This document shows positions 1-36,671 of a DNA stretch of 36,671 bases, piece by piece. The position numbers and the translations under genes were made by a program. This DNA comes from Candidatus Gastranaerophilales bacterium (GTDB lineage: Bacteria > Cyanobacteriota > Vampirovibrionia > Gastranaerophilales > Gastranaerophilaceae). The notes under the pieces were generated by a model that had not been told where the DNA came from, searched no databases, and saw nothing but the letters and a program-made list of their open reading frames with translations. The DNA is taken from assembly GCA_947631645.1 (NCBI GenBank), contig CANRMD010000017.1, positions 1 through 36,671 on the forward strand, written 5' to 3'. Position 1 is the stretch's first letter; each line of letters starts with the position of its first letter.

Positions 1-1437
1 CCGCCGGGCTCTGCATTAAATAAGACACAGGAAGTCCTTTTAAAGTTAACCGAAGAAGTAAAACAGATTGATGGTGTTGTGCCTGAAAGAATTATTACCT
101 TTGCAGGTATCGGGCCTACAAACCAAGCATTTTGTATTGTTCCGTTAAAAGAGTGGAATGAAAGAAAAATATATCCTTGGAATTGGATAATAAGAAAAAT
201 TCAAGGCAGGCCTACCGATTTATCACATAACGGAATATTAAAAGAATTGAGAGCTCGAGCGGCGAAGATAAACGAAGCATCAATCGCAGCGTTTTCACCC
301 CCTGCTATATCAGGTATGAGTATGTTAGGCGGTTTTGAGTTTCAAATGCTATCTAAAGGCGAGCACTCTTTGCAAGATATTGAAAAGTTTGCTAACCAAT
401 TAACTTATGCAGCTAACCAAGATAAGGGTCTAAGCAGTGTTTATACTACTTATCAGGCAAATGTTCCGCAATACAGGTTAAATATTGATTATGAAAAAGT
501 TTTAGCTCAAAATGTTAATATACAAGAATTATATGCAACTTTAGCTTCAACTTTAGGTTCATATTATATAAATGACTTTAATAAGTTAGGCCGTGTATTT
601 AAAGTTCAAATGCAAGCTGAAGATGATTTCAGAAACAAAGTTACGGATATTGAAAAAATATATGTAAAAAATATGAACGGGCAAATGGTGCCTTTAATGA
701 CAATGATTGATATAGAACAAACAGTAGGTGCAGCATCTATTACAAGATTTAACCAATATAGAAGTGTACAGTTCTCAGGGCAAGGTTCTGCGGGCAAAAG
801 TTCAGGAGAAGCGATGAAGTCCATGGAACAGGTAGCTACAAAGACTCTGCCAAAAGATGTAGGTTATGACTGGTCGGGTACTTCACTGCAAGAGCGTGAA
901 TCATCAGGACAAACAGGTGTAGTTATTGCATTGGCACTGACTTTCGTATATTTGTTCCTTGTTGCACTTTATGAAAGCTGGTCAATACCTGTTGCGGTAT
1001 TATTAATAGCTCCTGTTGCGGCTTTAGGTGCTTTAATATTCCAATTAATGATAGGTCAATCGTTTGACTTGTATTCTCAAGTAGGTATGATAGCTTTGAT
1101 AGGTATTGCCGCAAAGCAATCCATATTAATCGTAGAATTTGCAAAAGATTTGCATGAAAATAAAGGATTAAGTATAGAAGATGCTGCTATAGAAGCGGCA
1201 AGAATAAGATTTAGAGCTATTATGATGACGGCTTTAGCATTTGTATTCGGTGTATTACCTATGGTTTTCGCAACGGGAGCAGGTGCTCAGAGTAGAATTT
1301 CCGTTGGTTCTACAGTTTTTGGTGGTATGACAGCAGCGGCAACTATAGGTACTATATTAACACCTGTTTTCTATGTACTTGTTCAATCTTTTGTTGAAAA
1401 TATGGCAAAAAGGAAAAAACAACAAACAAATAATTAA
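1..1437 (+). CDS. RND (HAE1-type) efflux pump inner-membrane subunit, 3' part
   Basis: C-terminal half of a proton-driven RND transporter of the AcrB/HAE1 class, which pumps drugs or other amphiphiles across the envelope with a periplasmic adaptor and an outer-membrane channel. The frame is open from base 1, so the gene starts outside the window; 478 residues are present against about 1040 for a full pump. Visible are the second periplasmic porter segment, a [16 protein letters not shown] stretch just before the membrane part (as in AcrB), the [14 protein letters not shown] helix, the hallmark [17 protein letters not shown], and the [19 protein letters not shown] helix with a following TGAGAQSR. 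The GTG at 79 is internal. A TolC-type gene follows 19 bp downstream, consistent with a tripartite pump operon whose adaptor gene probably lies upstream. Substrate unknown. Confidence 0.95.
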
Positions 1438-1456
1438 GTAAGAGTAGAGTGGAAAA

Positions 1457-3133
1457 ATGAGTAAAAAATTATTTATATTAATGTTTATTTTGATGGCAAT
1501 GCCTGTATTTGCCGATGATAATCCTTTCAGAGATGATGTTGTTAACGTAACATCTTCACACTTTGAAACTAATCAAACAAAGGTCGAAAAAACTACTTTT
1601 AAACAAAAATTTGAAAAAGTTTTCCATAAAGAGAAAAAGATTAAACAAACAGCCGAGCCCGAAAAAACCATAAAATCCGTGGAAAAAGAACAAAAGAAGC
1701 AAATAAAAGAAGCTGAAAAACAAAAGAAAGCGGAACAAAAGGCTGCAAAAAAAGCTTTAAAACAAAAAATGAACTTAAATAAAGATGAAAAAACTGCTGA
1801 AAATAAACAAGAAAATACTCAAAATAATGAGTTTCCCGCAGTTAATTCAAACGACGGAAATAAGGTTTTAACAGATACCGCGTATCAAGGAAGCGTAAAT
1901 ACAACAAGAATAATGGAAGTAGATGAGTGTGTAAAAATAGCACTTGAAAAACACCCTTTAATACAATCAGCTATGGGGAATGCGGAAATTTATAAAAGCA
2001 AAATAGCTCAAGCATGGTCAAATTATTTCCCGACTTTTTCAGCAGGCGTAAGTTATTCAAGAAACGATATGCAGATGTCGAACTTTGCTTTTCCTACTCA
2101 AGTATATGATATGTTCTATACTCCTACCGTTTCTGGTAATATGCTGTTATTTGACTTTGGTAAAACAAAAGCACAGGCTGATTTGGCAAAAAGAACTTAT
2201 GAAGCTGCTCAATATAATTTGGAAAACAGTATTAATACCGTTATATTTACCGTAAAGCAAGCATATTATAATCTGTTATTTGCTCAGCAGCAAGTAAAAG
2301 TATATGAAGATACCGTTAAAGATTTTACTTTGCATTTAGAACAGGCAAAGGCATATTATGATATCGGAACAAAAGCTAAAATAGATGTTTTGACCGCTGA
2401 ATACAATCTTGGCAGAGCAAAACTCAATTTGATACAGGCAAATAATACTTTAAAAATAGCTTACGTCCAGTTAAGTAATGCTATGGGAACTCCCGAATAT
2501 TCTGATTATGATGTAACGGACAATCTTTCGACAAAAGCATACGGTATAAGTATTGATGAGGCTGTTAATACCGCATATGAAACAAGCCCTGAGCTTTTGG
2601 CGGCACAGAAAAAGGCGGATGCATCAAAACTTTTGGTACGTGCTTCAAGAAGGGCATTTACTCCTAATATATCAGGTTTTGCTTCATATTCAAGAGGCGG
2701 TAAAAGAGTTGATACCGATTACGGTTATCAAGTAGGAGCTCAGTTAAATTATCAAACCGTAAATTTGCTTTTACTTAAAAAACAAATGGATGAGGCAAAA
2801 GCTACTTATAAGAAAGATTTGGCAGATTATGAAAATACAAAACAAAATATATATTTTGAAGTAAAACAGGCGTATTTAAATTTAACTACGGCTCAAGAGA
2901 GTATTTCCGTTGCAAAATTAAATATGGATCAGGCAAAAGAACAATATGACCAAGCATCAGGCAGATACAAAGTCGGTTTAGGTGATGCAATTGAGCTAAA
3001 AGATGCCGAAACTACTTACAGAAATTCTCAACTTGATTATTATAATACATTGTTAAATTATCACGTATCGGCTGCAAATTTGGAAAAACTGATGGGTACT
3101 CCTATGCAGGTATCCGATGTTGATTTATTATAA
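1457..3133 (+). CDS. TolC-family outer-membrane efflux protein with long charged N-terminal linker
   Basis: Outer-membrane channel expected to complete the RND pump encoded just upstream. Residues 1-19 are a signal peptide (cleavage predicted after the VFA at 17-19). Residues about 40-120 form an unusual Lys/Glu/Gln-rich, low-complexity, probably helical linker. The two outer-membrane-efflux repeats follow, the first starting near IMEVDECVKIALEKHP and the second near ISIDEAVNTAYETSPELLAA, with long Ala/Gln-rich coiled helices typical of the TolC tunnel. At 558 residues it is longer than most TolC proteins (about 420-490), and the excess lies in the linker. A purine-rich ribosome site (AGAGTGG) precedes the ATG. 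Same operon as the pump. The linker might reach peptidoglycan or the adaptor, but that is speculation. Confidence 0.93.
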   Translation: MSKKLFILMFILMAMPVFADDNPFRDDVVNVTSSHFETNQTKVEKTTFKQKFEKVFHKEKKIKQTAEPEKTIKSVEKEQKKQIKEAEKQKKAEQKAAKKALKQKMNLNKDEKTAENKQENTQNNEFPAVNSNDGNKVLTDTAYQGSVNTTRIMEVDECVKIALEKHPLIQSAMGNAEIYKSKIAQAWSNYFPTFSAGVSYSRNDMQMSNFAFPTQVYDMFYTPTVSGNMLLFDFGKTKAQADLAKRTYEAAQYNLENSINTVIFTVKQAYYNLLFAQQQVKVYEDTVKDFTLHLEQAKAYYDIGTKAKIDVLTAEYNLGRAKLNLIQANNTLKIAYVQLSNAMGTPEYSDYDVTDNLSTKAYGISIDEAVNTAYETSPELLAAQKKADASKLLVRASRRAFTPNISGFASYSRGGKRVDTDYGYQVGAQLNYQTVNLLLLKKQMDEAKATYKKDLADYENTKQNIYFEVKQAYLNLTTAQESISVAKLNMDQAKEQYDQASGRYKVGLGDAIELKDAETTYRNSQLDYYNTLLNYHVSAANLEKLMGTPMQVSDVDLL

Positions 3134-3274
3134 ATAACATGAAAGGCTTCTAAATTAATATTTCAGTCTGCTGAGTTATAAAATAAATATTTAAAAGAAT
3201 ATATAAGTTAATACTGTTTTAATTTCTCAAATGGTGTGTTAAAATAAATTTTGTGGAATATTAGGGAATTTTAC

Positions 3275-4428
3275 ATGAATTTATTAAATTTAATCTGGGG
3301 AAAACAATATCAAATATTAACATACTTGCCTGAAGCAGTTCTTGTTATTGATGAAACCGGTAAAATATTTTACGCAAATAAAAAAGCATTTAAACTTTTT
3401 GAAACGCAAAAACTTCGCGGTAAAAATATTAATGATTACTTTATTATTAATTCGGATAATATTATTGCCAATAAAGATGAAGAAATTAAACAAATATTGA
3501 AAATTGTTTCGGAAGAACAAAATACTAAAATTACTGATGTTAAAGTAACAGACGTTTCTTCAAATAATAAAAAAAGATATATATTGACCATTATTGATAA
3601 TACTCAGGATCATTCGCTTTTAGACCAGTTGATTACAGAGCGTCAGGCACATAAAATATTAAACCATACAAAAAATGTGCTTTTATCAAAAATGTCTAAT
3701 TATTTATGTTCTCCCTTGCATTCGGTAGTAGGTTTTTCTCAAGCCATGCTTGAAGGATTAAGCGGAGATATTAACGAAAAACAAACTAAATATCTTCAAA
3801 TTATGAATACTAATTCATCGGAGCTTCTGTTATTTATTGAAAAGCTTATTGAATTATCACAGATTGAATCGGATATTTATAAATTAGATTACCAAAATTT
3901 TGATTTAAATACTGTTTTAAATGTTATTGTAAATGAAATAAATGTAAAATTAGCAAATAAGGATATTAAAATATCCGTAAATGTGGCGGAAACTGTCAGA
4001 CAAAACTGTTATTTTGATAAGAACATATTTACTTCGATAGTATTAAATATAATTGAAAATGCGATAAATTTAATGTCTACCGGGGCTATATTAATAAATA
4101 TAGATACTCCGGTTCCGGAATTTCTTCTTTCAAAAGGGTTAGAGGTTAACGAAAAGATTAACGAAAAATCTTATTTAATGTTTGAAATTGCCTGTAAGGG
4201 TTTGGATGCTTCTATTTACAGCAGCCCTGATATAATTGATCCTTATGTTCAAGTAGAAAAAAATTCTAAAAAGTTTTTATTGCAGAGTTTGCTTTTAGGT
4301 AGTACAAAGAAATTTATTAATAAATTAAAAGGTGAAATGTGGATAAATAATCAGCTTGCAAATCAGGTTTCTTTTATATTTATTATTCCCGTTGATAAAA
4401 CAATATTAGAGGATAACAGTTCTAAGTA

Positions 4429-4429
<1 letters not shown>
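3275..4429 (+). CDS. Degenerate PAS/histidine-kinase-like protein (probable pseudokinase)
   Basis: An N-terminal PAS-like domain (about residues 12-110) is followed by a HisKA-like helical pair and a HATPase-like region. The alignment with the usual SHELRTPL box reads SNYLCSPL, so the phosphoacceptor His is Asn142. The ATP-lid motifs are also gone: DNGIG is replaced by CKGLD, and the GxGLGL stretch by LLLGST. Only the N-box (NIIENAINL) is recognisable. It is therefore likely a non-catalytic sensor or scaffold. I chose ATG 3275 because AGGGA lies just upstream; a TTG 24 bases earlier is in frame but lacks a site. The stop overlaps the ATG of the next gene (TAATG), so it is translationally coupled to an ABC ATPase. 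Soluble, with no membrane segment seen. Confidence 0.85.
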
Positions 4430-5487
<1,058 letters not shown>

Positions 5488-5664
5488 TTATTCTTTTATA
5501 ATAATAAGATTATTAGCTATTTTCATTTTACAAGTAGGCAGAACAACATCTTGAAGTCCGTTTGCAATACTGATAACGTTTCTTGCAGGAAGTGTAACAT
5601 CTTCACCTTTATATGTAAATGTATAGTCGGTATCTCTGTCAGAGCGGATAGTAATTTGACTCAT
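5488..5664 (-). CDS. Small unrecognised protein (58 aa) downstream of recR
   Basis: An uninterrupted 58-codon frame starts at an ATG preceded by a strong site (AAGGAGAT, 5-6 bases away) and ends exactly where the convergent ABC ATPase gene ends. The product begins MSQITIRSDRDTDYTF, has alternating hydrophobic and polar residues suggesting beta strands, one Cys, and ends NNLIIIKE. No signal peptide or membrane helix. It lies 10 bp after the recR stop, so it is probably the last gene of the ybaB-recR unit. I do not recognise the family. The strong ribosome site, tidy packing and non-biased composition argue that it is real. Confidence 0.7.
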   Translation of the reverse strand: MSQITIRSDRDTDYTFTYKGEDVTLPARNVISIANGLQDVVLPTCKMKIANNLIIIKE

Positions 5665-5674
5665 TTTAATCTCC

Positions 5675-6274
5675 TTAATCTATAATTCTTCTTCCTTCAA
5701 TAGCTTTAGCGAGTGTAATTTCATCCGCATATTCTATATCGGACCCGACGGGGAGCCCGAAAGCTATTCTAGATATTTTAATATTAAACGGTTTTAGAAG
5801 TTTAGTAATATACATGCTGGTAGCTTCACCTTCTACAGAAGGACTTAATGCAAGGATAACTTCTTTAACCGTTTCATCAGTAACTCTTGTCAAAAGTTCT
5901 TTTATTCTGATATCTTCAACCCCTATTCCGTCTAGAGGAGATAAGGTGCCTTGAAGAACATGGTATAATCCTTTATATTCGCGAGTTTTTTCTATTGCAA
6001 TTAAATCTTTTGTTTCTGCCACAACACATATTATTGATTTGTCGCGTTTATCATCGGAGCATATTTCGCAAGGGTTTGTTGCTGACATATTGAAGCAGAT
6101 ATTACAATAATGTATTTGTTCTTTTGCATCAATAAGAGCCTGAGCAAAACGCTGAACTTCACCTGATGGCATTTTTAATAAATGAAATGCCATTCTTTGT
6201 GCTGATTTTGGGCCGACTCCGGGGAATTTTTGAAAAAATTCAATAAGTTGTGCTAAAGGCTTTGTATATTCCAT
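5675..6274 (-). CDS. recR: Recombination mediator RecR
   Basis: RecR works with RecO (and RecF) to load RecA on SSB-coated gapped DNA. The 199 residues match the usual length. An N-terminal helix-hairpin-helix ([17 protein letters not shown]) is followed by a four-Cys zinc finger (C57, C60, C69, C72), a Toprim domain with [15 protein letters not shown], and a C-terminal segment [17 protein letters not shown]. Its ATG overlaps the ybaB stop by one base (TAATG), the classic ybaB-recR pairing. A small ORF follows. Confidence 0.97.
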
Positions 6275-6612
6275 TAAAATAATCCCGGAATATTAATACC
6301 TGCCGGTACTATACCTTTCATTTTATCCTGCATTTTTTTAGCTGCATCTGATGTTGCTTGTTTCATTGCCGTTGTAATTAAATCTTCAAGCATTTCAACG
6401 GTTTCATCATCTATTGAGTCGGGATTTTCAGCATTAATTGCCTGTTTTGTAAGTTTTATTGATTTAAATTTGCCATGTCCGTCGCAAGTAACAGTAACTG
6501 CACCATTTGCCGCTTGAGCCGTAATTTCTGTTTCAGCCAAATCTTTTTGAGCATCTTGTAATCTTTTTTGCACTTGTTGTGCTTGTTTCATCATATTTGC
6601 TAAATTCATCAT
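6274..6612 (-). CDS. YbaB/EbfC family nucleoid-associated protein
   Basis: DNA-binding dimer of the YbaB/EbfC family, commonly encoded immediately before recR. Features include the Met/Gln-rich N-terminal helix ([17 protein letters not shown]), the central beta-sheet [15 protein letters not shown], a long C-terminal helix and the [16 protein letters not shown] tail. Two in-frame ATGs (6612 and 6609) both sit 5-9 bases from GGAG, so the exact start is uncertain by one residue. 112 residues is normal. Translationally coupled to recR. Confidence 0.95.
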
Positions 6613-6729
6613 CTAAACTCCATATCTTACTAATCTTGCAATATTATATGACAAGCAATGGTTCTTATCAAGCATTTTCGGCAATTATTTTAATCTTTTT
6701 TATTTGTGATTTTTATATCATAAACTCTG

Positions 6730-7608
6730 CTATGCTTTGTATTTCTGCTTTTTTCGATATTTTATCACTTCTGCTTCTTCTTTTGTTAATTGTATTGCGG
6801 GTTTAATTTTTTCATCCTTTTTTATATTGCAATATCTGCACTCCTGTTTATAGTGTGATAAATTACTAAGAAACCTTTTTAATTCCCCCCCCCGAGCAAG
6901 ATTTCTGATATTCAGCATCGATGAGGTTTCATTTTTTACTTCGTATAATTCATTTATTGCCATAATTTTCCCGCAGGAATATAAAATTCCGTTTGCCAGT
7001 GTTAAACAATATTTTTCCAGACAAATATCATAATTTTGTCTGCCTTTTTCTTCTGATTGAAAAACTTCTTTATCTTCGCCTGTTTTAAACCAGGTGTTAT
7101 CCTTGTGTGCAAAATTATATATTGTATATTTTATTTCTCGTTCTTCAAATACTTTAATCAGCTTTTCACGACTTTGTTTTGCACAATCATAGTTTGATAT
7201 AGTAACTGTCATATTCGGATTATTTTTTATTGCTTGAAGAACTTCTTCTTTTGGAATAACAGTTCCGTTTGTTGTAAGCGATATTGAATCGATATTTAAT
7301 TTATTAATTTCATTTATAAATTTTGCTGCTTCGGGATGGGTAAATATTTCTCCGCCTTGGAGTTGTATTATTTTAATTTTTTTATATTTTAACAGTTTTT
7401 TTAAGTCATTTATACACTCTTGAGCATCAAAAGATTTTTGTTCTATATAAGGTATTAAATTACTGCAGTTTTTACATTTTAAACTGCATTTTGTTCCTGA
7501 CCAAAAAACTAAAAATTGTATTTGGGAATTTTTCCTTTTTAAAACATCGATTATGTTTTTTTTTCTTCTTAAAACGTCAATGATATCTTGTACAAAGTCA
7601 ATTCTCAT
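6730..7608 (-). CDS. Radical SAM enzyme of a small-molecule or polymer modification cassette
   Basis: Binds a [4Fe-4S] cluster through C41-x3-C45-x2-C48 and has the SAM-binding LQGGEIF motif (GGE at 85-87). Later Cys residues (CLEKYC, YSCGK and CRYCNIK near the C-terminus) resemble a partial SPASM/twitch cluster, so a second cluster is possible. The N-terminus holds an imperfect tandem repeat, IIDVLRRKKN then IIDVLKRKN. Codons 239-241 contain a run of nine Gs (6885-6893), very unusual in this AT-rich DNA; one-base slippage would truncate the protein before the last Cys cluster. The ATG directly follows the stop of the nucleotidyltransferase gene, and the AAGGAGTGG site lies inside that gene, so the two are coupled. 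Substrate unknown. Confidence 0.88.
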   Translation of the reverse strand: MRIDFVQDIIDVLRRKKNIIDVLKRKNSQIQFLVFWSGTKCSLKCKNCSNLIPYIEQKSFDAQECINDLKKLLKYKKIKIIQLQGGEIFTHPEAAKFINEINKLNIDSISLTTNGTVIPKEEVLQAIKNNPNMTVTISNYDCAKQSREKLIKVFEEREIKYTIYNFAHKDNTWFKTGEDKEVFQSEEKGRQNYDICLEKYCLTLANGILYSCGKIMAINELYEVKNETSSMLNIRNLARGGELKRFLSNLSHYKQECRYCNIKKDEKIKPAIQLTKEEAEVIKYRKKQKYKA

Positions 7609-8241
7609 TTACCACTCCTTTATAAAATTAAGTGCACGCTGATAGTCTTCATAAGTATCAATATCACAAGCCCTTATTTTAATACCCCGCATGGGAAGAA
7701 ACGGTTCAAGCTGATTAAATACGTGACCTGATGAATATCTGAGTTTATCTTTTTTTATACAACAAGGTCCTGTCCATTCATAATCTCCTATTTCGTTAGA
7801 AAATAAGATAACATCGCCTACTTCATTTGTTTTTACCATAACAGAATCATCTGACATTTTGTCCGAATATGCAATCCATTCACCGTCTTGCTCTAAAAGC
7901 ATATTCATATCATCAGGATGAACAAGCAAATCACCATCCATTTCTATCGCATATTCATTGCCGTCTTTTGCCCCTAAATAATAGCTTGCACCTGTTTTTG
8001 TATCAAAATAATTATGGTTATATACAAAAATGACATCATCTCTGTATTTTTTTACTTCTTCTATGACGTCATGAGCTTGAAAACCTACAACAATTCGGAT
8101 ATCTTCCACATTTTTTAAAAGTTCTAATTGCCAGTGTATTAATGACTTTCCGTTTATATTAATTAATGCCTTTGTTTTGGCAAGCCCGAGCCTTGAGCCT
8201 AAACCCGCACCGCTTATAATAACTGATTTAGTTGACGGCAT
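7609..8241 (-). CDS. Nucleotidyltransferase (MobA/LicC-like NTP transferase)
   Basis: Single-domain Rossmann-type sugar-phosphate, phosphocholine or related nucleotidyltransferase. The nucleotide loop GAGLGSRLG lies at residues 11-19 followed by the Lys-containing TKALININGKSLI, and the metal-binding aspartates are in MDGDLLV (D102, D104). The middle TKTGASYYLG resembles LicC-type enzymes that make CDP-activated head groups. It overlaps the upstream HAD phosphatase gene by 28 bp and abuts the downstream radical SAM gene, so the three are almost certainly one transcript and pathway. The expected product is an NDP-activated alcohol, sugar or phosphonate for surface decoration; the exact substrate cannot be read from sequence. 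Confidence 0.88.
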   Translation of the reverse strand: MPSTKSVIISGAGLGSRLGLAKTKALININGKSLIHWQLELLKNVEDIRIVVGFQAHDVIEEVKKYRDDVIFVYNHNYFDTKTGASYYLGAKDGNEYAIEMDGDLLVHPDDMNMLLEQDGEWIAYSDKMSDDSVMVKTNEVGDVILFSNEIGDYEWTGPCCIKKDKLRYSSGHVFNQLEPFLPMRGIKIRACDIDTYEDYQRALNFIKEW

Positions 8242-8813
8242 AATGCCTCCTCTTTAAATACTACATAATCCGCTATGGAAAGTACACTGTTTGCAGGCAT
8301 ATGTGTCAATCCCGATGCTATTGATACATCAGTAAACCGCATTGCTTCTGCATCATTGTTACCGTCACCGATAAATACAACTTTGTGCCCCTCGTTTTTA
8401 TATCGTTCAACAAGATTTTCCTTTTTTAATATTCTTGTTAATTTTACTACTTTATTATTTTCAATAATTCCGTCAGAACAATAACAACAACATCCTATCT
8501 TTTTTGCAAGCTTTTCAACCCAGCATTCAAGGTTTCCTGTTGCTATAATACAATCTTCTTTATGTTCTTTTATGAATTTTACAACTTTCGGATATAATTC
8601 TACTTTCTCAAGCAACTCTGCTACTTGATTTATCGGAAGTTTACCTAATAGGTATACTCTTCTTATAAATGATTCTATAAACGGAATATTACCCTTTACT
8701 GTTTCCGTTGTAAGTTCATCTATTTCTTCTTGTATATTAAAATAATTTGATATTATAGGAAGAGTTTCTTGTTTTGTTACTGTTCCGTCTAAATCAAATA
8801 TAAATTTAGTCAA
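8214..8813 (-). CDS. HAD-superfamily phosphatase (HAD-IB, SerB-like)
   Basis: Cytoplasmic HAD hydrolase with motif I DLDGT (nucleophile D7, acid D9), motif II Thr91 in IIATGN, and motif IV GDGNNDAEAM (D149, D153). The helical cap between residues 15 and 85 resembles phosphoserine-phosphatase-like HAD-IB enzymes. An odd CCCYC run (107-111) gives it an unusual local Cys density. First gene of the HAD / nucleotidyltransferase / radical SAM operon, so it probably dephosphorylates an intermediate of that pathway rather than phosphoserine. GGAG lies upstream of the ATG. Confidence 0.88.
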   Translation of the reverse strand: MTKFIFDLDGTVTKQETLPIISNYFNIQEEIDELTTETVKGNIPFIESFIRRVYLLGKLPINQVAELLEKVELYPKVVKFIKEHKEDCIIATGNLECWVEKLAKKIGCCCYCSDGIIENNKVVKLTRILKKENLVERYKNEGHKVVFIGDGNNDAEAMRFTDVSIASGLTHMPANSVLSIADYVVFKEEALCRQLNQLL

Positions 8814-8883
8814 ATTTTAACTCCTTAATTCCAAATATAAAATGAAAATATTATAAAATATACTAACACAAATTATTGTTTTT

Positions 8884-8962
8884 TGCACTCATCTTAATAA
8901 GTGCATAAACAAGGTATATAAATACATGAAATTTGCACTTAGAATACAAAATAAGGAGTGCA
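8884..8962 (+). promoter_or_regulatory. Four TGCACT/AGTGCA half-sites before the RHH gene
   Basis: TGCACT occurs at 8884-8889 and 8934-8939; its complement AGTGCA at 8900-8905 and 8957-8962. They form two inverted pairs, the last half-site overlapping the ribosome site of the ribbon-helix-helix gene. This looks like an autoregulatory operator. The region is also the divergent upstream region of the HAD operon, so both could be controlled. Confidence 0.45.
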
Positions 8963-8964
8963 AA

Positions 8965-9126
8965 ATGTTTAAAGTTGAAAAACCGGAAATGATAAATAAA
9001 ACTTTCAGATTGCCGTTAAAACTTGTACAAGAACTGCAAACAATAGCACAAAATAAAGGAGTTTCTTTAAATAATCTTGTTCAACAATGTTGTGAATATG
9101 CTATAAAACATTTGGATAAATCTTAG
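8965..9126 (+). CDS. Small ribbon-helix-helix (Arc/CopG-like) DNA-binding protein
   Basis: A 53-residue protein. An N-terminal strand KTFRLPL (12-18) would form the DNA-contacting ribbon, followed by helix A (about 19-30), the turn KGVSLNN, and helix B (34-49, with two Cys). This is the size and layout of Arc/CopG/MetJ-fold repressors or antitoxins. I chose ATG 8965 because AAGGAG sits just upstream; an in-frame ATG 39 bases earlier has no site and would run through the repeats. No toxin-like partner is evident: the next frame is convergent. It probably represses its own promoter through the half-sites described at 8884-8962. Confidence 0.75.
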   Translation: MFKVEKPEMINKTFRLPLKLVQELQTIAQNKGVSLNNLVQQCCEYAIKHLDKS

Positions 9127-9127
9127 T

Positions 9128-9292
9128 TTACTCCATTAATTCTGATAAACGCATTTCTGTTTTTCTTTTATGTTTGATAGTTCTTTTTGGCTTTTGTTCC
9201 GGCTCACAATCAAATGCACATAAGCCTACAGGCATTTTTTCGTTTGGTTCAAGCATTAATATTTCTTTTACAAAGTTTACTATTTCATGCAT
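9128..9292 (-). CDS. Possible small unrecognised protein (54 aa)
   Basis: A 54-codon frame convergent with the ribbon-helix-helix gene, with one base between the stops. The predicted product starts MHEIVNFVKEILMLEP (amphipathic helix), has a central LCAFDCEPEQ with two Cys, and a basic stretch KPKRTIKHKRK before a final helix. The upstream site is poor (GAGAGG at about 12 bases). It fills most of the gap between two real genes and has a protein-like composition, but there is no family match I can name. Confidence 0.42.
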   Translation of the reverse strand: MHEIVNFVKEILMLEPNEKMPVGLCAFDCEPEQKPKRTIKHKRKTEMRLSELME

Positions 9293-9387
9293 AATATTCC
9301 GCTGCCTCTCACTAAATTGTCTTTCATTTTATATAACTACTTTATACTCATTAAAGTTCATTTTTAACCTCCAATTGTGCTATATTT

Positions 9388-10107
9388 ATGTCTATGGAAA
9401 ATTTTTTGGAAAAAAATTATGAAAAAAATATGGAAATGCTTGCACTTGCATATTCCTACTGCAAAAGTGATTTCGACCATGAAATATTAATAGCGGAACT
9501 TTATAAAAATGATGACCTTAAAAAACAATTATGTTTAATAGAAATAAAAAAAATTAATTCTCAACAGGAAGCAGACGCCATAGTTTTTAACCTTACAGGC
9601 AAGTCAGGCCCTATTAGAGAAGCTGCATCTTATATAATTTTAGAACTTATCCAAAATCCCGAATATAAAAATTTCTTTCAAACTAAAGATATTGCAAATA
9701 CTTTTGTAAAAGCCGTAATTGATATTAATCCGACTGTTTCAAGAAATATAGTCCGCTCGATTTATTTTGTTGATGATGTTGATTATCTTTATAAACAAAT
9801 TATTCTGCAGACAAAAAATACCCTGTCCGAAATGAAAAGTATTAAACAAAACCGTTCATATAATACTAACAAACAAAATTTCAGTTTATATTGGAATTTA
9901 GAAGCTTTAATTAATATATCGGATAAAATTAAACCTGATGAAAAATTGTTAAATATTTTAAAAATAACTGCCCAATCCAACGATTACACGATAAGAGAAA
10001 AAACCGCAAAATTAGCTAAAGAACTTTCGTTAAAATATGATGAATATTTATCTGTTATTAAATTACTTGAAAATGATACAAATATTTATGTTAAAAAATA
10101 TTTTTAA
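9388..10107 (+). CDS. Unrecognised all-helical (HEAT-like) cytoplasmic protein
   Basis: 239 residues, no signal peptide or membrane helices. The sequence reads as successive amphipathic helix pairs (for example GPIREAASYIILELIQNP, and NDYTIREKTAKLAKELS near the end), a pattern typical of HEAT/ARM-like scaffolds, although no signature is strong enough to name a family. There is no obvious ribosome site. A TGCTATATT that could be an extended -10 lies so close to the start (ATG 9388 or 9394) that the mRNA could be leaderless. It precedes an ABC exporter by 41 bp, but a TATAAT-rich stretch in that gap could give the exporter its own promoter. Confidence 0.7.
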   Translation: MSMENFLEKNYEKNMEMLALAYSYCKSDFDHEILIAELYKNDDLKKQLCLIEIKKINSQQEADAIVFNLTGKSGPIREAASYIILELIQNPEYKNFFQTKDIANTFVKAVIDINPTVSRNIVRSIYFVDDVDYLYKQIILQTKNTLSEMKSIKQNRSYNTNKQNFSLYWNLEALINISDKIKPDEKLLNILKITAQSNDYTIREKTAKLAKELSLKYDEYLSVIKLLENDTNIYVKKYF

Positions 10108-10148
10108 TTTTATAATTATAATATAATTTAAAACTAAGGATTAAGGTT

Positions 10149-11969
10149 ATGTTTATAGGTAAATTTATTAAATTTTTAAAATATTTCGGTAAAGGATATG
10201 AAATTAAGTTAATAAATATGCTCTTTATGGCATTTATGTCAAGTTTGTTGGAATTTTTAAGTATTGTACTTGTATTTCCGTTTATAATGATTTTAGTTAA
10301 CCCTTCAAGAGTTGTGTATAATCCTGTAGCCCAGTATATAAGTCAAAACTATCATATTACAGGTATAAGACCGATGATTTTATTAATCGGAGGTGCAATT
10401 GCAGGTGTAATTATAATTAAGAATATTTATAGTATTTTGATTTTGTATTGGCAAAATAAAATTATTAGTGAATGGGGTTTGGAAATTAAAGAAAAAATGC
10501 TCTCTTTCTTTCTATATTCTCCTTATGAAGTTGATTTACAAAGAGGAAACAATAATATAATAAGTCAAATTACTTTGTATGTTGATGATGTAATGCAATA
10601 TTTTGTCTTTAAGGTTATTTCATTTATATCAAACAGTTTTGTTATCATTTTGGTTTTTGCTATTTTGGTATTTTTATTACCTTTATATACGCTGTTGGCT
10701 GTTGTTTTCTTTGCAATTGCAGGTTCATTACAAGATAGTTTCTTCCGAAATTGGAGTAAAAATTTGGGAATAAAAAAACACAATTTACTTAACGGTCCAT
10801 ATAATTCTGTTATAAACAGTTTAAGTTGTATCAAAGATATTAAAATTAACGGATGTCAAAACTTTTTCTATAAATTTTATAAAGATATTTCGGAAAAAAT
10901 GATTCCTTATAATGAGAAAATTAACCTTATTCCTTTAATTCCTCAATATGTTATAGAGATAATATTTATATTTACAATGATAATTCTCTGTTTTGGTATT
11001 TTAACAATGTACGGAGAAAATCCTTCCAATATATTGGTTACTTTTGGTGTTGTTGCCATTGCTATTTACCGTGTTGTGCCTCAAATATATAAAAATCAGA
11101 TTTATTTGAATTACATTAATCTTACAAGTGCTAAAACAGATAATTTATTTGAAATATATGACACGTACAATATCCAAACATATCCAAAAAATAAAGATAC
11201 AAAAGAAAGAATAAGTTTTACTGAAACCGTTTCAATAAAGAACATGAATTATTCTTATGATAAAAAAGAAAATGTTTTAAAAAATATAAATCTTGATATT
11301 AAAAAAGGTGAATTTATAGGAATTGTAGGTTTATCAGGTGCGGGGAAAAGTACGTTGGTCGATTGTATGCTGGGGTTATTAGATTATCAGGGTGATATTT
11401 ATGTGGACGGAAACAGAATAAATTCTGATAATGTACAAACTTTTAGAAATATAATCGGTTATGTTCCTCAAAAGACTTGCACTATAGAAGGTGATATATA
11501 TGCAAATGTTGCCTGGGGTGTGGAAAGAAAAGACATCGATAAAGAAAAAGTTGATGAAGCTTTAAAAACTGCTCAACTTTATGATCAGTTAAAACAAACT
11601 GAAAACGGACTTGATATTGAATTGAAACAAGACGGAACAGGTTTATCAGGCGGGCAAATGCAAAGAATAGGTATAGCCAGAGCTTTATACAGAAACCCTG
11701 AAATTATTATACTTGATGAGGCTACTGCTAATCTTGATGTAAAAATTGAAAATAAATTAACAGATATTTTAAATAATATTAAAGGTGAAAAAACAATAAT
11801 TGCTATTGCTCACAGATTATCCACTTTGGTTAACTGTGACAGAATTGTTTACATTAAGGATGGCAGTATCGTTGATGTTGGTACATTCCAAGAGCTTTGC
11901 GATAAACACAAAGACTTTGAAGAAATCGTTAAGTTATCAAGAATAAAAATTGATGAAGAAAATAATTAA
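10149..11969 (+). CDS. ABC exporter, fused membrane and ATPase domains (MsbA/PglK-like)
   Basis: 606-residue half-transporter that would act as a homodimer in the inner membrane. Residues 1-330 hold about six hydrophobic helices; the nucleotide-binding domain follows with Walker A GLSGAGKST (394-402), Q-loop GYVPQKT, signature LSGGQMQR, Walker B IIILDEATANLD and H-loop AHRL. Type I exporters of this size flip lipids, lipid-linked oligosaccharides or peptides. Nothing adjacent fixes the substrate, but the glycan-related genes in the window favour a lipid or glycolipid. The stop overlaps that of the convergent RqcP gene by a few bases. A purine-rich site AAGGATTAAGG precedes the ATG. Confidence 0.92.
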   Translation: MFIGKFIKFLKYFGKGYEIKLINMLFMAFMSSLLEFLSIVLVFPFIMILVNPSRVVYNPVAQYISQNYHITGIRPMILLIGGAIAGVIIIKNIYSILILYWQNKIISEWGLEIKEKMLSFFLYSPYEVDLQRGNNNIISQITLYVDDVMQYFVFKVISFISNSFVIILVFAILVFLLPLYTLLAVVFFAIAGSLQDSFFRNWSKNLGIKKHNLLNGPYNSVINSLSCIKDIKINGCQNFFYKFYKDISEKMIPYNEKINLIPLIPQYVIEIIFIFTMIILCFGILTMYGENPSNILVTFGVVAIAIYRVVPQIYKNQIYLNYINLTSAKTDNLFEIYDTYNIQTYPKNKDTKERISFTETVSIKNMNYSYDKKENVLKNINLDIKKGEFIGIVGLSGAGKSTLVDCMLGLLDYQGDIYVDGNRINSDNVQTFRNIIGYVPQKTCTIEGDIYANVAWGVERKDIDKEKVDEALKTAQLYDQLKQTENGLDIELKQDGTGLSGGQMQRIGIARALYRNPEIIILDEATANLDVKIENKLTDILNNIKGEKTIIAIAHRLSTLVNCDRIVYIKDGSIVDVGTFQELCDKHKDFEEIVKLSRIKIDEENN

Positions 11970-12214
11970 TTCCTCATTTCTTCATATAATTCCGTTGATT
12001 GCCGGATTGATACGTTACCGGTTGGGATTGATTTAACTTTAACTTTAATCTCACAATCGGCTTGAACTATTGTAATTAAATCACCCTCTTTAAGTTGTTT
12101 AGCGGGCTTTGCTATAACTCCGTTTACGTATATTCTGCCTTGTTCGGTTACTTTATTTGCTACCGTTCGGCGTTTTATAAGTCTTGATACTTTTAAAAAT
12201 TTATCTAATCTCAT
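11966..12214 (-). CDS. rqcP: S4-domain RNA-binding protein RqcP (YabO-like)
   Basis: 82 residues, almost entirely one S4 fold: RLDKFLKVSRLIKRRTVANK, then GRIYVNGVIAKPAKQLKEGD. This is the arrangement of RqcP/YabO, which stabilises the peptidyl-tRNA during C-terminal tailing of stalled nascent chains on 50S subunits together with RqcH; the Hsp15 family is the alternative. I start it at ATG 12214 because the S4 core begins there. An upstream in-frame ATG would add MYNYF and lies on top of a TATAAT. No ribosome site is visible; the -10-like box ends 6 bases before the ATG, suggesting a leaderless mRNA. Confidence 0.85.
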   Translation of the reverse strand: MRLDKFLKVSRLIKRRTVANKVTEQGRIYVNGVIAKPAKQLKEGDLITIVQADCEIKVKVKSIPTGNVSIRQSTELYEEMRN

Positions 12215-12220
12215 AAAATA

Positions 12221-12226
12221 ATTATA
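12221..12226 (-). promoter_or_regulatory. TATAAT box immediately before rqcP
   Basis: A perfect TATAAT on the minus strand ends 6 bases before the ATG, placing transcription start at or very near the start codon. The -35 is poor (TTAAAT at 17-bp spacing). It lies just after the terminator of the preceding minus-strand gene, so rqcP needs a promoter here. Confidence 0.4.
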
Positions 12227-12230
12227 CATT

Positions 12231-12259
12231 AAAAAACCCGCTTATTTAAGCGGGTTTTT
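12231..12259 (-). terminator. Intrinsic terminator of the pilin/S74 gene
   Basis: CCCGCTT pairs with AAGCGGG around a four-base loop. On the minus strand the stem is followed by six Us and preceded by As, lying 8 bp after the stop of the pilin/S74 gene. It could work in the plus direction too (five Ts). Confidence 0.85.
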
Positions 12260-12266
12260 ATGATTT

Positions 12267-14474
12267 TTATTTTGCTGCTTTTTCCAGTTTAGAAAGTCGT
12301 TTTTCAAACTCTGCATTTTGTTTGTGTAACTGTGCATTTTGTTTTTCAAGTTCGGTTATTTTTTTATCAAGCCCTGTTACTTTTGCACTCAGGTCTTGAA
12401 GTTGAGCAAATAATTCTTTTATGGAATTAACCATAGCAAAGAATATTTCTTCAGTTCTGATTTTTAGATAACCATCTTCGCCTTTAAATACGGAATTCGG
12501 GAAAATTTTCTGTAATTGTTGAGCAATAACACCGACATGAGGAATTTTTTCTTCATCTGCTTTGTATGTGTAATTTTTTATTTCAAGTGCGTTAATTTCT
12601 TTAAGCCCGGCGGTACTGTTGCCTGAAATATTCTTCAATCGTTCATCAGAACCATATGTCATAGCGTTAGTTATTGCTTGAGATAAGTTTTCATATATTT
12701 TAGGTATATCATTTTGTAAATGACCCGTAAGTTTAACATTGTAACCGCCCCAAGGACTATATACTTTAGCACTTACCCCATTTAAAAGGTTGAAATATAC
12801 ATCATCATTCTTTAAAGTAAAATTATCAGAACTTAAAGTACCGTTACCTTCTGCGGATAAAATAACATTTTTATTTCCGTTACTAATTGTCATTGAATTT
12901 GATGCCGTATCAAATTTGATGCTGCCTCCGCTTGCATTTTTAAATGTAACTCCGTAGTTAGTATTATTACTTGGTTCTAATGAAAGACCTGCTTGGTTTA
13001 AACTTATTGTAGGAGTATTTGTTTCATTCTGTATATTGAGTTTTTTATTAATACCAAGATTTTTATATGGGGTTATTGTGTTTATGCAAACATCACCGTC
13101 ACAGAAACTATTACTTGTGTCACCTTGTTTTGGGAATATAAGAGATAATCTTTCATTAAATGAAAAATCTATGGAATTATCTGTTGTTGTTGCTTTATTA
13201 TAAGCACCTAAAATAATTCTGTTATGAGGTGTTTTGGCGTCATTGCTTCTTTTACCGGTTATTGAGAATGTTGCAGTATCGCCACCTCCGAGTGCATCAA
13301 AATATAATAAACCTATTAAACCTGTTTTTGCATCACCATATGGATTTTTAATATCAGTACCCGATATAGAAGTAATTTGCAGAATAGGATCACTTCCGTT
13401 AAAAGGTCTTACATAAAAATCTTTTGCATTGATTGAAAGTTGTTTGTCATAACTGCCGTTTTTCTGTGTAATACCGCTTATTAAAGGAGTATCATTATCT
13501 CCTATTTTATTGTCATCAACCTCCATTGAACTTCCGATATATAAACCATAATTACTGTTTGTTGCATTAATACCTGCTCTGTTACCTATACATATATTGT
13601 AGTTACCTGAAATTAAAGAACTGCAAGAGTTAGACCCAACGGCAACGTTACTCGAAATATTTTTGCCGTTATACAATGATGCGTAACCTAAAGCAACGTT
13701 GTTACTTCCTGTAACGCTAAGACCTAATGCTTGTGAACCCACTGAAGTATTTCCCGAACCTGTTGTTAACGCACCAAGTGAAGAAAAACCTAAAGAAGTA
13801 TTTTCATCGGTTTTGTTGCCGCCATCTCCTGCTTTAAATAATGATTTAAACCCTACGGCTGTATTGGCACTACCCGTGGTGTTATATGAAAGAGCTTTTT
13901 CGCCTATTGCGGTATTTTCCATACCTTGTGTGTTATTTAATAAAGTATAATGTCCTATTGCTGTATTTTCGCCTTCAATACCGTTTTCTAAACTTTGCAA
14001 TGTTCCTATACCAAATGCTAAATTATGCTTGTCTGCTGCAATCCTTCCGACATAACGTATTGCCGCCGTTGTTGCGGATGCTCCGTTTGCCGCATTATAG
14101 AAAGATATATGAGAGTTTGCAAAATCAGACGGGTTGGTATTCCCGGCTCCAAGATATACAGTCTTCTTAACTAACAGCAGTTTATCACCTGTATTTGAAA
14201 ATTTTGCATTCCCTATGTTAACTTCATCATCAGAAAGAATAGTATCAAGGTTAGAATCTTTTAACGGAATTGTTTCGGCACCGATTATTGCACTTTGATT
14301 ACTTCCTACTCCAAAATATGCACTGTTGTTCTCGTTACTCCAACGCCATATAAATTCTCTGCTTGCACTTGATCTTCTTGTTAATGTAGGTATTGCTGCC
14401 GATAATGCTATACTTATAATAAGTAATGAAATTAATAACTCTGCAAGAGAAAACCCTCGTAATTTTCTTTTCAT
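12267..14474 (-). CDS. Pseudopilin fused to head repeats and a self-cleaving S74 tail-fibre chaperone
   Basis: 735 residues. A short basic leader MKRKLRG is followed by FSLAELLISLLIISIALSAA: a prepilin peptidase site (cut G7/F8) with the conserved Glu at mature position 5. Residues about 160-310 hold repeated N-T-A-I/V-G units (NTAIGEKAL, NTAVGFKSL, NTSVGSQAL, NVALGYASL) like YadA/fibre head repeats. After a beta-rich shaft comes an Intramolecular chaperone/Peptidase_S74 domain from SDERLK (Ser609, Lys614, the Ser-Lys pair used for autocleavage) through GVIAQQLQKIFP, ending in a trimeric-looking coiled coil (about 690-735). Start ATG 14474 overlaps the DciA stop (ATGA); an ATG 18 bases earlier would lengthen the leader to 13 residues. 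Predicted to be a surface or periplasmic fibre assembled by type IV pilus or type II machinery and trimmed by S74. Confidence 0.9.
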   Translation of the reverse strand: MKRKLRGFSLAELLISLLIISIALSAAIPTLTRRSSASREFIWRWSNENNSAYFGVGSNQSAIIGAETIPLKDSNLDTILSDDEVNIGNAKFSNTGDKLLLVKKTVYLGAGNTNPSDFANSHISFYNAANGASATTAAIRYVGRIAADKHNLAFGIGTLQSLENGIEGENTAIGHYTLLNNTQGMENTAIGEKALSYNTTGSANTAVGFKSLFKAGDGGNKTDENTSLGFSSLGALTTGSGNTSVGSQALGLSVTGSNNVALGYASLYNGKNISSNVAVGSNSCSSLISGNYNICIGNRAGINATNSNYGLYIGSSMEVDDNKIGDNDTPLISGITQKNGSYDKQLSINAKDFYVRPFNGSDPILQITSISGTDIKNPYGDAKTGLIGLLYFDALGGGDTATFSITGKRSNDAKTPHNRIILGAYNKATTTDNSIDFSFNERLSLIFPKQGDTSNSFCDGDVCINTITPYKNLGINKKLNIQNETNTPTISLNQAGLSLEPSNNTNYGVTFKNASGGSIKFDTASNSMTISNGNKNVILSAEGNGTLSSDNFTLKNDDVYFNLLNGVSAKVYSPWGGYNVKLTGHLQNDIPKIYENLSQAITNAMTYGSDERLKNISGNSTAGLKEINALEIKNYTYKADEEKIPHVGVIAQQLQKIFPNSVFKGEDGYLKIRTEEIFFAMVNSIKELFAQLQDLSAKVTGLDKKITELEKQNAQLHKQNAEFEKRLSKLEKAAK

Positions 14475-14806
14475 TTTTTTTCTTCTTTCCATTTTTTATA
14501 ATTAAACTTTATATCTTTTATTTCTATTCCCAAGTTTTGAGCATTTTTATTCATATAATTAAGTAATTTTTCTTTTTCATAATATAATTCATTTGCAACA
14601 TAAGAATCTGAACAACTCACCGTTAGTATTTTATTTTCAGATAAATTTATAATCTTTGATAAAGTGCATATTTTTTCTCCTACAACCGAACGCCAATATT
14701 TATTGATTTCCTCTAATAAATTTTCATTATCAGGATTATAGTTAAAATCTAAATCTTTAATTACATCTTCAATAAGTTCGAAATTAGAGTTATTTAACTT
14801 TTTCAT
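14471..14806 (-). CDS. DUF721/DciA-like protein
   Basis: 111 residues matching the DUF721 pattern: YWRSVVGEKICTLSKI, a central strand ILTVSCSDSYVANELYYEKEKLL, and a final IKDIKFNYK. DciA, the characterised member, loads the replicative helicase in bacteria lacking DnaC/DnaI; whether this short form does so is inference. It lies 22 bp after a thymidylate-kinase-like gene and its stop overlaps the pilin/S74 start, so it shares that operon. Lys-rich C-terminus. Confidence 0.75.
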   Translation of the reverse strand: MKKLNNSNFELIEDVIKDLDFNYNPDNENLLEEINKYWRSVVGEKICTLSKIINLSENKILTVSCSDSYVANELYYEKEKLLNYMNKNAQNLGIEIKDIKFNYKKWKEEKK

Positions 14807-14828
14807 AAGTTTTATTATAATATTTTTT

Positions 14829-15491
14829 TCAAATTATCTCAAGAATATTTTTCACATGAGAAATGATTTTTTTATGAATTTCTTTTGGGTTTAAGGTACC
14901 ATCTATAGAAATAAATCCATATTCTTTAATCATTTTATGGTATTCTTCAAGACATTTTCCTTGATATATTTGAAAGCTTTTATAAAAATCGTTGCTTAAT
15001 CCTATATCTCTGCCTGACTCCCAGTAATCAAGACCTGTTGTGCCTATAATTCTTTTAAGTAAAATTTCAACGGGAACATCCAAATAAAATACCATATCAG
15101 GCTCAGGAGCGTAATCATAAAGGTTTTTAAGCCATTCTATATTATGCCCTCTAACAACATCGCGTGCATATGCGGTATAAATGTATCTGTCTAAAATTAC
15201 TACAAAACCTGCTTTAAGAGCCGGAATTATAACTTGTTCAAGCCTGTCTGCAAAATCAGCAGCATATAAAAGGCTGAAAGTTGTTGCATTTAAAAGGTTT
15301 CTGTCTTTTGCATCGTTTATGGCATCTGCTATGAATTTTGATGTTTTCCACTCACTAACCATTACACCGTAAGATTGGTCTTCAATCCAACGTTTTAATT
15401 TTTCTATCTGTGTAGATTTCCCGGAACCGTCGGTTCCCTCTATTACTACTAATAAGCCGTCATAGCCATGTTTTGATTTGTATTTAGCCAT
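14829..15491 (-). CDS. Thymidylate-kinase-like protein, second of a tandem pair
   Basis: 220-residue P-loop nucleoside monophosphate kinase of the thymidylate kinase fold. P-loop EGTDGSGKST at 18-27, then FSLLYAADFADRLEQVIIPAL and the DRYIYTAYARD motif (Asp-Arg-Tyr substrate contact). The usual REPGGT stretch after the P-loop is replaced by SEWKTS, so substrate choice may differ from dTMP. Closely similar to the protein encoded immediately upstream (many shared blocks), pointing to local duplication. Its ATG abuts the upstream stop (TAG then ATG). Confidence 0.85.
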   Translation of the reverse strand: MAKYKSKHGYDGLLVVIEGTDGSGKSTQIEKLKRWIEDQSYGVMVSEWKTSKFIADAINDAKDRNLLNATTFSLLYAADFADRLEQVIIPALKAGFVVILDRYIYTAYARDVVRGHNIEWLKNLYDYAPEPDMVFYLDVPVEILLKRIIGTTGLDYWESGRDIGLSNDFYKSFQIYQGKCLEEYHKMIKEYGFISIDGTLNPKEIHKKIISHVKNILEII

Positions 15492-16175
15492 CTATATTTC
15501 TATTCCTTTTTTCTTCAGTATTTTTCTTATTTCTTCTCTGAAGAATAATTGTTTTTTATGAATACTTTCATTTGCATCAATTTCAACAAGACCGTATTCA
15601 TCAATCATTTTTTTGTATTCGTCATTTACTCTTTTTTGAAAAATTTTATAACTTTCATAAGGGTCATTGCTTATTTTTAAGTCCATGCCGGCTTCATAAA
15701 ATTTAGGTGAACGGTTAGCACATATTCTTTCCAAAGAAACATCTTCAGAAACTCTGAAATATAAAGTTAAATCAGGTCTTACGGCAAACCCATATACTTT
15801 TCTGACCCAGTCTTTATCTACACCTCTTGCTACATCGCGTGCAAAAGCCGTATAAACATATCTGTCGGCAAGTACTATAAAACCTGCTTTAAGTGCCGGT
15901 ATAATAACCTGTTCCAATCTGTCCGCAAAATCTACCGCATGCAAAAGAGAAAATGTTCTGGGGCTTAATAAATTTTTCTTTTTTGCCAGTTTTGTTGTTT
16001 GTGAAATTAAGTCGGATGAGTTCCACTCAGTAAATATTACATCTTGCTTAAGTGATTTTAACCAATCTCTTAATATGGCAAGTTGTGTAGATTTGCCCGA
16101 ACCGTCTATTCCTTCAACACATATTAATGTACCTGCCAAATTGTGCGGTTCATCTAATCTTGATTTATATTTCAT
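15492..16175 (-). CDS. Thymidylate-kinase-like protein, first of a tandem pair
   Basis: 227 residues with P-loop EGIDGSGKST (21-30), FSLLHAVDFADRLEQVIIPAL, and DRYVYTAFARDV. As in its paralogue, the REPGGT loop reads TEWNSS. Retention of P-loop and DRY motifs in both suggests two active enzymes or a heterodimer. First gene of the minus-strand operon leading to the DciA-like and pilin/S74 genes. No canonical dTMP kinase is in the window, so whether either serves dTTP synthesis is unknown. Confidence 0.85.
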   Translation of the reverse strand: MKYKSRLDEPHNLAGTLICVEGIDGSGKSTQLAILRDWLKSLKQDVIFTEWNSSDLISQTTKLAKKKNLLSPRTFSLLHAVDFADRLEQVIIPALKAGFIVLADRYVYTAFARDVARGVDKDWVRKVYGFAVRPDLTLYFRVSEDVSLERICANRSPKFYEAGMDLKISNDPYESYKIFQKRVNDEYKKMIDEYGLVEIDANESIHKKQLFFREEIRKILKKKGIEI

Positions 16176-16281
16176 AATCCTTTGTTACGCCTTTTTTCAT
16201 ATATTATCATAAATTTGAATTTGATAACATAGTTCAAGAGTTGTATAAAAACAGGCAATTTGATTTGATTGTAACAATATG

Positions 16282-16310
16282 TTACAAGTGTATTTTTGAC
16301 ACGTTATAAT
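16282..16310 (+). promoter_or_regulatory. Promoter of an orphan small transcript
   Basis: A perfect TATAAT at 16305-16310 with TTACAA at 16282-16287 (17-bp spacer). A consensus TTGACA at 16296-16301 is too close to serve this -10. Predicted start near 16317. Confidence 0.45.
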
Positions 16311-16316
16311 AAATCA

Positions 16317-16438
16317 GACATGTGGAACATTATAAAAGTAGAGGAAAAAACTAAAAGCTAAAAGCAAATAAGTGTTCTCTTCCTCTGATTCCTCTCTCTG
16401 ATATATAGTGAACTTAACCGATGTTTATCGGTTTTTTT
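16317..16438 (+). ncRNA. Candidate small RNA (about 120 nt) with its own terminator
   Basis: The gap between the kinase operon and tyrA holds a plus-strand promoter and a plus-strand terminator with no gene between them. Inside, AGAGGAA (16340-16346) can pair with either of two copies of TTCCTCT (16380-16386 or 16389-16395), giving two alternative hairpins. A 13-codon frame (ATG 16320, MWNIIKVEEKTKS) lies at the predicted 5' end without a ribosome site. It does not match 4.5S, 6S or tmRNA features I know. Candidate regulatory RNA or micropeptide message. Confidence 0.45.
16416..16438 (+). terminator. Intrinsic terminator of the orphan transcript
   Basis: AACCGAT and ATCGGTT pair round a GTTT loop and are followed by a run of seven Ts on the plus strand only. 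It lies 17 bp from the stop of convergent tyrA and does not fit as a terminator for it. Confidence 0.75.
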
Positions 16439-16454
16439 ATTGTTTAAAAAAGTT

Positions 16455-17267
16455 TTATTTTAAAATATTTTTTCCTTCAATAGAGTACATGTTCGACCGT
16501 GTATTTTTTATATCGGAAAATATCTGTAAATCTTTAGTGTTTTGTAAAAAAAATATTTCGTTTTGTAAAGTTGATAGTGCATTATTTATATTATCGGCGT
16601 TAAAGGTTCTCATATCTTGAGCCATTTGAAGATTAGAAAGTGCCAGACGGGTCATATCTCTAAAACCTGAAGAGGCAAGTTTTAGTGCAAGAGGATTTTT
16701 TGATGCCGTTTTAAAAAGAGCTTGTGCTACAAGTAAGGGCATGTGGCTGATTAAAGCTACTGCTTCATCATGGTCTTTTGCATTAGTAATAACGGGCTGT
16801 GCACCTGTTTTATTTATTATGGTTTTTACTGTTTCAAGTTCTTTTGTAGTTACGTTATCAGATGGTGTAAGTACCCATTTTGCACCTTCAAATAACTCTT
16901 TAAAAGATGCTTCATAACCTGAAAATTCCGTACCTGCCATGGGATGTGAACCTATAAATTTATAGGGTCTTTTCTTTTGCATTACAAATTCTTTTACGCT
17001 TGCACAGTCTAAAACGATTGTTTCGGGACTTACTATTGTTTCAAGTTTGTCCAAAATTTCAATTGTTTTGTTAATTGGTGAAGCAGCAAAAATAACATTG
17101 CAATCTCTGATAATGTTAATATCATCAGATACGTTATCAGACCAATGTTTTGCTTTTTCTATAGTTTGTTTATTTCGGGTTAGAGCATATATTTCAAATT
17201 CCGTTTTTGATAAACATTTAAACAATGACCCGCCGATAAGTCCGAGAGATATAATACCTATTTTCAT
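16455..17267 (-). CDS. tyrA: Prephenate (or arogenate) dehydrogenase
   Basis: NAD(P)-dependent dehydrogenase of tyrosine biosynthesis. The N-terminal Rossmann fold reads IGIISLGLIGGSL, where the first Gly of GxGxxG is Ser7; the catalytic region has GSHPMAGTE (His108 to Glu114), and the C-terminal helical dimerisation domain contains LISHMPLLVAQALF and ASSGFRDMTRLA. 270 residues, no ACT domain or chorismate mutase fusion, so feedback control by an attached domain is absent. Monocistronic, convergent with the orphan small transcript. Substrate preference cannot be told. Confidence 0.93.
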   Translation of the reverse strand: MKIGIISLGLIGGSLFKCLSKTEFEIYALTRNKQTIEKAKHWSDNVSDDINIIRDCNVIFAASPINKTIEILDKLETIVSPETIVLDCASVKEFVMQKKRPYKFIGSHPMAGTEFSGYEASFKELFEGAKWVLTPSDNVTTKELETVKTIINKTGAQPVITNAKDHDEAVALISHMPLLVAQALFKTASKNPLALKLASSGFRDMTRLALSNLQMAQDMRTFNADNINNALSTLQNEIFFLQNTKDLQIFSDIKNTRSNMYSIEGKNILK

Positions 17268-17494
17268 CCTATAAATTCCTTATACTTTGTAAGAGTGATT
17301 ATATCATCAGCGTTAAAATATTACAGAATGTTAACAAATATACATAAATTTGCGTACTATACAATTATGTGTAATAATACAATTAAATTAATAGTCTAAC
17401 CATTCCTTTCTTGACTTATGCGGCTTTATGTCGCATTTTATTTTGCAAAAAATTGCCCGAATTTATCGGGCAATCTTATATGTAATCTGTTTTT
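17268..17494. other. Intergenic region between the glycine-zipper gene and tyrA
   Basis: AT-rich; holds the terminator of the glycine-zipper gene and presumably the tyrA promoter. A weak dyad, ATGCG / CGCAT (17418-17436) followed by TTTTATTTT, and a TTGCGT-16-TAATAA pair (17350-17377) on the plus strand could define another tiny transcript, but both are marginal. Confidence 0.3.
17446..17474 (-). terminator. Intrinsic terminator of the glycine-zipper gene
   Basis: ATTGCCCG and CGGGCAAT pair round a seven-base loop; on the minus strand the stem runs into six Us. It lies about 20 bp after the stop codon. Confidence 0.85.
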
Positions 17495-18628
17495 TTAAAC
17501 TGTTGCAAAAGAGGCGAAAGGGTTATTTTCTTGTTCGAGTTCATTTAATGCTTCAAGAGCTATCTTGGCATCTTCACTTAATTTTCCGCCCTTTTGAGCT
17601 TGTTCTTCCTGTATTTTTGCTTTAACAAGTGTTTTTAACTCGTCTTGTGCAGCTTGATTATTTGAAAGTTCGCTTACTACTTGTTTTTGTTGCTCGTCTT
17701 TTGCGATTTCTCGTTCTGATTTACCGGTGATTTTTTTGGTTAATTTACCCATAGCCCAAGAACCTATCATACCTCCGGCAAATCCGACTATAGCACCTAT
17801 TGCAGTTCCTATTCCGGGGAATATTGCCGTTCCTATTGCACTGCCTATTGCTGTACCTACTTGTTCTCCGGCTATGAATCCGAATGTATCACCGGCTACT
17901 TTTATTGCTGATTTACCCAGTTGTTTTATCCCTTTTTCAACACCAAGTTCTTTAAATGTAGGAATAACTTCCATTGCACATTCCATAATACCGCTGAATA
18001 CCAGCATCAAACCCGCACCTGAAGATTTCATTATTCCTTTTAATTTACCTAATTTTCCTGCTTCTTTTCCTGCAGTTCCTATTGCACTTATTGCATTTGA
18101 AACATTTTCACCGTTTGCTATTGCTTTTAATTTTGCTGCTTCAAATTTTTTTGCTGCTTTTTCTGCTGATTTTTTCGAGAAAAAGCCTTTTGCATTTTTA
18201 GCTTTTTTAGCAGCTTTTTTCCATAAATTTTCACCTTTTACAATTGAACTTGTTAATTTCTTTTCAGCACTTAGTGCTTCTTTGATTTTATTACTTTTAT
18301 TTATATAATTTGATACTCTGTCTAATATTTTGCCTTCACCCTTAAATAAATCTTTTAATGCTTGCATATTATATGCATCAAGATTTTTCATTCCGTTAGT
18401 TACAAAATTTTTATATACTTTTTTATTTCCTATTAAATATTTAACAAGAGGTATGCCATTAAATAATGCAACAGAACCTGCTGCACCTTTTAATGTACTT
18501 GAAAAGGTATCTGAAGTATCTTTTAAAGCTTCATTATTTACATATTTAACCAATTTTCCTAAATTTTCTTCTTTTTTCGGAACATTTGTTTGATTAATTA
18601 CGTTTGTTGCATTTATACCATTTACCAT
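17495..18628 (-). CDS. Unrecognised glycine-zipper, Lys/Ala-rich protein
   Basis: 377 residues. No classical signal peptide: the N-terminus reads MVNGINATNVINQTNVPKKE, polar and Asn-rich. A strongly basic helix (KKAAKKAKNAKGFFSKK, about 137-153) precedes a hydrophobic part. Residues 254-294 form a long glycine zipper with G every four residues (GTAIGSAIGTAIFPGIG, then GAIVGFAGGMIG), the kind of segment that packs in membranes or makes pores. The tail is acidic and Gln-rich. It resembles pore-forming or membrane-perturbing secreted proteins in design only. Own transcription unit, with a dyad overlapping the upstream purine-rich region and a terminator after it. Confidence 0.75.
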   Translation of the reverse strand: MVNGINATNVINQTNVPKKEENLGKLVKYVNNEALKDTSDTFSSTLKGAAGSVALFNGIPLVKYLIGNKKVYKNFVTNGMKNLDAYNMQALKDLFKGEGKILDRVSNYINKSNKIKEALSAEKKLTSSIVKGENLWKKAAKKAKNAKGFFSKKSAEKAAKKFEAAKLKAIANGENVSNAISAIGTAGKEAGKLGKLKGIMKSSGAGLMLVFSGIMECAMEVIPTFKELGVEKGIKQLGKSAIKVAGDTFGFIAGEQVGTAIGSAIGTAIFPGIGTAIGAIVGFAGGMIGSWAMGKLTKKITGKSEREIAKDEQQKQVVSELSNNQAAQDELKTLVKAKIQEEQAQKGGKLSEDAKIALEALNELEQENNPFASFATV

Positions 18629-18643
18629 AATTTCCCCAAAACT

Positions 18644-18667
18644 CCTTTATACACATGTATATAAAGG
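18644..18667. promoter_or_regulatory. 24-bp near-perfect palindrome before the glycine-zipper gene
   Basis: CCTTTATA and TATAAAGG flank a central ACATGT; only one position pair breaks the symmetry. It overlaps the AAAGGAG ribosome-site-like stretch upstream of the minus-strand gene, so it could be a repressor operator or an RNA hairpin hiding the site. Confidence 0.4.
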
Positions 18668-18839
18668 AATTTTGAGTTTAAAAATTTACTTTTTATTACA
18701 AGTTTTGTAAACTTTGTTAAGTTTTAATTAACTATCGGTAAAATGATGTATTGCCTTTTTTTACTTTAGCGTTTAATATTTTTTTAGATGTGGTAAATAT
18801 TAATATATTGGTAGTTAAAATTAAATTCAGTGAGGATAT

Positions 18840-19304
18840 ATGAAGAAGGTTTGTTTAACACTTGCATTATTTATTTTGATGACTTCCGTTCCGTCTTTTG
18901 CAATGAAGGTTATTTTAAATGATAATAATGACAGAAGAGTTCCATCAAGGTGTTCAGGTCCTGTTGAGGAATATTCCGTTGAAGAATACACTGATTACGG
19001 TGTTAAATATCAACCTGTGTCCGACTATAATGCAAATTATGTTATGGATAGATACATGACTTATTATAAGCCGTTATTAGCGCAAGATATGCGTGAAGAA
19101 TTAATCGGTACAACCTGGTATTATCCTAAATATGTTTCAAGATACGATGCTCAAAAGGTTTACACTCAACCTGCAAGTAATACTTCCAAAAAAGTTCAAG
19201 ATAAACTTTCTAAAAGATATTTAAGAGAAGCTGCGGATTATTATACTCAAGATACATTGGGTTCAAATCCTGATAAGGCTTATCCTGCAGGTTTTGAAAT
19301 CTAG
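18840..19304 (+). CDS. Unrecognised exported Tyr-rich protein
   Basis: 154 residues with a clear signal peptide (MKK, hydrophobic LTLALFILMTSV, cleavage after the SFA at 19-21). The mature part is unusually rich in Tyr and Asp (for example EEYTDYGVKYQPVSDYNANY) and has a single Cys near the N-terminus. No membrane anchor or lipobox. GAGGATAT precedes the ATG. Probably periplasmic or surface-attached; family not recognised. No close operon partner, although the next gene begins 39 bp downstream. Confidence 0.8.
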   Translation: MKKVCLTLALFILMTSVPSFAMKVILNDNNDRRVPSRCSGPVEEYSVEEYTDYGVKYQPVSDYNANYVMDRYMTYYKPLLAQDMREELIGTTWYYPKYVSRYDAQKVYTQPASNTSKKVQDKLSKRYLREAADYYTQDTLGSNPDKAYPAGFEI

Positions 19305-19343
19305 TCTTGAATATAATATATTTTTAAGATAAAATTTTTTATC

Positions 19344-20333
19344 ATGAGCAAATTGTTTTATGTTGAAAAATTTGAATCGTATAATGTGTATAAATTTCTT
19401 TTTTTTAAATTGAAATTAAGACATAAATATTCTTGTGCGGAGTTGTTTCATTCTTTTAATAAAATATTGTTTTGTTTAATACCTGATTATCCGGCTTTTT
19501 TAAAAAAAAGTAAGTATTTTTGTTTTTCCTTTTTTGATGACTATTATAAAAACGAATGGAATATCAGATATAAAAAATATTCTTATGATGAAATTATAAA
19601 ATTATTTAAAGTTTATGAAAATTTTCCTAAAAATATTATGACTGTTAATGAAACAGTTGATTATATTTTAAATAATAATTGTTCGATTTCTCGCATTGGA
19701 GATACTGAAGAACTTTTATTCAATATGTTGGGAGAAAAATGCAAATTTGAAAATCTTAAAGAAAAATTAATCAATATTTATAAAAACGGTTCTGATAACA
19801 AATGTCTTGTATGTATAAATAATTTTCACGCTACAACTGATGATGTTCCTATACTGTACAGAAAACATTTTATTAATTATTGGTTAAAGGTTTATTCCAA
19901 GGGGTTCTTAAATCTTGATTATAATCATAATGAAAATTATGGAGATGCATATGCTTTCTTTTTCCTTTTTAAAGAAGATGATACCCAAGAAGTAATAGAA
20001 GCTAAAAAACAGAAAATTAAACAGATTTGGGAAAATAAAAAAATTTTATTTGTTGTTAATAAAAGTTCTAAAATATTAAGTGATAACATTATGTTTGATA
20101 ATGCGAAACAAAAAGACTTTTTATTTGTTCCGCCCAGTGATGCATTTTCGGAATATGAAAAAACAAAATTGGCAATTACAGAAAAATATGACAATTCTTG
20201 GCTGATATATTTAGAGTGCGGTGCTCTTGCTACTGTTTTGGCTTATGAATTATCAAAATTGGGCTATCAAGCCTTAGATATGGGTAATTTCTATAAAAGA
20301 GTTTGCATTGTAGATAAAATTAATTTTTCATAA
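19344..20333 (+). CDS. GT-D fold glycosyltransferase (DUF1792-like)
   Basis: 329 residues. The central SISRIGDTEELLF (R117-I-G-D120-T-E122, with a DxE) and the C-terminal ECGALATVLAYELSKLGYQALDMGN match the DUF1792/GT-D family, whose characterised streptococcal member adds glucose during adhesin glycosylation. The first 90 residues are aromatic and basic and not recognised. The family acts in the cytoplasm with a metal and NDP-sugar. There is no ribosome site; TAAAAT lies 9 bases before the ATG and a short GATAAAA/TTTTATC dyad ends at it, so translation may be leaderless. Acceptor unknown. Confidence 0.75.
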   Translation: MSKLFYVEKFESYNVYKFLFFKLKLRHKYSCAELFHSFNKILFCLIPDYPAFLKKSKYFCFSFFDDYYKNEWNIRYKKYSYDEIIKLFKVYENFPKNIMTVNETVDYILNNNCSISRIGDTEELLFNMLGEKCKFENLKEKLINIYKNGSDNKCLVCINNFHATTDDVPILYRKHFINYWLKVYSKGFLNLDYNHNENYGDAYAFFFLFKEDDTQEVIEAKKQKIKQIWENKKILFVVNKSSKILSDNIMFDNAKQKDFLFVPPSDAFSEYEKTKLAITEKYDNSWLIYLECGALATVLAYELSKLGYQALDMGNFYKRVCIVDKINFS

Positions 20334-20359
20334 AAAAAAAGGAACTTTTTAGGGTTCCT
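20332..20359 (-). terminator. Possible minus-strand terminator after the GT-D gene
   Basis: GGAAC and GTTCC form a short stem (20341-20359). On the minus strand it is followed by nine Us; on the plus strand there is no immediate U run. As drawn it would end a leftward transcript from the 20360-20640 gap rather than the gene it follows. Confidence 0.3.
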
Positions 20360-20648
20360 CTGAAATCTTTTTCAATTTCCTCGTGTGTTAGTAAAGGTAG
20401 TAAGTAAGGTAAGTATGAATATAAGTGTGATTAAAAATTTGTTTTATTTGGATTGGTTTTATTTATCATCTACATATATATAAAGTATATACGATTTAAA
20501 TAATTGCCTAAAATTTAAAAACTGTTACAAAAGTTAATAATATGTTTTAAACTGCCTTTACTTATAGCATTTTGTCTATAATTAAGAATTGTATAAAAAT
20601 TAAACTCTTTAAAAATTACTGTTAAAATGTTCCTGAGAGTTATACATA
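20334..20648. other. 315-bp gap before the sensor kinase operon
   Basis: No protein frame worth calling on either strand. It holds the minus-oriented stem with U run at its left edge, a purine-rich direct-repeat patch (GTAAAGGTAGTAAGTAAGGTAAG-like, 20393-20417) and very AT-rich DNA that should contain the promoter of the kinase gene. A leftward small RNA ending at the terminator is possible. Confidence 0.4.
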
Positions 20649-22709
20649 ATGGCACAGACAGTTTTAGTTACGGATAATAATTCAACGGTGAAAGAAATGG
20701 AGCAAATTTTGCTTCAAAATTCTCATGAACTTTTGACCGTAACAACGGAAGATGAGCTTCAAAAAACAATAGATAATGAAAATACCGATGTAATTATTTT
20801 TGACTGTAATGTTAATAATTTAGATGTAATTTCTATATTAAGAAAGCAAAAGCTTGCAATGCAGACTAAAGATATTCGTTCAATTTTGCTTTTACCCGAA
20901 AAAAATATTAATTATGATGTTTTAAAATATACAAATTCATTTATCACAAGACCTGTAGATGAGAATTTGTTTTTAGCCGAATTAAATTCTAACTTGCATT
21001 TAAGAAAAACATTTAGAGTACTGTCAAAAAATAATAATGATTTGGCAAAAAGTTTGTATCAGTTAAATGTTTTATATAATACAAGCACACAGTTGGCGGG
21101 TTCTTTGGATAAAACTAATCTTATTGAGATAATGACCGACGGTTTAGAACAAAGTTTATCTTTGTCTTTATGTTATGCTTTGATTTTGAACGAAGTTAAC
21201 GATATTAAATTAATTATTAAATCGTTGTTTCCTATATCTCAAAAACTTGAAAATGCGATTAAATTAAGAGCTTTATTGAACTATAAAAATCTTTTTTCAA
21301 TAAACCCCGCGATAGATGACATAGAGGTTATAAAATATAATAAAGACCAGTTCGGCGAATATGATTTAAATGTTTTTGGTTTTGATAATCTTTGTGCACC
21401 AATAAATATAAATAATAAATTTTACGGAATTATAGAGGTTTTCAGACAGACTGATTTTGCCCCTGATGATACAAAATGTTTTACCACCTTGGTAAAACAG
21501 GTTTCTTTGCCTTTAGAAAGTGCTATTTTGTATGAAGAAATAAAAGATACAAATATAAAATTAGAAAAACTGGAGCGTTTAAAATCTGAATTTATCTCTA
21601 TTGTTTCGCATGAGTTAAGAACTCCTTTAACTTCCATAAACAGTGCTTTAGATATTATTTTAAAAGGTACAACCGGTGAAATTAATGATGCTATGGAAAA
21701 GTTTCTAAACTTAGCAAAAAGAAACGTAACAAGATTATCGGCAATTATTTATGATTTACTTGATTTATCTAAAATTGAAGCAGGTAAAATGGAATTCAGA
21801 TTTGAAAAAACTAATATTAATTTAACGGTAGAACTTGTAAAAAATGCACTTGAAAGCTGGGCTAAAGAACAAAATACGTTAATTAATCTTAATTTAAGTC
21901 CTGATTTGGATTTGGTATATGTTGATACACAGAGAATGGAGCAAGTTTTAACCAATCTTATATCTAATGCCATTAAATTTACTAAGGACAACGGTCAAAT
22001 CGATGTAACAACATCACGCATCAGTCAGGATGATATAAAAAATAACAAATTTTTTGAAAAGTTGCCTAAACATTTAAGTAAAGAATATGTTCAAATTGCG
22101 GTAAAAGATAATGGAATCGGCATAGCCCCCGAAAATTGGAATAAGGTTTTTGAACAATTTAAACAAATTGAAAATTCTATCAGCAGAAAAGTTGGTGGGT
22201 CGGGCTTGGGGCTGTCTATCGCAAAACGTTTAATGGATGCTCATAAGGGTTTTATTTGGCTCGATAGTGAATTAAATAAAGGTTCTACATTCTATTTGGC
22301 TATTCCTGTTATGGATGAAGAAGAAATATTCTTTCATTCGCTTGAACAGGATATTCAAAAATCTAAACAAGAGCATATTAATATTTCTTTAATTGCACTT
22401 TGTGAAAATATTGTTGCCGGCAAATCTTTAATTGATAAAATATTGAGTGAAGATATTATAAGAAAAACTTCTTTATTTAAGGAATATTCTTGCATTAAAG
22501 ACGATAAAAAATATTATTATATGTATACGGTTGATATGGATTCTTTTGTTTTTGATTTTGAACTCAGAAAATTTCAAACATATTTAAAAGAACAAAGTCC
22601 CGAGTATAATGATTGTAATATAATGTATTCAGCCGTTTTATATCCTCAGGATGCGGAGGATATAGAGCAGATAAAAGAAAAATTAAATAATTTCCAAAAG
22701 GGGATATAA
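20649..22709 (+). CDS. Sensor histidine kinase: degenerate receiver, GAF, HisKA, HATPase
   Basis: 686-residue soluble kinase. Residues 1-115 are receiver-like: Asp52 is kept, but the acidic pair is D-N and the conserved Lys is Arg101, so it may not be a normal phosphoacceptor. A GAF-like sensory domain (about 125-300) follows, then HisKA with SHELRTPLTS (His321), N-box NLISNAIKF, DNGIGIAP, and GGSGLGLSIAKRLMDAH: all catalytic motifs intact. The last 120 residues, after the HATPase domain, are an unrecognised alpha/beta extension. The stop abuts the start of a CheY-like gene, so the two are one operon and the likely phosphorelay partners. No membrane helices, hence a cytoplasmic signal. Confidence 0.92.
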   Translation: MAQTVLVTDNNSTVKEMEQILLQNSHELLTVTTEDELQKTIDNENTDVIIFDCNVNNLDVISILRKQKLAMQTKDIRSILLLPEKNINYDVLKYTNSFITRPVDENLFLAELNSNLHLRKTFRVLSKNNNDLAKSLYQLNVLYNTSTQLAGSLDKTNLIEIMTDGLEQSLSLSLCYALILNEVNDIKLIIKSLFPISQKLENAIKLRALLNYKNLFSINPAIDDIEVIKYNKDQFGEYDLNVFGFDNLCAPININNKFYGIIEVFRQTDFAPDDTKCFTTLVKQVSLPLESAILYEEIKDTNIKLEKLERLKSEFISIVSHELRTPLTSINSALDIILKGTTGEINDAMEKFLNLAKRNVTRLSAIIYDLLDLSKIEAGKMEFRFEKTNINLTVELVKNALESWAKEQNTLINLNLSPDLDLVYVDTQRMEQVLTNLISNAIKFTKDNGQIDVTTSRISQDDIKNNKFFEKLPKHLSKEYVQIAVKDNGIGIAPENWNKVFEQFKQIENSISRKVGGSGLGLSIAKRLMDAHKGFIWLDSELNKGSTFYLAIPVMDEEEIFFHSLEQDIQKSKQEHINISLIALCENIVAGKSLIDKILSEDIIRKTSLFKEYSCIKDDKKYYYMYTVDMDSFVFDFELRKFQTYLKEQSPEYNDCNIMYSAVLYPQDAEDIEQIKEKLNNFQKGI

Positions 22710-23072
22710 ATGAAAAAAATACTCATAGTTGATGATGAAGCGGATATAATAGAAATTTTGCAGTTTGTATTGGAAGCTCAAGGCTATCAATGTATAACGG
22801 CATTTGACGGAGAAGAAGGGTTAAGACTCGCAAGGGAAGCTAATCCTGATTTAATTATACTTGATGTTATGATGCCTAAAATAAACGGGTATAAGATTTC
22901 AAGGCTTTTAAAATATGATTCAAAATATAAAGATATCCCGATATTAATGATTACGGCACGTTCTCAGGAAGAAGATAAAGTAATCGGCGAAGAAACAGGA
23001 GCTGATGAGTATATTACAAAACCTTTTCAGGTGGATTATGTGGTCGAAAAAGTTAAAAGTTATTTAGGGTAG
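22710..23072 (+). CDS. Single-domain response regulator (CheY-like)
   Basis: 120 residues, receiver domain only. All catalytic positions are present: Asp8, Asp9, phosphoacceptor Asp52 in LIILDVMMPKING, Thr82 in MITAR, and Lys104 in YITKPF. With no output domain it must act by protein contact. It starts at the base after the sensor-kinase stop and ends 5 bp before the PilB-like gene, so the natural guess is that it relays the kinase signal to that protein. Confidence 0.95.
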   Translation: MKKILIVDDEADIIEILQFVLEAQGYQCITAFDGEEGLRLAREANPDLIILDVMMPKINGYKISRLLKYDSKYKDIPILMITARSQEEDKVIGEETGADEYITKPFQVDYVVEKVKSYLG

Positions 23073-23077
23073 CATTA

Positions 23078-24460
23078 ATGGAATTTGTTACTAATAAAAC
23101 ATTGGAAAAATTAAAATATGACCTTGTAAGAGATGGGTTGATAAGCTATGAAGATATTGAAAAAGCTGCAGAAATTGCCATGTCTCAAAATGTTAATATA
23201 GGTCAAATTTTAATTAAATCTAATCTCATTTCCGAAGAAAATCTTTTAAAATTTCTTGAAACGAAACTGCATATTCCTTATGTTGATTTAAAAGATTATA
23301 CGCTGGATACAAGATGTTTATCATATATAAATTTTAATGATGCACGAAAATATAAAATAATTCCGTTGTTTAAAATAGAAAATGTTTTAACCGTAGCAAT
23401 GGCTGATCCTTTGGATTTATTTGCCATTGATAAAATTGTCGAAAAGACAGGATGTGATATTGAACCGGTTGTATCAGCCGAACATCTTGTTTTAAAAAAA
23501 ATAGAAGAATATTATAAAACAGACAGTTCCGTCGGTGAAATAAATATCGATGAAAATCAATCAAAATTTGATTGGCAGGAAGAACTTCAAAGTGATTTAA
23601 TGGCGGAAGAACATATTCAGGTATTGATAAGAGCTATATTAAAACAGGCAATATTAAATAATGTTCATGAAATGTTTTTTGAACATGTTCCAAACGGATT
23701 GAGCGTAAATTTCAGACAGGGTACTGAAATAATAAACACAGGGCAAATTCCGTCTGTTTTGGTAGTGCCTTTCATTTCAAGATTAAAAACATTATCTTCT
23801 TTAGATGCAAATGTTTGTGAACTGCCTCAGCTGGGTAAGTTGATTTTTAAAGTTGATGATTTAACTTTAACCGCAAGTATTTCAGCATTTCCTACAATCA
23901 ACGGAGAGAGAATTTCTTTAAAAATTTATAAACCGCCTAAAAAACTCAGTGAAATGGGTTTTTCAAATTCTCAAATTGATATAGTTAAAACTCAAGCTGA
24001 TTTACCTGGTATTATTTTGGTTTGCGGAGCATCTTTAGCAGGGAAAACTCATATTATTTATTCAATACTATCTGAGATTTCAGGTTTAAATAAAAATATA
24101 ATGACTCTTGAATCTATTTCAAAATATAATTTGGAAAATATAAGTCAGTGCGAATTAAATGAAAATATCGGTTTTAATATTGATAAAGCCATGAGATTTA
24201 TTGAGTTTCAATCTCCCGATATAATTTATTTTGAAGGCATAACCAGTAAATCTGCACTTGATTATTTCAGCTCTCTTGTGTTCAAAAACAAAGTTTTAAT
24301 TACGGAATTTTTAGCCGATAATATGGCTGATTTAAATAAAAAACTTTCTTACGATGATTTTGAAATGTTTAAACCTTTAATCTCATGTATTATATTTGTA
24401 CATAATCAATCTCGTATAGAAGTATTTGATAAAGCCGATTTAAAGAAATTTATAAATTAA
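23078..24460 (+). CDS. Degenerate PilB/GspE-like ATPase with MshEN domain
   Basis: 460 residues. Residues 1-150 are an MshEN (GspE_N) domain, with GQILIKSNLISEENLLKFLETKLHIPYVDL; in some PilB/MshE relatives this domain binds c-di-GMP. The second half follows the secretion-ATPase plan (NGERISLKIY, Walker A GASLAGKT at 317-324), but key motifs are altered: the Asp-box TxEDPxE reads TLESISK, the Walker B / catalytic GEIRD reads EGITS, and the tetra-Cys zinc site is missing. ATP binding may persist while hydrolysis is doubtful. Being third in an operon with a sensor kinase and CheY-like receiver, it may be a regulatory homologue that modulates a true PilB. Alternative: a divergent active ATPase. 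Confidence 0.85.
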   Translation: MEFVTNKTLEKLKYDLVRDGLISYEDIEKAAEIAMSQNVNIGQILIKSNLISEENLLKFLETKLHIPYVDLKDYTLDTRCLSYINFNDARKYKIIPLFKIENVLTVAMADPLDLFAIDKIVEKTGCDIEPVVSAEHLVLKKIEEYYKTDSSVGEINIDENQSKFDWQEELQSDLMAEEHIQVLIRAILKQAILNNVHEMFFEHVPNGLSVNFRQGTEIINTGQIPSVLVVPFISRLKTLSSLDANVCELPQLGKLIFKVDDLTLTASISAFPTINGERISLKIYKPPKKLSEMGFSNSQIDIVKTQADLPGIILVCGASLAGKTHIIYSILSEISGLNKNIMTLESISKYNLENISQCELNENIGFNIDKAMRFIEFQSPDIIYFEGITSKSALDYFSSLVFKNKVLITEFLADNMADLNKKLSYDDFEMFKPLISCIIFVHNQSRIEVFDKADLKKFIN

Positions 24461-24586
24461 ATATGTAAACTTATATTAACTTAAGTAAAATAATAAGAAA
24501 AAAATTTATTTTCAGGGTTTATTGCAATTATACATGATAACAATCGGAATGGTGCTATAGGCTTATATTTAAAAGGATATAATTGC

Positions 24587-27562
24587 ATGCAAGTAAACAA
24601 AATTAATAGTTTTAATTATATAAATAACCACAAAAAGCTTAAAATAAATCAAAAACAAACAAACCCCTTACAAAAAAATATTCAATCCCCGAATAAAATG
24701 TTTTCGGTATACATGGGTAAAGACCTGATATCATTTGGAAGACAATTCAAAGAAACATTAGACGATAATTATTTCCATTTACCGCAAGGATGCAGTCCTG
24801 ACGGGTTTCAATTAGAGGCCGGGAGAGCATTAAACGAAGATAAAAATGTTATAGTGGAAGCTCCTACAGGAACGGGAAAAACCGCAGTTGCACACTATGT
24901 TGTATCTAAAAATATGGAAGAGGGTAAAACAACATTTTATACAACGCCTTTAAAAGCATTAAGTAACCAAAAACTTAATGAATTCAGAGCTGTATATGGT
25001 GATGAAAATGTCGGGATATTAACAGGGGACAGAAGAGAGAATGTTGATGCTCCGATAATTATAATGACTACAGAAGTATACAGAAATATGGCTCTGTCAA
25101 GAAAATACGGAGAAAGAGCAGAGTTAATGGATAACCTTGGAACGGTTATATTTGATGAATGTCATTATATGGGTGATGCTTCAAGAGGTGCTACTTGGGA
25201 AGAATCAATAATGTATACTCCCGATAATGTTCAAAAACTTGCACTGAGTGCTACTATCGGAAATGCGAAAGATATTCAAAGCTGGATGGGCTCGTTAACG
25301 GATAAACCCGTAAGTCTTATATCAATTCCCTCAAGTGAAAGACATGTTCCTTTAATGTTTAATACATTAGAAACTTCCGCTTATAAATCGGAAGCAAAAA
25401 GAATGCAAAAAGCAATTAAAAACAGAGGAACGGTTCAAGGGCTTTCTGATTTTAAAATTAATTCAAAACCTACTTTAAGCGATTTTAAAAATGCCGTAAA
25501 TACACTGTCTGACAGAAAACAACTTCCGGCTATTTTCTTTATATTTTCAAGAAAGTTTTCAAGAGAACTTTTGGATTATTTATCGGTTGAAGGTCCTGTA
25601 TTGACAACGGATAAAGAACAAAAGGAAATAGAAAGAATAGTAGAAGATTATAAGAGCAAAAAATATATCGGCAGTGACTTAAATGTTGATGCACTAAAAA
25701 GAGGATATGCAATACATAATGCAGGGATTATACCTGCTCAAAAGGAATTGATAGAAGAATTATTCCAGAAAAAATTGATAAAAACCGTTTTGGCAACCGA
25801 AACTTTAGCAGCGGGAATTAATATGCCTGCAAAAACGGTAGTAATGTCAAGTGTATATAAGCCGGTTGACGATAATGAAGATGAAGAAACATCAGTAAGA
25901 TTGTTAACTCCGAATGAATTTAAACAAATGTCAGGCAGAGCCGGCAGACGAGGTATAGATACGGTGGGCTATGTTTATACGATGCCCACGGATATGGATA
26001 CCGAACAAGAACTTTTAATGCTGGAGTTAACGGATTGCAATCCGTTAAAAAGCCAGTATGAACCTGATTACGCCTTTTTAACGGGATATTATAAATATAA
26101 TCCTGACCAAAACGGGCTTAGAGATATATTCTCTAAAACATTCTATTCATACAGCAAAGATGAGCAAGAAAAGCAAACAAAAGTTGAGGAATTATCTCAG
26201 CTTAGTTCAAGTAAAACACAGGTATTAAAAGAGAGAGGGTATATTTCCTTAAACGGGGATAAAACTGAGGTTACTCAAAAAGGCGAGATGGCATCTTTTG
26301 TAAGAGGTTACGATGCACTGACACTTGTTGATGCGATAACAAGCGGTAAATTTGCAAATATTACTCCTGAAACTTTAGCAATGATAGCAGGTGCAACAGC
26401 AAATCCACCAAGACCTAAAGAAGCTGATATTGCCTTAAATTCTGATTTATCATATATTTTTGATAAAACGGTTGATAGCGTTAATTCACTGCAAGATAAT
26501 ATAATTTCTTCAATAAATCAAAAATTATCGCATTTCGGTAAAACAGTCAGTGACTTTAAAACTTATGAAGATTTGTTGGATTATGTAAGTAAAATACAAA
26601 TTCCTGATGGTTATGTTCCGCAGGAAGTAAAGTCAGAACTTGAAGAACTTGCGGCAAAAAGAGCAAAAATATATAAGATACAAAAGACAACAGGTAAATG
26701 TACTCCTCAAGAGCTTGTTAGTGCAATTCAAAATGGTGAAACCATACCAACAGCGGTTCTTGAACAAAATCAGCAAATTGTTGACGAATACAAAAAAAGA
26801 ATAAGTTCAAGAGATATTGATACTCATATAGAAAAACTCCAAGCAACACTTGAGCAATTTGATACATCGGAAAAAGGCAAAAAGGCAAAAAGCAGAATAG
26901 AAGCTAAACGTGCCGAAGTAGAAAAAGAAATTGCTTATGCTAATGCCATGAAATTTCTTTCATCAAATATATATAAATTAATAGGCAGAAATTTTACTTT
27001 CCTTAAATCAAATCCTTTAGAACAAATAAAAGCCGAATATAACAGATTAGACGATTTGTATGCAAGATTAACTTCAAAGAAAGAATTAATCTCGATGGTT
27101 AAAGGTTTAATAGAATTAAAATATTCCGATACAACCCAAGATATAGAATCTGATAATCACTCAAATATGGAAATGGCTTACAGAGGTTTCAATTCAATTA
27201 TAAAAAACGGGCTTGAAGTATTTGATTGTGAATTAAAACACGGAATAAAGAGTTATCCTCAAAGATATTCAAAGAGTTCGGCACAAACTTTGTATTCTTG
27301 GGCATATTTAAATAAAATAAACGGCTCAACAATGTTAAATTGGAAGCAATTATTAAAAATGATTCCGCAAGAAGAAGCTGATGAGGGTACAATATACAGA
27401 AGAATAATGCAAGCGGCTGATTTGTTGAGTCAAATCGGTGATATAGCAAGAGCGGGCATGAGTTTGTCAACAGGTGAAGAAGAAATAAATTATTATAAAC
27501 AACTTGCAAAAAGTGCACTTGAAGCAAGAAAATTAATAATACAAGAACCTGTTGAAGTATAA
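24587..27562 (+). CDS. Ski2/Mtr4-like DExH RNA helicase
   Basis: 991-residue superfamily 2 helicase. Motif I APTGTGKT (92-99), Ia TTPLKALSNQK, II DECH (190-193), III SAT, motifs IV-V (NAGIIPAQKELIEELF, ATETLAAGINMPAK) and VI QMSGRAGRRG (from 447) are all intact. The C-terminal half contains a long coiled-coil-like insert (about 660-810) and a helical region like the DSHCT end of Ski2/HelY proteins. Expected to unwind structured RNA for degradation or ribosome maturation. The first 55 residues are a polar, Asn/Lys-rich extension ending ISFGRQ that is not part of helicases elsewhere. AAAGGATAT precedes the ATG. Single gene, upstream of the ribosomal operon in the same direction. Confidence 0.92.
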   Translation: MQVNKINSFNYINNHKKLKINQKQTNPLQKNIQSPNKMFSVYMGKDLISFGRQFKETLDDNYFHLPQGCSPDGFQLEAGRALNEDKNVIVEAPTGTGKTAVAHYVVSKNMEEGKTTFYTTPLKALSNQKLNEFRAVYGDENVGILTGDRRENVDAPIIIMTTEVYRNMALSRKYGERAELMDNLGTVIFDECHYMGDASRGATWEESIMYTPDNVQKLALSATIGNAKDIQSWMGSLTDKPVSLISIPSSERHVPLMFNTLETSAYKSEAKRMQKAIKNRGTVQGLSDFKINSKPTLSDFKNAVNTLSDRKQLPAIFFIFSRKFSRELLDYLSVEGPVLTTDKEQKEIERIVEDYKSKKYIGSDLNVDALKRGYAIHNAGIIPAQKELIEELFQKKLIKTVLATETLAAGINMPAKTVVMSSVYKPVDDNEDEETSVRLLTPNEFKQMSGRAGRRGIDTVGYVYTMPTDMDTEQELLMLELTDCNPLKSQYEPDYAFLTGYYKYNPDQNGLRDIFSKTFYSYSKDEQEKQTKVEELSQLSSSKTQVLKERGYISLNGDKTEVTQKGEMASFVRGYDALTLVDAITSGKFANITPETLAMIAGATANPPRPKEADIALNSDLSYIFDKTVDSVNSLQDNIISSINQKLSHFGKTVSDFKTYEDLLDYVSKIQIPDGYVPQEVKSELEELAAKRAKIYKIQKTTGKCTPQELVSAIQNGETIPTAVLEQNQQIVDEYKKRISSRDIDTHIEKLQATLEQFDTSEKGKKAKSRIEAKRAEVEKEIAYANAMKFLSSNIYKLIGRNFTFLKSNPLEQIKAEYNRLDDLYARLTSKKELISMVKGLIELKYSDTTQDIESDNHSNMEMAYRGFNSIIKNGLEVFDCELKHGIKSYPQRYSKSSAQTLYSWAYLNKINGSTMLNWKQLLKMIPQEEADEGTIYRRIMQAADLLSQIGDIARAGMSLSTGEEEINYYKQLAKSALEARKLIIQEPVEV

Positions 27563-27654
27563 ATTCACCGTAAATAAATAATTACATCGTTTGTCAAGAA
27601 ATTTACAAGAAAATAAAGAAATATTAAGAAAAAAATAAAAAATAAAAAATTACT

Positions 27655-27683
27655 TGTTGACGACGGATTATGTTTAATATAAA
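27655..27683 (+). promoter_or_regulatory. Candidate promoter of the S10 operon
   Basis: TTGTTGACG around 27654-27662 with ATATAAAT (TATAAA at 27678-27683), spacer 15-18 depending on the -35 chosen. It sits in the 242-bp gap after the helicase gene and leaves a leader of about 115 nt before rpsJ. Confidence 0.4.
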
Positions 27684-27804
27684 TTTATTATGCTGAGATA
27701 GGCAATTATAATTTGCTAAAAGCATGAATCAAGAGAGAAATGGTTTAAAAGCGAATATATAAAAAGCCGTTGAGGCAAAAGCCATAAGACAAAAGGAAGT
27801 GGAA

Positions 27805-28122
27805 ATGAACGAAAGCAAGCAACAAAGAATTAGAGTTTGTTTGAAAGCGTACGACCATAAATTAATCGACTTATCTGCAAGTAAAATTGTAGAAGTTGTA
27901 AAGAGAACAGATGCAAGAGTTGCAGGACCTGTTCCTCTTCCGACTAAGAGAAGATTATATTGTGTACTCCGCTCACCTCACGTAGACAAAAAATCAAGAG
28001 AACATTTTGAGATGAGAATACACAAAAGAATCATAGATATTTATGATCCGACAGCACAAACAACAGAAGAACTCACAAGAATGGATTTGCCTGCCGGAGT
28101 AGATATCGAAGTTAAACTATAG
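27805..28122 (+). CDS. rpsJ: 30S ribosomal protein S10
   Basis: 105 residues; S10 also serves as NusE in antitermination. Recognised by [18 protein letters not shown], the loop [20 protein letters not shown] and [14 protein letters not shown] use ATG 27805, 6 bases after AAAAGGAAG; an in-frame GTG at 27799 overlaps that site. First gene of the operon, followed by an unusual 107-bp structured spacer before rplC. Confidence 0.98.
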
Positions 28123-28229
28123 AGAATGGTTTAAGGCACATACAATTTAATAGAGGAAACTCCTTATAAATTGAATGTGATCTACGAGGCAAGCAGTAGA
28201 ACGTAGCGCTCACAAAAGAAAGGTGAAAT
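28123..28229 (+). promoter_or_regulatory. Structured rpsJ-rplC spacer (leader-like hairpins)
   Basis: A long hairpin: CACAT (28137-28141) with ATGTG (28175-28179), CAATTTA (28143-28149) with TAAATTG (28167-28173), and an inner AGGA/TCCT. A second stem, CTACG (28182-28186) with CGTAG (28202-28206), follows, then the AAAGGTG ribosome site of rplC. Candidate site for ribosomal protein feedback or RNA processing. Confidence 0.5.
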
Positions 28230-28868
28230 ATGACACTGGGAGTAATAGGTGAAAAACTTGGGATGACACAAGTATTCAACGAAGAAGGACTTGCAATTCC
28301 CGTAACAGTAATAAAAGTTAATCCGTTAACAGTAACACAAGTAAAAACTGTTGATTCCGACGGCTACAATGCAATTCAGGTAGGTGTTGTATCTGCAAAA
28401 GAAAAGCATTTAACAAAAGCACAAATCGGACACTTTAAGAAAAACGGACTTGAAAATTTCAGACACTTACAAGAATTCAGATTAGAAGATCCTGAAAACT
28501 ACAAAGTAGGTCAAGCAATTGATTTAAGTGTATTGACCGAAGGTACAAAAGTAGATGTAACGGGAACATCAATCGGAAAAGGGTTCCAAGGAACCGTAAA
28601 AAGATGGAACTTTGGAAGAGGACCAATGGCTCACGGTTCAAAGAACCACAGAGAACCCGGTTCAATCGGTGCAGGTACAACCCCCGGCCGTGTAATCAAA
28701 GGTAAGAGAATGGCAGGAAATATGGGAAATGAAAGAGTTACCATTACAAAACTTACCGTAGTAAGAGTCGATATAGAAAACAATTTACTTTTAGTAAAAG
28801 GTTCTGTTCCCGGACCTGAAGGTAAATTAGTTACGGTAGTACCATCAAGAGTTAAATGGAACGGATAA
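28230..28868 (+). CDS. rplC: 50S ribosomal protein L3
   Basis: 212 residues. Recognised by GVIGEKLGMTQVFNEEG, GFQGTVKRWNFGRGPMAHGS and KNHREPGSIGAGTTPGRV, which reach toward the peptidyl transferase centre. AAAGGTGAAAT precedes ATG. Canonical second position; separated from rplD by 39 bp. Confidence 0.98.
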   Translation: MTLGVIGEKLGMTQVFNEEGLAIPVTVIKVNPLTVTQVKTVDSDGYNAIQVGVVSAKEKHLTKAQIGHFKKNGLENFRHLQEFRLEDPENYKVGQAIDLSVLTEGTKVDVTGTSIGKGFQGTVKRWNFGRGPMAHGSKNHREPGSIGAGTTPGRVIKGKRMAGNMGNERVTITKLTVVRVDIENNLLLVKGSVPGPEGKLVTVVPSRVKWNG

Positions 28869-28907
28869 AATCCTAAAACCAAAACCAAAAAATAAGGAAA
28901 AAGAACA

Positions 28908-29543
28908 ATGACAAAAGAAGTTTCAATATTAAGTACAAACGGAAAGCAAGTCGGACAAATCGCTCTTGATGAAAAAGTATTCGGAGTAGAACCGAATTTG
29001 CACGTAATGCATATGGCATTAAGAAGACAATTAAATAATGCAAGAGGCGGAAATGCTTGTGCAAAAACAAGAGCAGAAGTTTCAGGCGGCGGAAGAAAAC
29101 CGTGGAAACAAAAAGGAACAGGCAGAGCAAGAGCAGGTTCAATCAGATCTCCGTTGTTTGCAGGCGGTGGTGTTGTATTCGGACCAAAACCGAGAAGCTA
29201 TGAATTTTCAATGCCTCAAAAAGCAAGAAGATTAGCTATTAAATCAGCTTTATCAGCAAGATTGGAAAACACTATATTAGTTAAAGATTTTTCTGAAATT
29301 AAAGAAGCAAAAACAAAATTAGTAGCTGAATCACTAAAAGCTATAAAAGCTGAAGGAAAGATTTTAATAATTGCAAATACTCAAGCAGCAGAAAACGGAC
29401 AATTAGAATTAGCTGCAAGAAATCTTCCGAACGTAAAAATAATTTTACCTTCAAATTTGAACGTAAAAGATTTGCTTGAAGCAGATACATTAGTGATGAC
29501 AGAAGCAGCGATATTAGAAATAACTGAGAGGTTATCGAAATAA
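28908..29543 (+). CDS. rplD: 50S ribosomal protein L4
   Basis: 211 residues. The extended loop near the exit tunnel is visible as ARGGNACAKTRAEVSGGG then KPWKQKGTGRARAGSIRSP. In E. coli L4 represses the S10 operon from a leader; no clear equivalent of that leader is seen before rpsJ, but the rpsJ-rplC spacer could serve. Its TAA overlaps the rplW ATG (TAATG). Confidence 0.98.
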   Translation: MTKEVSILSTNGKQVGQIALDEKVFGVEPNLHVMHMALRRQLNNARGGNACAKTRAEVSGGGRKPWKQKGTGRARAGSIRSPLFAGGGVVFGPKPRSYEFSMPQKARRLAIKSALSARLENTILVKDFSEIKEAKTKLVAESLKAIKAEGKILIIANTQAAENGQLELAARNLPNVKIILPSNLNVKDLLEADTLVMTEAAILEITERLSK

Positions 29544-29845
29544 TGAGTACACAGAATAAAGAAAGATTATACGACATAATAAAAAGACCTATAATCACGG
29601 AAAAATCAATGATTACAGCATCATTAAACCAATATACTTTTGAAGTATTAAAAGATGCAACAAAAGTAGAGATTGCGCAAGCTGTAGAATTAGCTTTTCC
29701 AAACAGAAAAGTTAAGAAAGTAAGAACGGTATACATGCCGTCGCATGCAAAGAGAGTAGGGTATTCGGTTGGCAGAACACAATCAAGCAAAAAAGCAATT
29801 GTAACAATCGAAGGTGATCCTATTGAAGAATTAGCAGGAGTATAG
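29543..29845 (+). CDS. rplW: 50S ribosomal protein L23
   Basis: 100 residues. Typical [12 protein letters not shown] start, [11 protein letters not shown], and the VRTVYMPSH loop. Sits at the tunnel exit, docking site for SRP and trigger factor. Overlaps rplD by one base and is 4 bp from rplB, so strongly coupled. Confidence 0.98.
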
Positions 29846-29849
29846 ACCG

Positions 29850-30677
29850 ATGGGTACAAGAAAAATTAATCCGACTTCTCCGGGACAAAGAGGAATGATA
29901 AAAAGTGATTATTCGGAAATAACAACATCAACTCCCGAAAAATCATTATTACAGCCTATAAGAAAAACTGCAGGAAGAAACAATACAGGAAGAATAACAT
30001 GCAGACATAAAGGCGGCGGACATAAACAAGCATACAGAGTAATTGATTATAAACGTGAAAAATTCGGTATTGAAGGTGTTGTTACAACAATCGAATATGA
30101 CCCGAACAGAAACGTAAGAATATCATTAGTAGTATATGCAGACGGTGAAAAAAGATATATTCTTACACCTCAAGATTTAAAAGTAGGTGATAAGATTGTA
30201 TCAGGGCCGAATGCGGAAATACAAACAGGTAATGCACTTCCGTTAGAGTTGATACCTTTAGGTACAGTAGTACATAACATTGAATTAATACCCGGCCGCG
30301 GCGGTAAAATGGTTAGAACCGCAGGTGCAGGAGCTCAATTAATGGCAAAAGACGGAAACTACGTTACAATAAAAATGCCAAGTTCTGAAATGAGAATGGT
30401 AAGAAAAGAATGTTTAGCAACAATCGGCGTTTTAGGCAATTCGGAATTTAAGAACTTAAAGATAGGGAAAGCGGGACGTACTCGCCACTTAGGCATAAGA
30501 CCAACCGTAAGAGGTGTAACGATGAACCCATGTGATCACCCGCACGGCGGCGGCGAAGGTAAAACTGGCCCAGGTGGTAATCCTAAGACACCTTGGGGTA
30601 AACCGGCTTTAGGTAATAAGACCAGAAAAGTTAAGAAAACAACTGACAAATTAATAGTCAGAAGCAGAAAACGCTAA
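29850..30677 (+). CDS. rplB: 50S ribosomal protein L2
   Basis: 275 residues, standard length. [35 protein letters not shown] and the [16 protein letters not shown] segment (the conserved His near the peptidyl transferase centre) are intact. Starts 4 bp after rplW. Confidence 0.98.
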
Positions 30678-30692
30678 TAAAGGAGATAATTA

Positions 30693-30983
30693 ATGACACG
30701 TTCACTAAAAAAGGGCGTATACGTACACGACTCTTTAAAAGCAAAAATAGATAAATTAAATGCAAATAAGGAAAAGAAAGTAATCAAGACATGGTCAAGA
30801 GCGTCTATGATTACTCCTGAAAATCCTGATATGGTAGGGCATACAATAGCGGTATATAACGGAAAAACTCACGTACCTGTTTATATATCAGAACCTATGG
30901 TAGGACACAGATTAGGTGAATTTGCACCTACAAGAATGTTTAGAGGCCACGCAGGGCAAGATAAAACAGCGAAAAGGAAATAG
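30693..30983 (+). CDS. rpsS: 30S ribosomal protein S19
   Basis: 96 residues. [26 protein letters not shown] and [18 protein letters not shown] identify it. AAAGGAGAT gives a strong ribosome site. Binds 16S rRNA in the head next to S13. Confidence 0.98.
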
Positions 30984-30986
30984 ATT

Positions 30987-31325
30987 ATGGAAGCTAAGGC
31001 AAAACAAACAGATATAACAATGCCGGCAAGAAAATTACGCAGAGTAATAAATCTTGTAAGAGGCAAATCAGCATCAGAAGCGTTAAGCATGTTGAAATTT
31101 ATGCCGTATTTTGCAGCACGTGTTGTAGAAAAGAACATAACTGCAGCAGTTGCGAATGCAACTGAAAAATTCGGTGCAACAGCTGAAGCATTGAAAGTTT
31201 CTGAAATATATGCAGACGAATCAAGAACACTTAAAAGAGGTAAAGCGAGAGCTCAAGGCAGAATGTATGCGAGAGTTAAACGTACATCTCATTTAACTGT
31301 TAAAGTAACAAATGAAACGAAGTAA
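30987..31325 (+). CDS. rplV: 50S ribosomal protein L22
   Basis: 112 residues. RRVINLVRGKSASEALSML and the beta-hairpin RTLKRGKARAQGRMYARVKRTSH that lines the exit tunnel near macrolide sites are normal. Three bases separate it from rpsS. Confidence 0.98.
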   Translation: MEAKAKQTDITMPARKLRRVINLVRGKSASEALSMLKFMPYFAARVVEKNITAAVANATEKFGATAEALKVSEIYADESRTLKRGKARAQGRMYARVKRTSHLTVKVTNETK

Positions 31326-31339
31326 GAAGGTAATAAGAT

Positions 31340-32116
31340 ATGGGACAAAAAACACATCCAACCGGATTTAGAGTAGGAATAATACAACCCTGGTTCAGCA
31401 CATGGTTTGCAAAAAAAGATTACCCTGAATTTGTAGCGGAAGACGCAAAAATCAGAAAATTTGTTAAAAAGAAACTTTATGCAGCCGGCATATCAAGAAT
31501 ATTGATAGGAAGAAAAGCACAAAATGTTACGGTAACCGTTGTAACTGCGAAACCCGGTGTTGTAGTCGGCAGAGGCGGTCAAGGTATTGATGAATTAAGA
31601 ACTGCTGTTGCAAAATTAATTAATAAAACAGTAACAATAGACGTTGTAGAAGTTGCAAGAGTTGATATAGATTCACAATTAGTAGCTGAATCAATAGCAC
31701 TTCAATTAGAAAAACGTATAGCGTTCAGAAGAGCAATGAAACAAGCAATGCAAAGAGCAATGCGAGGCGGAGCTCAAGGTATAAAAGTTATGGTATCAGG
31801 CAGATTAGGCGGAGCCGAAATTGCAAGAAGCGAATGGGCTAAAGAAGGAAGAATACCTCTTCAAACCTTAAGAGCAAATGTAGATTACGGTTTTGCGGAA
31901 GCAGACACCATAATGGGTAAAATCGGTGTTAAAGTTTGGATATTCAAAGGCAACTTAATGCCCGGAGAAATGGCAGACCAAAACATCAAAGCAAAAAAAG
32001 CAGGTGCTAACAACTTTGAAGAAAAACCTGTAGGTACAAGAAGAAAGAAAAAATCATCAGCTGCACAAGTACAGGAAGTAAAAACTGATGTTACTGATGA
32101 AACAACAAACGAGTAA
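31340..32116 (+). CDS. rpsC: 30S ribosomal protein S3
   Basis: 258 residues. N-terminal [13 protein letters not shown], type II KH domain with [15 protein letters not shown], and the C-terminal domain [15 protein letters not shown]. The final 30 residues are a charged tail longer than in many S3 proteins. Shine-Dalgarno GAAGGTAA. Confidence 0.98.
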
Positions 32117-32143
32117 ACAATGAATTAGGAGCGAAAAACAATC

Positions 32144-32557
32144 ATGTTAATGCCCAAGAAAACAAAATACAGAAAGATGATGAAAGGCAGAAGAAAAGGC
32201 CATGAAACTCGCGGCACCCAATTGGAATTGGGCGGATACGGGCTTCAAGCATTAGACCCTGCTTGGATTACATCAAGACAAATAGAAGCAGCAAGACGTG
32301 CAATGACACGTGAAATTAAAAGAGGCGGTAATGTTTGGATAAAGATATTCCCCGATAAACCGATAACTGCGAAACCCGCTGAAACCCGTATGGGTAAGGG
32401 TAAAGGCAACCCTGAATATTGGGTAGCTGTTGTTAAACCGGGTAGAATTCTTTTTGAATTAGATTATCCTCAAAGAGAAGTAGCTATTCACGCACTTGAA
32501 TTGGCTGCTCAAAAATTACCAATCAAAGTAAAAATTGTTGAGAAAACAGGTGAATAA
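32144..32557 (+). CDS. rplP: 50S ribosomal protein L16
   Basis: 137 residues. [19 protein letters not shown] and the loop [19 protein letters not shown] near the A-site tRNA are typical. Start ATG is preceded by TAGGAG. Confidence 0.98.
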
Positions 32558-32559
32558 CT

Positions 32560-32772
32560 ATGAAAATAGAAGAAATACGCGAAAAATCAGTACAAGAACT
32601 TAATGAAATGGTTGTAGATTATAAAAAACAATTATTTGATTTAAGATTCAAAAAGTACACAAATAAGTTTGAAAATGCTACTGATTTAGGGAAAGCAAAT
32701 TCTCAAATGAAAGAAATCAGAAAAACAATAGCACGAGTAAAAACAGTAATTAAACAAAAAGAAACAGTATAA
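32560..32772 (+). CDS. rpmC: 50S ribosomal protein L29
   Basis: 70 residues, a two-helix hairpin: VQELNEMVVDYKKQLFDLRF then RKTIARVKTVIKQK. Only two bases after the rplP stop, so coupled. Confidence 0.96.
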   Translation: MKIEEIREKSVQELNEMVVDYKKQLFDLRFKKYTNKFENATDLGKANSQMKEIRKTIARVKTVIKQKETV

Positions 32773-32790
32773 GGTAAGAGGTTTAATAAA

Positions 32791-33036
32791 ATGCCTAAGA
32801 AAGAAAAACAAGGTGTTGTAGTAAGTAATAAGATGGATAAAACAGCCGTAGTTAAGGTTGCATCTTATAATCAACATCCGAAATATAAGAAAATTATTGA
32901 ATCAACAAAAAACTACAAAGCTCATGATGAACAAAATCAATGCAGTGAAGGCGATATAGTTAGAATAGTTGAATCAAAACCTATTTCAGGAAGCAAAAGA
33001 TGGGTTGTTTCCGAAATCGTTGAAAAAGTAAAATAA
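32791..33036 (+). CDS. rpsQ: 30S ribosomal protein S17
   Basis: 81 residues, OB fold with [34 protein letters not shown] and [16 protein letters not shown] primary 16S rRNA binder. Site GGTAAGAGG upstream. Confidence 0.97.
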
Positions 33037-33062
33037 TAAGTAATTTCAAAGGATGAAATAAG

Positions 33063-33431
33063 ATGATACAGCAAGAAACAAGATTACAAGTAGCAGATAA
33101 TACAGGTGCAAAAGAATTGTTATGTATCCGCGTAATGGGCAGTTCAAACAAAAAATTTGCACACGTAGGCGATGTAATAATTGCAGCGGTTAAAGATGCT
33201 ACACCTAATATGGCTGTAAAAAAATCTGAAGTCGTAAGAGCGGTTGTTGTAAGAACAAAAGCAGACATCAAACGTGCAGACGGCAGTGTTATCAGATTTG
33301 ATGAAAATGCAGCAGTTATAATTAACAAAGACGGTAACCCCAGAGGTACTCGTGTATTCGGGCCGGTTGCCAGAGAGCTTAGAGATAAAAACTTTATGAA
33401 GATTATATCTCTTGCTCCGGAAGTTATATAG
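33063..33431 (+). CDS. rplN: 50S ribosomal protein L14
   Basis: 122 residues, the exact usual length. [36 protein letters not shown] and [13 protein letters not shown] are diagnostic. Contacts L19 and the 30S at a bridge. Confidence 0.98.
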
Positions 33432-33441
33432 GAGAGAAACC

Positions 33442-33780
33442 ATGAGAAATAAGAAACCGGTAGAAAAACACCCTATACACGTTAAAAGCGGAGATAAAGT
33501 TGTAGTAACATCAGGTAAAGATAAAGGCAAAGTAAGTTCCGTAAAAAAAGTTATTACAGCTGAAAATAAAGTAATAGTAGAAGGTGCAAATATCGTAACA
33601 AAAGCACAAAGAGCACAAGGCGGAAACCAAGGCGGTTTAATAAAGATGGAAGCAGCAATGGATTCATCTAAAGTTATGCTTTACTGTCCCGCTTGTGAAA
33701 AAGCAACAAGAATAAAGTATGATGTTGTTGACAACAAAAAAGTCCGTGTTTGCAAAAAATGCGGTGAAAAATTAGACTGA
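33442..33780 (+). CDS. rplX: 50S ribosomal protein L24 (zinc-ribbon form)
   Basis: 112 residues. KOW motif HVKSGDKVVVTSGKDKGK. The C-terminal end keeps a four-Cys ribbon (CPAC and CKKC), the zinc-binding variant of L24. ATG 33442 is chosen from the GGAGAGAAACC site; an earlier in-frame ATG lies within rplN and lacks one. Early assembly protein. Confidence 0.97.
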   Translation: MRNKKPVEKHPIHVKSGDKVVVTSGKDKGKVSSVKKVITAENKVIVEGANIVTKAQRAQGGNQGGLIKMEAAMDSSKVMLYCPACEKATRIKYDVVDNKKVRVCKKCGEKLD

Positions 33781-33791
33781 TTTTAGTATGG

Positions 33792-33810
33792 GCACTCCGA
33801 AAGGGAGTGC
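33792..33810 (+). promoter_or_regulatory. Hairpin between rplX and rplE
   Basis: GCACTCC and GGAGTGC form a perfect 7-bp stem with a GAAAG loop, 11 bp after the L24 stop. There is no U run, so it is more likely a protein-binding, processing or mRNA-stabilising hairpin than a terminator. In E. coli the S8 feedback site lies at this same junction, but the sequence here does not resemble it. Confidence 0.5.
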
Positions 33811-33831
33811 ATTCTACGAAAGGATAAGGAA

Positions 33832-34383
33832 ATGACAGTAGTAACAAGAAATCTTAAAGACAAATACAATGAAGAAGTTAAAAAAGTTCTTCAAGAAGAA
33901 TTTAAGTATGAAAATGTACACCAAATCCCGAAATTAAGCAAAATTGTTTTAAATATGGGTGTCGGTGAAGCATGTCATAACTCAAAACTCGCTGAAGCAA
34001 TAGTAAATCAATTAACAAAGATTGCAGGTCAAAAAGCATTATCAACAAAAGCAAAAAAATCAATAGCAGCATTTAAGTTAAGAGAAGGGATGCCTGTTGG
34101 TGCTATGGTAACGCTTAGAGGCGAAAGAATGTATGATTTCTTACAAAAACTTATATGTGTAGTTCTTCCTAGAATTCGTGACTTTAGAGGCGTAAGCTCA
34201 AAAAGTTTCGACGGCAGAGGCAACTATACTTTAGGTTTAAAAGAACAATCATTGTTCCCCGAAATTTCATACGATGAATTGGATGCAGTTCATGGTATGA
34301 ACGTTTCAATAATAACGACAGCTAATACGGATGAAGAAGCAAGAGCTTTATTAAGAGCACTTGGAATGCCATTCAAGAAATAA
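33832..34383 (+). CDS. rplE: 50S ribosomal protein L5
   Basis: 183 residues. [37 protein letters not shown] and [15 protein letters not shown] mark L5, which binds 5S rRNA in the central protuberance. Follows the rplX hairpin; AAAGGATAAGG site. Confidence 0.98.
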
Positions 34384-34397
34384 AAAGGAGTAATCAC

Positions 34398-34604
34398 GTG
34401 GCTAAAAAATCAATGATAGATAAAGAGCTGAAAAGAGAAGCATTAGCAGCAAAAGGAAAATATCCGAGAGTAAGACTTCATAACAGATGTTCAATCTGCG
34501 GACGTCCGCACGGGTTCCACAGAGACTTCGGTATTTGCAGAATATGCTTAAGAAAAATGGCTCATCAAGGTTTATTGCCCGGTGTAGTTAAAGCAAGTTG
34601 GTAG
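34398..34604 (+). CDS. rpsZ: 30S ribosomal protein S14, zinc-binding type
   Basis: 68 residues. Four Cys (CSIC and CRIC) form the zinc site of type Z S14; [21 protein letters not shown] and the end [11 protein letters not shown] are conserved. GTG start with AAAAGGAG upstream. The stop is followed directly by the first repeat-unit hairpin, leaving a 227-bp spacer before rpsH where other genomes have a few bases. Confidence 0.97.
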
Positions 34605-34698
34605 CCCGCAGAGCGGGTTCCTATTTGGGCTTAAATATAATTAGTTAGTCCAACTAAAAGGGTGCCGCTGCACCACCGAGATGTAACAAAATCCAAGC
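34605..34698 (+). repeat. 94-nt double-hairpin unit A1 between rpsZ and rpsH
   Basis: Begins with hairpin 1 (CCCGC-AGA-GCGGG, 34605-34617), an AT linker GGGCTTAAATATAAT from 34627, hairpin 2 (GGTGC-CGCT-GCACC, 34661-34674), then ACCGAGA and CAAAATCCAAG. The next unit starts exactly 94 bases on. Strongly similar to unit B1 in the rplF-rplR gap. Confidence 0.8.
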
Positions 34699-34792
34699 CC
34701 CGCAGAGCGGGTTTCAAGTAGGACTCAAGTATAAGTAAGTTAAACCCAATATAAGGCCGCCACTGCGGCAAAGCTTTTCTATACTGCCGAAT
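34699..34792 (+). repeat. 94-nt double-hairpin unit A2
   Basis: Hairpin 1 is repeated exactly (34699-34711). The linker (GGACTCAAGTATAAG from 34721) is diverged. Hairpin 2 is GCCGC-CACT-GCGGC (34756-34769): same position, stem length and loop size as in A1 but different bases that still pair. The tail after hairpin 2 is not conserved. Confidence 0.7.
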
Positions 34793-34831
34793 AAATTTCA
34801 GTAAGTAGTAAAAAGTAAAGGAAAATAAAAA

Positions 34832-35233
34832 ATGAACACAGATCCGATAGCAGATATGCTCACAAGAATAAGAAACGCTAACATGGTTTCTTTAAATGAA
34901 GTAGATATGCCAAGTTCAAAATTAAAAATAGAATTGGCAAAATTATTAAAGTCAGAAGGTTATGTTGAAGACTATCAAATAGTTGATAAAGAAAACTCAA
35001 ACTTCAAAACTTTAAAAATCACATTAAAATACGATGAAAAATCAAAACCCGTAATTTCAAATCTTCAAAGAGTTTCAAGACCGGGTTTAAGAAATTACTG
35101 CAAAGCAAAAGATATACCTCAAGTGTTAGGCGGAATGGGTATAGCAATCATATCAACAAGTAAAGGTTTGTTAACCGACAGAAAAGCAAAAAAAGAGAAT
35201 GTCGGCGGCGAAATTCTTTGCTACGTATGGTAA
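34832..35233 (+). CDS. rpsH: 30S ribosomal protein S8
   Basis: 133 residues. TDPIADMLTRIRNANMV, RPGLRNYCKAKDIPQVLGG and a terminal GGEILCYVW identify it. S8 is the spc-operon autoregulator in E. coli. Here the gene is flanked upstream by two tandem repeat units. AAAGGAAAATAAAA gives a modest ribosome site. Confidence 0.98.
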   Translation: MNTDPIADMLTRIRNANMVSLNEVDMPSSKLKIELAKLLKSEGYVEDYQIVDKENSNFKTLKITLKYDEKSKPVISNLQRVSRPGLRNYCKAKDIPQVLGGMGIAIISTSKGLLTDRKAKKENVGGEILCYVW

Positions 35234-35269
35234 TAAGGTAAGTAAATAATTTAATTGGAGATAAAGAAA

Positions 35270-35809
35270 ATGTCACGTATAGGAAAATTACCGATAGCAA
35301 TACCCGATGGGGTTGAGGTAAAAATAGAAGGACAAGTTGTTAGTGCAAAAGGACCTTTAGGCACTGAAACAGTTGAAATTCGTCCTGAAATAAAAGTTGA
35401 GAAACAAGAAAATACAATTGTTTTAACAAGATTAAATGAAGACAGAAAATCACGTTCACTTCACGGTTTATCAAGAACTTTGGTAGCTAACGTAGTAAAC
35501 GGAGTTAAAACAGGTTTTACAAAGAAACTTGAAATAGTTGGTGTTGGTTATCGTGCTCAAATGCAAGGCAACACTTTAAACTTGGCGTTAGGTTATTCAC
35601 ATCCTATTGATATTCCTGCTCCTGAGGGAATAAAAATAGCTGTTGACCAAAACACAAAAATAACAATATCAGGTGCAAATAAACAAGCAGTAGGTGATAT
35701 TGCAGCATTAATAAGAAGCAAGAGACCGCCTGAAGTTTATAAAGGCAAAGGTATTAAGTACGAAGGCGAACACATCAGAAGAAAAGCCGGTAAGACAGGT
35801 AAGAAGTAA
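35270..35809 (+). CDS. rplF: 50S ribosomal protein L6
   Basis: 179 residues, two similar alpha/beta domains. [16 protein letters not shown] start, [16 protein letters not shown], and [16 protein letters not shown] are typical. ATG 35270 fits GGAG upstream; a TTG 15 bases earlier is discounted. Followed by a 305-bp spacer instead of directly by rplR. Confidence 0.98.
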
Positions 35810-35908
35810 CGAAATTCTGTACGGATAATATCCGCTTAGCGAAAGCCGAAGTGAGTACAACCAAAGGTGAGCGAACGACAGGCTTGAGCGAAAAGAATTT
35901 CAAGACAG

Positions 35909-36002
35909 CCGACAGAGTCGATTTCAAGTTGGGCTTAAATATAATAAGTAAATTCAACTTGAAAGGTGCCGCTGCACCACCGAGAGAAAGCAAAATCCAA
36001 GA
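35909..36002 (+). repeat. 94-nt double-hairpin unit B1 between rplF and rplR
   Basis: Hairpin 1 is CGAC-AGA-GTCG (35910-35920): same loop as A1/A2 but a different, still paired stem. Linker GGGCTTAAATATAATAAG from 35931 is enclosed by a 10-bp inverted repeat (TTTCAAGTTG 35922-35931 with 35955-35964). Hairpin 2 (35965-35978) is identical to A1, as is the following ACCGAGA / CAAAATCCAAG. Confidence 0.75.
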
Positions 36003-36060
36003 CCCGCAGAGCGGGCTCATATATAGGCTTAAATATAAATAAGTATAACTAAATATAAAA
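36003..36060 (+). repeat. Partial unit B2
   Basis: Hairpin 1 CCCGC-AGA-GCGGG (36003-36015) and linker AGGCTTAAATATAAATAAG (from 36025) repeat exactly 94 bases after B1. Hairpin 2 is absent, so the unit is truncated or decayed. Confidence 0.7.
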
Positions 36061-36070
36061 TTGCCAAAAT

Positions 36071-36096
36071 GAACCCTTACACAGGTAAGAAGGTTC
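36071..36096 (+). promoter_or_regulatory. Hairpin just upstream of rplR
   Basis: GAACC-CTTAC, loop ACAG, GTAAG, AA bulge, GGTTC: ten base pairs ending 18 bases before the ATG. Could modulate L18 translation or be a processing site. Confidence 0.45.
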
Positions 36097-36114
36097 GGGT
36101 GAAAGGAAAGAAAA

Positions 36115-36483
36115 ATGATTAAACAAACAAACAAAAAAGAAGCAACACAAAAAAGACACAGAAGATTAAGAGCTAAACTTGCGGGAACAACAGAAGCTCC
36201 GAGATTAGCAGTATACAGAAGCACAAAACATATTTATGCTCAAATTATCGACGACGTAAAAGGTGTAACAATAGTATCCGCTTCATCATTAGATAAAGAC
36301 ATGAGAAAAGATTTAACTCATGGCGGAAACATTGAAAGTGCAAAAGCTGTAGGTGAAGCTATTGCAAAAAAAGCTTTAAAAGCAGGTGTTAAAGATGTAG
36401 TATTTGACCGCGGAGGGTTTTTATACCACGGACGTGTTGCGGCTTTAGCAGATGCAGCAAGAGAAGCAGGATTAAATTTCTAA
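36115..36483 (+). CDS. rplR: 50S ribosomal protein L18
   Basis: 122 residues. [44 protein letters not shown] and [21 protein letters not shown] are standard; binds 5S rRNA. Last gene of the operon here: a terminator follows and the next gene faces it, so the usual rpsE partner is missing. Confidence 0.98.
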
Positions 36484-36503
36484 TTCTTTTAGATTGTATT
36501 ATA

Positions 36504-36540
36504 AAAAGGGGAAAGGTTTTTATATCTTTCCCCTTTTATT
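36504..36540. terminator. Strong bidirectional terminator closing the ribosomal operon
   Basis: AAAAGGGGAAAG (36504-36515) pairs perfectly with CTTTCCCCTTTT (36526-36537), 10-base loop, with T runs on both strands. It lies 20 bp after rplR and 21 bp after the stop of the convergent gene. Confidence 0.9.
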
Positions 36541-36560
36541 ATTTGTAAAAATATTTCTGA

Positions 36561-36671
36561 TTACAGGTCAAAATTTGTTTTAAAAACGGTATTGTCTTTA
36601 ATTTCAAAAATTTCAACATTTTTTAAATATTCTTCCTTAAAATGCAAGGTATCGACGGAAGTAATAATTGT
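36561..36671 (-). CDS. 3' end of an unidentified convergent gene
   Basis: Open frame running in from the right edge: 36 residues then TAA, ending VFKTNFDL. The stop lies 21 bp from the shared terminator, as expected for a real convergent gene. Too short to assign a family; residues alternate charged and hydrophobic, suggesting beta structure. Confidence 0.6.
   Translation of the reverse strand, partial: TIITSVDTLHFKEEYLKNVEIFEIKDNTVFKTNFDL

What the first reader, a model, noticed from the sequence alone, without database searches (positions are those of the whole stretch)
34605..36060. Tandem 94-nt double-hairpin units inserted twice in the spc ribosomal operon
Two spacers, before rpsH and before rplR, carry pairs of units with an identical 94-base period (A1 to A2, and B1 to B2). 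Each unit has an AGA-loop hairpin, a linker near GGCTTAAATATAA and, in three of four, a 5-bp tetraloop hairpin 56-57 bases after the first. Stems differ between units yet still pair (CCCGC/GCGGG against CGAC/GTCG; GGTGC/GCACC against GCCGC/GCGGC), which argues for selection on RNA or single-stranded DNA structure. I know of no named repeat or ribosomal leader of this form. It could be a REP-like mobile element, a ribosomal-protein feedback site or an RNA processing signal.
Basis: partly seen in the sequence, partly recalled or inferred. Interest (0 to 1): 0.82.

Follow-up and report, generated by a model that had tools for sequence, protein, structure and literature searches.

The report
Repeats abutting ribosomal-protein feedback leaders
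The tandem hairpin units are copies of a scattered, non-coding repeat family found in gut Gastranaerophilales bacteria, and right beside them sits a different, strongly conserved RNA hairpin that copies the ribosomal site bound by protein S8 and probably lets S8 switch off its own gene.

Summary
The four units are real: 94-base periods, AGA hairpins, AT-rich linkers, a second hairpin in three of four. They are not a ribosomal feedback site. Each is a ~70-nt module (T) joined, in A1 and B1, to the 3' end of a second module (X, ~100-140 nt, variable but complementary arms). T and X are dispersed repeats: 10 T copies found in this genome, T in 21 of 41 genomes of the genus; an exact pattern over GTDB contigs hit only Candidatus Gastranaerophilales. 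Arrays differ between relatives and often begin exactly at a stop codon or after a T-run. They work like BOX-type mosaic repeats; REP features are not met. What looks regulatory lies between repeats and genes. Before rpsH, 34774-34815 carries the 16S helix-21 S8-binding core (AUACUG/UAAGU) with stems that covary across the family, once per genome in 33 of 40, each at rpsH. A 2024 review calls spc regulation outside E. coli-like species unknown. Covarying leaders also precede rplR and rplE; their ligands are unproven. Shown: repeats, distribution, covariation, core identity. Inferred: mobility, S8 binding, repression.

The parts
34603..34677 (+). T module A1: hairpin 1 (CCCGC-AGA-GCGGG), AT-rich linker stem, hairpin 3 (GGTGC-CGCT-GCACC); hairpin 1 begins right after the rpsN stop codon
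   Evidence: 83.5 bits; a model seed
34675..34697 (+). X-module 3' end (ACCGAGATGTAACAAAATCCAAG) that completes the 94-nt unit A1
34697..34772 (+). T module A2
   Evidence: 79 bits; a model seed
34774..34815 (+). rpsH leader: candidate S8-binding hairpin; core CTATACTG...TAAGTAG at 34779-34808; its AAG ends 26 nt before the rpsH ATG (34832)
35811..35909 (+). X module (arms GAAATTCT / AGAATTTC, tail CAAGACAGC) starting one base after the rplF stop codon TAA
35907..35981 (+). T module B1 (hairpin 1 variant CCGAC/GTCG)
   Evidence: 82.4 bits; a model seed
35979..36001 (+). X-module 3' end (ACCGAGAGAAAGCAAAATCCAAG) that completes the 94-nt unit B1
36001..36062 (+). T module B2, truncated: hairpin 3 absent (the CM match runs on to 36076)
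   Evidence: 70.5 bits; a model seed
36063..36100 (+). rplR leader: GCC/GGY, URRACC/GGUYYG, AA bulge, CUU/AAG hairpin; ends before the Shine-Dalgarno region of rplR (ATG 36115)
33786..33817 (+). rplE leader: GTA/TAC outer pairs, 7-bp covarying stem, 5-base loop; outside the reported coordinates

Best explanation
Two unrelated things share these spacers. (1) The 94-nt units are copies of a BOX-like mosaic of small, non-coding, presumably non-autonomous repeats (T and X) of this Gastranaerophilales genus. They often sit at gene ends, right after a stop codon or a terminator T-run, and differ in number as tandem arrays. They persist where they break neither the ORF nor the downstream leader; in the spc operon they would be co-transcribed, hairpin-rich spacer. 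(2) Between the repeats and rpsH lies a conserved hairpin that reproduces the S8-binding core of 16S helix 21 with the strands swapped, as in the E. coli spc mRNA. Excess free S8 would bind it and block initiation at rpsH, 26 nt downstream. Shown: dispersal, array variation, stem covariation, boundary pattern, S8-core identity, one S8 site per genome at rpsH. Inferred: transposition as the route of spread, co-transcription, S8 binding, repression.
For: Dispersal: blastn of the A spacer finds 6 places outside the window at E <= 0.0067; these and the four units make 10 T copies, and the model built from them finds no further one in the own genome. In the genus 21 of 41 genomes match at E <= 0.001. 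All 12 stretches hit by an exact pattern in the GTDB contig collection are titled Candidatus Gastranaerophilales. Relatives' orthologous spacers carry other numbers and mixtures of T and X, or none. T covariation: 14 of 19 pairs with double changes (shuffled mean 11.1; 16 of 500 reach 14), score 0.287 against 0.136 (0 of 500). Boundaries, sorted by eye: of 37 X copies, 13 start at a stop codon (12 identified, 1 presumed), 6 after a T-run, 15 follow another repeat, 3 elsewhere. S8 leader: motif in 29 of 30 genus loci (the miss is cut by a contig end) and 24 of 30 other loci of the order; other stretches of the same loci 0 of 723 and 2 of 780; shuffles 1 of 600 and 6 of 600. A narrower pattern occurs once in each of 33 of 40 genus genomes, each just before rpsH (positions). 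Nine of 12 pairs doubly changed, score 0.563 against 0.195. The core equals E. coli 16S A640-G645 and U594-U598 letter for letter, which PMC4176348 (passages) describes as the S8 core.
Against: No transposase partner was identified (only Y1 was searched), and no clean empty/occupied site with a target duplication; the one close pair (rplX-rplE, L036 against L037) also differs in its flanks. After rplT, obgE, infA and a CoA-activase-like gene the repeats do not abut the stop codon. Covariation inside palindromic DNA repeats can come from template switching, without RNA selection. For the window's S8 leader the nearest-neighbour minimum (-8.0) is another register than the S8 core (-2.0). The S8 screen required pairing (>=3 outer, >=2 inner), which raises the percentage paired. 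The genus's own 16S was not found (0 of 11 genomes), so the mimicry rests on E. coli 16S. The motif is absent from all 18 genomes of order families f2, f3, f4, f6 and f7 that were read.
Confidence: 0.78

Rival explanations
1. The T/X arrays are themselves functional cis elements of translation genes: co-transcribed hairpins that stabilise or process the mRNA or break translational coupling, so that each cistron depends on its own leader.
For: T sites are concentrated at ribosomal-protein and EF-G genes: in G025, 12 of 14 matches are listed and fall at 7 sites, 6 of them rplT, rplL, rpsM, fusA, rpsN-rpsH, rplF-rplR; in G034, 22 of 27 are listed, 11 sites, 6 of them such genes. Binomial P 5e-9 to 2e-6 and 3e-7 to 9e-5 for an assumed, not measured, background of 3-8%. 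In the 12 spc loci with T among the 19 given, all T at E <= 1e-5 lie on the coding strand. Stems covary.
Against: 20 of 41 genus genomes have no T at the threshold, and 8 of 27 rpsN-rpsH spacers are 89-128 nt without repeats. Copy number varies. Other sites are dgkA (T antisense), a serine-dehydratase gene, a CoA-activase-like gene. Four of the 10 model seeds come from spc, so some bias is possible.
Confidence: 0.2
2. REP/BIME elements mobilised by a RAYT (Y1 transposase).
For: Short palindromic hairpins in intergenic clusters; window A1 is preceded by GGTAG.
Against: PF01797 is absent from the own genome and from the other 7 T-bearing genomes among the 28 searched, while 5 genus genomes that have it lack T. 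About 10 copies, head-to-tail arrays, and varying bases before hairpin 1.
Confidence: 0.05
3. The 94-nt units are ribosomal-protein feedback sites.
For: They lie before rpsH and rplR.
Against: The same module lies after fusA, rplL, rplT and other genes and is absent before rpsH in many relatives, while the separate S8 leader is kept in all 29 genus loci not cut by a contig end.
Confidence: 0.03
4. The rpsH leader is a conserved structured element for some factor other than S8, or a promoter (TATACT) for rpsH.
For: TTTTCTATACTG contains a -10-like hexamer; binding was not tested; in the window the predicted minimum is another fold.
Against: Other genera keep the ACTG/TAAG core while the outer stem becomes GGA/TCC, CCA/TGG or GTT/AAC; pairs covary; the core equals the published S8 contact nucleotides.
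Confidence: 0.12

Closest known systems
BOX elements of Streptococcus (boxA-boxB(n)-boxC; PMC3049150, passages)
   Same: Small mosaic of outer and inner modules, inner module in variable tandem number, predicted stem-loops, clusters in which repeats insert into one another, frequent position at the extreme 3' end of genes (36 of 58 CDSs that overlap a BOX get their stop codon from it).
   Different: No BOX sequence was compared; different phylum; here the arms of X vary between copies yet stay complementary, and T mostly stands beside X tails rather than between two fixed ends; no partner transposase found.
REP/BIME with RAYT (PMC2817692, abstract and passages)
   Same: Intergenic palindromic repeats in clusters.
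   Different: No RAYT, low copy number, no conserved GTAG, head-to-tail order.
E. coli S8 site in spc mRNA at rplE (PMC4176348 and PMC10931766, passages)
   Same: mRNA hairpin with the S8 core of 16S helix 21, strands swapped (U+11 on the 5' side, A+80/A+81 on the 3' side in E. coli; ACU on the 5' side, AAG on the 3' side here).
   Different: Lies before rpsH itself, upstream of its start codon, not at rplE; outside Proteobacteria; several genera of the family carry two such motifs in tandem.
Ribosomal leaders of the 2020 survey 'Discovery of 20 novel ribosomal leader candidates' (PMC7247131, term search of the main text)
   Same: Structured RNAs upstream of ribosomal-protein genes.
   Different: rpsH, rplR and Melainabacteria have 0 occurrences in its main text (supplements not seen); no Rfam family reaches its gathering score in the stretches scanned.

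Membership tests
REP/BIME | Associated RAYT (Y1) transposase in the genome | tested here: not met
   PF01797 absent from G000 and the other 7 T-bearing genomes among 28 searched (the own assembly is 94% complete)
REP/BIME | GTAG directly before the hairpin | tested here: not met
   preceding bases vary (GACAGCG, CAAGC, GTCG, AGCA); GGTAG at A1, where the rpsN stop codon supplies it
REP/BIME | High copy number, alternating orientation | tested here: not met
   10 copies in the own genome, arrays head to tail
BOX-type mosaic repeat | Composite of distinct modules with a variable number of an inner module | tested here: met
   T and X in different numbers and orders at the same site in relatives; T inside X arms in L023, L037, L081
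BOX-type mosaic repeat | Sequence homology to boxA, boxB or boxC | not tested
   no BOX sequence was compared
MITE | Terminal inverted repeats | tested here: inconclusive
   X has complementary arms (they were the search criterion), but their sequence differs between copies; none seen for T
MITE | Target-site duplication on insertion | tested here: inconclusive
   no clean empty/occupied pair; AGCG recurs at the ends of many tandem X
MITE | Autonomous element with the same ends | not tested
   only Y1 transposase was searched
S8 autoregulatory mRNA site | S8 core nucleotides N641 A642 C643 U644 / A595 A596 G597 in an internal loop between two helices | tested here: met
   energy minimum of the window copy is another register
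S8 autoregulatory mRNA site | Located in the operon that encodes S8 | tested here: met
   33 matches, 32 just upstream of the rpsH, the 33rd (G039)
S8 autoregulatory mRNA site | Bound by S8 and represses translation | not testable with these tools
   needs binding and reporter assays

The most novel reading that the evidence does not exclude
In this family of Gastranaerophilales the spc operon is controlled cistron by cistron by separate leader RNAs: S8 at rpsH (in several genera a double S8 site), and L18 at rplR and, in this genus, L5 at rplE, both 5S-binding proteins. A new family of gene-end-seeking palindromic repeats, placed exactly at stop codons between these leaders and the upstream cistron, breaks translational coupling and so makes that control possible or stronger.
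Probability: 0.22. Interest if true: 0.82.

Novelty: new variant of a known kind. Interest (0 to 1): 0.62.

Why it matters
[quoted passage not shown] A 16S helix-21 mimic before rpsH in an order of the Cyanobacteriota/Melainabacteria group makes that question testable with one binding assay, and suggests that S8 feedback was either kept or reinvented at another cistron. The repeats matter as a BOX-like mosaic in an order known here from MAGs, often settled precisely at gene ends, many of them ribosomal; three of the six other copies in this genome lie near contig ends, and such repeats can be mistaken for regulatory leaders.

Tried and rejected
Rfam scan of window 34000-36671 and of 12 repeat-bearing loci: nothing over a gathering score; a sub-threshold L20_leader match covers the terminator after rplR, and sub-threshold L10_leader, Thr_leader and others are taken as chance. 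Viral contigs (exact pattern), phage and plasmid records (306-base query): nothing. Y1 transposase as partner: rejected. 5S mimicry for the rplR leader: the genus's 5S helix III, as I read it, also has a two-base 3' bulge, but UC instead of AA; inconclusive. The genus's own 16S: 0 of 11 genomes, so E. coli 16S was used. Protein tree of S8+L6 to ask whether T has one origin: poorly resolved; T presence is clustered (5 changes against 10.1 shuffled) but not one clade. One search covered a wrongly sliced stretch and is not used; the number of X copies in the own genome was therefore not measured. S8 motif further out: 0 of 1 in the class, 1 of 37 in the phylum, that one 343 nt from the gene and probably chance; reverse-strand control 1 of 60. 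Library searches on Gastranaerophilales repeats, S8, leaders in Melainabacteria, stop-codon repeats and L5/L18: no paper on these elements among the rows listed (15 of 179, 20 of 585, 10 of 15, 12 of 2,566, 12 of 16, 8 of 32).

Full report
WHAT IS THERE. The window is contig C17 of a 1.87-Mb, 77-contig genome. The genes around the spacers are L24, L5, S14, S8, L6 and L18 by Pfam. The reported units are real, at the stated places and with the stated 94-base periods. The A and B spacers align over 152 nt (76%; blastn 78%, E = 4.2e-27). I call the hairpin-linker-hairpin part T (about 70 nt). In many copies the linker is itself a stem, so T has up to three stems: hairpin 1, AAGTTGGRCT...AGTCCAACTT, hairpin 3. 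The remaining ~23 nt of the 94-nt unit is the 3' end of another repeat, X.

T IS A DISPERSED REPEAT. Blastn of the A spacer finds six places on other contigs at E <= 0.0067. A covariance model built from those six and the four window units finds these 10 and no other copy in the own genome (two more rows are reverse strands of the same palindromes). Three of the six lie within about 210 nt of a contig end. In the genus, 21 of 41 genomes match at E <= 0.001 (2 to 27 rows each, reverse-strand shadows included; G032 only weakly, best E 2.6e-5) and 20 do not; this search used stricter filters that lose weak matches. An exact pattern over the GTDB contig collection (one genome per species, contigs under 3 kb not held) hits 12 stretches, all titled Candidatus Gastranaerophilales, from 'Lapin' MAGs. 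No hit in viral contigs, phages or plasmids.

STEMS COVARY. On 102 distinct rows the three stems form standard pairs in 85.3% of cells (shuffled 75.9%); 14 of 19 pairs have a change on both sides (shuffled 11.1; 16 of 500 reach 14); score 0.287 against 0.136 shuffled and at most 0.095 for slid partners. By stem: 96%, 75% and 94% paired. Hairpin 1, third pair, is G-C in 43 and C-G in 42 rows. The 58 sources were chosen among the loci held, and the alignment was fitted to a model that contains hairpins 1 and 3, which leans towards them. In palindromic DNA, template switching can restore pairing without RNA selection.

X AND THE MOSAIC. X copies begin with (A)GCG plus an arm such as GGATTTTGC, GGTTTTTGC, GAAATTCC or GGATTTCC and end with the complement of that arm plus CAAGA (arm complementarity was the search criterion). 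T can sit inside X arms (L023, L037, L081). In the window X is 35811-35909 and X tails follow A1 and B1. At the same spacers of relatives one finds T, X, several of each, or neither: rpsN-rpsH could be read in 27 of 30 loci and runs from 89 to 474 nt; 8 of them are 89-128 nt without repeats. Boundaries (sorted by eye, since the script's own labels missorted some rows): of 42 rows I dropped 5 that are not X (L014, L047, L139, L151, L155); of the remaining 37, 15 follow another repeat, 13 start 0-1 nt after a stop codon (rpsN 5, rplF 2, rplX 2, fusA, rplL, rplR, and one presumed stop in L087), 6 start right after the T-run of a terminator-like stem, and 3 lie elsewhere. Many are orthologous sites, so these are about seven genes, not 13 events. 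Counter-examples: after rplT, a CoA-activase-like gene, obgE and infA the repeats do not abut the stop codon.

WHERE T SITS. In G025 the 12 listed matches (of 14) fall at 7 sites: rplT 3', rplL 3', infA-rpsM, fusA 3', rpsN-rpsH, rplF-rplR, and one between a CoA-activase-like and a spermidine-synthase-like gene. In G034 the 22 listed matches (of 27) fall at 11 sites, 6 at ribosomal-protein or EF-G genes. With an assumed background of 3-8% this is unlikely to be chance, but the background was not measured and 4 of 10 model seeds come from spc. In the 12 spc loci with T among the 19 that I gave, T is on the coding strand in all; at dgkA it is antisense.

THE PART THAT LOOKS REGULATORY. All 29 genus loci that are not cut by a contig end, with or without repeats, keep CTATACTG...TAAGTAG (CTTTTCTATACTGCCGAATAAATTTCAGTAAGTAG in the window) between the rpsN stop and rpsH. 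E. coli 16S has A640 U641 A642 C643 U644 G645 and U594 A595 A596 G597 U598 (read off rrsH). PMC4176348 (passages) gives (G597-C643)-U641, invariant A642 and A595-(A596-U644) as the S8 core, and A+80-(A+81-U+11) for the E. coli spc mRNA, i.e. strands swapped relative to 16S. The rpsH leader has AUACUG on the 5' side and UAAGU on the 3' side: the same letters, the same swap. A screen for N-ACTG...TAAG with at least 3 outer and 2 inner pairs finds it in 29 of 30 genus loci (the miss, L031, begins inside the motif) and 24 of 30 further loci of the order, against 0 of 723 and 2 of 780 other stretches of the same loci and 1 and 6 of 600 shuffles. Among those 30, family f1 has 23 of 24, and the exception L137 has CAAG (G-C for G-U); f5 1 of 1; f3 0 of 4; f7 0 of 1. 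In 60 more stretches (CAAG allowed): genus 3 of 3, f1 6 of 6, other order families 0 of 13, class 0 of 1, phylum 1 of 37 (343 nt from the gene), reverse-strand control 1 of 60. The narrower pattern CTATACTGN{10,24}TAAGTAG occurs exactly once in 33 of 40 genus genomes; 32 lie just upstream of the rpsH and the 33rd (G039) likewise. Of the 7 genomes without it, 6 have no S8 match and one (G003) is the contig-end case. The control, the pattern read backwards, has 0-1 matches per genome and strand. The outer three pairs change wholesale: CTA/TAG, GGA/TCC, AGA/TCT, CCA/TGG, CCG/CGG, GTT/AAC. Nine of 12 pairs have double changes (shuffled 6.9; 1 of 500); score 0.563 against 0.195; further pair types are less decisive (41 of 500); the rows were chosen for pairing of the outer three and first two inner pairs. 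Eleven of the 30 other loci, and 3 of the 6 f1 loci, carry two such motifs in tandem. Against: for the window sequence the nearest-neighbour minimum is another register (-8.0, against -2.0 for the core fold, which ignores base triples).

OTHER LEADERS. Before rplR: GCC/GGY, URRACC/GGUYYG, AA bulge, CUU/AAG, found in 27 of 30 genus loci and 11 of 30 other loci (by a sequence pattern, so conserved letters are partly a criterion). Two pairs have double changes, 8 cells against 2.0 shuffled, but the number of pairs and of pair types is not above shuffles (257 and 460 of 500). Before rplE, in the genus: 21 of 30 sources by a strict pattern, 0 of 30 other-genus loci by a looser one (some loci may not reach rplE); 5 of 10 pairs doubly changed (shuffled 2.6; 5 of 500), all cells paired, outer letters being a criterion. 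L18 and L5 are the obvious candidates because they bind 5S (PMC10931766), but 5S mimicry was not shown.

MECHANISM AND LITERATURE. Proposed: S8 in excess of 16S binds the rpsH leader and blocks initiation 26 nt downstream. The repeats fill the gap between the rpsN stop and this leader, and between the rplF stop and the rplR leader, without touching either. They work like BOX elements (PMC3049150, passages: composite modules, variable tandem boxB, 36 of 58 overlapping CDSs receiving their stop codon from BOX); membership by sequence was not tested. REP fails on three features (PMC2817692, abstract and passages). PMC10931766 (passages) states that spc regulation in B. [quoted passage not shown] PMC7247131 has no mention of rpsH or rplR in its main text. 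PMC2704228 (passages) mentions S8 in the E. coli setting. The rows listed by six searches of the held library show nothing on these elements; most subscription papers are not held.

Noticed in passing
window 33786-33817: Conserved hairpin before rplE (GTATGGGCACTCCGAAAGGGAGTGCATTCTAC); its 7-bp stem covaries across the genus, flanks conserved. Possible L5 leader.
   Followed up: partly
window 36063-36100: Conserved structured leader before rplR, seen also in some other genera of the family. Possible L18 leader.
   Followed up: partly
L129, L132, L136, L139, L142, L144, L145, L149, L155-L157, L223, L224, L230, upstream of rpsH: Two S8-core motifs in tandem before rpsH in other genera of the family; the second lies next to the Shine-Dalgarno sequence in several.
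   Followed up: partly
L139 and L144, between rplF and rplR: A different stretch shared by both (TTGCATGTGAAGGGTGAAAAA...GTAGCCCGTTAAAGCAAGTAATGAAAGG) precedes rplR instead of the leader seen in the window.
   Followed up: no
L020, L021, L024, L095, L109, L118: X repeats begin directly after the T-run of terminator-like stems; group IIC introns are also known to insert after terminators (recalled, not from a call).
   Followed up: partly
window 36504-36537: Terminator-like 12-bp inverted repeat after rplR: the operon seems to end here; rpsM lies on another contig (C2).
   Followed up: no
genomes G004, G009, G011, G012, G015: Genus members that carry Y1 transposase genes show no T copies.
   Followed up: no
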